Positions 1-55,446 of a stretch of DNA of 55,446 nt are shown one piece after another; within the stretch, counting starts at the first letter, position 1, and every line of letters begins with the position of its first letter. The stretch comes from Roseibium sp. TrichSKD4 (GTDB lineage: Bacteria; Pseudomonadota; Alphaproteobacteria; Rhizobiales; Stappiaceae): the NCBI RefSeq assembly GCF_000148725.1, contig NZ_GL476320.1, forward strand, positions 758,971 through 814,416. Reading direction: 5' to 3'. The position numbers were made by a program, and so were the translations under genes. Under the pieces are notes generated by a model. That model had not been told where the DNA came from and did not search any database. It saw only the letters and a program-made list of their open reading frames with translations.

Positions 1-41
1 CAGGCCTCTGCGAGATCGGAGGTCTTGGTAATCACATTCAT
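1..41 (-). CDS. rnd: Ribonuclease D, N-terminal tip (partial)
   Basis: An ATG on the minus strand at 39-41 opens a frame that runs off the left edge and reads MNVITKTSDLAEA. This matches the usual start of alphaproteobacterial ribonuclease D (M-x-x-I-T-x-T-x-x-L-A), a 3'-5' exoribonuclease that trims tRNA and other stable RNA. In many alphaproteobacteria rnd lies next to aspS, which is present here about 2 kb away. Only 13 codons are visible, so the call rests on the N-terminal pattern and the neighbourhood. Confidence 0.5.
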   Translation of the reverse strand, partial: MNVITKTSDLAEA

Positions 42-194
42 GGTGATCAGGAGCTATACCCTAATAAGAATCCAATGTCGCCACGAAATGGCGAAAATAG
101 TCAGTGTGCGATCTTGAAGGGGCGCAATTTGTGCGCCTAAGGTGTAGGTAATTGGACTAAGGTCATTACTCTCGTCGATCAACGGAGCTACCAG

Positions 195-821
195 ATGCGT
201 AAAATCCTTGTTGTCAATTCCAAGGGCGGATGCGGAAAAACAACGATTGCGACGAATCTGGCTGCGGCGCTTGCAGCTCGTGGAGATGCGGTTGCCCTTG
301 CCGATGCAGACCGGCAGAAATCCAGTCTGGGATGGCTCAAGCGCCGTTCCAAGAAAATGAGCTCGATCGAAACGCTTGATTGGACGAAAGAAGGCAAGAT
401 TGGCGACAAGGAAAAAGGACTGGATGCCATCGTGATCGATGGCCCCAGCGGACTTCGATCTGAACTTGCAAAAACCCTGATTGCAGAAGCAGACGATATT
501 ATCGTGCCCGTTCTTCCGTCCGCATTTGACTGGGGTGCATCTCTCAAGTTTTTGGACGGCATTTCCGAGATCAAGAAGGTGCGCAAGGGCAAGGCTGATA
601 TACATCTGGTCGCCAACCGGGTGAACCGCAGTTCCACCCAGGTTGCTGAGTTGGAAAAACGCCTCGCCAAAAAGGGCTATCCAATTCTTTGCCGGATATC
701 TGACCGCGTGATCTACGCCCGCCACGCAGCAGCCGGTACAGGCATCTTTGATTACAACGATGCGCGCTCCAGCGATGTGCGCGGCCAGTGGCACCCGCTT
801 TTGCAGGCGGTGGACAGCTGA
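195..821 (+). CDS. Orphan ParA/MinD-family ATPase
   Basis: This 208-residue protein is a small cytoplasmic P-loop ATPase of the ParA/MinD group. The deviant Walker A motif KGGCGKTT lies at residues 10-17, with the signature lysine K10 that marks this class, and DADRQKSS follows at about 38-45. The family positions plasmids, chromosomes or protein clusters by ATP-dependent dimerisation. No parB or parS-like gene is adjacent, so this is an orphan ParA whose cargo cannot be read from context. The start is ATG. The gene ends base-to-base against the convergent lrgB (stops at 819-821 and 822-824). A perfect 6-bp inverted repeat (121-126 with 132-137) lies in the upstream region. Confidence 0.85.
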   Translation: MRKILVVNSKGGCGKTTIATNLAAALAARGDAVALADADRQKSSLGWLKRRSKKMSSIETLDWTKEGKIGDKEKGLDAIVIDGPSGLRSELAKTLIAEADDIIVPVLPSAFDWGASLKFLDGISEIKKVRKGKADIHLVANRVNRSSTQVAELEKRLAKKGYPILCRISDRVIYARHAAAGTGIFDYNDARSSDVRGQWHPLLQAVDS

Positions 822-1538
822 TCAGAACATCAACTGCCAAAGGATCGGTAGCAGGATTGCAGTTGCCAGCGCATTGAGGCCCATGGCAAGGCCAGAAAAG
901 GCTCCAGCCACTTCATTCACCTGGAGGGCGCGTGCGGTTCCAATGCCGTGACTTGCTGTACCCAGCGCCAGCCCGCGAGCTTGCCAGTTCTTAAGCCTGA
1001 AAATATTGAGAACAATCGGACCAAGCATGGCACCGGTAATACCGGTGAGGATAACCAGAACGGCTGTCAAAGAGGGCAGGCCGCCCAGTTGTTCCGTTAT
1101 GCCCATGGCGACAGGTGCCGTCACTGATTTCGGAGCAAGCGCAATCAGCGTGTCTCTTGATGCCCCCAACGCGTAGCCGATACCAAGTGCCGCTGCCATC
1201 GCCGTGATGGAGCCAGTGATGATGCTGGCCAGAATTGCAAAGGCAGACCGGCGAACCTTGTCGAATTGCCTGTATAGCGGAATGGCGAGAGACACGGTGG
1301 CAGGCCCCAGAAGAAAATGGACAAACTGGGCCCCATCAAAATAGTCCTGATAGGGTGTTCCGGTGATCAGGAGAATTCCTACGATGGTAAGAACTGCAAT
1401 CAATACAGGATTAAAGAGCGGGTTTCGGCCACTCCGATCATAGATACAGCTGCCTGCTTGAAAGGCGACAAGGGTCAGTGTGAGGTGCAGGAGCGGTGAT
1501 GCGCTGAGATAAACCCAGACGTCGCGAAGATCATCCAT
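822..1538 (-). CDS. lrgB: LrgB-family membrane protein
   Basis: The 238-residue product is a multi-pass inner-membrane protein of the LrgB/CidB (YohK) family. It contains the family hallmarks APKSVTAPVAM in the centre and ASHGIGTARA near the C-terminus. LrgAB/CidAB pairs are described as holin/antiholin-like proteins or as transporters of small metabolites. Its role here is not shown by the sequence. I chose the ATG at 1538 because GAGGAATAGGT precedes it and because it lies only 2 bases after the lrgA stop. A longer frame to 1658 runs back through lrgA and has no family similarity. It forms an operon with lrgA and is convergent with the ParA gene. Confidence 0.85.
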   Translation of the reverse strand: MDDLRDVWVYLSASPLLHLTLTLVAFQAGSCIYDRSGRNPLFNPVLIAVLTIVGILLITGTPYQDYFDGAQFVHFLLGPATVSLAIPLYRQFDKVRRSAFAILASIITGSITAMAAALGIGYALGASRDTLIALAPKSVTAPVAMGITEQLGGLPSLTAVLVILTGITGAMLGPIVLNIFRLKNWQARGLALGTASHGIGTARALQVNEVAGAFSGLAMGLNALATAILLPILWQLMF

Positions 1539-1540
1539 AC

Positions 1541-1903
1541 CTATTCCTCGGTCTGATTTGATGCGGAGGAGCCGCGCGTGAGATAGGTCATCAATGCGGC
1601 GGTGACGATGATGGTCAAAACCGTGCTGGCAACAAGCGCGATGGATATCGCTATCCAATCGCTACCCAAAAGCTTGAAGTGCAGCATGACACCGACGCCG
1701 GCTGGCACAAACAGAAGCGACAAATGGTTCAGAAGACCGCCGGTGACGGAGCTGAGCTGTTCGGGAATGCCGCCCTTGAAGACAAGAAAGAAAAACAGCA
1801 GCACCATGCCGAGAACCGGGCCGGGGATCGGTAGGTCAAGCGCAACGCGGGCAAGTTCACCTGCAAGCTGGCAGCTGAAAATCAGCGTGAGATAATTGAG
1901 CAT
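1541..1903 (-). CDS. lrgA: LrgA/CidA-family holin-like protein
   Basis: This 120-residue protein has four predicted membrane segments and the LrgA/CidA pattern, including LPIPGPVLGMVLLF near residues 24-37 and LLFVPAGVGVML near 63-74. It is the small partner of LrgB, which follows after a 2-base gap, so the two are almost certainly co-translated. The family has been linked to murein hydrolase control, programmed lysis or metabolite export, and the sequence alone does not choose among these. The region 1904-2163 between lrgA and the divergent aspS carries both promoters. I could not mark either with confidence. Confidence 0.85.
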   Translation of the reverse strand: MLNYLTLIFSCQLAGELARVALDLPIPGPVLGMVLLFFFLVFKGGIPEQLSSVTGGLLNHLSLLFVPAGVGVMLHFKLLGSDWIAISIALVASTVLTIIVTAALMTYLTRGSSASNQTEE

Positions 1904-2163
1904 GGTGTTCGCACTCCGGGAGGGGGAGCCCCAGAAAATCTGTAGAGTGGGTCAAGGTCAAGCTGGAGTGGACCGGAAGGAGTTCTCGCTGCTTCGAAAC
2001 AGTGGATGGTTCCTGCTTTGGCCAAACATCCCCATATCAGACAGGCTCAACTGCCGCATTCCCTTGACTTTCTGCCCCCGGCATGGCTTGTGCCCACGGC
2101 GCGGCTTGTGATTGATGAGCGGCGACAGGATTCTATATGCATTCAAGGACCATCGAGGACATC

Positions 2164-3948
2164 ATGCACCTTTACCGGAGCCATTCTTGCGGCGATCTGC
2201 GCGCAGATCACGTTGGCGAAACCATCCGTCTTTCTGGCTGGGTTCACCGGGTTCGCGATCATGGTGGCGTGCTGTTCATCGACCTGCGCGACCACTATGG
2301 CATGACCCAGTGTGTAGTTGATCCGGATTCCGATGCATTCGGCCTGGCGGAAACGGTGCGCTCCGAATGGTGTATCCGCATTGATGGAACCGTGAAGAAG
2401 CGGACTGAAGAGACCATCAACTCCGAATTGCCAACCGGTGAAATCGAAGTTTTCATTCGGGAAATGGAAGTTCTCGGCGCAGCTCAAGAGCTGCCGCTTC
2501 CGGTCTTTGGCGAGCTGGATTACCCGGAAGAGGTTCGCCTGAAATACCGCTATCTGGACCTGCGCCGCGAGAAGTTGCACAACAACATTGTTCTGCGCTC
2601 CGATGTAGTGAAGGATTTGCGTGAGCGGATGTGGAACCTTGGGTTCAACGAGTTCCAGACGCCGATCATCACTGCCTCGTCCCCAGAAGGTGCGCGCGAC
2701 TTCCTCGTGCCGTCCCGCCTCCATCCGGGCAAGTTCTATGCGCTGCCGCAAGCCCCGCAGCAGTTCAAACAGCTGATCATGGTGTCGGGCTTCGACAAGT
2801 ATTTCCAGATCGCGCCGTGTTTCCGGGATGAAGACCCACGCGCTGACCGTTCACCGACGGACTTCTATCAGCTCGACATGGAAATGTCCTTTGTTACGCA
2901 GCAGGAAATCTTTGACACGATAGAGCCGGTCATTGCGGGTTGCTTTGAGCGCTTTGGCAAGGGACGGCCTGTCAATCGCAACTGGCCGCAGATTTCTTAT
3001 AAGGACGCTGCGCTGTGGTATGGCTCCGACAAGCCGGACCTCCGCAACCCGCTGAAGATGCAGATTGTCTCTGAGCATTTCAAAGGCTCTGGTTTTGCGA
3101 TCTTTGCAAACCTTCTGGAACAGCCGGGCACTGAAATTCGCGCAATCCCTGCACCCAAGGGTGGCAGCCGCAAGTTCTGTGACCGCATGAACAAGTTTGC
3201 CCAAGGCGAAGGTCTTCCGGGCATGGGCTACATCTTCTGGCGGAAAGCCGAAGACGGGTCCATGGAAGCAGCGGGGCCGCTTGCGAAAAACATTGGTCCG
3301 GAACGCACTGAAGCCATTCGTCAGCAACTCGGCCTTGAGGTTGGTGATGCGGCGTTTTTCCTCGGCGGTAAGCCGAAACAGTTTGAAGCTGTTGCCGGGA
3401 AGGCGCGTAACATCATCGGCGAAGAGCTTGGCCACACCGATAAGGACCGGTTCGAGTTCGCCTGGATTGTCGACTTCCCAATTTATGAGCGCGACGAAGA
3501 AACCGGCGAGATCGACTTTGAGCATAACCCGTTCTCCATGCCTCAGGGCGGAATGGAGGCTCTGGAAAGCGATCCGCTTGAAGTCCTCGGCTATCAGTAT
3601 GACCTGACCTGTAACGGCAACGAGTTGGTGTCTGGAGCGATCCGAAACCACAAGCCTGAAATCATGTACAAGGCCTTTGAAATTGCCGGCTATCCGAAGG
3701 AAGAAGTCGACAAGCGTTTCGGCGGCATGGTTACGGCCTTCCAGTATGGCGCACCTCCCCATGGTGGCTGCGCTGCCGGGATCGACCGCATGGTCATGCT
3801 CTTGGCAGATGAAAGCACGATCCGCGAAGTGGTGATGTTCCCGATGAACCAGAAAGCGGAAGACCTGATGATGGGTGCGCCGTCCGAGGCGACACCGGCG
3901 CAGCTGCGCGACCTGCATTTGCGGCTGAATTTGCCCGATGCTGGATAG
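2164..3948 (+). CDS. aspS: Aspartyl-tRNA synthetase
   Basis: This cytoplasmic class II aminoacyl-tRNA synthetase charges tRNA-Asp (and in many alphaproteobacteria also tRNA-Asn) with aspartate. The 594-residue length is that of bacterial-type AspRS: OB-fold anticodon domain (about 1-110), catalytic core, and a GAD insertion near 290-420. Motif 2 [10 protein letters not shown] begins at residue 220, and motif 3 GIDRMVML begins at 539 with the ATP-binding Arg542. The start ATG at 2164 is preceded by CGAGGA and gives the typical N-terminus MHLYRSHSC. An in-frame ATG nine codons upstream (2137) adds residues absent from the family. Whether it is the non-discriminating type cannot be decided by eye. 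Confidence 0.97.
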
Positions 3949-3985
3949 GCCTTGCGATTGGGCGGCCAAATCACGATAGTCTGGA

Positions 3986-4010
3986 AGGGGGTCGGGTGTC
4001 CGGCCCCTCT
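3986..4010 (+). terminator. Weak hairpin after aspS
   Basis: AGGGG at 3986-3990 pairs with CCCCT at 4004-4008, with further CGG/CCG pairing inside, and the hairpin is followed by CTCTTGT. It could attenuate aspS transcription before the ABC exporter. The U-tract is poor, so read-through is likely. Confidence 0.3.
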
Positions 4011-4032
4011 CTTGTAATGAGGCGGGAATTTC

Positions 4033-5823
4033 GTGCTCAACACTGAAAAATGGCAGGTTTTTCAAGATCCTGACGGAACCTACCAGCTTATCAAACGGTT
4101 GCTGCGGGAAAACCTCCGCCAATATGCCTCCAAATATGCTCTGGCCTTCCTGTTCATGGGGCTTGTGGCTGCCTCCACGGCGGCCAGTGCATGGATCATG
4201 CGCGATGTGATCAATGAGATTTTCATCAGCCGCGATCCGAAGATGGTTTATCTGATTGCCGGCGTCGTGATGCTGATCTTTGCGATCAAGGGCGGTGCGA
4301 CCTATGGCCAGTTGGTGATCCTGAGCCGCATCGGCAATGCCATTGTGGCCGGTCTTCAGCGACGGTTGTTTGCAAAGCTTGCCCGGCAGGACATGGCTTA
4401 CTTTGACAAGACCGCCATGGGCGACGTTGTGGTGCGCATCAATCAGGGTGCCACGGATACGCGTACAGCGTTGGACATGGTGGTCGTAACGCTTGGCCGG
4501 GATGTGTTGACGCTTGTTGGTCTTGTCATCGTCATGTTGGCGCAGGACCCGACGTTGAGCCTGTTTGCGCTTTTTATCATGCCACCTGCAGTTATTGGCG
4601 TGACCTTTTTGGTCAAGCGTGTGCGCAAGCATGCCAAGCAGCAATTTGTTTCCACCGCCCAAATCATGTCGATCATTCAGGAAACCACCATCGGCATTCG
4701 CGTGGTCAAGGCATTTGGTGTTGAGACTGCGCTTGAGGACCGAATGGAAACAGCGGTCCGGGACGTTGAAAAGCAGGCTAACAAAATCGCAGCCTTGACC
4801 GCAAGAACATCTCCGCTGATGGAAACGCTCGGCGGCTTCGCCATCGCGCTGGTGATCCTTTACGGCGGTTATTCAGTTGTGAATCTGGGGCAGGACCCAG
4901 GCGCGTTTTTTGCCTTCATTACAGCGTTGCTGCTTGCCTATGACCCGGCAAAGCGACTTGCGCGCCTTCAGGTAAATTTGAACAAGAGCCTCGTTGGCGT
5001 GCGTTTGATGTACGAGCTGCTGGACGATAACACCGGGATGGACACGGCAGAAGGTGGCAGGGCACTTGCCGTGTCTGCGGGCAAGGTTGATCTGCGCGAT
5101 ATTGCCTTTTCCTACGGTGAAGGTGCAGCTCTCAAAAAACTGACACTGACCGCCGAGCCTGGAAAAATGACGGCCCTTGTCGGTTCCTCGGGTGCTGGAA
5201 AGTCGACTGCCTTTAGCCTGATCGAGCGGTTTTATGAACCGGGCAGCGGGCAGGTTTTGATTGATGATCAAGATGTCGCCAGGGTGCCGCTGGATAGCCT
5301 GCGTGAGCAGATCGCCTATGTGGGGCAGGATACGTTTCTTTTTGATATCTCAATTCGCGACAACATTACCATTGGGCGTCCGGACGCTTCACAGGCTGAA
5401 ATCGAGGAAGCGGCGCGCAACGCCAACGCGCATGACTTCATTCTCGAGCTGGAAAATGGCTATGACACGTTTGCGGGCGAGGGGGGCGGTCGTCTTTCCG
5501 GCGGTCAAAGGCAGCGTATAGCTATCGCCCGCGCCATGTTGCGGGACGCGCCGATCCTGTTGCTGGATGAAGCGACATCAGCCCTTGATGCTGAATCAGA
5601 ATCCAAAATTCAAGCCGCTCTCACCCGTTTGATGGAAGGCCGGACGACGCTCGTCATTGCACACCGGCTTTCCACCGTGCGCCATGCGGACTGTATCCAT
5701 GTTCTGGACAAGGGTGAAGTGGTGGAAAGCGGCACCCATGCAGAGCTCTTTGCCAAAGACGGCATCTATCGGCGTTTGGCTGAACTTCAATTTCAAGATG
5801 GAAAGTCGGACAACGCCGCTTAA
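4033..5823 (+). CDS. ABC exporter, fused membrane and ATPase domains (MsbA-like)
   Basis: This 596-residue half-transporter has an N-terminal six-helix membrane domain (about 25-340) followed by the nucleotide-binding domain. Walker A GSSGAGKST is at 384-392, the ABC signature LSGGQ at 488-492, and Walker B ILLLDEA at 508-514. A homodimer would export a lipid, peptide or drug-like substrate. The MsbA/lipid-flippase resemblance is general and does not fix the substrate. The start is GTG at 4033 behind GAGGCGGG. It lies 84 bases after aspS on the same strand, and is convergent with the next gene. Confidence 0.88.
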   Translation: MLNTEKWQVFQDPDGTYQLIKRLLRENLRQYASKYALAFLFMGLVAASTAASAWIMRDVINEIFISRDPKMVYLIAGVVMLIFAIKGGATYGQLVILSRIGNAIVAGLQRRLFAKLARQDMAYFDKTAMGDVVVRINQGATDTRTALDMVVVTLGRDVLTLVGLVIVMLAQDPTLSLFALFIMPPAVIGVTFLVKRVRKHAKQQFVSTAQIMSIIQETTIGIRVVKAFGVETALEDRMETAVRDVEKQANKIAALTARTSPLMETLGGFAIALVILYGGYSVVNLGQDPGAFFAFITALLLAYDPAKRLARLQVNLNKSLVGVRLMYELLDDNTGMDTAEGGRALAVSAGKVDLRDIAFSYGEGAALKKLTLTAEPGKMTALVGSSGAGKSTAFSLIERFYEPGSGQVLIDDQDVARVPLDSLREQIAYVGQDTFLFDISIRDNITIGRPDASQAEIEEAARNANAHDFILELENGYDTFAGEGGGRLSGGQRQRIAIARAMLRDAPILLLDEATSALDAESESKIQAALTRLMEGRTTLVIAHRLSTVRHADCIHVLDKGEVVESGTHAELFAKDGIYRRLAELQFQDGKSDNAA

Positions 5824-5843
5824 AAAGGGTTGTATTCCAACGC

Positions 5844-6596
5844 TCAGTTTGCCGTGGCGATTGTGTCCGGCAGATTGAGGTTTGATGGGCCATAAACGAA
5901 CTGGTTCCTCCCGGCGTTTTTCGCAGAATAGAGGTTTTCGTCGGCTTCCTTGAATATCAAAGTGAGGGTTGAACCCTTCTTGATCTTTGCAATGCCAATG
6001 CTGACGGTCAGATTGATCTCATGGCCCGCGATCACTTTGCCATTTTCGGCGATTGCCGTTCTAATCTGTTCAGCGCGGGTGACAATCTCTTGATCCCCAA
6101 CGCCTTTTAGGAAAATCGCAAATTCTTCGCCGCCAACGCGGCCAACCAAATCGGACTTTCGGACATTGAAGTTGAGCGTCTGGCCGATCAGGCGAAGAGC
6201 CATATCGCCAACATCGTGACCGTAGGTGTCATTGATTTGCTTGAAGTGATCTGCGTCGACCAGGAAGAGCGCACCGCCGTCTGAAAAGCGCTGTCGAACG
6301 GGTTCAAGAAAATAGCTTCGCGCCAGCACACCTGTCAGCTGATCAAACTTGACGAAATCCTCAAGTTTGGCGACCGCTTTATTGACCGTCTTGACGATGT
6401 TCAACGCGACGATCGATATCGGAACAGCAATGAGCGATGCGATAATGGCAGTGAACAGCAATGGGCCGACCATAGCCTGATACTGTCCTGTCATTGCGAA
6501 CATTATGAAAACAGAAAAGGTGCTTCCGAGTACAGCAAGAAGCGTGAAAACAGCAGTATAAATCGCAACATCTTTGTTGCTGTGAATAGAAAACAC
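5844..6596 (-). CDS. Membrane-bound diguanylate cyclase (GGEEF)
   Basis: This 250-residue protein has two N-terminal membrane helices (about 11-33 and 42-66) and a GGDEF domain from about 80 to 240. The active-site motif is GGEEF at 155-159. An RxxD product-inhibition site (R146, D149) sits exactly five residues before it, so the enzyme is probably active and feedback-inhibited by c-di-GMP. It condenses two GTP into c-di-GMP. The periplasmic loop is very short and no separate sensor domain is visible. The start is GTG at 6596, with AGGA about nine bases upstream. Its 3' end faces the ABC exporter across 20 bases. Confidence 0.88.
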   Translation of the reverse strand: MFSIHSNKDVAIYTAVFTLLAVLGSTFSVFIMFAMTGQYQAMVGPLLFTAIIASLIAVPISIVALNIVKTVNKAVAKLEDFVKFDQLTGVLARSYFLEPVRQRFSDGGALFLVDADHFKQINDTYGHDVGDMALRLIGQTLNFNVRKSDLVGRVGGEEFAIFLKGVGDQEIVTRAEQIRTAIAENGKVIAGHEINLTVSIGIAKIKKGSTLTLIFKEADENLYSAKNAGRNQFVYGPSNLNLPDTIATAN

Positions 6597-6712
6597 TTTT
6601 CAATTCCTGATTAATTTGCCGTAGCGTTACATGTCGAGAATTAACAATGTCCTCACGCGCGGGTCTAACGCGCTAATTATCTGAAAAATATTGTGAAATA
6701 TGCCAATGAACG

Positions 6713-6733
6713 GCCCCGGCTTCGGGCCGGGGC
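6713..6733 (-). terminator. GC-rich hairpin downstream of the hypothetical gene
   Basis: A perfect 8-bp stem (6713-6720 with 6726-6733) has a TTCGG loop. It follows the stop of the gene ending at 6756 and lies upstream of the diguanylate cyclase. No good U-tract follows on the minus strand, so it is a likely but weak terminator or a 3'-end stabiliser. Confidence 0.45.
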
Positions 6734-6755
6734 ATCCTTTAGGTCTCAAATGATG

Positions 6756-7196
6756 CTATTTATCTGTTTGGTGGGTCTTTTCCCACTCGGATAGTTTTTT
6801 ACGGATGTTCTCGACAACGCTTTCACTAAGACCTTTTTCGTCGACGATTGGCGGATGTTTTTTCTGAGGGCCAGGTTTTGAGTGCTGGTGAACAGCTGTC
6901 ACAGTTGCTCTCAATTTTGTAATCGCATCAAAAAAGAGCGTGCTATCAACGGTGAATGTGACTTCGATATTCCAAACATCATAATGCTCGCCGTGTTTGC
7001 GGACCATGCGTTTGGCTTGAACAGTGTGCGTTCCATCGCTGTAGTCGTCGGCATTGATCCCGACAAACATACAGCTGAAGGCGTGTGCCAATCCGCTTGG
7101 GTCGGGTTCCCCATGCGGGGCGTCGTAGTGACCTCCGGTCAAAGCAACAAGCGCTGTGTCATTTATCGCATTGGAAGAGATCAGCGCTGTGATCAC
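6756..7196 (-). CDS. Hypothetical protein, possibly the 3' part of a broken gene
   Basis: I do not recognise this family. From the GTG at 7196 it would give 146 residues, soluble and charged, with no membrane segment or signal peptide. The same frame continues upstream of the GTG to an ATG at 7307, behind a good GGAG site. That upstream part reads 29 codons and meets a TGA at 7218-7220. The residues on both sides of the TGA look like ordinary coding sequence, so the original gene may have been 6756-7307 (183 codons with the TGA read through). Either the gene carries a nonsense mutation or it really starts at the weakly supported GTG. A GC-rich hairpin follows the gene. Confidence 0.5.
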   Translation of the reverse strand: MITALISSNAINDTALVALTGGHYDAPHGEPDPSGLAHAFSCMFVGINADDYSDGTHTVQAKRMVRKHGEHYDVWNIEVTFTVDSTLFFDAITKLRATVTAVHQHSKPGPQKKHPPIVDEKGLSESVVENIRKKLSEWEKTHQTDK

Positions 7197-7486
7197 ATAC
7201 CGCCAGTGTCCGGCTCTTCACGCTGTTCGCATGTGCTCGCCGTGGCGGACTGTGGCTATGCCCTCGAACTGAGTGCTTGAGTTTGTTTTGATTTCAAAGT
7301 CTGACATAATTAAAATCTCCATTTAAGTATTTGTATTTATTTATAATATTCTTATGTGGGTACTTTTATCTTGAATTTACGGAGCAAGAAAATAGCTCCA
7401 ACAGAAAGTGTAACTTCAAAAAGTGTTTCCGCAAAATTCTGAAGCGGAAAATTGTCGAGCATATAATCCGGGCAAGTTCTTGAAAT

Positions 7487-7513
7487 GAAAAACCCCGGCC
7501 ATTGACCGGGGTT
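7487..7513 (-). terminator. Rho-independent terminator
   Basis: AACCCCGG at 7491-7498 pairs perfectly with CCGGGGTT at 7506-7513, and on the minus strand the stem is followed by a U-tract (GGTTTTTC). It sits 23 bases after the stop of the exported-protein gene (7536-8696) and ends its transcript. Confidence 0.85.
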
Positions 7514-7535
7514 AAGCTGCAAGGCGTATTTGGTG

Positions 7536-8696
7536 TTACTGGTTGGCTGCGACGCCAATATTCAGGATTTTTGGCAAAGCCTGCGGTGCCAACATCACGG
7601 TGCCCATGATCTGAGAGAAGGGGACCGGATTTTCTGGCCGTGCTGAAACTGTGAGAGACTTCGGGTCGTTCAGATAAGTTGTGAGCGCTCCTGTAACCGT
7701 TTCTTGAAACTCCTGGTTCTTGAGTGCTGCCAGCAACTGCGTTACCGCGCCAATTTGCTGTTCGATATAGGCTGACTTCTCAATACCTGCTTTTTGAGCT
7801 TCAAATTCCAGCACGCGGTTGGTGAAGGATTGATCGTTGAAATCGATGGACAGCCCCGTGAGTGAGACGTTTTGTGTGAGGCCCATCGCCTTTTGCGGGT
7901 CATTGCCGATTTCTTCCAGCTTTTGAACCACTTCCTTTGAAACGCCGCCGAAGCCAAGGTTCAAGGTCAGGGTTCCAAAGTCTTCGCCTTTTATGGTGAG
8001 GTCCGTCAGATTTGCCTCTTCGCTCTCAGGCGACCACTTCCCGCGCCCGGCAACATCAATATCGACGTCCTCGTATCCCATTTCTTTCAAGGTTTTGGTT
8101 TGGCTTTTGGAAACCGCGCTGGTCTTAAAGCGGATATCGTCAATCTGAAACTGCATGCTCGTTGGAAGCTCTTCGAACATATCGCCAATTTCTGACTGGA
8201 TACGGGCAACGGTAATTGTCTCCTGATCTACGCCCGACACTTCGACCGAAGTGATGTCGAGACTGCTATAGGAGGGGTTGGAGACTGCTTCTGGACCTTT
8301 TGCCACCTCCTCAGGAGAGGGGAGAACAACATCCGTTGCCTTGAAGCTGGCAATTTTCATGCTGCCTTCGCTGGAGTCCATATCGACGGCCTCCAGAGAC
8401 AGCGTTTCAAGTTGCAGCCGACCGGTTTCCAGGGTCTTGCCACCGGACAGAACCGTGGTCGCAATTGTCACCAGTGCCTTTTCGTCATTCTTGTTGATGA
8501 TACGGATATCATCGATCAGGACGCCTGCATCGCTGGTGCCAACAGTGCCATAACTTTCAACTGTTCCCTGCTCTGACTCCAGAAGCGTGAGGAACGCGTC
8601 CGCAATGTCATTACCGGTCGGAGTGAACGCTTGAGCGCTCAAAGAGGTTGATAGCAGCAGGGCGGATGCGGTCAAACAAGGTGCGATGCGGGCCAT
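7536..8696 (-). CDS. Exported protein of unknown function
   Basis: This 386-residue protein has a clear Sec signal peptide: basic MARIAP, a hydrophobic core, and an AxA-type site near LSAQAFT at residues 19-25. The mature part alternates short beta-like stretches (LTIKGEDFGTLTLNLGF and similar), which suggests a repetitive beta-sheet protein. I see no catalytic motif and cannot name a family with confidence. Similar conserved exported proteins occur in related alphaproteobacteria, judging by general pattern only. It is transcribed alone: the PfkB gene upstream on the same strand is separated by about 96 bases, and a strong terminator follows. Confidence 0.75.
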   Translation of the reverse strand: MARIAPCLTASALLLSTSLSAQAFTPTGNDIADAFLTLLESEQGTVESYGTVGTSDAGVLIDDIRIINKNDEKALVTIATTVLSGGKTLETGRLQLETLSLEAVDMDSSEGSMKIASFKATDVVLPSPEEVAKGPEAVSNPSYSSLDITSVEVSGVDQETITVARIQSEIGDMFEELPTSMQFQIDDIRFKTSAVSKSQTKTLKEMGYEDVDIDVAGRGKWSPESEEANLTDLTIKGEDFGTLTLNLGFGGVSKEVVQKLEEIGNDPQKAMGLTQNVSLTGLSIDFNDQSFTNRVLEFEAQKAGIEKSAYIEQQIGAVTQLLAALKNQEFQETVTGALTTYLNDPKSLTVSARPENPVPFSQIMGTVMLAPQALPKILNIGVAANQ

Positions 8697-8792
8697 GAAA
8701 ACTCCATGAAAAAAGTGCGAGCCAAGTTTCGAATCTGCTGCACGATGCGGCAGCTAACACGGGGGATCAAGTCGAAAGCCGAAGGCTTGAGA

Positions 8793-9701
8793 TCAATTAA
8801 GTGCGTGTACTGACTTTTCGGAGAACTCCGCTCTTGCTCTGCCAACGTCATCAAGGCTCGGCAAGCTGTTCTCATTGCCAAGGTGCTGGATAGCGTGGGT
8901 GGACGCGCCCCGGGCAAAGTGGAAATGGTCTTGCCAGTCACGATGCGGGTTTTTCAAATAGGATGCGATATAGGCCCCGTGAAAAACATCACCTGCGCCG
9001 TTTGAATCAATCACCTTTTCCATTGGCACATCAAGCGAGGGCATGTGCTGATCCGGGCCGCCATTGGCGTACCAAACAGTTCCATGTTCGCCCAATGTAA
9101 CAGCACCAACACGGCAACCCTTTGACCTGAGGTAGGCGAGTGTTTCACCTTCTGACTTGCCCAGTTGCTGGCAAAAGCGCTCAGAGACGACGGGCACATC
9201 GATAGAGCCCAGCAGTTCGTCTGTGTCCGCACGTACTGCACCACCGTCGAGGGATGTCAGGATCCCAAGCTCACGGCAGGTCTTCGCATAATGAAGAGCC
9301 GCGTCTGGCATATGTCCATCCACGTGCAGCGCTTTCATGCCGGTGAGTGTCAGCGGCGGGAAGGGGTGCAGGAAGTCATTGTCACGGCAGCGTACAATGG
9401 CGCGTTTGCCATCTTTGGGCATAATGAAGGAGAGGGAGCTTTCTCGGACCTTTCGACCATGGATGCAAATGCCGTATTTGGCAGCCATATCGAGAAACAT
9501 GCGGGCAAGCCAATCATCTGCCTGTGAGCATAATAATTCAGGTTCACCGCCGAGCTTGGCACAACAAAAAGCTGCCGTTACGGCATTTCCTCCGAAGCTC
9601 ACCGCATAGTCTCGGGCAATGCTTTTCTCATCTCCCCTTGGGAGTTGGTCGGCCAAAAATGTAACGTCTATATAGGCTTGGCCGATGAAAAGGGCCTGCA
9701 T
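8793..9701 (-). CDS. PfkB-family carbohydrate kinase
   Basis: This 302-residue cytoplasmic ribokinase-like enzyme transfers phosphate from ATP to a sugar or nucleoside. The N-terminal glycine-rich substrate motif is at FGGNAVTAA (36-44). The C-terminal PfkB signature is DSNGAGDVFHGAY, starting at residue 232, with D238 as the catalytic base. The family consensus is DTxGAGD, so the SN in place of Tx is a mild variant. The substrate is unknown, and no sugar transporter or isomerase lies nearby to suggest one. The start is ATG at 9701, and the length is normal. Confidence 0.88.
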   Translation of the reverse strand: MQALFIGQAYIDVTFLADQLPRGDEKSIARDYAVSFGGNAVTAAFCCAKLGGEPELLCSQADDWLARMFLDMAAKYGICIHGRKVRESSLSFIMPKDGKRAIVRCRDNDFLHPFPPLTLTGMKALHVDGHMPDAALHYAKTCRELGILTSLDGGAVRADTDELLGSIDVPVVSERFCQQLGKSEGETLAYLRSKGCRVGAVTLGEHGTVWYANGGPDQHMPSLDVPMEKVIDSNGAGDVFHGAYIASYLKNPHRDWQDHFHFARGASTHAIQHLGNENSLPSLDDVGRARAEFSEKSVHALN

Positions 9702-9858
9702 CTTTGGGTCCTCACATTGTTTTTTCTTGTCCTGAAACAGTGCTGATCCGTGTGCGGTTCGTGAGCAATGATTTTGGTCAAAATACCAACCGTATTCAGT
9801 GCTTGTTTACTAAGATCCGGCATGATCTGCGTGCTCTTGTATTTGTGTAGGCCGCGTT

Positions 9859-11493
9859 TTGACCCGTCGATATGTAATTTTTTTCCGGGCAGTTGTTATT
9901 GCGCTCGTTCTGGCGACCGCGCCGTTGATGGCTACCAATGTCATTTTGAACGATTATGCCGTTTCCCATACGATGGAAGAAATGGAAGCAATCGGTCAGC
10001 GCTATGTTAAGCGCGCCGAGGAAGTAATCAACGAGACTGTTGTCACACTTCAACAACTTGATCGCGACAACGCGAAAACCTGTTCGATGGAAGATCGAAC
10101 AGTCTTTATGGATGCAGTTTCGCAAAAGGGTATGATCAGCGCAGTTGGTCTGGTTGACGCCTTTGGCAAGCGCATGTGTGTTGTTCCTGATCTGGATACG
10201 GCGGAAACCAACATCCTGCCAGCTGCCCGTCCAGATGGGCCGTTGGTTGGTATTGGCATGTTGGACAAGGAGTATCGCGGGGCAAAGTCAGCCATCGTAA
10301 GTTGGGACCTTGGAAACACAAATCGCCTTTATGCAATCATCTCTCCGGCTGCGATTGCGGTTGATCCGGGGCCTGAATACATCCGCTCCCATCGCCGTGC
10401 AGAACTGACGCTTGGAAAGAACCTGAAATGGTTCTCCGTGGGCGGTTTTACATCTGGTGATGCCAATTCGGAAATCCTTGCAACAAACGTCAAGTCGACC
10501 CGATACCCGATGGAAGCAAAGGTCGCGGTGGCACGCAGTTCAGCCAATCAACTGGTCGCGCCCTTAAAGTTGATTGCCTTGTTGGCGTCTGCGGCCATGA
10601 CAGTTCTTTTTGTTGCCATTGGTATCTGGGTGTCATGGCGGCCTGAAAATGAGGCGAATGACGAGTTTAATAAGGCTGTGCGCAACGGCGAGTTTGTGCC
10701 GTTCTATCAGCCAGTTATGGATATTGAGAATGGCACTTTGCGCGGCTGCGAGGTGCTGATGCGTTGGCAGCGGCCAACCGGAGAAATCATCTCTCCAGGT
10801 CAGTTTATGGCTTATGCCGAAGCCAATGGGCATATCTTTGAGATGACCCGCCAGCTGATGCTGAAAACGGCGGAGGAGATGGGTGAACTTTATTCCCAGA
10901 ATCCTGACCTCAAGCTGTCCATCAATTTGTTTGCAGGCCACTTTCATGATCGCCAAGTCGTTGCAGATTTGAAAAAAGCTTATGAAAAATCAGATATTTC
11001 TTTCCAGCAGGTCGTTGTTGAGGTAACCGAACGCTACCCGCTAGAAGATATGGACTTGGCTCGAAAAATCATCTCTGAACTTCAAGCGCTTGGTATACGC
11101 GTCGCACTGGATGATGTGGGAACCGGTCATGGTGGCATGGCCTATTTGCAGAAGCTTGGCGTCGATATCATCAAGATTGACAAGATGTTCATTGATCCAC
11201 TTGGGTCCGATGAAAACTCCACGACGATTGTCGATTCCATGGTCGAATTGGCTGATAACCTCGGCATGGGCATTATCGCTGAAGGTGTTGAGGAAGAAGA
11301 CCAGATTGACCGCCTTCTGGAGTTGGGTGTAACTGCAGCTCAGGGCTACTATTTTGCCAAGCCGATGAACGCGGAAGACTATATCGCCTTTGCCAAGAAG
11401 ACAGAGGAAAACGCAGCCGCAGATGTGGCGCAAGCCGACGAGTTTGCCTACGAAGAGGACATGGACTTCGAAAGCGAGGAAGTCGCAGCCTAA
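9859..11493 (+). CDS. Membrane EAL protein with CSS-type periplasmic sensor
   Basis: This is a 544-residue c-di-GMP phosphodiesterase candidate. An N-terminal helix (8-30), a periplasmic region (about 31-232) and a second helix (about 236-260) precede the EAL domain (265-515). The periplasmic part has two cysteines, C75 in TCSM and C107 in RMCVV. This resembles CSS-motif sensors, which respond through a disulfide. The EAL signature reads E298-V299-L300, a common conservative variant. Other catalytic stretches are kept (VEVTER, DDVGTG, EGVE), so I expect it to hydrolyse c-di-GMP. The tail beyond 515 is acidic. The start is TTG at 9859, because no ATG or GTG lies close upstream in frame. Confidence 0.82.
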   Translation: MTRRYVIFFRAVVIALVLATAPLMATNVILNDYAVSHTMEEMEAIGQRYVKRAEEVINETVVTLQQLDRDNAKTCSMEDRTVFMDAVSQKGMISAVGLVDAFGKRMCVVPDLDTAETNILPAARPDGPLVGIGMLDKEYRGAKSAIVSWDLGNTNRLYAIISPAAIAVDPGPEYIRSHRRAELTLGKNLKWFSVGGFTSGDANSEILATNVKSTRYPMEAKVAVARSSANQLVAPLKLIALLASAAMTVLFVAIGIWVSWRPENEANDEFNKAVRNGEFVPFYQPVMDIENGTLRGCEVLMRWQRPTGEIISPGQFMAYAEANGHIFEMTRQLMLKTAEEMGELYSQNPDLKLSINLFAGHFHDRQVVADLKKAYEKSDISFQQVVVEVTERYPLEDMDLARKIISELQALGIRVALDDVGTGHGGMAYLQKLGVDIIKIDKMFIDPLGSDENSTTIVDSMVELADNLGMGIIAEGVEEEDQIDRLLELGVTAAQGYYFAKPMNAEDYIAFAKKTEENAAADVAQADEFAYEEDMDFESEEVAA

Positions 11494-11508
11494 GCGCCCA
11501 ATTTGGTG

Positions 11509-12006
11509 TTAGCTTTTATTTTCAATGATGTAGGGTTCTTCGAACCACACTTCTTCCAGATTGTCTCCGTCTCCAATCCGGTCAATAACGGCAAATAATC
11601 CCGGGTCTGACAGGGGCGTTAAAACTCCGTGCCAGGTGCCGCAATGGAAGTTGATCGCCTGTCCGGGTTTGGTGATAAACGCACGTGGTCTGCCCGGCTT
11701 TCCCTGTTCATCGGGGCAGACAATCACAAGAAACGGTTCTGCAGTCATCGGGATAAAAGCCTGACTGCCAAGCGGGTGCCGCTCAATCATTTCAAGGCGA
11801 TAGGGAAACGTTCGTTTTTGGGAATTGAACAGGCTTATCCCGGCCTTGGCACCGGCTCCGGTAAAGTCGAGCGTCGCCAGATCGTGGTAGCGGTCGCATA
11901 AGCCCTGATTGATTATTTTTGTTGGTTCGCCAACAGCTTCGAGAACTTCGCCAAAGGGGGCAAACTCTTCGGCGTCCAGTTGCTCGGTGACAATGCGGTG
12001 TGTCAT
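11509..12006 (-). CDS. allA: Ureidoglycolate lyase
   Basis: This 165-residue AllA-family protein splits ureidoglycolate into glyoxylate and urea, the last step of ureide breakdown after purine oxidation. Typical features are APFGEVLE near 16-23, GISLFNSQ near 56-63, HPLGSQAFIPM near 77-87 and FHCGTWHG near 120-127, where the family's metal/substrate residues lie. The length is normal. Its start lies 3 bases after the stop of the bicupin gene, so the two form an operon. With the guanine deaminase at 35.4-36.7 kb this shows purine use as a nitrogen source. Confidence 0.93.
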   Translation of the reverse strand: MTHRIVTEQLDAEEFAPFGEVLEAVGEPTKIINQGLCDRYHDLATLDFTGAGAKAGISLFNSQKRTFPYRLEMIERHPLGSQAFIPMTAEPFLVIVCPDEQGKPGRPRAFITKPGQAINFHCGTWHGVLTPLSDPGLFAVIDRIGDGDNLEEVWFEEPYIIENKS

Positions 12007-12009
12007 TGT

Positions 12010-12831
12010 CTATCTCAGCTTCATGTGACGGTTGACGTCCTTGTAGAGCAAGTATCGGAATTTGCCAGGACCACCTGCGTAACAGGCTTGTGGGCAGAAG
12101 GCACGCAGCCACATGTAATCGCCAGCCTCGACTTCGACCCAATCCTGATTGAGGCGATAAACGGCCTTGCCCTCCAAAACATAAAGTCCGTGTTCCATGA
12201 CGTGGGTCTCCGCAAACGGGATCACCGCTCCTGGCTCGAAGGTCACGATGTTTACATGCATGTCGTGGCGAAGGTCTTCCGGGTCTGTGAAGCGTGTCGT
12301 TGCCCACTTGCCTTCGGTTCCCGGCATCGGCGTTGGAGCCACTTCCTGATCGCTTGTGACAAAGGGTGCAGGGGCTTCCAGTCCCACCACCTTCTCATAG
12401 CTTTTTCGAATCCAATGAAAACGCACCGGCCGGTCGCTTTCGTTTTTCAGGGTCCAATCGCAGGCTGGCGGCAGATAGGCATACCCACCGGTCTGCATAG
12501 GATGGGGTTGACCTTCAATTGTTAGCGTCATCGCGCCTTCAACAACAAACAACACGGCTTCCGTTTCCGCATCTGTTTCCGGTTTGTCGCTGCCTCCGCC
12601 CGGTTGTACTTCCATGATGTATTGGGAGAATGTTTCAGCAAAGCCGGACATCGGACGGGAAAGAACCCAAAGCCGTGTCTTTTCCCAAAAGGGCAAAAAA
12701 CTCGTGACAATGTCACACATTGTCCCCTTGGGGATCACGGCATAAGCATCTGTAAAAACAGCTCGACCGGTCAGAAGTTGTGTCTGAGGGGGATGTCCGC
12801 CAGTCGGAGCATAATAGGGGCCGGATGTCAT
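12010..12831 (-). CDS. allE: Bicupin (S)-ureidoglycine aminohydrolase
   Basis: The 273-residue protein has two cupin barrels (about 55-130 and 185-265). It matches the AllE/UGHY family, which releases ammonia from (S)-ureidoglycine to give (S)-ureidoglycolate, the substrate of the next gene. The N-terminus MTSGPYYAPTGGHPPQTQLLTGRA... is typical of the family (shown here only in part). The C-terminal cupin has ETHVMEHGLYVLEGKAVY, with metal-binding His and Glu. The ATG at 12831 gives the family N-terminus. An in-frame ATG at 12945 adds 38 residues that do not look conserved. It is co-transcribed with allA. Confidence 0.9.
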   Translation of the reverse strand: MTSGPYYAPTGGHPPQTQLLTGRAVFTDAYAVIPKGTMCDIVTSFLPFWEKTRLWVLSRPMSGFAETFSQYIMEVQPGGGSDKPETDAETEAVLFVVEGAMTLTIEGQPHPMQTGGYAYLPPACDWTLKNESDRPVRFHWIRKSYEKVVGLEAPAPFVTSDQEVAPTPMPGTEGKWATTRFTDPEDLRHDMHVNIVTFEPGAVIPFAETHVMEHGLYVLEGKAVYRLNQDWVEVEAGDYMWLRAFCPQACYAGGPGKFRYLLYKDVNRHMKLR

Positions 12832-13127
12832 GCTTGGGGATCTCTGTGTGTGGCTGAATTGTCTTTGATACGCTGGAGAATAAAGAGCGGCTGGTGGTCG
12901 GTCTATGCCTTTTTCGAGTGCAGTGTGTTCGCACATCGAGAACAAGGGGAGTGGCCTCGCCCGCTAAGGGAGGAGCATGGACAGGGCAGTGACCATGTTG
13001 CGGGCGAGACCTTTGAACCGGAGACCAGGCATTGGTTTAGAATGCCCGTCCCATGCATCTCCGGCTGTCTGAGAAATTGTCTATTGCAGTTGGCGTTGAG
13101 AGGAACGCCACGCGGGTGTCAATCCTC

Positions 13128-13322
13128 TCAGATTTGATCGTGAACCTTTCGAACGTCCTCTCGGCTTGAACGAACCCGGTCGATTAGGGTGGGGAAAGTT
13201 CCGTTTTCACGGGTCGCCAAAAAATGCGACATGCGGGCGTCTAGATCTTGCAGTCGGCCTTTTGTCCTGCTTGTGCCAGTGCTGGTCGATGGGGACAGCG
13301 GGTTTAACCAGAATGGGGTCAT
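13128..13322 (-). CDS. Small protein of unknown function, downstream of the DUF465 gene
   Basis: This 64-residue soluble, basic protein has a Ser/Thr/Pro-rich N-terminus and a helical C-terminal half (LIDRVRSSREDVRKVHDQI). It has a strong ribosome site AAGGAG six bases before the ATG, and lies 18 bases after the stop of the DUF465 gene on the same strand. These facts make it likely to be real. I recognise no family. The 296 bases between it and the allE start (12832-13127) hold nothing I can identify. Confidence 0.55.
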   Translation of the reverse strand: MTPFWLNPLSPSTSTGTSRTKGRLQDLDARMSHFLATRENGTFPTLIDRVRSSREDVRKVHDQI

Positions 13323-13340
13323 TCTCTGCTCCTTTGATAC

Positions 13341-13538
13341 CTAACTCGCTACGGCAGCGTGGGTTGGACGACGGTTGAGAGTTCTTTCCAGACGGGAGAT
13401 TTCCTCGCGAAGGCGCAGCTTGAACTTCTTCAAGGTTCGGATGTGGAGGTGATCTGGTGCAGGTCGTTTTTCTTCCTGGCGAATTTCACTGTCCAGGTTT
13501 TTGTGTTGGCTGCGCAGGGCTTTCAGACGTGTGTACAT
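13341..13538 (-). CDS. YdcH/DUF465-family small coiled-coil protein
   Basis: This 65-residue protein is mostly one helical hairpin. The pattern LRSQHKNLDSEI near residues 9-20 and DHLHIRTLKKFKLRLREEI near 29-47 matches the DUF465 (YdcH) family. These are abundant small proteins of unknown function in proteobacteria. The ATG is preceded by GGAGG at good spacing. It begins a two-gene unit with the 64-residue protein and is divergent from the LysR regulator. Confidence 0.8.
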   Translation of the reverse strand: MYTRLKALRSQHKNLDSEIRQEEKRPAPDHLHIRTLKKFKLRLREEISRLERTLNRRPTHAAVAS

Positions 13539-13641
13539 CGTTGTTCCTCCAGATCAGTTCTTGTGACGATCTTGATATGGTTGGCGCAGGTTGATAGTTG
13601 AAATATATTGATTGTATGGTAGTGATAGAGGAAGGCTATCG

Positions 13642-14583
13642 ATGGCATTTCGGCCGTCCCCTCGACAGATCGAGTATTTCATCGCCCTTGCTGAAACCCG
13701 GCATTTCGGGGCGGCGGCTCGAAAGTGCCATGTGTCACAGCCGACGCTTTCGGCTCAGTTCAAGCTGTTGGAAGATCAGCTAGGCGTGACCCTGTTTGAA
13801 CGAGGCAGTGGACTTGTTGAGATAACGCCTGTGGGTCAGGAATTGTTGCCTCTAGCGCGCCAGGCGTTGGATAGCTTGGATGCACTTGTGAGCGGTGCCA
13901 GTTCCAGGCAGGGCGGGCTCGGCGGGCTTATTAAACTGGGAGCGGCATCAACTTTTGGTCCATATTTTCTGCCGCATCTCTTGCCGCGGATAAAAGCGGT
14001 CTATCCTGATCTTGAAATCTACATTCGAGAGGACCGTCCAACGGAACTTGGCAGAGCCCTGCAATCCGGAGCTCTGGATTGCGCGCTGGCACCTGCGCCC
14101 TCCATCGCCGAGCAATCGAGCGATGAGATGATCTGTCAGGAAGATGTGCTGCTTGGCATTCCAGCAGATCACCCCTTGGCATCAGTTGAGCAGGTGGAGC
14201 TGGCTGCCTTGAACGGGGTCGGGCTGTTGTGTCTGGGGCCGGGGTATCAGCTTTACCATGAAGGGCAGTTGCTTTGCCGGGCTTCAGGGGCTCATATGCT
14301 GGAAGATTATGAGGGTACAAGTCTTGATGCTTTGCGCCAGATGGTATCCATCGGCATGGGGCTAGCTCTTTTTCCCGGCAGTTATGTTGCCTCGGAATTT
14401 ATCAAGGAACAGCGGGTGGTTCTGAGGCCCATTCGTGATTTTGCAATGACCCGATCTGTGCATTTGTTTTGGCGCAAGAGCAGTTCGCGTGGTCACCATT
14501 TTCAAAAACTTGCGGAGCTTGCACGGCAAACCGTCGATGAAATGGCCGTCACTGGGGTTCGCAGACCTTCCAGTCAGCTTTGA
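13642..14583 (+). CDS. OxyR-like LysR-family regulator
   Basis: This 313-residue regulator has an N-terminal winged helix-turn-helix (residues 7-66, SPRQIEYFIALAETRHFGAA) and a C-terminal effector domain with the OxyR-like run FGPYFLPHLLPRI. The redox region G194-LLCLGPGYQLYHEGQLLC-212 aligns with the OxyR loop, but the peroxidatic cysteine position is Q203. Only the resolving position C212, nine residues on, is a cysteine. C197 is an extra cysteine. The ATG at 13642 is behind GAGGAAGG. A TTG ten codons upstream has no ribosome site. It is convergent with the AhpD-like gene, and its target is likely nearby but unproven. Confidence 0.85.
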   Translation: MAFRPSPRQIEYFIALAETRHFGAAARKCHVSQPTLSAQFKLLEDQLGVTLFERGSGLVEITPVGQELLPLARQALDSLDALVSGASSRQGGLGGLIKLGAASTFGPYFLPHLLPRIKAVYPDLEIYIREDRPTELGRALQSGALDCALAPAPSIAEQSSDEMICQEDVLLGIPADHPLASVEQVELAALNGVGLLCLGPGYQLYHEGQLLCRASGAHMLEDYEGTSLDALRQMVSIGMGLALFPGSYVASEFIKEQRVVLRPIRDFAMTRSVHLFWRKSSSRGHHFQKLAELARQTVDEMAVTGVRRPSSQL

Positions 14584-14593
14584 AAAGTGTGGC

Positions 14594-14625
14594 CGGCAGT
14601 TGCCTCTCGTGAGAGGCGTCTGCCG
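14594..14625. terminator. Composite hairpin between convergent genes
   Basis: CGGCAG (14594-14599) pairs with CTGCCG (14620-14625), and inside it GCCTCTC (14602-14608) pairs with GAGAGGC (14611-14617). It lies between the stops of the LysR and AhpD-like genes and probably ends both transcripts, though neither side has a clear U-tract. Confidence 0.55.
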
Positions 14626-14640
14626 TATAAAGTGCTATTT

Positions 14641-15105
14641 CTAGCTTTTGAGAACCGGAGTTTGGCCTTGGGCCAGTTTCAGCCGCGTCCAGAGGTTCAT
14701 ATTGATGACGATGGCCGCAATTTCCGCGATCTGCTTTTCATCAAAATACTCTGAAACGGTTTCATGTATCGCAGGAAAGCTGATCAAGTCATAGGCTGTC
14801 AGAGCTTCGCAATAATCCAATGCGGCCTGTTCTGCTTCGCTGAACAGGGTGCTTTCCTGCCAAGAGCCAAGGTGAGCGATCTTGGCCTTGTGTATGCCCT
14901 GATCTTCAGCCGCCTGAGTGTGCAGGATGAGGCAATAGGAGCAAGGGTTCATTTGGGCAACGCGAAGGCGAAGCAGCTGGGCGAGTTGCCCGTCGACTGA
15001 CAGGTCAGCCGTATATCCAACGGATTTAGCCATGTCCTTTGCGATGGAGTGAAACTCCACCAGGTCGGGGTCAAAGCGAGTGTTCTTGAAGTCGATGTCG
15101 TCCAT
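14641..15105 (-). CDS. AhpD-like carboxymuconolactone decarboxylase-family protein
   Basis: This 154-residue all-helical protein has the AhpD core: C55-S-Y-C58 followed by H62, in NPCSYCLILHTQAA. In AhpD the cysteine pair and the histidine relay electrons to a peroxidase or reduce alkyl hydroperoxides directly. The ATG at 15105 follows GGGAG and lies 2 bases after the stop of the glutaredoxin-GNAT gene. A longer frame to 15177 overlaps that gene and adds no family sequence. It is the last gene of the selO operon, which supports a role in thiol redox or peroxide handling. The true substrate is unknown. Confidence 0.88.
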   Translation of the reverse strand: MDDIDFKNTRFDPDLVEFHSIAKDMAKSVGYTADLSVDGQLAQLLRLRVAQMNPCSYCLILHTQAAEDQGIHKAKIAHLGSWQESTLFSEAEQAALDYCEALTAYDLISFPAIHETVSEYFDEKQIAEIAAIVINMNLWTRLKLAQGQTPVLKS

Positions 15106-15107
15106 GG

Positions 15108-15659
15108 TCAGTCTCCCAGAATGAATGTTGTTTGCCAGATTTCGTTTTCCCGAGCGATGTCTTGCAGGAACTTGCAAGGTAGCACCACGGTCCAGGACTG
15201 GCAGGCAAGGTATTGTAAAACCTCACGTGCAAAGGACTTCCCGAGTCCTTTTCCTCTCAGGTCTCCGGCAATTTCCATGTGGTCGAGAACAAGTTGATCA
15301 TTCTTGAGCCTGTATCTGGCAAAGGCGTCTGTTGGCGCCATGTATTTCAAGAATTTCTGTTGCTTTACATCATGCTGAAGGCCGGGGTCATAAAGCCCTT
15401 CACGAGCTAGGCGCTTGTCCAGCTCAGCCAGCTTCGGGTTGCGCAATTTCCGCCCCTTGATCTGGAACGTCGGAAACTTTGTTGCATCGCCTGTTAAAGC
15501 GGTCAGCCGTTCGGCCGCCGCTTCATCCTTGTCGACTTCGGCCAATTCATAAGGCAGGCCGCGCTCTTCAAGCGCAGCCTGATAAAACCGTGTCTTGTGG
15601 CATCTGACTTCGCCGAAAAGCGTTATTTCAGATGCCGCTTCGGAGGCAGAGTTACTCAT
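15108..15659 (-). CDS. Glutaredoxin-like domain fused to a YjdJ-type GNAT domain
   Basis: This 183-residue two-domain protein begins with a glutaredoxin fold (about 11-95). It has a single active-site cysteine in V-R-C20-H-K-T and a cis-proline loop TKFPTF near 60-65, so it is monothiol-like. The second part (about 110-183) resembles the short acetyltransferase family typified by YjdJ. It has LVLDHMEI, the acetyl-CoA loop RGKGLG at 135-140, and VVLPCKF around 158-164. The start ATG at 15659 overlaps the selO stop (ATGA), and its own stop is 2 bases before the AhpD-like start. Function is inferred only from the domains. Confidence 0.82.
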   Translation of the reverse strand: MSNSASEAASEITLFGEVRCHKTRFYQAALEERGLPYELAEVDKDEAAAERLTALTGDATKFPTFQIKGRKLRNPKLAELDKRLAREGLYDPGLQHDVKQQKFLKYMAPTDAFARYRLKNDQLVLDHMEIAGDLRGKGLGKSFAREVLQYLACQSWTVVLPCKFLQDIARENEIWQTTFILGD

Positions 15660-17137
15660 GTGCCACAAAAGGTTCGATAAGGACCGAAGTCCTTCGGAGC
15701 GGGCTTTGCATATGTTTCCAGTCCTTCGCGTTCCGTGAAGGGGTCTTTCAAGACCTGAACAAGCGATTGAGCTCGTTCGTAATTTCCGTTTTCCGCCTCC
15801 GCTAGCGCTTCTTCGACCTTGTGATTGCGCGGAATATAGATCGGATTGACAGCATTCATCCGGTTGGTGATTTCCTGAGTGGTTGCGGTTTCCAGCTGTA
15901 GCCGCGACTTCCAATGTTCGAACCAGTGGTCAAATGTCCCGCCATCTTTGAACAACGCGCGGGTTGAGGCCCCATCGTCACCCACTTCGGTCGCCAGTTG
16001 TCGGAAGAAGCCTGTGTAATCAACATCCTGACCTTTCATCGCCTCTGTCAGGGCATTGGCAAGGTCAATATCTTGTTCCAACTCGGTCGCAAGCCCCAGT
16101 TTGGCGCGCATTCCTTTCAACCATGCATCTTGGTAAAGGGCAGGGAAGGTGTTCAGAGCATTTGTCGCCTGCCGTACGGCGTCATCTGCATCGTCCGGAT
16201 TGATCAAGGGGACGAGGCATTCGGCAAGTCGTGCGAGGTTCCACTGCGCCAAAACCGGCTGCTTGCCATAGGCGTAGCGCCCTCCTTCATCGATAGAGCT
16301 GAACACCGCATCCGGATCGTAGCTATCAAGAAATGCGCAAGGACCATAGTCGATCGTTTCGCCGGAAATGGTCATGTTGTCGGTGTTCATGACGCCGTGA
16401 ACGAAACCGGCAAGCACCCAATTGGCAATCAGTTCTGCCTGCCGTGATATGACCCGAGAGAGCAGTTTGAGATACTTTTCCGGATCATCAGCAAGATCAG
16501 GGTCGTGGCGCGCGATGGTGTAATCTGCGAGCTGGCGAACCTTGTCGGTCTCGCCGCGGGCTGCAAAAAACTGGAAAGTGCCAACACGGATATGGCTGGA
16601 GGCAACCCGCGCCAGAACAGCACCGGGTTTATGACCCTCACGGAAAATGTCTTCACCGGTCGTAGTGGCGGCCAATGCGCGGGTGGTTGGTATGCCCAAG
16701 GCATGCATTGCCTCGCCCACGATATATTCGCGCAAAACTGGTCCGATGACGGCCTTTCCGTCGCCGCCTCGCGAAAACGGGGTGCGACCCGAACCCTTGA
16801 GGTGAAGGTCGCGCCGTTTGCCATGCGTGTCGATGATCTCCCCAAGCAGGATTGCACGACCATCGCCGAGCTGCGGAGAAAAATCGCCGAATTGGTGACC
16901 AGCATAGACTTGAGCCAGCGGGGCTGCACCATCCGGGCTGTGGGAGCCGGAAAGGTTTGCAGCGCCTTCGCTGGTGGCCAGCGCGGCTGGATCGAGCTTC
17001 AGTTCTCTGGCCAGTTCGTCATTGACGAGAACGGTTTGAGGAGATGGGACCTGCGCTCCTTCCCACGGCACATAAAATCCGCGCAGTTCACGGGCGTAAG
17101 TGTTGTCAAAGGTGAACTTGGGTGGGTGCGTCGTCAT
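15656..17137 (-). CDS. selO: Protein adenylyltransferase SelO
   Basis: This 493-residue SelO (YdiU/UPF0061) pseudokinase-fold enzyme transfers AMP from ATP to protein Ser/Thr/Tyr residues. Key sites: QLGDGRA at 89-95, LHLKGSGRTPFSRGGDG at 111-127 with the nucleotide-binding K114, NTDNM with D253 and the DFG-like D263-YG. The last two are ten residues apart, as in the E. coli enzyme. The protein ends in C491-G-T, where animal SelO carries selenocysteine and bacteria cysteine. The 5' end is separated from the upstream thioredoxin-fold gene by a terminator. Its stop overlaps the next start by four bases. In E. coli, SelO is reported to AMPylate glutaredoxin, which makes the neighbour notable. 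Confidence 0.95.
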   Translation of the reverse strand: MTTHPPKFTFDNTYARELRGFYVPWEGAQVPSPQTVLVNDELARELKLDPAALATSEGAANLSGSHSPDGAAPLAQVYAGHQFGDFSPQLGDGRAILLGEIIDTHGKRRDLHLKGSGRTPFSRGGDGKAVIGPVLREYIVGEAMHALGIPTTRALAATTTGEDIFREGHKPGAVLARVASSHIRVGTFQFFAARGETDKVRQLADYTIARHDPDLADDPEKYLKLLSRVISRQAELIANWVLAGFVHGVMNTDNMTISGETIDYGPCAFLDSYDPDAVFSSIDEGGRYAYGKQPVLAQWNLARLAECLVPLINPDDADDAVRQATNALNTFPALYQDAWLKGMRAKLGLATELEQDIDLANALTEAMKGQDVDYTGFFRQLATEVGDDGASTRALFKDGGTFDHWFEHWKSRLQLETATTQEITNRMNAVNPIYIPRNHKVEEALAEAENGNYERAQSLVQVLKDPFTEREGLETYAKPAPKDFGPYRTFCGT

Positions 17138-17183
17138 CTGCGGCCTATTGTGCTCTTGATGGGAAAAAGAAAGTGACGTGTTT

Positions 17184-17217
17184 GAAAACCGACAGGAGGA
17201 CGAGACCTCCTGTCGGT
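17184..17217 (-). terminator. Rho-independent terminator
   Basis: A perfect 12-bp stem (17188-17199 with 17206-17217) is followed by TTTTC on the minus strand. It lies just after the thioredoxin-fold gene and separates it from selO, so selO needs its own promoter in 17138-17187 or relies on read-through. Confidence 0.88.
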
Positions 17218-17224
17218 TTATCTG

Positions 17225-17725
17225 TCAGGCTGTTTCCAGTTTTACGTCCTCAGCCCCGAGGGCTTCAATGAAACGCTTGGCATCCAGTCTGAAGTCCGCA
17301 AAAACAACCTTGCCGTCCGGGTCTATGACGGTGAACCAGGGCGTTCCCGCGGTTCGGTAGTCCTGCATAAAGGTTGGATAGTCTTCTCCTTCCAGCCGCA
17401 CATCATGGCCGAACGGGATTTTCAATCCATACTCTTCCTGATTGACCCGGAGTTTATCGAATGTGTTGACGTCTTCGTCTTCAAACACGGTCTGGATTAC
17501 AGCAAAGCCGAAACCCTTGTCCTTGAGCGCATTATGAAGAATGCGAAGGGTTGGAAACCCGCGAGAATGACAGCCCGGGCACCAATGCTGGAAGTTATAG
17601 ATGATCTTGTAGCCCTCTCCGAGGTCGGAGAGCTTTAGTGGCGTGTCCAACGGCGTCCCGTTGGCGTCAATCCAGTTTTGAACGCGAAGGTTCGGGGCGG
17701 TTTGGTGGAGGGAACCGAATTGCAT
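17225..17725 (-). CDS. Thioredoxin-fold protein with WCPGC site
   Basis: This 166-residue protein has an AhpC/TlpA-like thioredoxin fold. The active site W48-C49-P-G-C52 sits in NFQHWCPGCHSRGFPTL, and a cis-proline loop AGTPWFTVIDPDG lies near 126-138. No signal peptide is present, so it should work in the cytoplasm, unlike typical TlpA/ResA proteins. It could be a thiol-disulfide reductant or peroxidase-like protein. The two-residue spacing between cysteines favours a thioredoxin-type redox role. It is flanked by msrA and selO on the same strand, which places it in a redox-repair neighbourhood, and it ends at a strong terminator. The 236 bases up to msrA hold its likely promoter. Confidence 0.8.
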   Translation of the reverse strand: MQFGSLHQTAPNLRVQNWIDANGTPLDTPLKLSDLGEGYKIIYNFQHWCPGCHSRGFPTLRILHNALKDKGFGFAVIQTVFEDEDVNTFDKLRVNQEEYGLKIPFGHDVRLEGEDYPTFMQDYRTAGTPWFTVIDPDGKVVFADFRLDAKRFIEALGAEDVKLETA

Positions 17726-17961
17726 TGCAGTCTCCTTTTCATGCCCATTCTCAGTAAAGCCATTTAAGTCTTTGCTGGCGCGGGCCGCAGATCAAAGGCG
17801 TGACGTGCGCCGTTGATCAGAAGTCTTCAACAGTGCGTGCGATATGATCACTGCGCATTCAAACGGATACGCGCGGCAATTGCGCCGCCCGTATCTCAGA
17901 ACCTGCCGGGTGCCGGACAGTCGCTGCTCCTGTCAGGCGCCCATCTGTAAATTGAGTTTGC

Positions 17962-18468
17962 TTACTCCGCTGCTTCGCGTTTTGGCAGAACCCAACCCGG
18001 ACGAGGGAAGTGGCAGGTGTAGCCATTCGGGTAACGTTCCAGATAATCCTGATGCTCTGGTTCGGCTTCCCAGAAGTCGCCAACCGGCTCGACTTCTGTG
18101 ACAACCTTGCCCGGCCAAAGACCAGAGGCATCTACATCGGTGATTGTATCGTGAGCGACTTGCTTTTGCTCGTCATTCACATAGTAAATCGCCGACCGGT
18201 AAGACAGGCCTGTGTCATTGCCCTGACGGTTTTTGGTTGTCGGATCGTGGATCTGGAAGAAGAACTCCAGGATTTGCCGGTAGCTCAGCTTATCCGGATC
18301 GAAAACAATTTCGATGCCCTCCGCGTGTGTTCCGTGGTTTCGATATGTGGCGTTTGGCACATCACCGCCGGTATATCCGACCCGAGTTTTTTCGACGCCG
18401 GGGATCTTGCGGATCAGGTCCTGCATACCCCAAAAGCAGCCACCTGCAAGTACAGCACGTTCAGTCAT
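17962..18468 (-). CDS. msrA: Peptide-methionine (S)-S-oxide reductase
   Basis: This 168-residue MsrA reduces the S-epimer of methionine sulfoxide in proteins, using thioredoxin. The catalytic motif is GGCFWG with Cys11. Family stretches VGYTGG (31-36) and the acidic/histidine-containing [10 protein letters not shown] (near 48-57) are present. The N-terminus is short, so it is cytoplasmic. Its ATG overlaps the msrB stop by one base (TGATG), giving translational coupling. It belongs with msrB and probably the WCPGC protein downstream to a methionine-repair group. Confidence 0.96.
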
Positions 18469-18911
18469 CAGATGTCCTCCACTTGGTCGATATAGGCTCC
18501 GTAGCCTTCTGCTTCCATATCATCACGATGGATGAAACGAAGCGACGCGGAATTGATGCAGTAGCGCAGTCCACCCTTATCCTGCGGGCCATCAGGGAAT
18601 ACATGTCCCAAATGACTGTCGCCATGCATGGACCTAACCTCGGTTCGGATCATGCCATGAGACATGTCTCGATGCTCGGTGACATGCTCATGAACAATCG
18701 GTTTGGTGAAGCTTGGCCACCCGCAGCCACTGTCAAATTTGTCGGACGAGGCGAAAAGCGGCTCGCCTGAGACGATGTCTGCATAGATGCCCGGTTCTTT
18801 GTTGTCCGTGTATTCACCAGTGAACGGGCGCTCCGTGCCGCTTTGCTGGGTGACACGATATTGCTCTTCGTTCAGCCGCTTGATGGCTTCTTCTGTCTTT
18901 TCGTATTTCAT
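18468..18911 (-). CDS. msrB: Peptide-methionine (R)-S-oxide reductase
   Basis: This 147-residue MsrB reduces the R-epimer of methionine sulfoxide. The catalytic cysteine is C118 in the family motif [10 protein letters not shown]63 in SGCGWPSF is the likely resolving cysteine. The two CxxC pairs that bind zinc in many MsrB proteins are absent (the first region reads [13 protein letters not shown]), so this is the zinc-free type. Length and order are normal. It is the first gene of the msrB-msrA unit. Confidence 0.96.
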
Positions 18912-19246
18912 GTATGCCTTCTAAGCCCATTGGGCACATGAACTGGTGTTGAACCTTAGATGGGGCAGATCATGCCATGTTTCAAATTGGCGATACCTAT
19001 GAAAGTTATTCAAATTATTGAGAGTTTGTGATGTTTCCACTTTGAGTGCATTCGCCACTGGAATGTTAATGGCAGATGTTTTTAGTCAAGATCACTTTAA
19101 TCGCTTTCTGATCGTGAGAGAGAGACCATGTTGACCTAAGGGAAATCATGTATTTCATAATCTCTAAATGTGGTGATACTTTAGGTTGAAAGCAGATGTG
19201 TACGCACAGTTTGCTTTGGACGGTGTGAAATGGTGAGGGGACCAAT
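18912..19246. other. Intergenic region between divergent msrB and cyclase genes
   Basis: This 335-base, relatively AT-rich stretch contains no credible gene on either strand. It must hold the promoters of msrB (minus) and of the small ORF/diguanylate cyclase (plus). A TTGACC at 19131 with CATAAT at 19156 is a possible plus-strand promoter, but its 19-base spacing is not ideal. Confidence 0.4.
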
Positions 19247-19402
19247 TTGCGCGAAAAAAGGAACATTCCTGAAGAGGTATCCGGTGTCGTGCCGGGTGAC
19301 CGGGAACTTTGGGCGCTTTTTGCTGCTTGGGGCGTTTTCGTGTTGTTCGCGTTTTTTGCTCTCTCTGGAAGTGCGATCGGAGGGATTTTATGCCTGAGCT
19401 GA
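19247..19402 (+). CDS. Possible small membrane protein upstream of the cyclase
   Basis: A 51-codon frame starts with TTG at 19247 behind GAGGGG and ends at a TGA that overlaps the start of the following cyclase by 13 bases. It encodes a charged N-terminus (about 20 residues) and then one strong hydrophobic segment (LWALFAAWGVFVLFAFFAL), as expected of a single-pass membrane protein. The overlap suggests translational coupling. No family is recognised. The TTG start and small size keep confidence low, and it may be chance. Confidence 0.35.
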   Translation: MREKRNIPEEVSGVVPGDRELWALFAAWGVFVLFAFFALSGSAIGGILCLS

Positions 19403-21003
19403 ATCCCTTCCGCTATGAGCGGCAGTTTGATGCCTACCTCACCGGGTATCGAAAAAGCGCCGACGCCACTATGGTTGGCACCAACATCTTTCTCTTCATC
19501 ATTAGCTTTGCCTTCGCGATATGGTCTGGGGAGTGGTTGTCGGTATTTCTCATCGGTCTGCCGACCTTGCTGCTCTCCATGTTGCTGGCAAGGGCGGCGA
19601 ATGGCTACTTGATCACCCGCTTGTTCATGGGCTGCGCTTTTATGGGGTTCACTGGTCTGTTTGTGCATTTGGCTCACGGGGATATCGAAGCGCACTTCAC
19701 AGCGTTCGGTCTGATTGCGATTTTGCTGTATTATCGCGATTGGCGTGTCATCGCAGCGGCAACCATCTTTATCTATCTGCACCACCTGGTCCTCGGACTT
19801 GGTCAGACTTATGGTCTGGCTGTTTATGTGTTCGACAATCCGTCCTTTTGGGCGACCTTTGGCCTGCATGTAGCTTATTTTCTGCCCTTTGTGGGCATGA
19901 TGGGATACCTTGCCATCGCTCTGCGGCGGGAGGGCTATCAGAACCAATTGGTCATTGAGCTTTCCAACAAGGTGGCGCAGGGCGATTTGCGGCCGTCAGT
20001 CGTTCAGCCAGATGTAGTGGGTCCGCGTCATGCGCTGCTTGATTCCGTCACATTGATGCATGACCGCATCCTGCAATTGCTGGCCATGATCCCGGCTCCA
20101 GTCATTGTGGTTCGCAAGTCGGATCACATGGTTGTCAATGTGAATGATGCCTGGGCAAGTGAGTTCAACATCGACCCCAATCCAAAGATGATCATTGGTC
20201 GAAGGTTTCCTGACCTGATTTCTCAGACGAACTTTGACCTCATCAAGTCCTTTCTGGAAACTGATGGGGCACCTGTTGAGACTTTTCCGATGGTTTTTGA
20301 CTGGAAATCACCTGAAGACCGGAAGCGTCAGGTGGAGCTACGGAAGATCGATTACACGACTGATCTCTCTGATCTCATGATCATTGTTGGGAGTGACCTG
20401 ACAGAGCAGCACCGAGCCGAAACCCAGTTGCGAGAAATCGCGTACACCGACATGCTGACTTCGGCTGCAAACCGAAATTCACTTCATATCAAGCTGGATG
20501 AGGCAGTTCGTAATCTGGAAACTGACTACAAGCCGTTTGCTGTGATCCTGTTCGATCTTGATGGTTTCAAGCAGGTCAATGATACGCATGGCCATGATGC
20601 GGGGGATCTGGTTCTCAAAACCGTTGTCCAGCGGATGATGCGGACCTTGGAGCACCGTGCGTTTGTTGCCCGTCTTGGAGGCGACGAGTTTGTTGTTGTT
20701 CTGGAAGATACGGATAACAGCGAGCACTGTCTGCGTTACGCCGAGTATCTCATTCGGCAGATTGAGTATCCGGTCCGTCTTCAATCGTTTGAGGAAGTGT
20801 CTATTTCGGCAAGCGCCGGCATTCGGATTTGTGCTGCGCTCGAAGAAGACCTTTCTGCCAGCACAATCTTGAAAGCAGCGGATATTGCTCTTTACAGGGC
20901 CAAGGCTGCAGGCAAAGCAGGGGCGGTCGTCTATTCAGAAGATGACGCCGATCTGGAACGCTGCCCGGAAACCGGTGTTGTGATCCCCTTGAAAAGCGGT
21001 TGA
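19390..21003 (+). CDS. Multi-pass membrane PAS-GGDEF diguanylate cyclase
   Basis: This 537-residue protein has five to six N-terminal membrane helices (about 25-190) with His-rich turns (IFIYLHHLVLG), a PAS-like domain (about 230-350) and a GGDEF domain (about 365-520). The catalytic motif GGDEF is at 430-434. The RxxD inhibition site is missing (the equivalent residues are EHRA), so product feedback may be absent. It makes c-di-GMP in response to a signal read by the membrane or PAS part. The ATG at 19390 has GGAGGG five bases upstream. A longer in-frame start at 19309 runs through the small ORF region and has no support. Confidence 0.87.
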   Translation: MPELNPFRYERQFDAYLTGYRKSADATMVGTNIFLFIISFAFAIWSGEWLSVFLIGLPTLLLSMLLARAANGYLITRLFMGCAFMGFTGLFVHLAHGDIEAHFTAFGLIAILLYYRDWRVIAAATIFIYLHHLVLGLGQTYGLAVYVFDNPSFWATFGLHVAYFLPFVGMMGYLAIALRREGYQNQLVIELSNKVAQGDLRPSVVQPDVVGPRHALLDSVTLMHDRILQLLAMIPAPVIVVRKSDHMVVNVNDAWASEFNIDPNPKMIIGRRFPDLISQTNFDLIKSFLETDGAPVETFPMVFDWKSPEDRKRQVELRKIDYTTDLSDLMIIVGSDLTEQHRAETQLREIAYTDMLTSAANRNSLHIKLDEAVRNLETDYKPFAVILFDLDGFKQVNDTHGHDAGDLVLKTVVQRMMRTLEHRAFVARLGGDEFVVVLEDTDNSEHCLRYAEYLIRQIEYPVRLQSFEEVSISASAGIRICAALEEDLSASTILKAADIALYRAKAAGKAGAVVYSEDDADLERCPETGVVIPLKSG

Positions 21004-21037
21004 GCGCGTCAAACGCTGATCTGCTGCGTGGGCGTGG

Positions 21038-21559
21038 TTACTTTCCCCGTAGGCCCCGGTGTTGAAATCCGGCCTTAAGGGCAGGGCGTTTCGAGGACAC
21101 CGTTCGTGAGTTGACACCAGCCCAGCCGATTTCGCCCGACAATCGCCCGTATTCAATCTTGGGGCAGCGATCCATCACCACCTTGATCCCGGCATCTTCG
21201 GCCCGTTTGGCGGCTTCATCATGGCGAACGGTCAACTGCATCCAGATGACCATGGGAAGATTGCCGGATGCAAGGACATCATCAACAACTTGTCCGGCGG
21301 CTTCTGAATTTCGAAAGATGTCGATCATGTCCGGAGTTTCCGGCAGATCGGCCAATGACGCATAAACGGTCTGACCAAGAATTTCCTTGCTCGCCTGACC
21401 GGGATTGATCGGCCAGACGTCGTAGTCTTTTGCAAGCATGTATTTCAGGACGAAATAGGATGGGCGCACATTGTTGGAGCTAGCCCCAACCATGGCAACC
21501 GTTTTGGTCTCGTCGAGGATCTCGCGAATATAGGCGTCAGAATAGCTGTCGTGGTTCAT
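21038..21559 (-). CDS. CoA-binding domain protein (YccU-like)
   Basis: This 173-residue protein has the Rossmann-like CoA-binding domain found in YccU and in succinyl-CoA synthetase alpha. It has VAMVGASSNNVRPSYFVLKYM near 21-41, DVWPINPG near 47-54 and a conserved DRCPKIEY near 128-135. Such stand-alone proteins bind CoA or a CoA thioester, and their cellular role is unclear. It ends against the convergent diguanylate cyclase and lies 22 bases downstream of the enoyl-CoA hydratase, so it is probably co-transcribed with it. Confidence 0.88.
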   Translation of the reverse strand: MNHDSYSDAYIREILDETKTVAMVGASSNNVRPSYFVLKYMLAKDYDVWPINPGQASKEILGQTVYASLADLPETPDMIDIFRNSEAAGQVVDDVLASGNLPMVIWMQLTVRHDEAAKRAEDAGIKVVMDRCPKIEYGRLSGEIGWAGVNSRTVSSKRPALKAGFQHRGLRGK

Positions 21560-21581
21560 GATGTGCTCCGCCGTATTCGTT

Positions 21582-22415
21582 TCAGCTATCCGTCCATTCC
21601 GGCGGGCGCTTTTGCAGAAAGGCGTTGATGCCTTCTTCGGCGTCGCGGGCCATCATGTTTTCCACCATCACATTGGCCGCAAAGTCATAAGCTTCGTTCA
21701 GCGGCATCTCGAGCTGACGGTAGAATGCTTCCTTGCCGACCTTCAGAGTGTGAGAGGATTTGGAGGCGATGGCTTCGGCGTATTTCTGGACGACCTGATC
21801 CAGATAATCGCGTGGAATAATCCGGTTGATCAGGCCGAAATCCTTTGCCGTCGACGCGTCGATGCTTTCGCCGGTCAGCAGCATTTCCATCGCCTGCTTG
21901 CGCGTCGCATTACGGGATAGCGCGACCATCGGTGTGGAGCAGAAAAGACCGATATTGACGCCCGGTGTGCAAAAGGTGGCTGTATCGGTTGCCAAAGCCA
22001 GGTCACAAGAAGCGACCAGCTGGCAGCCTGCGGCTGTCGCCACACCGGTCACAACAGCGATGACCGGCTTGGGGTGGCGCACGATCTGCTGCATCAGGTC
22101 CGAGCACTGACGCATGATCCGCTCATAGGTGGCTCGGCCACCATCAGCCTCTCCGCGGGCCGCCGTCAGTTCCTTCAAGTCATGCCCGGCGCAAAAGACC
22201 TTGCCTTCAGCCCCCAGCAAGATCACGCGTACTTCCGGATTTCTCTCCGCCTCGGTCAGCGTCTCGCTCAATGCGCTCATCATCTCCGAAGACAGTGAGT
22301 TCATTTTCTCCGGACGCTGCATCACGATCCGAAAGACACCTTCATGAAGAAGGGTCGCGAGCATCGGCTTGTCGTCGGTGTTGGCTGGTTGTGCTGTGGT
22401 GGCTACGTCTGACAT
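21582..22415 (-). CDS. Enoyl-CoA hydratase/isomerase family protein
   Basis: This 277-residue crotonase-fold protein acts on acyl-CoA thioesters. Oxyanion-hole elements are visible at FCAGHDLKEL (about 74-83) and TAAGCQLVASCDLA (about 128-141). The stretch NIGLFCSTPMVALSR resembles the ECHDC3-type subgroup. The usual catalytic glutamates of classic hydratases are not evident in those loops, so the exact reaction (hydration, isomerisation or hydrolysis) is open. It is followed on the same strand by a CoA-binding protein, and divergent from a thioesterase gene. Confidence 0.87.
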   Translation of the reverse strand: MSDVATTAQPANTDDKPMLATLLHEGVFRIVMQRPEKMNSLSSEMMSALSETLTEAERNPEVRVILLGAEGKVFCAGHDLKELTAARGEADGGRATYERIMRQCSDLMQQIVRHPKPVIAVVTGVATAAGCQLVASCDLALATDTATFCTPGVNIGLFCSTPMVALSRNATRKQAMEMLLTGESIDASTAKDFGLINRIIPRDYLDQVVQKYAEAIASKSSHTLKVGKEAFYRQLEMPLNEAYDFAANVMVENMMARDAEEGINAFLQKRPPEWTDS

Positions 22416-22560
22416 GGAGGCGTCCTGCTAAATCTGCTTTTGGCCGTTCTAACAGATCAGGGCACGGAACGGGAGAGGGCTTGCCCACACTGTATAGGCC
22501 TTGCTCTTTCGGTCTTTTGACGCTTACGTAAAAGAAAGCAGGGTTTCGGGAGAGAATTGA

Positions 22561-22986
22561 ATGCAGCCAGTGATGACAGGCGACGAGGTGATGTCGCTTT
22601 TGGACAATGTGTTTCCGCAAATACACGAGGATGGCCGGGTCTATCAGATCGCTTCAATTTCTTCGGGCGAAGCGGTTGTCCGCTTTACCGCAAACCAGCG
22701 CCATCTAAGGCCGGGGGGAACGGTGTCTGGTCCTTCCATGATGGCACTGGCGGATTTGGCGGCTTATGTGGTGATCTTAGGCCATATCGGCCCACAGGCA
22801 CTGGCTGTGACGACCAATTTGAACATCAATTTCCTGAACAAGCCCGGTCCGGGGGCTATGCTGGCAACATGCCGGATTCTAAAAATGGGCAAACGGCTCA
22901 TTGTGGTGGACTGTGCGATTGAAAGCAAAGGACAGGACGGGCTCGTGGCCCATGCCACGGCGACTTATTCGGTTCCTCCGAAATGA
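22561..22986 (+). CDS. PaaI-like hotdog-fold thioesterase
   Basis: This 141-residue hotdog protein matches the PaaI-type acyl-CoA thioesterase group. RHLRPGGTVSGPSMMALADLA (residues 47-67 in outline) carries the helix with the catalytic acid D65, and LNINFLNKPGPG follows. Substrate is unknown. The start ATG follows GGGAGAG. It is divergent from the enoyl-CoA hydratase gene, so the two may share regulation of acyl-CoA turnover. Confidence 0.88.
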   Translation: MQPVMTGDEVMSLLDNVFPQIHEDGRVYQIASISSGEAVVRFTANQRHLRPGGTVSGPSMMALADLAAYVVILGHIGPQALAVTTNLNINFLNKPGPGAMLATCRILKMGKRLIVVDCAIESKGQDGLVAHATATYSVPPK

Positions 22987-23013
22987 AGCCGGTCTCACAC
23001 ATGTGACTGGCGG

Positions 23014-23849
23014 GTGAAGTGGATCGCGCGCACATTTGCTGCCATGAAACGATACATATTCTCTCTTATCTCAAGTCTTCTTGTTGCCTCGTCAGCGAAC
23101 GCGATCGGCACCAAGGCTGATGGCTCCTGCGGCGACAAGGACACGCCGTGTGTTCTGGAGAGCGGGCGATCTTATCATGTTCTTTTCCCCGATGATTGGG
23201 ACGGAAAAGCCGACCTGCCGGTGATGCTTCATTTTCATGGTTGGGCGCGAACGGGCAGCCACCCTTCATGGAGCCCTAGAACGGGCGGTGAAGCGCGCAA
23301 GCGCGGGGTTTTGCTAATCGCGCCAAACGGTGAGGGGCGAACATGGAATTTTTGGCGGGCTGGAACGTCGGATGTGACCTTCACCAATGAGGTGCTGGCC
23401 GATGCCAAAAAGCGGTTTCCCATAGATGAGGATCGTCTCATCGTCTCCGGTTATTCCTACGGGTCGGCGATGGCATGGCGTTATGTTTGTGAAAGCGGGA
23501 AGGGCGTTTTTGCACTCTTGGCAATTGCCGGAAGCTTGGATCAAACAGAAAACTGCTCTACAGCGCCCAAGCAAGTGCGGCATGTCCAGACACCGTTATG
23601 GACTTTCCTATTGGGCCGGGCGGTGACACGACCTATCCAGTTGCCTTGTGGCGGGAGCGCCTGGGGTGTGGGCCCGAAACCGGGCGCGAAAACTGGTCAG
23701 TCTCTGCAAAGCAGACTTTCGAACGGGTCACCTGGAAGGATTGTAAGGAAGGGGCTGTTTATCTTGATCTTCACACTGGTGGTCATCTCATTCCACCCGG
23801 TTGGGTCGGGCATCAGTTGGATGAATTAGTACCTGAATTACGAAAGTGA
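23014..23849 (+). pseudogene. Frameshifted PHB-depolymerase-like esterase
   Basis: The first frame (from GTG 23014, or ATG 23044 with a signal peptide) encodes the N-terminal two thirds of an LpqC/PHB-depolymerase-like hydrolase. It includes HFHGWARTG and the lipase box G-Y-S-Y-G with the nucleophile serine. After RHV at about 23590 the frame is lost. The rest continues one frame over from about 23594 as DTVMDFPIGPGGDTTYP and ends with the catalytic histidine region HTGGH at 23849. Relative to the family pattern RHVHGxxDTVMDFP, about ten bases are missing, right at the loop with the catalytic Asp. A full enzyme is not made unless this is a sequencing error. A signal peptide marks it as exported. 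Confidence 0.8.
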
Positions 23850-23971
23850 GTGGCTTCTGAATTCAAGTAGAAAAATGCAACACAACCCAATCACACAAAT
23901 AGGTTGGTGGATCGAGGTTCGGTCAATTTATATTTTCAATTATGAGTTGATTTTTGAGCCTGTGAATAGAT

Positions 23972-25231
23972 ATGAAACGCAATACACTTTCGGGTTTTGA
24001 AGTTTCAATAATCAAGAGCTTGCTTGAAACACGTCGATTTCAGAACCAAGAAATCGCTGGCATGATAAACCGGTCTAGGGGTAAAGCATCCAGCGATATC
24101 AACTCTGGCAGAATCTCCAATATTAAGAATGATCAAATAAAAAAATATGAAGATATTCCGCCTGCGTCTAAAGCGGATGTTGATGATTTTATCAAGGCCT
24201 ATCAGCTCGGGCAATTTAGCAGTTCTTCAAACGATCCTTTGAATGACAACGTGATTGACCGTATTTTGCCTGTATCGGCATGCGGCACGAAGCTTCAAAT
24301 AACAGAGACATCGCAAATTGAATGCAAGCAAGGTTTGAATATACCTCTCAAAACGATTGCCGCATTCGGTAATAACAGTGGTGGATACATAGTATCGGGC
24401 GTAAAAAACTCAACATGGGAAATTGTTGGTGTTAAAAAGGAAAAGGTCGATAAATTTGATCTCAATAACCTAAATCAGCAAATACGTAGTAATCTTGGTG
24501 TATACATTGACGTCAATTATAAAGTTAGGTCGATAAACAAAAAGCTGGTGATGATATTCTATATTCCACCAGCCCATACAAAGCCAGTAATTATGACAAA
24601 GTCTTCGGGTGAATATTCCGAAGGCGCAATTTACTTTCGCTACCCAGGGGAAGATCGTCTCATTGGCCCGAGTGAACTCAGTTACATAATAGAGGAACGT
24701 GTCCGTTCACTTTCCGAAACCGTGCTCCAAAAACATCTCTCAAATATACTGAGAGTTGGGATTGAAAATGCTGCGATTTTGGATCTTGCTTCAGGAGAAG
24801 TTGAAGGCAAGTCAGGGAAGTTTGTAATTTCCAAAGAATTGATGCCAGAATTACGATTTATCAAAGAGGGGCAATTTGAAGAGAAGGGGGGAGCACCAAC
24901 GCTAAAGCTTATTGGTAATCTTGAAAGTGCAGACTCTTCCAAAATCCACCTTGTTCCAGAAGATGTGCTGAAATTGTATACCCTTGACAATAAAGATGTT
25001 GTGCGGCGAGTTAAGAGTTCTGAGCCAAGTGTGCGGCAGCGAGAAATTGATAACATAATTCGATCCGATAATATCAAATGTAACGACAAATTCGCCCATC
25101 CCATATTTACCAGTGATGAGAAAGCTAAAAAGTACCGAGAGACGGGAACACTACCGAAAGCTGTCAAGTGCAGGTACAATGAGGCTGCTGTTGACCAAAT
25201 AGTGAAGCGATTAGCTGAGGAATTGGATTGA
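23972..25231 (+). CDS. Schlafen/AlbA_2-type ATP-binding protein in an AT-rich island
   Basis: This 419-residue protein has three parts. The N-terminal helix-turn-helix-like domain (about 1-60) contains NQEIAGMIN and DINSGRISNIKN. The AlbA_2 (divergent AAA, Schlafen-like) domain (about 105-235) has E-T-x-x-I-E-C-K near 112-119, KTIAAFGNNSGGYIVSGV near 127-144 and YFRYPGEDRLIGPSEL near 221-236. The C-terminal part has no recognised motif. AlbA_2 proteins are often linked to transcription control, RNA binding or phage defence, but nothing here proves a role. Base composition is clearly richer in A+T than the flanks. It has its own terminator and a weak ribosome site before ATG 23972. Confidence 0.82.
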   Translation: MKRNTLSGFEVSIIKSLLETRRFQNQEIAGMINRSRGKASSDINSGRISNIKNDQIKKYEDIPPASKADVDDFIKAYQLGQFSSSSNDPLNDNVIDRILPVSACGTKLQITETSQIECKQGLNIPLKTIAAFGNNSGGYIVSGVKNSTWEIVGVKKEKVDKFDLNNLNQQIRSNLGVYIDVNYKVRSINKKLVMIFYIPPAHTKPVIMTKSSGEYSEGAIYFRYPGEDRLIGPSELSYIIEERVRSLSETVLQKHLSNILRVGIENAAILDLASGEVEGKSGKFVISKELMPELRFIKEGQFEEKGGAPTLKLIGNLESADSSKIHLVPEDVLKLYTLDNKDVVRRVKSSEPSVRQREIDNIIRSDNIKCNDKFAHPIFTSDEKAKKYRETGTLPKAVKCRYNEAAVDQIVKRLAEELD

Positions 25232-25235
25232 ATAT

Positions 25236-25260
25236 ACGGTAATATAATACCGTTTTTTTA
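25236..25260 (+). terminator. Rho-independent terminator
   Basis: ACGGTA (25236-25241) pairs with TACCGT (25248-25253), followed by seven T. It ends the AlbA_2 gene transcript before the rplM promoter. Confidence 0.8.
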
Positions 25261-25309
25261 AGTTATTGTTTTTATTCAATTATTTTATGTGGTTGGTGAT
25301 TTTTCGTTC

Positions 25310-25338
25310 TTGACGCATATTTTGCGCCAGCGTATAAG
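25310..25338 (+). promoter_or_regulatory. Promoter of rplM-rpsI
   Basis: A near-consensus pair TTGACG (25310-25315) and TATAAG (25333-25338), with exactly 17 bases between, lies 115 bases before rplM. It fits a strong housekeeping-sigma promoter for ribosomal protein genes. Transcription should begin near 25345. Confidence 0.75.
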
Positions 25339-25357
25339 CTGCGTCGAACGAATTTGC

Positions 25358-25390
25358 GGCCCGTTCTCTTGGTGTTTTGCCAAGCGGGCC
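25358..25390 (+). promoter_or_regulatory. Leader hairpin before rplM
   Basis: GGCCCG (25358-25363) pairs with CGGGCC (25385-25390), and CTTGG (25368-25372) with CCAAG (25380-25384), leaving a four-base bulge. A pyrimidine tract CTTTTCTTT follows. In the untranslated leader of rplM-rpsI it may be an attenuator or a ribosomal-protein autoregulation site, as known for L13 in other bacteria. The assignment here is inference. Confidence 0.5.
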
Positions 25391-25424
25391 CTTTTCTTTA
25401 ACCGATCAATGATGGATCAATCCC

Positions 25425-25895
25425 ATGAAGACCTTCTCTGCCAAGCCGGCCGAGGTCGAGAAAAAATGGATCGTCATCGACGCAGAAGGCATGGTTGTTG
25501 GCCGTTTGGCTGCATTCATCGCCAACCATCTGCGCGGTAAGCATCTGCCGACCTACACGCCGCATGTCGACTGTGGTGACAACGTAATCGTCATCAACGC
25601 CGAAAAGGTTGTCCTGACTGGCCGTAAGTACGAAAACAAGAAGTACTACTGGCACACAGGCCATCCGGGCGGCATCAAGGAGCGCAATGCGCGCCAGATC
25701 ATCGAGGGCCGTTTCCCGGAGCGCGTTCTTGAGAAAGCCGTTCAGCGCATGATGCCAGGCGGTCCGCTGTCCAACAAGCAGCTGTCCAACCTGCGTGTTT
25801 ACGCTGGCCCGACCCACCCGCATGAAGCTCAGTCTCCAGAACTGGTTGACGTCAAGAGCCTCAATCCCAAGAACGATGGCATGAGGGCACAATAA
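25425..25895 (+). CDS. rplM: 50S ribosomal protein L13
   Basis: This 156-residue ribosomal protein L13 assembles early on 23S rRNA. The family stretches [15 protein letters not shown] (15-29), [16 protein letters not shown] (51-66) and RMMPGGPL are all present, and the length is typical of alphaproteobacteria. Its stop and the rpsI start overlap (TAATG at 25893-25897). The ribosome site before ATG 25425 is weak, and the leader hairpin lies 34 bases upstream. Confidence 0.98.
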
Positions 25896-26371
25896 TGGCT
25901 GAGCTGCAATCTTTGGAAGACTTGGGCGGCGCTGTTGATGGTGCTGCTCCGGAAGCTCCGGTTCATGTTCAAAAGCTCGACGCTCAAGGTCGTGCTTACG
26001 CAACCGGTAAGCGGAAAGACGCTATCGCACGTGTTTGGGTCAAGCCGGGCACAGGCAAGATAATCGTCAACAAGAAGGACTTCACCGAGTATTTCGCTCG
26101 TCCGGTCCTGCAGATGATCCTGCAACAGCCGATCGCAATCACTGAGCGTTCTGGCCAGTATGACATCATCGCAACTGTTGTTGGTGGTGGTCTTTCCGGT
26201 CAAGCAGGTGCTGTGCGTCACGGTATCTCCAAGGCTCTGACACATTACGAGCCTGAGCTGCGCGCTGTCCTGAAGAAGAACGGCTTCCTCACACGCGACA
26301 GCCGTGTTGTTGAGCGTAAGAAGTTCGGCCGCGCGAAAGCCCGCAAGAGCTTCCAGTTCTCCAAGCGTTAA
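25895..26371 (+). CDS. rpsI: 30S ribosomal protein S9
   Basis: This 158-residue ribosomal protein S9 has the conserved body ([18 protein letters not shown]) from about 44 and the basic C-terminus ending FSKR, whose tail reaches the P-site tRNA. An acidic N-terminal extension of about 35 residues ([16 protein letters not shown]) precedes the core, as is common in this group of bacteria. It is translationally coupled to rplM by a one-base overlap. Confidence 0.98.
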
Positions 26372-26398
26372 TCGCTGGACCAACTGGTTTCAAATTCG

Positions 26399-26432
26399 AA
26401 AAACCCGCTGGAGCGATCCGGCGGGTTTTTTT
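26399..26432 (+). terminator. Rho-independent terminator of rplM-rpsI
   Basis: AAACCCGC (26401-26408) pairs with GCGGGTTT (26421-26428), with additional GGA/TCC pairing inside and a run of seven T after the stem. It lies about 30 bases after the rpsI stop. Confidence 0.9.
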
Positions 26433-26469
26433 GTTTGCTTATTGGTCTGTTAGAAGCGGATGTCAGCGG

Positions 26470-26520
26470 TTAGATAAAATCGACATCAAAGTTATAGCCC
26501 GGGTTATAGCTGGCATTATA
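26470..26520 (-). other. Detached 3' end of the interrupted gene
   Basis: On the minus strand this segment reads Y-N-A-S-Y-N-P-G-Y-N-F-D-V-D-F-I then TAA (stop at 26470-26472). It lies directly outside the left end of the IS630 copy. When joined to the host sequence on the other side of the insertion (…FRY|NAS…) it restores one continuous frame, so it is the original C-terminus of the gene at 27604-29058. Confidence 0.75.
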
Positions 26521-26530
26521 CCAAACGTCA
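26519..26530 (+). repeat. IS630 left inverted repeat
   Basis: Twelve bases, TACCAAACGTCA, match the reverse complement of the right end at 11 of 12 positions. Confidence 0.7.
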
Positions 26531-26605
26531 GATGAAGTGACTCATATTTGGGCTTCCGGTTTTGTTGCGAATATGATTCCAGATGGCAAACGATGGGAGT
26601 TTGCC

Positions 26606-27666
26606 ATGGGAGCCGCGATACCGCTTCGAGATGACTTTGACGGTTGTACCCTTCGCCGGTTGGCGAGGGTGTGCCGGGACGCCAAACAGACCCGTCGCCT
26701 TTTGTCATTGGCGGTGATCTATGATGGGGGGAGCCGTTCGGACGCAGCTCATATTGGCGGAGTGACGCTCCAAATCATTCGCGATTGGGTGCTGCGTTTC
26801 AATGCTTCTGGTCCCAATGGTCTGAAGGATACGCCCAAGTCAGGTCGCCCCTCAAAACTTGACGAGCAGCAGCGTCGTGCGTTGATCGAGATTGTCGAAC
26901 GAGGCCCGTATCCATCGGTGGATGCAGTGGTACGTTGGCGCTTGAAGGATCTCGCTGCGTGGATCCTGTCTGAATTTGGCATTGTCGTTGACGAGCGTAC
27001 CGTATCGCGGGAGCTGAAGAATGCGGGTTATCGGCGTCTGACGGCCCGGCCGCAGCATCCGGCGCAAAACGAGTTTGCCGTCGAGGATTTTAAAAAAGCT
27101 TCCCAGCCGAACTGGCGGAAATCGGCAATCAGCTTGAAAGCGGCACCCCGATAGAGGTTTGGTTTCAGGACGAGGCGCGTGTGGGTCAAAAGACCAAGAT
27201 CACAAGGCGATGGGCAAAACGCGGGACAAGGCCGCGGGCCCCCAAGGATCAGCGGACAAAGTCAGCATGGATATTTGGGGCCATCTGCCCGGAACGGGGT
27301 GTCGGTGCTGCGCTCGTCCTTCCCAAGTGCAACATCATGGCCATGCAAATGCATCTTCAGGAAATCTCGTCGCAAGTCGCTCCGGGAGCCCACGCCGTTG
27401 TCATCCTTGACCAGGCTGGCTGGCACACATCTGGCAAACTCGACATTCCCAACAACATTACCCTTCTCCCATTGCCACCGAGGTCTCCCGAATTGAACCC
27501 GGTCGAGAACCTATGGCAGTTCATCAGGGATAACTGGCTGTCAAACCGGGTCTTCAAATCCTACGAACAAATCATCGATATCTGTTGCCGCGCATGGAAC
27601 AGGTTAATTGAACAACCATGGACCATCATGTCCATCGGAATGCGAGATTGGGCCCATCGGTTCTGA
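26606..27666 (+). CDS. IS630-family transposase, made by -1 frameshift
   Basis: The first frame (26606-27154) encodes the N-terminal DNA-binding part: SLAVIYDGGSRSDAA and a helix-turn-helix, IGGVTLQIIRDWVLRF. A second frame, one base back, ends at 27666 and encodes the catalytic DDE domain: first Asp in FQDEARVG, second Asp in VVILDQAGWH, Glu in NPVENLWQF. The frames join at an A6 tract (27092-27097), where a -1 shift gives the continuous family sequence DFKKSFPAELAEI. IS630 elements often use such frameshifting. The ATG at 26606 follows GGGAG. The element appears complete and could be active. Confidence 0.85.
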
Positions 27667-29058
27667 ATTTTGACGGTTGGTATTATACCTGAAGTAGATC
27701 GAATCTACTCCGTCAATTTCGACGGAGCCGTCGGTAATCCGAACCCAAGAGTAACTGTCACCGATAGGTCCACCTGGGCCTATGTCTGCGCGATGATAAC
27801 CGCTGTCGACGTTGAAGCCCAAATCCTCGATTTTGTCCCGATAGGCAACACGATTGACACCGCCTTCAAGCATGTCTGCTACGAGGTTCGCCATTTGAGA
27901 GTTGGCCATAAAGTCAAACATATCCTGGGCAGCGGCATCCGCGGCTGTTTTCAGGGTCGCGGCATCAGAATTGAAACCTCGCGATTTCAATTCGCCATAG
28001 AGACTTTCCAGCGCCTCATCCATCGTGAATGTTGGAAGTTGTATAGGTGTAGAAGGGTAATTCTCTCCACTTTCATCTAGATACGCCGCCAATGTTCCAG
28101 CTGTCGCCGACCCAAGGCCCAAGGCTCCGCTTATGGTGCCGCCGCCGGTTGCAAAGCCGGCAAAAGCAGCGACATAACTTAGTCCTCTCAGGAAGTCTGC
28201 TCCCGTGGCACCATTCATGAGGCCGTACTGGTCATCCATTTCTTGCCAAAGCAACTTGCCCCATTCGTCAAAGCCGTTGTTGGTTGTGGACCATGTACTT
28301 AGTGCCGCCGTAGCGTCTGTTTCAAGTTGACGGATTTGGCTGTTGCTCAGGTTTTTGAGGTCCAGTCCCATCTCCTGACCGAGTGCGAATGCGCCATCTT
28401 TCATCAACTCCAGTCTGGTGGCGTATGTGTCGTACAGGCTGCCGAGCTGTTGGTTTCCAATAGAAAACATGTCGATTTGTTGAATGGCGTTGCGAGCATC
28501 AGCATAATCATTTGAGTCTGCTTCAAGAATTGTTGCAGAGACATAGAAGCTGTCTATTCCGAATGCTTCATCATTCGCCCCTTGGTTTAGGGATGAATGC
28601 CAGCGCATGGTGAAGGTACCGTCATTAATTAGGTTACCAGGTATTTCGATTTCAAAAGTGTGGCGTTGGTCAGCCCAGTTTTGTGACGTAAAGTCTGTGC
28701 TGGAACTGGCCGCAGTTTTTCTAAAAGTAATGTCACCGTCAGCGGCGGTCCAACCATGTGTTCCTTCGGTGTTGTAAACATGGAATTGGCCGAGATCGAC
28801 CGTTACGCCGTTGATGTCGATGTAGAAGTGTTCGTTATCCCAAGAGTCGACTTCGAGAAAGTCGAACGTCAGCTTGAGTTCACTTGCTCCATCAGGCACT
28901 GAAATCGTCTTGGTCAGGGCTTCTCCAGCGCCATAGTTTCCAAGATAGCCGTCACCATTGTCGGTCTGCCTCCACTTTGCGTTGCCAAATCCGTAAACGG
29001 CTGGATTTGAATTGCCAAAACTCCGCGCTCCAATAGTCTTGGTTGTAGATGTCGTCAT
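27604..29058 (-). CDS. Protein of unknown function, C-terminus replaced by IS630
   Basis: This 484-residue protein has no signal peptide. The N-terminal half (about 1-180) is rich in Asn, Gly and aromatic residues and looks like a beta-sandwich (LTKTISVPDGASELKLTF, VDSWDNEHFYIDINGVTVD), possibly carbohydrate-binding. A helical middle follows, with a glycine-rich hydrophobic stretch (FAGFATGGGTISGALGLGSATAG in outline). The last 25 or so residues come from the IS630 right end. The native tail is left at 26470-26520. I cannot assign a function. It has a strong AAAAGGAG ribosome site, and two palindromes lie upstream. It may be a secreted (type I-like) protein, which is speculation. Confidence 0.65.
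   Translation of the reverse strand: MTTSTTKTIGARSFGNSNPAVYGFGNAKWRQTDNGDGYLGNYGAGEALTKTISVPDGASELKLTFDFLEVDSWDNEHFYIDINGVTVDLGQFHVYNTEGTHGWTAADGDITFRKTAASSSTDFTSQNWADQRHTFEIEIPGNLINDGTFTMRWHSSLNQGANDEAFGIDSFYVSATILEADSNDYADARNAIQQIDMFSIGNQQLGSLYDTYATRLELMKDGAFALGQEMGLDLKNLSNSQIRQLETDATAALSTWSTTNNGFDEWGKLLWQEMDDQYGLMNGATGADFLRGLSYVAAFAGFATGGGTISGALGLGSATAGTLAAYLDESGENYPSTPIQLPTFTMDEALESLYGELKSRGFNSDAATLKTAADAAAQDMFDFMANSQMANLVADMLEGGVNRVAYRDKIEDLGFNVDSGYHRADIGPGGPIGDSYSWVRITDGSVEIDGVDSIYFRYNTNRQNSEPMGPISHSDGHDGPWLFN
27671..27682 (-). repeat. IS630 right inverted repeat
   Basis: TGACGGTTGGTA is the right terminal repeat, one mismatch from the left copy when reverse-complemented. It now supplies codons to the truncated host gene. 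Confidence 0.7.
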
Positions 29059-29120
29059 GAATTGCGCTCCTTTTGAATTCAGGATGCCGCACCAAACAAT
29101 GAATTGGGTTGATCAAGGTG

Positions 29121-29144
29121 CATTGAGAGAGTTTACTCTCAATG
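29121..29144 (-). repeat. 9-bp inverted repeat upstream of the interrupted gene
   Basis: CATTGAGAG (29121-29129) and CTCTCAATG (29136-29144) form a perfect inverted repeat with a six-base centre, 62 bases upstream of the start at 29058. It could be a leader hairpin or an operator. Confidence 0.6.
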
Positions 29145-29150
29145 CTAGAA

Positions 29151-29164
29151 TGTAAGCGCTTACA
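29151..29164. promoter_or_regulatory. LacI-family-like operator palindrome
   Basis: TGTAAGCGCTTACA is a perfect 14-bp palindrome with a central CG. This is the shape of operators bound by LacI/GalR-type sugar repressors. It lies about 93 bases before the minus-strand gene start at 29058 and about 260 bases before the acyltransferase. No LacI-type regulator is encoded in this window. The interval 29059-29425 holds no gene. Confidence 0.55.
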
Positions 29165-29425
29165 TTTATCTACAAGCGTGAAAATTCTGTGTTTGCGTGA
29201 AAAATGAAGCTCTCAGGAAGTGGAAGACGCGAAATCGGTCCAACAATTGAACACGAACTGGCTCGTGACAAGTTTTGTAGTTTTGTGACTTTGAAACAGC
29301 ACATAAATTCTCGTTTGATTGTCAATTTTGACAGGTCTTAACCATCCCGCTTAAGTGAGCGGCAACACCTTCTGGTTACAACAAGAAGCAAATGTGTTTT
29401 TGCGTTGTTTCTGCGACGGGGGTGT

Positions 29426-31552
29426 ATGGAGTATCGGCGCGAAATAGACGGCCTTCGGGCTGTAGCTGTTGTGCCTGTGGTTCTGTTTCACAGCGGCATC
29501 TCGCTGTTTTCCGGCGGGTTCGTTGGTGTGGACGTTTTCCTCGTCATTTCCGGCTACCTAATCACCGTCATGATTTTGCAAGAGCGGGCAAGGGGCACCT
29601 TTTCGCTCACGAGGTTTTATGGACGCCGCGCCCGGCGTCTTGTCCCGGCCTTACTTGTAATGCTGTCCGTCAGCTTCCTGCTCGCTTGCGCGTGGATGCC
29701 GCCGAGCCAAATGAAGGGTTTTTCCCGGGCACTGGCCGCGTCGGCGCTGTTCGTCTCCAATATTCTTTTCTGGCGTGAGAGCGGGTATTTTGATCTGGAA
29801 TCCCAGACCAATCCGTTGCTGCATACTTGGAGCTTGTCGCTGGAGGTGCAGTTTTACGTTCTGTTTCCTGTGGTTCTGCTGCTGGGATTGCGCTTTGGCA
29901 GATCAAGAGTGTTCTGGCTGATTTTGGTCACATCACTGCTGAGCCTGGCGCTGACGGAATATGGTTGGCGATACAAGGCTTGGGCAAATTTCTATCTCCT
30001 GCCAACGCGGTTATGGGAGTTTTGCGCAGGGGGGTTGTGTGCCCTGTGGCTGAGCAACAGAGCGCAAAAGGGCAATAACATTCTGGCCTTCGCTGGATTG
30101 ATCGGGCTAGTGGTGTCGTTTTTCCTTTTCGACAAAGACACTCCTTTCCCATCCCTTTGGGCTTTGCTACCAGTGATGGGGACTGTGCTGCTGATCCTGT
30201 TTGGATCCAAAGATACGGTTGCAGGCCGGGTACTAGCCATGAAGCCGCTGGTGGGCATCGGGCTGATTAGCTACAGCATTTACCTCTGGCACCAGCCGCT
30301 GCTTGCTTTCCTTCGCATACGCTCGATTGATGAGCCGTCCACGCTCGCCCTGTTGCTGGCTGCGCTTGCAAGTTTCCCGATCGCTTATTGCAGCTGGCGA
30401 TTTGTTGAACAGCCGTTCCGCAAGGCAAAATCTGAAAAGGGTGCGGTCAAACTTGTTTCGCGAGGTTTGGTCACCGGCGTTTCTGCGTGTGCGGGCGTTG
30501 TATTTGTTGCAGCTGCTGGGGTGGTGACGGATGGCTATCGGTTCAGGTTTGCCCGAGAGCTGGTGGCCATTGATGACGCGCGTTCGGACGTCGCTTCTTT
30601 GATTTCTGACTGCTATATGGAGCCGCCGGCTGGCGGCGGAATGCCGCTCGGTCCCATGCCGCGCCCGGCGTGCACGTTTCCAGCGTCAGACGGATCTGTT
30701 GATGTTGCAATTGTCGGTGACAGCCATGCGCTCACCTTTTCAAACAAGGTGATCGACGCGCTGAAGCAACAGGATGTTGGAGTGACGACCATGTCGTTTG
30801 CTGCTTGCGTTCCCTTTGAAGGCTATTGGCATTCGCGGGCAAAATGTAACGAACCCGTTGCCGAGTTGGTCGAGTACATTCTTGCAAGCGATATCAATAC
30901 CGTGGTTCTGGCCGGTCGATATGCGCTCTACACGTGGGATGATCCATTTGACAACGGCGTTGGCGGGGTCGAGCCGGAGCATATGGGCCCGAAATATTTC
31001 ACTGATCCGCTCTATGAAGGTGACTATGACGACACGCTTGTGCCGAACATGCTTCATGTGATGGAGAAGGGAATCCAGAAGTATCTAGATGGCGGTAAAA
31101 ACCTCGTGCTCCTTTACCCGGTGCCTGAATCTGGTTGGTCAGTGCCTGATCGCTATTTTAAAGAGCGGCTTTACAAGACTGGTGTCGAAGACTTGTCGTT
31201 TCCCTATGCGGCCTTCAAAGAGCGCAACGGAGACGTGATTTCTTTTTTTGACAGTCTCGAGCACCCCGGTTTGAAGAAAGTTCGGCCCGCTGATGTTCTC
31301 TGCTCAAAAGAGGAGGGGCGGTGTCTCAATGCTGTTGGCTCAACAGTCTACTACTATGATGATGACCACTTGAGTAATGCCGGGGCCAGTTTGCTTGTGG
31401 AGCCAATTGTGCAACCCGTATTGGCGACACTGGCACCGCAAAAACAAATCGAAGATGGACCGCTATTGGCTGCCGGCCCGCAAAATAACTCAGTTTTTTC
31501 CTGGTCTATCCGTTTAACCCGTATTTACGATGATGAGATTGGTGTTCAATGA
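29426..31552 (+). CDS. Acyltransferase-3/SGNH two-domain protein, first copy
   Basis: This 708-residue OafA/YrhL-type protein has an N-terminal ten-helix acyltransferase-3 domain (about 1-340) that moves acyl groups across the membrane. The C-terminal periplasmic SGNH domain (about 380-690) would attach them to a glycan. Seen motifs: EYRREIDGLRAVAVVPVVLFH at the N-terminus (in outline), GDSH at 431-434 and DDDH at 645-648 for the SGNH catalytic set. The conserved SLxxEEQFY reads SLSLEVQFY, with V141 in place of the second Glu. The ATG at 29426 follows GGGGG. Its stop overlaps the start of the second copy (ATGA). The target is probably a surface polysaccharide. Confidence 0.88.
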   Translation: MEYRREIDGLRAVAVVPVVLFHSGISLFSGGFVGVDVFLVISGYLITVMILQERARGTFSLTRFYGRRARRLVPALLVMLSVSFLLACAWMPPSQMKGFSRALAASALFVSNILFWRESGYFDLESQTNPLLHTWSLSLEVQFYVLFPVVLLLGLRFGRSRVFWLILVTSLLSLALTEYGWRYKAWANFYLLPTRLWEFCAGGLCALWLSNRAQKGNNILAFAGLIGLVVSFFLFDKDTPFPSLWALLPVMGTVLLILFGSKDTVAGRVLAMKPLVGIGLISYSIYLWHQPLLAFLRIRSIDEPSTLALLLAALASFPIAYCSWRFVEQPFRKAKSEKGAVKLVSRGLVTGVSACAGVVFVAAAGVVTDGYRFRFARELVAIDDARSDVASLISDCYMEPPAGGGMPLGPMPRPACTFPASDGSVDVAIVGDSHALTFSNKVIDALKQQDVGVTTMSFAACVPFEGYWHSRAKCNEPVAELVEYILASDINTVVLAGRYALYTWDDPFDNGVGGVEPEHMGPKYFTDPLYEGDYDDTLVPNMLHVMEKGIQKYLDGGKNLVLLYPVPESGWSVPDRYFKERLYKTGVEDLSFPYAAFKERNGDVISFFDSLEHPGLKKVRPADVLCSKEEGRCLNAVGSTVYYYDDDHLSNAGASLLVEPIVQPVLATLAPQKQIEDGPLLAAGPQNNSVFSWSIRLTRIYDDEIGVQ

Positions 31553-33594
31553 ATTATCGGCGAGAAATAGATGGCCTTCGGGCCGTCGCCGTATTGCCTG
31601 TTGTTTTGTTTCATGGTGGTTTTGAAATCATGTCTGGCGGCTTCGCCGGGGTGGACGTGTTTTTTGTGATTTCAGGCTATTTGATCACTGCGCTCATCTT
31701 GGAGGACCTCGAAAAGGGCAGGTTCTCGCTGCTGTCCTTCTATGAGCGGCGTGCAAGGCGCATATTGCCTGCCTTGTTCGTCATGTTGGCGGTGTGTGCT
31801 GTGTTCGCTTTGCTCTGGATGCCGCCGAGCCAGATGATGTTCTTCTCCAAGGCCATGGCGGCAGTGGCTCTGTTTGCCTCAAACATGTTCTTCTGGCGCA
31901 ACAGCGGCTACTTCGATATTGGGTCTGAGAGCAACCCGCTGCTCCATACATGGAGCTTGGCAGTTGAAGAGCAGTTTTACATCCTTTTTCCGCTGTTCAT
32001 GATGCTGGTTTGGCGCTTTGGACGCCGCCCGCTTTTCTGGCTTTTGGTGATCTTTGCAATTGGAAGTTTGGGTCTTTCGGAGCTTGGGTGGCGGTACAAA
32101 GCGTGGGCCAATTTTTATCTGCTGCCGACACGGGCATGGGAACTGCTTGCCGGTTCGCTTTGCGCGGTCTGGCTGGCGTCAAACAAGAAACAGGACAATG
32201 ACCTGTTTGCGACAGTTGGTCTCGTTGCAATCCTGTTGTCTTTCGTTTTGTTTGATGCAGAGACGCCGTTCCCATCTCTTTGGGCGGCTGTGCCCGTCGG
32301 CGGAACCGTGCTTTTGATCCTATTTGCGGGGGCTGGCACGTGGACCGGGCGTCTCTTGTCACTCAAGCCCTTGGTCGGCATTGGTCTGATCAGCTACAGT
32401 GTTTATCTGTGGCATCAGCCGCTGCTTGCCTTCCTGCGCATTCGGTCGGTTGATACTCCGTCATCGGACATGTTGTTGCTGGCGGCTCTGGCGTCCATCC
32501 CAATTGGGTATTTTAGCTGGCGGTTTGTCGAGCGTCCGTGGCGAAATGGTTCCGGCAGTGCGTTTCGCTCCGTGCCAAGGCGGCGGATATTGGGGCTTTC
32601 GGCTGCAGGCTTGTGCGTTGTGCTTGGTTTTGGTGTAGCGGGTGCTACTCTCGAAGGCTTCCGAGGGCGATTTGAGCCGGGTCTATTGGCGATTGACGAT
32701 GCACGCTATGATAAATCACCCTTATCTGCGGGTTGTTATGTCGAAACCCCGGCTGGCGGTGGACTGAGCATAGGGGCCTTGCCGCGTTCTGAGTGCACAT
32801 TTCCAGCCGCGGACGGGTCTGTTGATGTTGCCATCCTCGGTGACAGTCATGCGGATTCAGTTGCCTATCCGGTCATGAAGGCGCTTCAAGAGGCAGGCGT
32901 GGGGGTAACTACTTTATCTCTGGCTGCCTGTGTTCCGTTTGAGGGATATTGGCACACGCGAGCCCGGTGCGATGAAACTGCAGCGCAAGTGCTGGACTGG
33001 GTGCTGAACAGCGATATCAAAACCATTGTGCTTGCTGGTCGGTATTCGCTTTATGTCCGTGATGACAGTTTCGATAATGGTATCGGCGGTGTCGAAACGG
33101 ATCAGATGGGCCCGAAGACCTTTTACCAGCCATTGGTGCGAGGGCAGACCGCCGATGCAACTCTCGCCAACGGTTTGCACGTTTTCCGAAACGGTATCAG
33201 GCGTTATCTGGACGCCGACAAAGAGGTGGTTCTTGTCTATCCAATCCCGGAGGCCGGGTGGTCTGTTCCAGATCGCTTTTTCAAGGAGCGATTGGTCGAC
33301 CCATACAAAGATCAACTGGCAATCCCTTATGCGGCCTTTGTTGATCGCAATGACGCCATTATCAAACTCTTCGATACGATTGAGGCTGACGGGCTGACCA
33401 AAGTGAAGCCCCATGAGACGTTCTGTGATCAAGAGGCTGGGCGTTGCTTCAATGCGGTTGGTGACACCGTTTACTACTATGATGACGACCATCTCAGTAC
33501 CGCAGGTGCGTCGCTTCTGGCTGATCAGATCGTTTCGCCTATTTTGAAAAGCCTCGCCAAAAACAAGGTTCAGACAATCTCCTTTGCGAGATAG
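31549..33594 (+). CDS. Acyltransferase-3/SGNH two-domain protein, second copy
   Basis: This 681-residue paralogue of the preceding protein is close to it along nearly its whole length and has the same spacing of motifs: RREIDGLRAVAVLPVVLFH, SLAVEEQFY with E140-E141 intact, GDSH at 431-434, and DDDH near the C-terminus. Four-base overlap with the first copy implies one transcript and coupled translation. This copy keeps the full acyltransferase consensus, so it is the better candidate for the active transporter half. Both probably O-acylate (for example acetylate) an exported glycan. The window has no polysaccharide cluster to name the target. Confidence 0.9.
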   Translation: MNYRREIDGLRAVAVLPVVLFHGGFEIMSGGFAGVDVFFVISGYLITALILEDLEKGRFSLLSFYERRARRILPALFVMLAVCAVFALLWMPPSQMMFFSKAMAAVALFASNMFFWRNSGYFDIGSESNPLLHTWSLAVEEQFYILFPLFMMLVWRFGRRPLFWLLVIFAIGSLGLSELGWRYKAWANFYLLPTRAWELLAGSLCAVWLASNKKQDNDLFATVGLVAILLSFVLFDAETPFPSLWAAVPVGGTVLLILFAGAGTWTGRLLSLKPLVGIGLISYSVYLWHQPLLAFLRIRSVDTPSSDMLLLAALASIPIGYFSWRFVERPWRNGSGSAFRSVPRRRILGLSAAGLCVVLGFGVAGATLEGFRGRFEPGLLAIDDARYDKSPLSAGCYVETPAGGGLSIGALPRSECTFPAADGSVDVAILGDSHADSVAYPVMKALQEAGVGVTTLSLAACVPFEGYWHTRARCDETAAQVLDWVLNSDIKTIVLAGRYSLYVRDDSFDNGIGGVETDQMGPKTFYQPLVRGQTADATLANGLHVFRNGIRRYLDADKEVVLVYPIPEAGWSVPDRFFKERLVDPYKDQLAIPYAAFVDRNDAIIKLFDTIEADGLTKVKPHETFCDQEAGRCFNAVGDTVYYYDDDHLSTAGASLLADQIVSPILKSLAKNKVQTISFAR

Positions 33595-33630
33595 CTTTTT
33601 GGCAGCTTTTTAGTCTTTGCGATAATATCG

Positions 33631-34056
33631 CTAGCGATTTTGTTTTGCGCTTTCTGTTCTTGCGCGTTTGTGGCTGCCTATTCTGAGCAATTTTTGGAAC
33701 GTTGGGCATTCCATGTGATTTGGGGCCGGGCATTCGGCCACATGCCGGATCGCCTCTTTGAGCGACTGCAATTTCCGGATTTGGAGATCAATTTCGTCCG
33801 CTTTGGCGTGAAGCAACTGGCGTGAAAGACTTGGCTTGCCGTCGGCGCCGAACATGCTTCGGATTTCTTCCAAACTCAGACCTGCGAGTTTACCAAGCGA
33901 GATAATCGCCAGTTGGTCGATGGTCTCCGGTCCGAACAACCTCTTTAAACCTCGCCTTCCAACGGACGTGATCAGACCGTTCTCATCATAATATCGAAGG
34001 GCTGATGCGGGGATGCCTGTTTCTTTGGAAATTTCGGAAGTATCGAGCAATTTCAT
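33631..34056 (-). CDS. MerR-family regulator with a cysteine pair
   Basis: This 141-residue regulator has the MerR N-terminal winged helix (SEISKETGIPASALRYYDENGLI at 7-29 in outline) and a dimerisation helix (about 78-108). The C-terminal end is ECPAPNHMECPTFQ, with C109 and C117. SoxR carries four clustered cysteines for an iron-sulfur centre, and only two are present here, so a metal, thiol or drug signal is more likely. It is divergent from an MFS transporter gene, and the shared promoter holds a SoxR-box-like palindrome that starts 8 bases from its ATG. It very probably controls that promoter. Confidence 0.85.
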   Translation of the reverse strand: MKLLDTSEISKETGIPASALRYYDENGLITSVGRRGLKRLFGPETIDQLAIISLGKLAGLSLEEIRSMFGADGKPSLSRQLLHAKADEIDLQIRKLQSLKEAIRHVAECPAPNHMECPTFQKLLRIGSHKRARTESAKQNR

Positions 34057-34059
34057 CTC

Positions 34060-34090
34060 TTGACCTCAAGTCGACTTGAGGTTGTAGCTT
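34060..34090 (+). promoter_or_regulatory. MerR-type promoter with SoxR-box-like palindrome
   Basis: TTGACC (34060-34065) and TAGCTT (34085-34090) are separated by 19 bases, the stretched spacing typical of MerR-activated promoters. The spacer contains the perfect palindrome CCTCAAGTCGACTTGAGG (34064-34081), which differs from the classical SoxR box only in its central bases. It drives the MFS gene at 34129 and covers the start region of the merR gene. Confidence 0.8.
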
Positions 34091-34128
34091 AGGCAGCGTT
34101 TCAAAAAACAACAAGAGGATTTGAAGCG

Positions 34129-35346
34129 TTGTCCCTTTCTAACCATGCGCCCGAGCGTCCGATCATATTTGATCCCTCAGCTCTCGTACTGCTCGCGGCA
34201 GCCACGCTCATTATTATGGCTAATGCAGCCATAAGCCCGGCTCTTCCTGCTTTGGAGGCAAAGTTCTATGGCAATCCGCATGCTGGTTTTCTCGCACGTA
34301 TGCTCGTCTCTGCGCCTTCTGTGACTGTGGTGCTATTTGCTCCCATTGCAGGATGGGCTTGCGATAGATTTGGGAAGAAGCGGCAGCTTCTAGTCGGCGT
34401 TACTCTGTTTGTCCTCTCAGGAACCGTTGGTTCTTTTCTGCCAAGTTTGGAAGCCATACTGGCTTCGCGCCTCGTCCTTGGCCTTTCCCTTGCGCTTGTT
34501 ATGACAGCACAAATGGCGTTGATCGGGGATTACTTTGAAGGGGGCAGACGGGCGTCATTCATGGGCCTACAAAGTGCTGCAGTAAATCTAAGCGGGTTTG
34601 TCTTTATTGCAGTTGCAGGGGGGATAAGTGCAGGCAACGCGCAGCTGGCGTTTCTGGTATACGCACTTCCGCTGTTTCTTATTCCCTTTGCTCTGACATT
34701 CCTTTCACGTGACATCCCGGGCGAGCGACTGAACGTTCAGCCGCTTTTGAATGCTGGAGAAGGTTCTCGGGGGTCTTGGGTCCTGAGTGGCTTCGCAGCA
34801 GGAACTGTCAGCGCGATAACAGTCATGTTGTTCTTCGTGATGCCGACCCAGTTGCCCTTTTACTATCAGTCTCTTGGTCTGGATGCCGCTTCTACAACGA
34901 TCTACGGCCTCGGTGCACTGATGATAACAGGCGGTTGTGTTGGTCTGAGCTACAAAGCAGTCCAGTTCCGAATTGGTTTGGCCGGCGTTTTCGCCGCAGG
35001 GTTTCTTTTCATGACTGTTGGGTATGTAGTGCTCGGAGGCGCTGACACAGTCTTCTCCGCACTATTGGGACCAACTCTTATCGGGGCAGGTTATGGGCTT
35101 TTGAAGCCGAATTTGGTGGCTTTTGCACTCTCAATAGCCCCGGCAAGCCGGAGAGGAGCCATTTCCGGGTTTGTGACAACCGGCATTTTTCTGGGACAGA
35201 TCGTATCTCCGCTTTTGAGCACACCGCTTATCTGGAATTTTGGCTTCTCAAACGGCTTCTACGTCGCGGCACTGTTGCTGGCCATACTCTCGGCAATCTC
35301 AATCGTCTTTAAGCTGGAGCTCGTTCGGAGATTGGCTGTTTCTTGA
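34129..35346 (+). CDS. MFS transporter, probable drug efflux
   Basis: This 405-residue major facilitator protein has 12 predicted helices. The motif-A-like loop is GWACDRFGKKRQLLVG after helix 2. The proline-containing start SPALPALEAKF and the general shape recall drug/H+ antiporters. Its promoter is of the MerR-activated type and the regulator is divergent, so it is likely induced by a toxic compound or redox signal and pumps it out. The start is TTG at 34129, with AGAGGA about 11 bases upstream. A start further inside would lose the N-terminal region. Confidence 0.85.
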   Translation: MSLSNHAPERPIIFDPSALVLLAAATLIIMANAAISPALPALEAKFYGNPHAGFLARMLVSAPSVTVVLFAPIAGWACDRFGKKRQLLVGVTLFVLSGTVGSFLPSLEAILASRLVLGLSLALVMTAQMALIGDYFEGGRRASFMGLQSAAVNLSGFVFIAVAGGISAGNAQLAFLVYALPLFLIPFALTFLSRDIPGERLNVQPLLNAGEGSRGSWVLSGFAAGTVSAITVMLFFVMPTQLPFYYQSLGLDAASTTIYGLGALMITGGCVGLSYKAVQFRIGLAGVFAAGFLFMTVGYVVLGGADTVFSALLGPTLIGAGYGLLKPNLVAFALSIAPASRRGAISGFVTTGIFLGQIVSPLLSTPLIWNFGFSNGFYVAALLLAILSAISIVFKLELVRRLAVS

Positions 35347-35373
35347 TCTAAAGGGAAGTGAAATTACGCTGCG

Positions 35374-36738
35374 TCAGTTGCGGGTTTTCATCGGGCGGCC
35401 CGCAACATAGGTTTCGCGAATTGAGCGGTCATCTCCAAGTGTTTGCAGCAGGAAGAGTTCTTCTGCCAGTGTTGTGACCGTTTCCATCCGCAGGGCCGTC
35501 GCAGGGGTCGCGGCCGCATCCAGAACTGTGACATCAGCTTCTGTACCGACTTCCAGGTTGCCGATTTTGCCGGATAGAGACAGGGCTTTGGCGTTTCCAA
35601 GCGTTGCCCAATAGTGGGTTTCAAAAGGGTGCAGGCGTTGGCGTTGCAGTTGCAGCACCTTGTAGCCTTCGTCCAATGTTCGCAGCAGGGAATAGTTCGT
35701 CCCGCCGCCGATATCGGTGGCTATCCCGGTCCGGATGCCGGTCCCTTCCAGCTGCGCCTTGTTAAAGAGGCCAGACCCAAGAAAGAGATTTGAGGTTGGG
35801 CAGAAGACGGCAACGGAGTCTGTCTCCTTCATGACGCCAAGCTCTCGGTCGTTCATGTGAATGCAGTGGCCCAACAGTGTATTGGAGCCCAGCAATCCAT
35901 AGTCCTCGTAGATGCCGAGGTAGTCCTTTGCATCGGGATAAAGCTCGCGGGTGAACGAGATTTCGTTGTGGTTTTCATTGATGTGGGTTTGCAGATGGCA
36001 ATCAGGATGCTCTTTCAAAAGTGCACCGGCGGCTTCCAGCTGTTCCGGGGTTGAGGTGATTGCAAAGCGAGGCGTGATTGCGTAGAGCGCGCGTCCTCGT
36101 CCGTGCCATTTTTCAAGCAATGCCTTGCTGTCGTCATAAGAGGTTTGAGCGGTGTCACACAGCTCCTCGGGCGCATTGCGGTCCATCATGGTTTTGCCGC
36201 CAAGCATCCGCATGCCACGGGTTTCTGCTTCTTCGAAATAGGCGTTCACTGAGTTGGGGTGACTGGAGCAGTAGGCGACCGCTGTGGTCGTTCCGTTGTC
36301 GATCAGAGCGTCATAAAAGCCGGAAGCAATCCGTTGTCCGTGTGACTTGTCTGCAAATTTTTGTTCGGCGGGAAATGTGTAATCGTTCAGCCAATCGAGC
36401 AATTGTTCTGCCCAGGATGCAATGACTTGAACCTGCGGAAAATGAAGATGCGGATCGATAAAACCTGCACAAATCAGATGCGGTCTGTGATCAACGATTT
36501 CCGTGTCTGGGGGGAGTGACGAATTTAGGTTGGCGAATTCTCCCATGGCGGTGATGACGCCGCCTTCCATGAGGAGACATCCGTCTTCCAGATAGTGAAA
36601 GGCTTCCGTGTCGGTAGCGTTCATTGGTTGACGCTTGAAAGACAGGATGCGTCCGCGCAGCAATCTTGGTTGGTTTTCCGCCAAGTGTTCAGTCCTCACA
36701 ACGGGAAGGGCATGGATAGTAGGGTATTTTGAAGTCAT
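35374..36738 (-). CDS. guaD: Guanine deaminase
   Basis: This 454-residue amidohydrolase converts guanine to xanthine and ammonia, an entry to purine breakdown. The zinc site is visible as D-P-H97-L-H99-F-P-Q, QTHINEN (third His), LGHCIHM (fourth His) and TDIGGGTN (Asp). Other family stretches are RFAITSTPEQL and FCPTSNLFLGSG. Length is normal. It is divergent from the ureohydrolase gene across about 157 bases. Together with allE/allA some 24 kb away it fits use of purines as nitrogen. Confidence 0.94.
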   Translation of the reverse strand: MTSKYPTIHALPVVRTEHLAENQPRLLRGRILSFKRQPMNATDTEAFHYLEDGCLLMEGGVITAMGEFANLNSSLPPDTEIVDHRPHLICAGFIDPHLHFPQVQVIASWAEQLLDWLNDYTFPAEQKFADKSHGQRIASGFYDALIDNGTTTAVAYCSSHPNSVNAYFEEAETRGMRMLGGKTMMDRNAPEELCDTAQTSYDDSKALLEKWHGRGRALYAITPRFAITSTPEQLEAAGALLKEHPDCHLQTHINENHNEISFTRELYPDAKDYLGIYEDYGLLGSNTLLGHCIHMNDRELGVMKETDSVAVFCPTSNLFLGSGLFNKAQLEGTGIRTGIATDIGGGTNYSLLRTLDEGYKVLQLQRQRLHPFETHYWATLGNAKALSLSGKIGNLEVGTEADVTVLDAAATPATALRMETVTTLAEELFLLQTLGDDRSIRETYVAGRPMKTRN

Positions 36739-36895
36739 TTACGCCGTGTCTACGGATCAGGACAAGAGCGAAGGTCTTTCTTCTCACATCAGAAAATTGG
36801 CTTTTCAGCAGCCGCGGCTTTTCGCCTTGCGGAGCCTCGGCAAAACAGGGCAAGAAGGTTTGAAGTTTTTCGTTTGAAACGAATTGGGAATTAGA

Positions 36896-37861
36896 ATGTC
36901 GACACCTCCACCACGTCCAACGGACAATGCCTTTCTCGGAACGTCACTCAAGGGCGGATCGCATGAGCCGACCTATGGTGGAGCCCTCAGCTTTATGCGG
37001 CGGCGATATTCCCGTGATTTGACGGACGTGGATCTGGCAATTTGGGGTATTCCGTTTGATGCGGCGGTTTCCAATCGTCCTGGTGCCCGGTTTGGACCGC
37101 AAGGGGTACGACGCGCCTCTGCCATCTTTGATGGAGATCCGCAGTATCCGTTTCAGTGTGACCCGTTTGAAGTGTTGAGTGCTGTCGATTACGGCGACTG
37201 TGTTTTTGACTATGGCGTCCACGCAGAGATACCGGGTCATATTGAGGCTCAGGCAAAGGCGATCCTTGATACAGACACGCACCTTTTTTCTATCGGAGGG
37301 GATCATTTTGTGACATGGCCCTTGCTCAAGGCCCATGCTGCCAAGCACGGCCCGCTCGCCTTGGTGCAATTTGATGCTCATCAAGACACGTGGGATGACG
37401 ATGGCGGACGTATTGACCACGGCAGTTTTGTCGGCCGTGCGGTGCGAGACGGGATCATTGATCCGGACAAATCAATTCAGATTGGTATTCGAACCCATGC
37501 CCCGGAAACCTGTGGGATTGAGATTCTCTATGGGGAAGAAATCGAGCTGCTCGGCGTCAACGGCGTTGTCGAATTGATCAATGATCGGGTAGGGGACGCC
37601 AAGGCCTATATGACATTTGATATTGATTGTCTGGATCCAGCGTTTGCGCCAGGTACAGGAACACCAGTCGCGGGTGGGCTAACGAGCCGGGAAGCTCTGA
37701 TGATCCTTCGTCGGCTGGGCGATATCGACTTTGTAGGGGGCGATGTCGTCGAAGTCGCGCCCGCATATGATCATGCCGATATCACATCTATCGCAGGGGC
37801 ATCTGTTGCCTTGACCTATATTGGCCTGCTCGCAGAAAAGCGCCGGGAAGACGGGGAGTAA
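36896..37861 (+). CDS. Agmatinase-family ureohydrolase
   Basis: This 321-residue manganese-dependent ureohydrolase hydrolyses a guanidino group to release urea. Metal ligands are seen at GGDH (H137), D160-A-H162-Q-D164, and D242-x-D244 in FDIDCLDPAFAPGTGTP. The family includes agmatinase, guanidinobutyrase, guanidinopropionase and guanidine hydrolase, and the sequence by eye does not choose between them. The ATG at 36896 gives the natural N-terminus. A TTG four codons upstream is possible. The gene is divergent from guaD, which suggests nitrogen scavenging. Confidence 0.88.
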   Translation: MSTPPPRPTDNAFLGTSLKGGSHEPTYGGALSFMRRRYSRDLTDVDLAIWGIPFDAAVSNRPGARFGPQGVRRASAIFDGDPQYPFQCDPFEVLSAVDYGDCVFDYGVHAEIPGHIEAQAKAILDTDTHLFSIGGDHFVTWPLLKAHAAKHGPLALVQFDAHQDTWDDDGGRIDHGSFVGRAVRDGIIDPDKSIQIGIRTHAPETCGIEILYGEEIELLGVNGVVELINDRVGDAKAYMTFDIDCLDPAFAPGTGTPVAGGLTSREALMILRRLGDIDFVGGDVVEVAPAYDHADITSIAGASVALTYIGLLAEKRREDGE

Positions 37862-37876
37862 TTTTTGAAAAGACCC

Positions 37877-38479
37877 TCAGGCGGAGCGCCGCTGCGTCCG
37901 TCTTGGGGCGTTGTCGTTTTGGGCTTCAACGGACCAGAACCGGTAAAGAGGGTGGGCGTTTTGCATGCGCTGAAACAGATTTGCCATCCGCATCCAGAAG
38001 GCGCATCGCGATGCCCAGTAAACCAAAATCGACGAGCCGAGCAGAATGGGTTGGTTGAAATAGGCAGCCATGAGTGCGCAAAGACCGCTGACCGCGGCGA
38101 CAAGCCAAAACACTCGAGTTGTTTTTAGGTCTGTGCTTGGCACCTGAACTTGTTGGTGGTTCAACAAGATCATCTCGCCATAAGATGCCTGTTTTATTCC
38201 GTTTTGCGATGAAAGCTTCACTGGGAGCGCATGGCCGATGGCATCCATCCAGAACCAGGTCGCCAGCATAATTCCAACTGAAACCACCAAGCCGAATTGA
38301 CCATGAAACCACAGGGCGATACAAGCAAGAGGCAGTGTGAGCATACGGGTGCAAATCAACGCAACCGGTGTTGCCCTTCGCACCTTGAGCGCCTGACTTG
38401 TATTTGGAACGAGAGCGTTTGCAGGCAGGCCTGTTGTGGCCTTGGTTGCCGGGTTCAGCTTATGCAGGGGCGTTATCAT
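37877..38479 (-). CDS. Membrane protein of unknown function
   Basis: This 200-residue protein has about four hydrophobic segments in two pairs (about 46-80 and 121-160). It recalls the DUF6653 group of short membrane proteins, but I hold this lightly. The C-terminus is basic and has no motif. Its stop lies 16 bases from the convergent ureohydrolase stop. The ATG at 38479 is preceded by AGAG. The 242 bases up to the GGDEF-EAL gene hold nothing I can identify. Confidence 0.65.
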   Translation of the reverse strand: MITPLHKLNPATKATTGLPANALVPNTSQALKVRRATPVALICTRMLTLPLACIALWFHGQFGLVVSVGIMLATWFWMDAIGHALPVKLSSQNGIKQASYGEMILLNHQQVQVPSTDLKTTRVFWLVAAVSGLCALMAAYFNQPILLGSSILVYWASRCAFWMRMANLFQRMQNAHPLYRFWSVEAQNDNAPRRTQRRSA

Positions 38480-38721
38480 TAACGAACTCTAAAGGCCTCA
38501 GTTCGTGGCAAACTAATGCAGGTGCAGCCACGCCGCAATTCGTATCTTTGCTTGAATGTAAAAAGTGCTACGCACAACGACTATACAACCCGCTGAAATG
38601 TATAAATATGTGGATTTCATGCGACTTTGGATATTAAAATCCCATTCTGCAACTTTTCACAGGTGACGTAGTGACGTTTCTGATGAAGAGTTACGGCTGA
38701 ATTGTTCTTGGTTGAGTTGTT

Positions 38722-41055
38722 ATGTCCGAAGAAAATGGCCCGCCGCCCCATGTGGGCGAGCTGGCCGGGGCCACCGGTTCGAACACTTCTGAGCAGCGAC
38801 CCAAAGCCTCTTCATTTGATTATGAACAGGCTAACGGTGTCCCTAACATCGACAAATCCGGCGCATGGCTTCAATCCATAGCTGATGACATTGCCGATTA
38901 CATCTACCTGAAAGACAGTAATAGCCGGTTTGTTTTTGCAAACGCTATAATCGCGCGCGATTTTGGCTACTCCTCGCCAGCGGAGCTTTTCGGCAAAACG
39001 GATCATGATGTCTTTTCCAACGAAGTTGCCGATGGCTTCTTGAATGACGAACGCGAAATCCTGTCAACCGGGGAAGCCAAGGTCGATTACGAGGAATTCG
39101 TCAAATACGAAAACGGCATATATCGTTGGCTTTCGACGTCGAAGTTCCCGCTAAAAACACCTGAAGGGAAGATTGTCGGTATTCTGGGATTGGCGCGGGA
39201 TATTACTGAACGCAAGAAACTTGAGACGCTCCGCGTGGGTCAGACGCGGGTCTTGGAGATGATCGCGAAAGGTGCCAAAGAAACCGAGGTTCTTGAGGGC
39301 ATTGCCCAACTTATCGAGGAACACTTTGACGGCGTACTTGGTTCAATTTTGTTGCTCGATAGCTCTGGAAAACATCTTCTGATGGGAGCAGCGCCATCGC
39401 TGCCTGGTTTTTACAACGAAGCCGTTCACGGCATAGAAATCGGTCCTGAAGTTGGCTCATGTGGGACTGCGGCGTTTTTAGGGAAGAGTGTCGTCGTTAG
39501 TGACATACAGACCAACAAGCTTTGGGCGAAATACACGGAACTGGCTGCTGCTGCCGATCTTCGTTCTTGTTGGTCAACACCGTTTTTCTCCAAAACCGGG
39601 CATGTGTTGGGCACGTTTGCTCTCTACAATCGGCAGGTTAGAGAGCCAAGCCCCAAAGAACGCAGGCTTGTTGAAGAGGCCACCCGGTTGGCATCGATCG
39701 CCATAGAAAAGATGCGTGCTGACCGGGAGGTGTTGCATCTGGCGCATCACGACATGCTGACGGCTCTTCCCAATAGATTGAAATTCAAGGAAAAACTGGA
39801 CAGTCTCCTTGTTCGTTGTCGAAACAAGAATGAGCAGCTGGCCTTGGTGTTCGTTGACTTGGATCAGTTCAAGGTTGTCAACGACAGTTTTGGGCACTCG
39901 ATTGGTGACGAGGTTCTCAAGATCATTGCCAAGCGGCTGAAAACCTTGTCATCAAAAACTGATAGTGTTTTCCGTTTTGGCGGCGATGAATTTGTCATTT
40001 TGGTTGAAAATGAATCCGTCAACAAAGATGCACTGGTTCCGTTCCTCGTTGATCTTAGAAAGAGCCTGTCAGAAGCTATTCTGGTCCACGGGCGGACGTT
40101 CCATGTTACGGCCAGCTTAGGAGTTGCGTGTTTTCCGGATGATGGCACGGATGCAGAAACCCTGGTTGGGCGCGCTGATAGCGCAATGTACAAGGCAAAG
40201 GATGCCGGGCGCGACGTTTTCAAGTTCTATATTCCTTCCATGAGCCAAGGGTTGGCCCAGCGATTGACGTTGCTGGAAGAAATGCGTGTTGGACTCGAAA
40301 CCGGTGAATTCCGGCTGGTGTATCAGCCACAGCTGGACATTGTGGATGGCCAGATGATTGGTGCCGAAGCGTTGGTTCGTTGGGAGCATCCTTATCTTGG
40401 CACGCTTTTGCCGGGTCGTTTTATTCCTTTGATGGAAGATACGGATCTCATATGCCAGCTTGGGGATTGGGTTTTGTCTCAAGCATGCCGGGACGCAAAA
40501 AACTGGAACGAACTGAGCGATGACGACCGACCTGTTGGCGTTAACGTGTCCGCCAGACAGTTCAGTGACGATGACTTTGTTTGCCGGGTGAACAAGGCGC
40601 TGTCAGAAAGCGGCCTACGGCCAGACTTACTGGAGCTGGAGATCACAGAAAGTCTCTTGTTCCGCAACAAAGATCAGGCTGCGGAAGTGATGTCGGAACT
40701 TCGTGACCTTGGCGTGCAGTTGGCGATTGACGATTTTGGTACGGGATACTCAAGCCTAAGCCGGTTGAGGTCATTCCCGCTTACACGATTGAAAATCGAT
40801 AAGTCGTTCATCAGTGATTTGGACCGTGAAAGCGGCGACCAATGTATCGCACAGGCGATCATTTCTCTTGGAAATGATCTGGGGCTTCGTGTCATCGCGG
40901 AAGGCGTTGAAACTGTTGCCCAGCAAAAGATACTTATGGAAATGGGGTGTCGAGAAGCACAGGGCTTTCATTTTGGAAGGCCAATGAAGCTCTCGGACCT
41001 CAAGGCAAATTATCTGCCCAAATCGATGCCGCCACTGGCTACCAGCGGCGTTTAA
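38722..41055 (+). CDS. PAS-GAF-GGDEF-EAL c-di-GMP enzyme
   Basis: This 777-residue cytoplasmic protein contains a PAS domain (about 45-165), a GAF domain (about 185-330), GGDEF (about 340-500, motif GGDEF at 420-424) and EAL (about 515-765, motif E549-A-L). The EAL part keeps VNVSARQF, LEITESLL, DDFGTGYSSL and EGVE, so phosphodiesterase activity is likely. The RxxD inhibition site before GGDEF is absent (SKTD). Which activity dominates cannot be told by eye. PAS and GAF suggest sensing of redox, light or a small ligand. The gene stands alone, facing phaC. Confidence 0.92.
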   Translation: MSEENGPPPHVGELAGATGSNTSEQRPKASSFDYEQANGVPNIDKSGAWLQSIADDIADYIYLKDSNSRFVFANAIIARDFGYSSPAELFGKTDHDVFSNEVADGFLNDEREILSTGEAKVDYEEFVKYENGIYRWLSTSKFPLKTPEGKIVGILGLARDITERKKLETLRVGQTRVLEMIAKGAKETEVLEGIAQLIEEHFDGVLGSILLLDSSGKHLLMGAAPSLPGFYNEAVHGIEIGPEVGSCGTAAFLGKSVVVSDIQTNKLWAKYTELAAAADLRSCWSTPFFSKTGHVLGTFALYNRQVREPSPKERRLVEEATRLASIAIEKMRADREVLHLAHHDMLTALPNRLKFKEKLDSLLVRCRNKNEQLALVFVDLDQFKVVNDSFGHSIGDEVLKIIAKRLKTLSSKTDSVFRFGGDEFVILVENESVNKDALVPFLVDLRKSLSEAILVHGRTFHVTASLGVACFPDDGTDAETLVGRADSAMYKAKDAGRDVFKFYIPSMSQGLAQRLTLLEEMRVGLETGEFRLVYQPQLDIVDGQMIGAEALVRWEHPYLGTLLPGRFIPLMEDTDLICQLGDWVLSQACRDAKNWNELSDDDRPVGVNVSARQFSDDDFVCRVNKALSESGLRPDLLELEITESLLFRNKDQAAEVMSELRDLGVQLAIDDFGTGYSSLSRLRSFPLTRLKIDKSFISDLDRESGDQCIAQAIISLGNDLGLRVIAEGVETVAQQKILMEMGCREAQGFHFGRPMKLSDLKANYLPKSMPPLATSGV

Positions 41056-41071
41056 TGGTTGAGGCTTGAAT

Positions 41072-41098
41072 AAAAAAGCGGGCAATTCCGATGCCCGC
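41072..41098 (-). terminator. Rho-independent terminator of phaC
   Basis: GCGGGCA (41078-41084) pairs perfectly with TGCCCGC (41092-41098), and six T follow on the minus strand. It lies 30 bases after the phaC stop. The opposite strand lacks a good tract, though the stem may also slow the convergent gene. Confidence 0.9.
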
Positions 41099-41127
41099 CG
41101 TATTGTTGTCGGGAGGTCTGATAGGCC

Positions 41128-42930
41128 TCACACGCGGGTCATGACGTAGCTACCCGGGGCTTCTTCCAGAACTTTCATGCGATTTGCGCCGGGTTTGCGG
41201 GCCTTTACAACGGCGTCGTCCTGCTTGCGGATCCACTCATCCCAGTGCGGCCACCATGATCCCGGTGTTTCCTTAGCTCCCGATAACCAGGCATCGAGAT
41301 CGCCTACGGGCTTTCCGTTGGTCCAGTATTGATATTTGTTTTTGTGAGGTGGATTGACCACGCCTGCAATATGCCCGGACCCAGACAGGACGTAGTCGAC
41401 TGGACCGCCAAAACAAGAACACCCCTTAAAGACCGAAATCGGCGGTGCGATATGGTCTTCGCGTGTTGCCAGATTGTAGATCGGAATGGTGACCTTCTTT
41501 AGGTCCAGCGTCACGTTATCAATCACCATGGTGCCCTGAGACAGACGGTTTTCCAGATAACAGTTTCGCAGATAGAAAGAATGGTTCGCCGCTGGCATTC
41601 GGGTGGGGTCCGAATTCCAGTACAAAAGGTCAAACGGGAAGGGGTCTTTGCCCTTCATGTAATTGTTGACCACGTATGACCAGATAAGATCATTGGAGCG
41701 TAGCATGTTGAAGGCGGACGACATCTTGCTGCCATCCAGATAGCCCTGTTCGGCCATGCGTTCTTCAAGGATCTGGATCTGTTCTTCATCCACGAACACC
41801 TTCAGGTCTCCCGCATGAGTGAAATCAACCTGCGTCGTGAAGAAGGTGGTGGTCTTGATCCGTTCGTCGCTTTTCGCAGCCATATAGGCGAGGGTTACGG
41901 CTAACAGTGTCCCGCCGACACAATAGCCGATCGCGTTGACTTCTTCTTGGCGGGTTGCGCGTTTGATGACATCCAACGTGTTGAGGATGCCTTCTTTCAT
42001 GTAGTGCTCGAAGCTCTTTTCCGCCTGCCGTTCGTCTGGATTTACCCAAGAGATGACAAAAACAGTGTGTCCCTGATCGACAGCCCATTTGATGAAAGAC
42101 TTCTCAGGGTTGAGATCAAGGATATAGAACTTGTTGATCCAGGGCGGCACGATCATCAAAGGACGCTTCAGCGCGTTCTCTGTCGTGGGCGTGTACTGGA
42201 TCACCTGACAGACATCGTTCTGGGCGACCACCTTGCCTGGTGTCATGGCAAGGTTTTTACCAACAGCGAACTTGGTGGGGTCGGTTTGTCGTATCCTGAG
42301 ATCGCCGTGTCCATCTGCAATATCTTCCGCGAGCGCTTGCGTACCCTTGACCAGGTTTTCGCCATTGCTTTCGAGCGTGAGCCGCAGAAGTTCCGGGTTG
42401 GTCAAAAGGAAATTTGAAGGCGCAATCGCGTTCGAGATCTGCTGGACGTAAAACCCGGCCTTATGTTTCGTGTGATCGTCAAGACCATCGGCGTTTTCCA
42501 CCATTGTCTCTGCCCAATCGCTGGTGATCAGATAGAGCTGCTTGAGGAAATCAAAGAATTGGTTTTCTGACCATTCCGGATCGGCAAACCGCTTGTCTCT
42601 TGCGGGTGTTTCAACCGCTGGATCAGCGGTCTCGCCCATCATACGTTTCAGGGAGGAATTCCAGAGTTGTATATAGCCGTTCCAAAGGCGAGATTGAGCT
42701 TCGACCGCGCGTTGAGGGTCCGACATCCAGTACTCGCCAACTTGGGCAAGGGTCTTGATGACGCCGGTCAACTCATCCTGATTGGAGTTGACCTCACCTT
42801 TCTCCCGTGGCTCCAGATAGGCTGCGACTGCTTTGCCCGTGTTCTCCAGAGTGCGAGCCAGATTCTGTGCGAAGGCTTCCGGATTGTTGACAATGTACTG
42901 CATCATCGGGTTCTGGCGTTCGTCAGCCAT
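41128..42930 (-). CDS. phaC: Class I polyhydroxyalkanoate synthase
   Basis: This 600-residue enzyme polymerises (R)-3-hydroxyacyl-CoA into PHA granules. The lipase-like box is G-Y-C-V-G-G with catalytic Cys337. [12 protein letters not shown] contains the catalytic Asp, and [13 protein letters not shown] the catalytic His. [21 protein letters not shown] and the C-terminal [11 protein letters not shown] (in outline) are typical. Length is that of class I single-subunit synthases. phaA/phaB are not in the window. A terminator follows at 41072-41098. Confidence 0.96.
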
Positions 42931-43193
42931 CTAAACAATTTCCCCTCTAAACGTCTTTTTTGGGCAACATATTTTTCTTTGATTGATTTGTTTTCGTGTG
43001 CCGGTATTCGTCCAAGTGAGCGCTGCGCTAATTTTGCCCAGCTTTCCTGATTTCCGTATTTATGACATAGGTTGCGCCCCTACGTCGAATGTGAATCGTG
43101 CAGGGCAGGGTCAACTTTCGCATAGTCAGGAAACTGCGTATGACATTGGCCAAACAGTGAAACGTACAGGCAGGACAGGAAAAGCAGGGAACT

Positions 43194-43544
43194 GTGACAT
43201 TGAGAAGACAAACAGCAGTTAGCTTTGGTCTGGCCGTGCTTCTTGCGGGGTGTGCTGCCAGCCCCGAGCAAAGCCTGATGGGTGCGCTAACCTCCAGCGA
43301 ACAGAGCGAATTCGCTCCTCAACCTGGCGTGGTCACTGAAGCCCCGCCGCCCTCAGGTTTGATTGACGAGACCGAGCGCGTCGAGACGATGGACCGTCTC
43401 CGGGCTCTTGCCGATGCAAATGCCGCGGCAGCCGGTGCGCCCAGACCTACCGCGGACCAATTGGCCAACCTGCGGGACACACATGCGCAATTGGCGGAAG
43501 AGGAAATTGAGGGCGGATTACCGACTTCGTCCGGCGGCAATTGA
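43194..43544 (+). CDS. Small lipoprotein of unknown function
   Basis: This 116-residue protein has a lipoprotein signal: basic MTLRRQ, a hydrophobic core and the lipobox L-L-A-G-C20, so it should be lipid-anchored in the periplasm. The mature part is Pro/Glu/Ala rich, probably disordered, with a short helical segment ETMDRLRALADANAA. The start is GTG at 43194 behind AGGGA. It stands alone between phaC (divergent) and the aminotransferase gene. No family is recognised. Confidence 0.75.
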   Translation: MTLRRQTAVSFGLAVLLAGCAASPEQSLMGALTSSEQSEFAPQPGVVTEAPPPSGLIDETERVETMDRLRALADANAAAAGAPRPTADQLANLRDTHAQLAEEEIEGGLPTSSGGN

Positions 43545-43588
43545 TCAAAACGATCACATATCCAGAATTTAATCGATAAAAATCGGGA

Positions 43589-43678
43589 TGCGCACCTCCT
43601 AAGGTGGGTGCACTGCCGCAAAGAGACTGCTAAAAGGCGGCGGTGTTTGGCCCGAGACAAGCTTGTGGCCGCCTTTAA
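43589..43678 (+). promoter_or_regulatory. Structured leader upstream of the aminotransferase-hom genes
   Basis: Three possible hairpins lie here. CACCT/AGGTG pairs at 43593-43606. GCCGC (43615-43619) can pair with GCGGC (43637-43641). That same segment can instead pair as AAAGGCGGC (43633-43641) with GCCGCCTTT (43668-43676). The last two are mutually exclusive, as in attenuators. The 3' stem ends in only TTTAAG, so it may instead be the lipoprotein gene terminator. Confidence 0.4.
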
Positions 43679-43710
43679 GTTCAGAAACTATCTAGTCAAG
43701 GATCCGCGCC

Positions 43711-44928
43711 ATGGAGGAGTTCCACAAAACGAAACGGCTACCGCCGTATGTCTTCGAACAGGTCAATCGACTCAAGGCCAAGGCGCGAGCGGCGGGTGCG
43801 GACATTATTGATCTAGGAATGGGCAATCCGGACCTTCCAACCCCCAAGCATATTGTCGATAAACTGACTGAGGTGGTTCAAGATCCCAGAAGCCACCGGT
43901 ATTCTGCCTCCAAAGGTATTCAGGGCCTGCGGAAGGCTCAAGCAGCCTATTATCAGCGTCGGTTTGATGTAAATTTGAACCCGGATACTCAGGTGGTCGC
44001 AACACTTGGGTCGAAGGAAGGTTTTGCCAATATGGCTCAGGCCATCACAGCGCCCGGTGATGTGATCTTAAGCCCGAACCCCAGCTACCCGATCCATACT
44101 TTCGGCTTTCTGATGGCGGGCGCTTCCATTCGGGCCATCCCAGCCGAGCCGGGACCGGAACTGTTTCACGCTCTTGAGCGTGCTGTCGTTCATTCCGTGC
44201 CAAAGCCGATTGCTGTTATCTTGTGCTATCCAGCCAACCCGACAGCCTATTGCGCTGATATTGAGTTTTATCGTGATGTGGTTGCCTTTGCCCGCAAGCA
44301 CGACATCTTCATTCTCTCGGATCTGGCGTATTCGGAAATCTACTTCGGGGACACCCCACCACCGTCGGTTCTGCAGGTGACGGGCGCTATCGATGTAACG
44401 GCTGAATTCACATCGTTGTCGAAGACCTTTTCCATGCCGGGTTGGCGCATGGGGTTTGCAGTCGGCAATGAGCGGCTGATTGGAGCGCTTGCTCGCGTCA
44501 AATCTTATCTCGATTATGGTGCGTTTACGCCCATTCAGGTTGCGGCAACAGCTGCGTTGAACGGACCCGACACCTGCATTCAAGAAACCCGCGCAATCTA
44601 CAAGCGCCGCCGTGATGTTGTTGTGGAGTCTTTTGGGCGCGCCGGGTGGGATATTCCTGCTCCGGAAGCAAGCATGTTCTGCTGGGCTCCGATCCCTGAA
44701 AAATTCCGCCATCTTGGAAGTCTGGAATTTTCCAAGCTCTTGTTGGAAAAAGCGGAGGTTGCAGTTGCTCCCGGTCTTGGGTTCGGCGAGTACGGTGACG
44801 ATTATGTGCGTATCGGCCTTGTCGAAAATGAACAACGTTTGCGACAAGCTGCTCGCAACGTGCGTCGTTTCCTTGAAAGCGCGGACAAAACATTGCACAA
44901 CGTGGTCCAGCTTGAGGCCTCAAGCTAA
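43711..44928 (+). CDS. PLP-dependent aminotransferase (AlaC-like)
   Basis: This 405-residue fold-type I aminotransferase has the PLP lysine K238 in SLSKTFSMPGWRMGF, the substrate motif MGNPDLPTP near 36-44, NPSYPIHTFGF near 126-136, CYPANPTAYC near 171-180 and the Arg-containing VRIGLVEN near the C-terminus. It resembles alanine/glutamate-pyruvate transaminase AlaC. In related alphaproteobacteria this gene precedes hom, as here (69 bases apart), which suggests work in amino-acid synthesis around homoserine and threonine. The exact donor and acceptor are not fixed by sequence. Confidence 0.9.
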   Translation: MEEFHKTKRLPPYVFEQVNRLKAKARAAGADIIDLGMGNPDLPTPKHIVDKLTEVVQDPRSHRYSASKGIQGLRKAQAAYYQRRFDVNLNPDTQVVATLGSKEGFANMAQAITAPGDVILSPNPSYPIHTFGFLMAGASIRAIPAEPGPELFHALERAVVHSVPKPIAVILCYPANPTAYCADIEFYRDVVAFARKHDIFILSDLAYSEIYFGDTPPPSVLQVTGAIDVTAEFTSLSKTFSMPGWRMGFAVGNERLIGALARVKSYLDYGAFTPIQVAATAALNGPDTCIQETRAIYKRRRDVVVESFGRAGWDIPAPEASMFCWAPIPEKFRHLGSLEFSKLLLEKAEVAVAPGLGFGEYGDDYVRIGLVENEQRLRQAARNVRRFLESADKTLHNVVQLEASS

Positions 44929-44997
44929 GGGGCGGGCTGGCTCAAAGCGCGACCCAGCGCAAGCCCGACGACAATTCGAATTGGAATTCTTTGACAT

Positions 44998-46311
44998 ATG
45001 GCAGATGCACTGAAAATCGGCGTAGCAGGTCTTGGAAATGTAGGGGCTTCCCTGGGCCACCTGCTGGCTGAACATGGCGCACAATTGGCTAAAAAAACTG
45101 GCCGCACCCCGACAGTGACCGCTGTGAGCGCTCGAGACAAGACGAGAGATCGCGGTTTCGATGTATCTGCCATGACGTGGTACACGGACGCTGTTGACAT
45201 GGCAGCCAATGCGGATATCGATGTCTTCGTCGAGTTGATTGGTGGCGACTGCGGCCCTGCGGAAGACAGTGTTCGTGCCGCGCTGGGCCGAGGAGTTCCG
45301 GTTGTCTCAGCCAATAAGGCTCTTCTCGCCAAACATGGTGTTGAACTCGCGGATCTTGCCGAGAAAAATGGTGTCGCTCTGAATTACGAAGCGGCGGTTG
45401 CCGGCGGGATTCCTATCGTCAAGACAATGCGGGAAAATCTGTCCGGCAATGCTGTGTCACGCGTCTACGGTATTTTGAACGGTACTTGCAATTACATCCT
45501 GACCCGTATGGAGGCCGACGAGATCAGTTTTGAAGAGTGTTTGGCTGATGCCCAACGTCTTGGATACGCAGAAGCTGATCCGACCTTTGATATTGAAGGC
45601 AATGATACTGCGCATAAGCTCGCGATCCTGACCAGCCTCGCGTTCGGTACCAAGATTTCTGATGACACCATTTATATGGAAGGTATCACGTCGATTACGA
45701 CGGCCGATATACAGGCGGCTGATGAACTTGGTTTCCGCATCAAGCTTCTTGGTGTTGCACAGAAAACCGATACCGGGATTGAGCAGCGGGTTCACCCGAC
45801 CATGGTGCCGAAATCATCCGCCATTGCGCGCATCGACGGAGTGTTGAACGCTGTAGCCGTGGATGGCGACTTCGTCGGCGAAGTTGTTCTAGTTGGCCCG
45901 GGGGCTGGTGGCAATGCGACCGCTTCGGCTGTCGTGGCGGATATCGCTGACATTGCCCGTGGTGACAAAACACCAGTCTTGGGTGTGCCTGCAAGCGATC
46001 TTGTAGACTACACCCGTGCCCGGATGCGCAAACACGAAGGTGGGTATTACATTCGCCTGTCTGTCTATGACCGGCCGGGACACTTTGCCCAAATCGCCTC
46101 AAGCATGGGCGAAAAGGGCATCTCGCTGGAATCCATCGTCCAGCGCCGCGAAAGCCCGCGCACAGAAGCGAATGGCGATGAGCCGCAACCGGTTATTCTG
46201 ATTACCCACGAGACAACCGAGCAAGCCGTCAAAGAGGCGCTCGAAGACATCTTGTCCAAGGGTGTTGTGGCGGACAAGCCGCAGATGATCCGTATCGAAA
46301 AACTTCAATAA
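44998..46311 (+). CDS. hom: Homoserine dehydrogenase
   Basis: This 437-residue enzyme reduces aspartate semialdehyde to homoserine, the branch point to threonine and methionine. The NAD(P)-binding GVAGLGNVGASLGHLL is at 8-23, the catalytic core includes NYEAAVAGGIPI and LNGTCNYILTRM, and a C-terminal ACT domain starts near 350 (VYDRPGHFAQIASSMGEKG). ACT domains allow feedback control, usually by threonine. The start ATG at 44998 lies 69 bases after the aminotransferase. The series continues with glpX. Confidence 0.96.
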   Translation: MADALKIGVAGLGNVGASLGHLLAEHGAQLAKKTGRTPTVTAVSARDKTRDRGFDVSAMTWYTDAVDMAANADIDVFVELIGGDCGPAEDSVRAALGRGVPVVSANKALLAKHGVELADLAEKNGVALNYEAAVAGGIPIVKTMRENLSGNAVSRVYGILNGTCNYILTRMEADEISFEECLADAQRLGYAEADPTFDIEGNDTAHKLAILTSLAFGTKISDDTIYMEGITSITTADIQAADELGFRIKLLGVAQKTDTGIEQRVHPTMVPKSSAIARIDGVLNAVAVDGDFVGEVVLVGPGAGGNATASAVVADIADIARGDKTPVLGVPASDLVDYTRARMRKHEGGYYIRLSVYDRPGHFAQIASSMGEKGISLESIVQRRESPRTEANGDEPQPVILITHETTEQAVKEALEDILSKGVVADKPQMIRIEKLQ

Positions 46312-46368
46312 TAAGGGACCGGCCGCCTTGCCAAAAAGGTCACGGGCTGGAGAGAACTGGAGAGTTTA

Positions 46369-47364
46369 ATGTCGAACACCGATGAAGCTGCAGGCAGCGG
46401 TCTGGACCGGATCCTGACCCTGGAATTGGCACGTGTGAGTGAACGTGCCGCTGTTGCTGCAGCGCGTCTGCGTGGCCGAGGTGATGAAATGGCAGCCGAT
46501 CAGGCCGCTGTTGATGCCATGCGCCGTGAACTGAACCGCCTGCCGATTGACGGAACTGTCGTCATTGGTGAGGGCGAACGCGACGAAGCTCCTATGCTCT
46601 ATATTGGTGAAAGTGTTGGCACAAAGCAGGGATCGAAGGTTGATATCGCGCTCGATCCGCTGGAAGGCACGACAATTTGCGCCAAGAACCTTCCGAACTC
46701 CCTGGCTGTCATTGCGCTGGCGCCGGAAGGCGATCTTTTGAACGCGCCGGACAGCTACATGGACAAGATCGCTATCGGGCCCGGCTATCCGGATAACCTG
46801 ATTGATCTCGACGCGCCAATTGCTGACAATCTTGCAGCCGTTGCCAAGGAAAAAGGCGTTTCCATTAACGAAGTTACGGCTTGTGTCTTGGATCGTCCGC
46901 GTCATGCCCGTTTGATTGAAGACATTCGGGCAACTGGTGCAGCTATTCGCCTGATCGGTGACGGTGACGTCGCCGGTGTCATTCACACAACGGACCCGGA
47001 TGAGACTGGTATCGATCTTTATGCCGGTATCGGAGGTGCGCCTGAAGGTGTTCTGGCGGCCGCAGCACTGCGCTGTATTGGTGGTCAGATGCAGACCCGT
47101 CTTGTGATCACGCGTGACGAACAGGTCGAGCGCGCGCACCGGATGGGCATTGAAGACATCAAGAAGAAGTACACTTTGGAAGAGATGGCGGGTCCGGACG
47201 TTCTGTTCGCTGCAACTGGCGTAACCGATGGCAACTTCCTTCAAGGTGTGAAGTTCGGGCGGAACCAGATCATTACGCACACTGTCGTGATGCGGTCTTC
47301 CACCGGAACGGTGCGCTATATCAAGGCGCAACATCAACACACGGACCGGTTTGAACTGGCCTAA
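46369..47364 (+). CDS. glpX: Class II fructose-1,6-bisphosphatase
   Basis: This 331-residue GlpX-type phosphatase hydrolyses fructose-1,6-bisphosphate in gluconeogenesis. The metal and substrate motifs VIGEGERDEAPMLYIGE (about 64-80), DPLEGTT (about 93-99), GDGDVAGVI and GIGGAPEGVLAAAALRC are intact. It lies 57 bases after hom and 47 before recJ, all in the same direction. The hom-glpX-recJ order recurs in related bacteria. Confidence 0.96.
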   Translation: MSNTDEAAGSGLDRILTLELARVSERAAVAAARLRGRGDEMAADQAAVDAMRRELNRLPIDGTVVIGEGERDEAPMLYIGESVGTKQGSKVDIALDPLEGTTICAKNLPNSLAVIALAPEGDLLNAPDSYMDKIAIGPGYPDNLIDLDAPIADNLAAVAKEKGVSINEVTACVLDRPRHARLIEDIRATGAAIRLIGDGDVAGVIHTTDPDETGIDLYAGIGGAPEGVLAAAALRCIGGQMQTRLVITRDEQVERAHRMGIEDIKKKYTLEEMAGPDVLFAATGVTDGNFLQGVKFGRNQIITHTVVMRSSTGTVRYIKAQHQHTDRFELA

Positions 47365-47411
47365 AGCGTTGAATTGATGGGACTGACACATTTGAACCTG
47401 AGGACAGGCCA

Positions 47412-49232
47412 ATGACTGGGGGCACTGATTTGCAGATACCCGGTCGGTTGGTTCTCGGGGTTCAAAAGTCGTTCAACCAAAATGCGTGGCGCGATCGGCT
47501 GTCGGAAGACGAGCAGCGCCATGCTATGGCCATCAGTCAGAGATTGGGCGTGCCGGATGTGTTGGCGCGGGTGATGGCGGCGCGCGGTGTGTTGCCGGAG
47601 TCTGCCGAGGCATTTCTTGCGCCATCCATCAAAACCTTGATGCCTGATCCATCCAACCTTGTTGACATGGATTCTGCTGTCAGCCGGGTGGCTGATGCGA
47701 TCCAATCCGGCAAGAATATCGCTATTTTTGGCGATTATGATGTGGATGGGGCAACCTCTTCAGCGGTTCTGGCTCGATATCTCAGATGGACCGGAATTGA
47801 TCCGGTTATCCATATTCCAGACCGGATTATTGAAGGGTATGGCCCGAACGGTCCTGCGCTGGAGCATTTGAAAGCCGGTGGCGCAGACCTGCTTGTGACC
47901 GTCGATTGCGGGAGCACCTCTTTTGACGCCTTTGAGGTAGCGCGCAGTGTTGGTTTGAATGTGGTCGTGATCGATCACCACCAGGTTGGAGAAACGCTTC
48001 CCAAAGTTGCTGCGCTCGTGAATCCAAACCGGCAGGATGATTTGTCAGGGCAAGAACACCTTGCTGCGGTTGGCGTCACCTTCTTGTTTGTAGTCGGGCT
48101 GAACAGGGAACTACGCCAGCGCGGCTTTTTCAATGGCAAAGCTGCACCAGACCTGCTCGCGCTTCTTGATCTGGTGGCGCTTGGAACTGTTTGTGACGTT
48201 GTGCCTTTAAAGGGTCTTAACCGAGCCTATGTGATGCGGGGGTTGGAGGTCATGCATCAGCGTCGCAACCCCGGTCTTGCGTTTCTGGTGGATGTGGCCC
48301 GTGTGGTGGGCAAGGTTGCGCCTTATCATCTCGGGTTTTTGCTCGGGCCGAGGATCAATGCAGGAGGGCGCATTGGAGACGCTGCTCTTGGCGCGCGTTT
48401 GCTCACCTCAGAGGATCATGTCACCGCTCGTGAAATTGCAGCGCGGCTTGATGAACTGAACACGGAACGTCAGGCCATGGAAGCTGTGATGCTGGAGCAG
48501 GCGGACGCGCAAGCCACACTTGCCATTGAAGCCAAGGACCCTGCTGTTCTTCTAACCGGTTCAGACGACTGGCATCCGGGCATTGTCGGACTGATTGCCT
48601 CGCGTTTAAAAGATGCTCATCGCAGGCCTTCGTTTGCAATCGCTTATGATGAAACGGGTAAGGGGACCGGATCGGGGAGGTCTATTCCCGGTGTTGATCT
48701 TGGCAAGGTCGTCCGGAAAGCGGTTGATGAAGGGCTGTTGGAAAAAGGTGGTGGTCACGCCATGGCAGCGGGCCTGACCGTTTTGAAGGATAAGGTTGAA
48801 GCTCTGACCGAGTACTTTGATACTCATTTGAGAGCGGATGTCGAACAAACCAATGCATCTCGTGACTTGAAAATCGATGGGGCTCTGACAGCGACCGGTG
48901 CCAATCTCGACCTCATGAACATGCTGGAAAAGGCCGGCCCATATGGGGCAGGGCATTCAGAACCTGTGTTTGTGTTTCCGACGCACCGGGTGTCCTTTGC
49001 CGATGTCGTGGGCAAGGGACATGTCCGGGCGTCGCTTGCAAGTTCCGATGGTGCGAAAATCAAGGCAATTTCCTTCAAGGCGGAAGACAAGCCGCATGGC
49101 AAGGCCTTGCTGGAAAAGCGCGGTCAATCTGTCCATGTGGCGGGCAGTTTGTCGGTCGATACGTGGCAAGGGACACCAAGGGTTCAGCTGCGAATTCTGG
49201 ATGTTGCAGATCCGCAGACATCCCGCCGATAA
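47412..49232 (+). CDS. recJ: Single-strand-specific exonuclease RecJ
   Basis: This 606-residue DHH-family 5'-3' exonuclease for single-stranded DNA works in recombination and mismatch repair. The metal site is spread over GDYDVDGATS (about 97-106), TVDCGS, the DHH motif in VIDHHQVG (about 182-189) and the DHHA1 domain SGRSIPGVDLG and GGHAMAAG. The C-terminal OB-like domain (about 460-600) is complete. Length is typical. Confidence 0.95.
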   Translation: MTGGTDLQIPGRLVLGVQKSFNQNAWRDRLSEDEQRHAMAISQRLGVPDVLARVMAARGVLPESAEAFLAPSIKTLMPDPSNLVDMDSAVSRVADAIQSGKNIAIFGDYDVDGATSSAVLARYLRWTGIDPVIHIPDRIIEGYGPNGPALEHLKAGGADLLVTVDCGSTSFDAFEVARSVGLNVVVIDHHQVGETLPKVAALVNPNRQDDLSGQEHLAAVGVTFLFVVGLNRELRQRGFFNGKAAPDLLALLDLVALGTVCDVVPLKGLNRAYVMRGLEVMHQRRNPGLAFLVDVARVVGKVAPYHLGFLLGPRINAGGRIGDAALGARLLTSEDHVTAREIAARLDELNTERQAMEAVMLEQADAQATLAIEAKDPAVLLTGSDDWHPGIVGLIASRLKDAHRRPSFAIAYDETGKGTGSGRSIPGVDLGKVVRKAVDEGLLEKGGGHAMAAGLTVLKDKVEALTEYFDTHLRADVEQTNASRDLKIDGALTATGANLDLMNMLEKAGPYGAGHSEPVFVFPTHRVSFADVVGKGHVRASLASSDGAKIKAISFKAEDKPHGKALLEKRGQSVHVAGSLSVDTWQGTPRVQLRILDVADPQTSRR

Positions 49233-49315
49233 ACGTTCGATTAACCATGTTTAACCGTTTGGCAAGTCTTTGAGAGCTATTGTCATGTCTGCTGAAGGAA
49301 TCGGCGGAGATGACC

Positions 49316-49504
49316 ATGGCTCAGAACGAGCTGACAGATATGTTCAGGCAGATTGATCTGCATACAAATCGTGCGCTTGACGGCGTAGCCTCAATGCGCG
49401 CCCGGCCAGAAGCCCGCATTCTTCCTGAAGGCAAAGCTATCCAGCGCATGGGCACGATGCTCGTTTTCGCGCTTGTCGCCGTGTCAGCCCTGATTGTTTT
49501 CTGA
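49316..49504 (+). CDS. Small single-pass membrane protein
   Basis: This 62-residue protein has a soluble, charged N-terminus (MAQNELTDMFRQIDLHTNRA) and a C-terminal membrane helix (MGTMLVFALVAVSALIVF), so it is tail-anchored. The ATG at 49316 has GGAG six bases upstream, and an ATG two codons earlier overlaps that site. No family is recognised. It follows recJ by 83 bases on the same strand. The 264 bases to the next gene hold nothing recognisable. Confidence 0.6.
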   Translation: MAQNELTDMFRQIDLHTNRALDGVASMRARPEARILPEGKAIQRMGTMLVFALVAVSALIVF

Positions 49505-49768
49505 CGAACTGAACCGCTTTCAAGTTTCGCGATCTTGCATTTTCAGGTGCGGTTGAGACACACTCCCGCGAAACCTGCCTGTTCCACGTGTTCGTATTTT
49601 CGGCATCATTGTTCTGACCAATAGAAAATCAGCCAGTTCGACGACAGCAGCTGTGCCGTGTTTTTCTTTTGACGGTCTTGATCCCTTGGTCTGATCAGTT
49701 TGCTGAATAGGACGAGCCGTTGGTGGGAAGAGGTATGCTTCAAAACTTGCGGCTTGAAAAGCGACACC

Positions 49769-50659
49769 ATGGACACCTACAAGATCGGCCTTCTTTCGCT
49801 CAATCTCGGCTTTGCCCCAAACAGCGTTGAAGAGTTTACAGGTCATATCGATACCGTAATGCGCCGTGCCGCTGCGAACGGTGCCCAGCTTTTAATGATC
49901 CCGGAATACGCCGTGGAGGCGTGTTTGGCCTTTAAGCCTGAAGGCATGAAGCCGACGGAAGAAATTCCGTTTTTGGCCAAATGTGGTGCTGAGTTTCGCG
50001 ATCAGATCTCGGCGTTGCCGAAGCGCTATGGCCTTCACGTGTGCCTTGGGTCTTTTCCGATTGATCGTGGAGAGGGAAAATACACCAATACGTCCGTTCT
50101 CCTGACCCGGGATGGGCGGCAGATTGAGCAGGATAAACTTTGCCTGACACCAGGCGAGCAGGACGCCGATAGCTGGACACTGGAGCCGGGGGCGGAGCTG
50201 ACGGTTTTTGATCTCGATGGTCTTAAGGTTGCCATACTGATTTGTCTTGATGTGGAAATGCCAGCGCATTCCTCCTTACTCGCCAAAACCAATATTGACC
50301 TTCTGCTTGTACCCTCAATGACTGAGCGACTTGCGGGGTTTCACCGGGTTTATGACTGCGCAAAGGCACGGGCGGTTGAACTCATGACCAGCGTTGCCGT
50401 TTGTGGTGTCATCGGTGCTGCGCGTGGCACAACGCAGAATGAGACGAATGTGTCAGGAGCGGCGCTGTTTGTTCCTTGTGAAGAAGAGCTTGGTCACAGA
50501 GGTGTTGCTGCATTCGCGAACCCTACGGATGGTGAAGATGGTCAGGACATATATATCGAAGCAGAAGTTCCAGTTGGGATCGTTCGCCAATTGAGGTCAG
50601 GTGAGGCAGAAGTCTGGCCCGGTGCTTGGACTGCGGATCATGTGACATTGCGGACATAA
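49769..50659 (+). CDS. Carbon-nitrogen hydrolase (nitrilase superfamily)
   Basis: This 296-residue nitrilase-superfamily hydrolase has the full Glu-Lys-Cys triad: E46 in MIPEYAVEA, K123 in EQDKLCLTPGE and C159 in ILICLDVEMP. The superfamily cleaves non-peptide C-N bonds in amides or carbamoyl compounds. The substrate is unknown. The ATG at 49769 starts at the natural beta-strand (MDTYKIGLLSLNLGF). A longer frame from 49700 adds nothing family-like. The ribosome site is weak. The Nudix gene follows 126 bases downstream. Confidence 0.88.
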   Translation: MDTYKIGLLSLNLGFAPNSVEEFTGHIDTVMRRAAANGAQLLMIPEYAVEACLAFKPEGMKPTEEIPFLAKCGAEFRDQISALPKRYGLHVCLGSFPIDRGEGKYTNTSVLLTRDGRQIEQDKLCLTPGEQDADSWTLEPGAELTVFDLDGLKVAILICLDVEMPAHSSLLAKTNIDLLLVPSMTERLAGFHRVYDCAKARAVELMTSVAVCGVIGAARGTTQNETNVSGAALFVPCEEELGHRGVAAFANPTDGEDGQDIYIEAEVPVGIVRQLRSGEAEVWPGAWTADHVTLRT

Positions 50660-50784
50660 CCCATAGGGAGAGTGTAGATAACGCTGAGTAATATGCACTG
50701 TGTGCACAATTTTTGATGAATATTTTGGAAGATGGCACTATATTCGCCCCCTAAAGTTACAATCAAAACGGGAATTGGATTCGT

Positions 50785-51288
50785 ATGGCTGCAGCTGAGG
50801 ACATGAAAGCGCCCAGCACGACTTGGTTGGAGAGTGTTGTTGGTCTGTTTATCAAGCCGACACGTCTTCAGATCGCAGCCTTGTGTTATCGGATGACGGT
50901 TTCTGGTGTTGAGGTGTTGTTGCTTACATCTCGCGAAAAAGGGCGTTGGATTCTGCCAAAAGGGTGGCCTGAGCTTGAACTTGAGGCCCATGAAACAGCG
51001 CTTTTGGAAGCTTATGAAGAAGCTGGTGTGCGTGGAAACGCCGACCGTCAACCTTATGCAAAATTTGCGTCGTATAAGGGGTTGGAAAAGGGGCTTCAGA
51101 TTCGAACAACGGTCTTGGCTTTTCGCATTGAGGTCACCGAAATACTTGAGGACTACCCGGAAAAGGGTCAGCGTCAAGTTGAATGGATGTCTATTGATGA
51201 AGCCATTCAACGCGCCGATGAGCAGGGGGTAAAGCGCTTGCTCAAGAAGTTCAAAAAGGATATGGCCCGCTCACGCATCGCTGCCTGA
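50785..51288 (+). CDS. Nudix hydrolase with a divergent Nudix box
   Basis: This 167-residue Nudix-fold protein resembles the diphosphoinositol-polyphosphate-phosphatase-like group in alphaproteobacteria (ILPKGWP...). The 23-residue box from G-W-P to A-G-V keeps the E-x-x-E-E core. It has Leu where the usual Arg stands just before it, and Leu in place of the first Glu, so metal binding may still work but activity could differ. The substrate would be a nucleoside diphosphate linked to another group. Start ATG 50785. It precedes two Pit transporters on the same strand. Confidence 0.85.
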   Translation: MAAAEDMKAPSTTWLESVVGLFIKPTRLQIAALCYRMTVSGVEVLLLTSREKGRWILPKGWPELELEAHETALLEAYEEAGVRGNADRQPYAKFASYKGLEKGLQIRTTVLAFRIEVTEILEDYPEKGQRQVEWMSIDEAIQRADEQGVKRLLKKFKKDMARSRIAA

Positions 51289-51361
51289 GGTTCTCGTGTC
51301 AGGCAAGCAAAGGTGTTTGCCAGGAAAGATGAATGTTTAAACTGATATCGGGCGTGTTCGT

Positions 51362-52912
51362 TTGGGGCGGGCAGGCACGTTGAAGCCGTTCAAGAACACA
51401 AAGAGATATCGCGGACCGGCTCTCGATAAGGATCTGGACAAGATTGCCTATGTCGAAGGGGCAGCGGACAGTCTCGGGCGACGTCTTGTTGCGCCGGGTT
51501 TGGCGCTTGTATTTATGGCATTTTGCGGCTTTGCCGCGTCTTATCAGCTTGATTTCCTGACGAATTCTAATGCCATCATCCTCTTCTTTGCGGCCGTGAT
51601 CGGTGCCTATATGGCGTTGAATATCGGGGCAAATGATGTTGCCAACAACGTCGGTCCTGCAGTTGGGGCCAAAGCGGTCAGCCTAAAGACAGCTCTTGTT
51701 TTGGCAGTTGTTTTTGAATGTGCAGGCGCTCTGCTCGCGGGCGACAAGGTGCTGGATACGGTGGCAACCGATATCCTTCCGCTTGCGTCGGGCTTGGAGC
51801 CTGAGCTCTTCATGACAGCGATGATGTCGGCATTGATCGCTTCCGCTGTCTGGATCCACATTGCCACGTATATTGGCGCACCGGTTTCAACCACCCATTC
51901 AGTGATTGGCGGGATCGTTGGCGCAGGGATTGCAGCTGCAGGCTGGTCAGCGCTTAGTTGGCCGGTAATCGGTGCGATCATCGCAAGTTGGGTGTTTTCG
52001 CCATTGCTCGGAGCTTTGGTTGCTGCAGCGTTTCTCTGGTTTATCAATGCCATGATTGTTGATCGTGAAAATAAGCTTGCTGCAGCGCGGTTCTGGCTGC
52101 CTATCTTGATTGGCGGTATGATTTTTGCCTTCAGTGCTTTCTTCTTCATCAAGGCTCTGGACCGAATTCTTGTCGTTCATTGGGCGCTGGCTTTCCTGAT
52201 TTCTGCACTTTTGGGAGGAATTGCGTGGATGGTCAGCGGTCCGCTGATTGTCCGGCAGACTTTTGGACTGGAAAACCGGACGCAATCTTTGAAGAAACTG
52301 TTCGTCTGGCCGCTGATGGGAGCTGCATCAGTCCTGTCGTTTGCACATGGGGCCAATGATGTAGCAAACGCTGTTGGACCGGTTGCTGCCATTGTGGAAG
52401 TTCAGCGCGCGCAGGCGGCTGTATTTGACCCGTGGGTGTTGGCTGAGTCTGGCGCGAAAATGCCGATTTGGGTGAGCGCGATTGGCGCGTTTGGTATCTC
52501 GCTCGGGTTGCTGTTGTTTGGTCCGCGTCTCATTCGTGTGGTTGGGCAGCGGATTACCAAGCTCAATCCCATCCGCGCGTTCTGCGTTTCCCTTTCAGCG
52601 GCTGTCACGGTCTTGCTGGCGACCAGTTTCGGCTTGCCCGTCAGCTCCACCTATATTGCGGTAGGGGCAATCTTCGGCGTTGGTTTCTATCGTGAATGGC
52701 GGCGGGACAGAAAGCGGTCTGCCGGCTCGCATTTTCGCGGGTTGGTAAGCGGTGGACGCGGGGTTCGGAACAGGGAAGCGCACCAAAGACGGCTACTTGT
52801 TCGCCGGTCTTATCTTCTGACAATTGTCGGTGCCTGGATCGTAACCGTCCCGATTGCAGCTGCGCTTGCGGCCCTGACTTACAGGGTCATTCTGATTTTT
52901 GTCGAAATTTGA
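51362..52912 (+). CDS. Pit-family inorganic phosphate transporter, first copy
   Basis: This 516-residue PiT-type transporter has about 11 membrane helices. The two family signature repeats are GANDVANNVGPAVGAKAVSL (N-half) and AHGANDVANAVGPVAAI (C-half). Pit proteins carry phosphate or sulfate with a cation. A cytoplasmic loop rich in Arg follows near residues 440-480. The start is uncertain: TTG at 51362 opens the frame, a TTG at 51380 is also possible, and neither has a strong ribosome site. A close paralogue follows 219 bases downstream. Confidence 0.85.
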   Translation: MGRAGTLKPFKNTKRYRGPALDKDLDKIAYVEGAADSLGRRLVAPGLALVFMAFCGFAASYQLDFLTNSNAIILFFAAVIGAYMALNIGANDVANNVGPAVGAKAVSLKTALVLAVVFECAGALLAGDKVLDTVATDILPLASGLEPELFMTAMMSALIASAVWIHIATYIGAPVSTTHSVIGGIVGAGIAAAGWSALSWPVIGAIIASWVFSPLLGALVAAAFLWFINAMIVDRENKLAAARFWLPILIGGMIFAFSAFFFIKALDRILVVHWALAFLISALLGGIAWMVSGPLIVRQTFGLENRTQSLKKLFVWPLMGAASVLSFAHGANDVANAVGPVAAIVEVQRAQAAVFDPWVLAESGAKMPIWVSAIGAFGISLGLLLFGPRLIRVVGQRITKLNPIRAFCVSLSAAVTVLLATSFGLPVSSTYIAVGAIFGVGFYREWRRDRKRSAGSHFRGLVSGGRGVRNREAHQRRLLVRRSYLLTIVGAWIVTVPIAAALAALTYRVILIFVEI

Positions 52913-53131
52913 TTCGGGCAAAATAGAAAACGGTTTTGAAGCTCTGAGATAAAAAGTGGCACTCAGTTCGCTTAATCTTTGACTGTAAGTATAGTTGGCT
53001 AATATTTATCTATGATTGCGTATTTTTCCAATTGAACTTTTCATGGAATCCGGTATCGCCGGGAGGGAAAAACTATCGTTGTGCTGGCGCATCGAGCAAC
53101 AGCGCATCTTCCAGCCGGATGAATATTCGTA

Positions 53132-54625
53132 ATGACCAGCCCTCAAAAGCCGACGCTCGATAAAGACCTCAAGAAACTTAGCCAGCTAGAAGATGCGACT
53201 GCGGGCCTCGGGCGCCGACTTGCCGCTCCTGGCATCGCGTTTCTTTTCGTTGTTGTGTGTGCGGTGGTTGCTGGGTCTTTGATGTACGACGCTGCGGGTG
53301 GAGTTGTCATCATCGCAGCTGCTGCCATCGGCGCTTATATGGCGCTCAACATTGGCGCGAATGATGTAGCCAACAATGTCGGCCCTGCGGTTGGATCCCG
53401 CGCAATGACCCTTGTAACAGCGCTGATCATCGCGGCGGTGTTTGAAAGTGCAGGGGCGTTGATTGCAGGTGGTGATGTTGTTGGGACGATTTCAAAGGGG
53501 ATCATTGACCCTGCATCCGTCTCCAGCCCGTCTGTGTTTATGTCTGCCATGATGGCAGCGCTTGTGGCCTCTGCGCTCTGGATCAATCTGGCGACTTGGA
53601 TTGGGGCTCCTGTATCCACCACGCATTCGATTGTTGGTGGGGTGATGGGAGCGGGCATTGCGGCTGCTGGCTTTTCTGCGGTGAATTGGGTCACCATGAG
53701 CAGCATTGCAGCCAGCTGGGTTATTTCGCCGGTTCTGGGCGGTGTAATTGCTGCGCTGTTTCTCGCCTTCATCAAGACGTTCATTATTTATCAGGATGAC
53801 AAGATTGCAGCCGCGCGCCGGTGGGTCCCGGTCCTGATTGCCATTATGGCAGGCGCATTTGCAGCCTATCTGGCCATGAAAGGCCTGAAAAAGCTCATCA
53901 AGGTTGATCTTCTGCTGGCTGTTTCCATCGGTTTTGGCGTGGCTATTTCTGCTTGGGTGATCACCCGTCCGCTGATTGCCAAACAGTCAGAAGGGCTGGA
54001 AAACAGAAACCAATCCTTGCGGAAATTGTTCGGTATTCCGCTGATTTGTTCTGCTGCGCTTTTGTCGTTCGCACACGGTGCCAATGATGTGGCCAATGCG
54101 GTGGGTCCGTTGGCGGCGATTGTGCACACCGCGGGGATTGGTGAGGTTGCTGCCAAGGTTACCATTCCGCTTTGGGTGATGGCCGTCGGCGCACTTGGCA
54201 TTTCCTTCGGTTTGTTGTTGTTTGGGCCGAAGCTGATCAACATGGTCGGCCAGCAAATCACCAAGCTGAACCCAATGCGCGCTTACTGCGTTGCGTTGTC
54301 AGCCGCCATAACCGTGATCATTGCATCCGCACTCGGGCTTCCGGTGTCGTCAACCCACATTGCGGTGGGGGCTGTGTTCGGGGTGGGGTTCTTCCGCGAG
54401 TGGTATACGGAAAACTCCAAACGGCGTTTGGCCTATATCGAAAAGCACACAGGCGCTCAGGAGTACAAAAGACGTCCTCGTGAAGACCGGGTCGATCAAG
54501 CGCGCCGCAAACTCGTCCGGCGCTCGCATTTCATGACGATTGTTGCAGCCTGGGTGATCACTGTTCCCGCGGCAGCCATCCTGTCCGCCGGGATTTATCA
54601 CATCTTGGTGCGGTTTATTGCTTGA
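53132..54625 (+). CDS. Pit-family inorganic phosphate transporter, second copy
   Basis: This 497-residue paralogue of the preceding transporter has the same repeat signatures (GANDVANNVGPAVGSRAMTL and AHGANDVANAVGPLAAI) and the same C-terminal Arg-rich loop (RRPREDRVDQARRKLVRRSH). It has about 11 helices. Two copies in a row suggest different affinities or substrates (phosphate and perhaps sulfate), or differing regulation, but this is inference. The ATG at 53132 has no clear ribosome site. The 219-base gap upstream shows no terminator I can identify. Confidence 0.87.
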   Translation: MTSPQKPTLDKDLKKLSQLEDATAGLGRRLAAPGIAFLFVVVCAVVAGSLMYDAAGGVVIIAAAAIGAYMALNIGANDVANNVGPAVGSRAMTLVTALIIAAVFESAGALIAGGDVVGTISKGIIDPASVSSPSVFMSAMMAALVASALWINLATWIGAPVSTTHSIVGGVMGAGIAAAGFSAVNWVTMSSIAASWVISPVLGGVIAALFLAFIKTFIIYQDDKIAAARRWVPVLIAIMAGAFAAYLAMKGLKKLIKVDLLLAVSIGFGVAISAWVITRPLIAKQSEGLENRNQSLRKLFGIPLICSAALLSFAHGANDVANAVGPLAAIVHTAGIGEVAAKVTIPLWVMAVGALGISFGLLLFGPKLINMVGQQITKLNPMRAYCVALSAAITVIIASALGLPVSSTHIAVGAVFGVGFFREWYTENSKRRLAYIEKHTGAQEYKRRPREDRVDQARRKLVRRSHFMTIVAAWVITVPAAAILSAGIYHILVRFIA

Positions 54626-54626
54626 T

Positions 54627-54655
54627 GAAAACGGGCGCTTTTGCGCCCGTTCTCC
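54627..54655. terminator. Bidirectional terminator between the Pit gene and tupA
   Basis: ACGGGCGC (54631-54638) pairs perfectly with GCGCCCGT (54643-54650) around a TTTT loop. Four T follow on the minus strand and TCTCC on the plus strand. It lies between the two convergent stops and best serves tupA. Confidence 0.8.
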
Positions 54656-54666
54656 TAGTCCTGGTT

Positions 54667-55446
54667 TCAGTTCGAAACTGAGTTTTGAGCGTTCGGAAAG
54701 AACAGTTGCTTGTCCGCAACTTTGAACTCGGCGATGGCTTTTTGACCCTCTGGACCGGTCAACCAGTCAATGAACTGCTGTCCGGAGATAGCTTTCACAG
54801 AGAGGTGTTTTTCCGGGTTCACCAGAATGACGCCATACTGGTTGAACAAGCGATCATCGCCTTCGGTCAAAACCTCAAGATCGCCCTTGTTTTCAAACGC
54901 GAGCCATGTTGCGCGATCGGACATGGTGTAGGCATTCATGCCGGACGCAGCATTGAGCGTTGCGCCCATGCCTGAGCCCGTTTCCCGGTACCAGCTGCCT
55001 GAAGCTTGTGCAGCATCGACACCGGCTTGCGTCCAGAGTGCCTTCTCCTTCTTGTGGGTACCGCTGTCATCACCGCGTGAGGCGAAGACAGAACTGCTCT
55101 CTGCAATTTTCTTCAAGGCTTCTGGAGCATCTTTGAGACCACGGATGCCTGCCGGATCGTCTTTGGGGCCTAGAATAACAAAGTCATTGTACATGACGTC
55201 AAAGCGCTCTACGCCATAGCCGTCTGCCACGAATTTTTCCTCAGCAGGTTTGGCGTGAACCAAAAGGACATCGCCGTCGCCATTTGCTGCATTTTTCAGG
55301 GCCTGACCTGTGCCAACAGCAACCACGCGGACATCAATTCCGGTTTTTTCTTCAAAGGCCGGCAGGATCGCGTCGAGCAGTCCTGAGTTCTGGGTGGATG
55401 TGGTGGACTGGATAATAATGAAGTCTTGCGCAAAAGCGGGCAGGGC
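54667..55446 (-). CDS. tupA: Tungstate-binding periplasmic protein TupA (partial)
   Basis: The frame continues to the right edge of the window without its start. 260 codons including the stop are visible. The first residues read ALPAFAQDFIIIQSTTST, the end of a signal peptide followed by the ligand-binding pattern of TupA. VVAVGTGQALKNAANGDGDV, DVLLVHAKPAEEKF and FASRGDDSGTHKKE are strong family features. The protein binds tungstate (or molybdate) for an ABC importer whose membrane and ATPase genes would lie beyond the edge. It ends at the shared terminator. Confidence 0.92.
   Translation of the reverse strand, partial: ALPAFAQDFIIIQSTTSTQNSGLLDAILPAFEEKTGIDVRVVAVGTGQALKNAANGDGDVLLVHAKPAEEKFVADGYGVERFDVMYNDFVILGPKDDPAGIRGLKDAPEALKKIAESSSVFASRGDDSGTHKKEKALWTQAGVDAAQASGSWYRETGSGMGATLNAASGMNAYTMSDRATWLAFENKGDLEVLTEGDDRLFNQYGVILVNPEKHLSVKAISGQQFIDWLTGPEGQKAIAEFKVADKQLFFPNAQNSVSN

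Follow-up and report, generated by a model that had tools for sequence, protein, structure and literature searches.

To our knowledge, the physiological partners of SelO in bacteria are unsettled. SelO is reported to AMPylate the E. coli glutaredoxin at the active-site residue Tyr13, a modification which limits deglutathionylation (PMC8097203, PMC12663964). With respect to gene context, msrB is over-represented near SELO genes (PMC3281104); the term 'acetyltransferase' is absent from the main texts of PMC3281104 and PMC10364804, and glutaredoxin is named once in that of PMC3281104.

Here we analyse a selO locus in a stretch of 55,446 nucleotides (the window) from Roseibium sp. TrichSKD4 (assembly GCF_000148725.1, contig NZ_GL476320.1, positions 758,971 to 814,416). 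The original prediction for this locus combined selO, a glutaredoxin-GNAT fusion gene and an AhpD-like gene into one operon, with the fusion as a plausible dedicated partner or AMPylation target for SelO in what looked like an AMPylation-controlled thiol-redox module.

Gene order and probable transcription units

The features of the locus are the following.

18911-18468, minus strand: msrB, methionine-R-sulfoxide reductase (147 aa; profile match)
18468-17962, minus strand: msrA, methionine-S-sulfoxide reductase (168 aa; profile match)
17725-17225, minus strand: WCPGC redoxin of the AhpC-TSA/Redoxin superfamily (166 aa; profile match)
17186-17219: perfect inverted repeat with 14-nt arms and a 6-nt loop, probable terminator between redoxin and selO
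17137-15656, minus strand: selO (493 aa; PF02696, 407 bits)
15659-15108, minus strand: redoxin-GNAT fusion gene (183 aa; PF14542, 48.9 bits; PF00462, 22.8 bits)
15105-14641, minus strand: AhpD-like gene of the carboxymuconolactone decarboxylase (CMD) family, with a CSYC motif (154 aa; PF02627, 44 bits)
13612-14583, plus strand, convergent with the operon: LysR-type regulator gene (OxyR profile nearest)

The close coupling of the three genes was confirmed, as all are located on the minus strand and, read directly from the sequence, selO and the fusion gene share an ATGA overlap (CACATGAGT), while the fusion and AhpD-like genes are joined as TGA-CC-ATG with a gap of 2 bases. Equally, msrBA and the WCPGC protein gene are found nearby, as had been described, on the same strand upstream of selO. 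The region of the inverted repeat between redoxin and selO has a folding energy of -26.8 kcal/mol, which was equalled by 0/200 shuffles (z -7.1). The repeat is trailed on the minus strand, counting from the stem end, by TTTTC; it is absent from the sites of a simple terminator scan, which gave 6 sites against a shuffle mean of 5.5 and hence no excess over shuffles. Beyond the AhpD-like gene there is another hairpin (-26.3 kcal/mol, z -6.0). As the 14-bp hairpin sits between redoxin and selO, the selO-fusion-AhpD-like trio is probably a transcription unit of its own, apart from msrBA and the redoxin gene.

The regulator had been called OxyR-like. The OxyR profile is indeed the nearest, but its score of 202.8 bits stays below the cut-off of 329, and the protein reads GYQL, with Gln at the position matched to GHSL in the aligned chains, while the later Cys is kept. 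We take this position to be the peroxidatic Cys site of OxyR and the GHSL-bearing OxyR chains to be Cys-to-Ser forms. With Gln where the peroxidatic Cys is expected, identity with canonical OxyR was rejected.

SelO and the AhpD-like protein

The SelO domain covers the full length of the window SelO, which scores 561.7 bits against a cut-off of 431 with NF000658; with two SelO equivalog models it stays under the cut-off (443.1 of 850 and 418.1 of 900 bits). K114, E137, R177, R184, N254 and D263 are present, and the six checked PsSelO residues are kept in 33/33 aligned SelO sequences; by role and numbering we take them to be the catalytic and nucleotide-binding K, E, two R, N and D of PsSelO. 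The window protein possesses in addition Cys267 (DYGPC) and Cys491 (FCGT), and all 33 aligned sequences share the Cys at DYGPC and the C-terminal (F/Y)CGT; in the E. coli and P. syringae SelO chains, Phe occupies the place of Cys267. The two cysteines could gate the activity of SelO.

The AhpD-like protein has the AhpD core domain (TIGR00778, 37.7 bits against a cut-off of 27.8), with CSYC as its CxxC, and its closest solved chains are those of PA0269, deposited as hypothetical or CMD family protein. By domain it is AhpD-like, and it may have the peroxidase activity of true AhpD.

The redoxin-GNAT fusion

In the fusion protein, the match to PF14542 (Acetyltransf_CG) is above its cut-off of 30 bits, while that to PF00462 (glutaredoxin) is just below its cut-off of 22.9 bits; one stand-alone relative of the redoxin half, on the other hand, clears PF00462 with 31.1 bits. 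In a structure model with a mean pLDDT of 88.4, residues ~9-93 match Grx/NrdH folds and residues 92-180 match the CoA-binding GNAT At1g77540, with Cys162 aligned with a Cys of the latter. The glutaredoxin-like half is accepted despite its marginal sequence score because the model matches Grx/NrdH folds; as modelled, the N-terminal half is a glutaredoxin fold. Hallmarks of glutaredoxins are a CxxC or CxxS active site and a GG glutathione-binding motif. The fusion has instead C20-H/P-K22-T23 as its active site and K-x-R-N-P in place of GG; Lys22 is found in 6/6 aligned sequences, and T23 and Y26 are invariant across the six. The redoxin half is better conserved, with 78-83% identity among fusions versus 58-60% for the whole protein.

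The same alignment bears on the proposed AMPylation. The counterpart of Tyr13 of the E. coli glutaredoxin, which we take by numbering to lie in the CPYC motif, is Lys22 in all six sequences, and the known AMP acceptor is therefore missing in the fusion; T23, Y26 or another Ser, Thr or Tyr are possible acceptors.

Cassette relatives and their mobility

A scan of 84,980 species genomes, which required exact short peptides and from which distant relatives may escape, recovered seven loci with the fusion (three from Paracoccus, one each from Falsigemmobacter and Defluviimonas, and two from metagenome-assembled genomes named Rhodobacteraceae). A plasmid search gave 47 records, three of which cover at least 80% of the fusion, namely two from Phaeobacter gallaeciensis and one from Aeromonas caviae. 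Together, this makes 10 further records with the full-length fusion (7 genome contigs and 3 plasmids), which represent about five lineages. In 10/10 of these, selO precedes the fusion gene on its own strand, and the AhpD-like gene follows it immediately. The three-gene order accordingly extends far beyond one genus, with one restriction: the direct contact of selO and the fusion gene is seen in the window and in none of the 10 other records. There, a flavin disulfide reductase gene, with or without a gene for a 202-residue protein which matches no Pfam family, lies between the two, and the selO-to-fusion spacing is at most about 2.1 kb. In L001, L008 and L009 the junctions were read, and the genes for reductase and fusion overlap there. 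From fusion-AhpD contact in 10/10 records as opposed to selO-fusion contact in none, together with this overlap, the reductase and the AhpD-like protein would be better partner candidates for the fusion than SelO, if contact implies partnership.

The block msrB-msrA-redoxin-selO is present in 9/10 other records and is out of view on the short contig L005, on which selO is partial. The three plasmid cassettes carry genes for LysR, MsrB, MsrA, redoxin, SelO, flavin reductase (annotated as mercuric reductase on plasmids), fusion, AhpD-like protein, antiporter and a second MsrA. Genes for CorA, an antiporter, a phospholipase D and a glycosylase are co-carried in plasmid cassettes. The proteins of the window module share 58-86% identity with their counterparts in L001, L007, L008 and L009, and no match was found in the window for the cassette reductase, the 202-residue protein, the FAD protein, the RclC-family protein, the second MsrA or the antiporter. 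The accessory genes vary in content and order between carriers.

Over 15.1-16.5 kb, L001 shares 98.5-99.99% identity with each of L002, L003, L004 and L006, and these five genomes span the three genera Paracoccus, Defluviimonas and Falsigemmobacter. Near-identity across three genera indicates that the L001-type cassette is mobile and was recently transferred; a near-identity plasmid search with the 14 kb at the start of L001 gave no cassette copy and only four matches to the msrA region.

The reductase of L001 has 6kgy, which we take to be the E. coli RclA, as its best solved-structure match. It was not accepted as RclA, because it reaches 306.8 of the 740 bits that the equivalog model demands, and the best NCBIfam model, the FAD-containing oxidoreductase PRK06370, is also matched below cut-off (552.8 of 629). 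The membrane protein encoded between redoxin and selO in L001 belongs to DUF417 (65.4 bits against a cut-off of 27), the family of RclC, and reaches 57.5 bits against 275 with the RclC equivalog; its gene is present at this place in L001 and the four near copies and absent from L007, L008 and L009.

In a SelO tree of 33 sequences with SH-aLRT support only, from which the near copies L002-L004 and L006, the partial L005 and L078 were left out, the window groups with the Phaeobacter plasmid and three msr-linked selO genes (support 96), while L001, L007 and L009 group together (support 99). Fusion cassettes thus occur in two places, and a single SelO clade of fusion carriers was not recovered (3 label changes, at least 2 of them forced by starred branches).

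The redoxin half without GNAT and SelO

The other 44 of the 47 plasmid records match part of the fusion only, and the 37 of these among the matches listed cover the redoxin half. Seven were viewed, which are copies of two sequence types and so are not independent. In these gammaproteobacterial plasmids, a stand-alone redoxin with the motif C-H-K-T ... F-P-T ... K-K-L-R-N-P is encoded directly after msrB (7/7), including a Raoultella record in which the gene is present though unannotated, and selO is absent from the viewed stretches (0/7). Nearby in L011 and L012 are genes for a CMD protein and for a member of DUF417, the family of RclC, the latter confirmed by profile for L012, and the Citrobacter stretch L010 carries relatives of the cassette LysR, msrB, msrA and 202-residue protein genes. 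These contexts suggest that the CHKT redoxin is tied to Msr-rich, possibly reactive-chlorine, islands rather than to SelO.

Rarity of the fusion and wider selO neighbourhoods

The fusion profile (E 1e-10) matched the centre genome of the samples itself but 0/384 other genomes of a class sample and 0/393 of a family sample, and the CHKT redoxin profile likewise matched the centre genome and 0/397 others of a phylum sample; these samples overlap, and scoring was confined to the few top candidates of each genome. The redoxin (E 1e-20) matched 1/248 other genomes, where the gene adjoins msrA and no selO match lies in 16 kb. SelO, in contrast, is encoded by 144/149 genomes in a family sample. Two copies occur in the centre genome; the one in the cassette is 63% and the other 53% identical to the window SelO. 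Since selO is this widespread while the fusion is very rare, SelO does not need the fusion.

From this family sample, 20 selO regions were fetched: the 19 top-scoring ones outside the cassette, plus the other copy from the centre genome. Three of the 20 lie on contigs of <9 kb. None of the 20 has a match to the fusion or the AhpD-like protein. msrA is found near selO in six (in five within about 60 bases, in one 2.4 kb off), five of these six with msrB, and an msr match near selO is absent in the remaining 14, some of them on short contigs.

A plasmid search with SelO gave 89 records, from which, besides those bearing the fusion, nine annotated contexts were chosen by hand together with one unannotated Pseudorhodobacter record, in which msrA precedes selO. 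A second type of island, with msrA, selO and msrB in this order, is present in 4/9 (Klebsiella IncC, P. aeruginosa, Aquincola, Comamonas). In three of the four, a gene annotated as redoxin separates msrA from selO, and each of the four has a further redoxin-like match placed between selO and msrB; three carry a flavin reductase gene, followed by sulfite-oxidase-like and FAD-oxidoreductase genes and then EgtB, with EgtD in view in two of these three. The redoxin is about 55% identical to the window redoxin and the reductase about 54% to that of L001. In the other five contexts (Deinococcus, Aquabacterium, Nitrosococcus, Eleftheria, Martelella), no msr gene was matched in the vicinity of selO. 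These beta- and gammaproteobacterial islands suggest that oxidant repair with SelO is mobile cargo.

A role in anti-phage defence was rejected, as none of four scanned proteins matches PADLOC at E 0.001. A pattern was matched by 76 stretches in viral contigs, of which 0 encode a relative of the fusion. The automatic neighbour annotation of L045, L046, L047 and L050, with many antisense frames, was left out of the analysis. Novelty of the cassette and the fusion is weakly supported by the literature search, in which no mobile selO-msr-fusion cassette or Grx-GNAT fusion was recognised among the matches listed (titles and abstract openings, few subscription journals covered).

Discussion

We favour, at a probability of roughly 0.55, the reading that the trio is the downstream unit of a redox-repair module of restricted lineage distribution (msrB, msrA, WCPGC redoxin, selO, fusion, AhpD-like), of which plasmids and other mobile DNA carry an extended version. 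Within this module, SelO would be a co-travelling regulator and the fusion an electron carrier. MsrA and MsrB would repair oxidised methionines, and we infer that the WCPGC redoxin, the AhpD-like protein and the CHKT half of the fusion would pass electrons between Msr and low-molecular-weight thiols, a path that in the longer cassettes would also include the dedicated flavin disulfide reductase. For the GNAT half, we propose binding of CoA or acetyl-CoA, and a partner that it may sense or modify. SelO would regulate the same stress state by AMPylating several redox or metabolic enzymes, not dedicated to the fusion and perhaps gated by its own Cys267 and Cys491. Our best guess for the stress is reactive chlorine, because an RclC-family gene is present in one version of the cassette together with the Msr genes.

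This module is supported by the order of selO, fusion and AhpD-like genes in 10/10 other records and by the msr-redoxin-selO block in 9/10, by the related second plasmid island, which shares msrA-redoxin-selO and a flavin reductase, and by the CHKT redoxins that follow msrB in 7/7 viewed plasmids, with msrB reported to be enriched near SELO (PMC3281104). The thiol-redox setting originally predicted is likewise borne out by msrB-msrA, the redoxin and the cassette relatives. The reading is weakened as the window has no match to the cassette reductase, the RclC-family protein, the second MsrA and the antiporter, as the SelO tree splits the carriers and 14/20 and 5/9 selO contexts are without an msr match nearby, and as the RclC-family gene is missing in L007, L008 and L009 and the reductase fails the RclA cut-off. 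If correct, the module provides a small testable set of candidate SelO partners and a phenotype to seek.

Alternatively, unrelated oxidative-stress genes may have gathered on mobile DNA and become packed into operons, with no biochemical link between SelO, fusion and AhpD-like protein. Accessory genes that differ in content and order, the co-carried CorA, antiporter, phospholipase D and glycosylase genes and a SelO tree that does not unite the carriers would all be expected from such an assembly, which we regard as unlikely, though a serious contender, as the order msrB-msrA-redoxin-selO-fusion-AhpD is kept, with insertions, among fusions of 58-84% identity and the contact of fusion and AhpD-like genes is retained in 10/10 other records.

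A fusion that acts chiefly as an acetyltransferase, with the GNAT half acetylating a redox partner or small thiol and the CHKT domain only delivering it, agrees poorly with the higher conservation of the redoxin half, its retained Cys20 and the existence of stand-alone redoxin relatives without a GNAT half, and we consider it distinctly improbable.

We are slightly more doubtful about a model in which the fusion is the dedicated substrate of SelO and its thiol-redox activity is switched by AMPylation. The shared operon with the ATGA overlap in the window, the presence of both genes on one strand within about 2.1 kb in the other 10 records, a SelO that retains all six checked residues and the E. 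coli glutaredoxin as a reported target (PMC8097203, PMC12663964) speak for such a relation; but the genes touch in the window only, with the reductase gene intervening in 10/10 others, the reported acceptor Tyr13 is replaced by Lys22, CHKT redoxins are encoded without selO in 7/7 viewed stretches, and a near-universal selO stands against a very rare fusion. On this evidence the dedicated partnership of the original prediction is not upheld.

Highly speculative, finally, is a CoA-using fusion in which the GNAT half would hold CoA (conserved Cys162) beside the single-Cys CHKT half, adding or removing CoA on protein or Msr thiols, recharged by the cassette flavin reductase and switched by a redox-gated SelO, which, if true, would make the fusion a new kind of redoxin, the CoA counterpart of glutaredoxin.

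Comparison with known systems

The favoured module shares with described SelO neighbourhoods (Dudkiewicz 2012, PMC3281104; ProFaNA, PMC10364804), which are enriched in msrB and peroxidase genes, the location of selO beside msr genes; the accessible parts of these papers make no mention of a Grx-GNAT fusion, an AhpD-like gene or a mobile cassette, by which the setting of the window differs. With the Rcl system (RclA, RclC), the L001-type cassette has an RclC-family protein and 10/10 cassettes an RclA-related reductase in common, but both proteins stay under the NCBIfam equivalog cut-offs and the window matches neither. Plasmid islands of the type msrA-grx-msrB-CHKT redoxin (Acinetobacter, Shewanella, Citrobacter and others) encode the same CHKT/KxRNP subfamily in an Msr setting, whereas their redoxin is without a GNAT partner and the viewed stretches are without selO.

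On the protein level, the fusion shares the fold and, with Mrx1, the L-x-NP stretch after the cis-Pro with mycoredoxin Mrx1/NrdH, and mycoredoxin is its best NCBIfam match, though at 31.5 bits far below the cut-off of 89.5 of the curated model; Mrx1/NrdH possess CxxC and no GNAT, whereas the fusion combines CxxT with a GNAT domain. The GNAT half resembles in fold the COG2388-type minimal GNATs At1g77540 and YjdJ, sharing a Cys with At1g77540, but while the solved chains of these proteins are single domains of 89-103 residues, the GNAT of the fusion is joined to a redoxin.

Plasmid islands related to the cassette

On the Citrobacter plasmid L010, the selO-free stretch 1891-5978 carries relatives of the LysR, msrB and msrA genes of the cassette, the longer mobile form of the redox-repair module of the window, together with a relative of its 202-residue protein, which has no Pfam family. 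This sharing of genes points to gene exchange between the selO-bearing cassette and selO-free island types. On the Raoultella plasmid L077, a frame for a CHKT redoxin, a relative of the redoxin half of the fusion, lies near 4001-4222 and is not annotated in the record.

Three plasmid islands of a second selO-msr type, L066, L072 and L079, have msrA, selO and msrB in common. Each also encodes an alpha/beta hydrolase-OsmC fusion, a DUF427 protein, a flavin reductase and a protein like sulfite oxidase, and carries the ergothioneine gene egtB. In L072 and L079 selO is flanked by two WCPGC-type redoxin frames.

Regulator and paired reading frames in the window

13612-14583, plus strand: OxyR-like LysR regulator, beside the operon
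29405-33594, plus strand: two adjoining frames of 715 and 681 aa, both large and resembling membrane acyltransferases
51362-54625, plus strand: two adjoining frames of 516 and 497 aa, both resembling phosphate transporters

Alike by eye within each pair, the acyltransferase-like and the phosphate-transporter-like frames are both apparent tandem duplications. In the regulator, alignment places Gln at the site which we take to be that of the OxyR peroxidatic Cys and shows the later Cys retained; the protein possibly responds to a signal other than peroxide.

Cysteine pair of SelO

The Cys of DYGPC and that of the C-terminal CGT (Cys267 and Cys491 in the window) are invariant across 33 aligned SelO sequences and make a candidate redox switch; in the E. 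coli and P. syringae SelO chains, Phe replaces the first.
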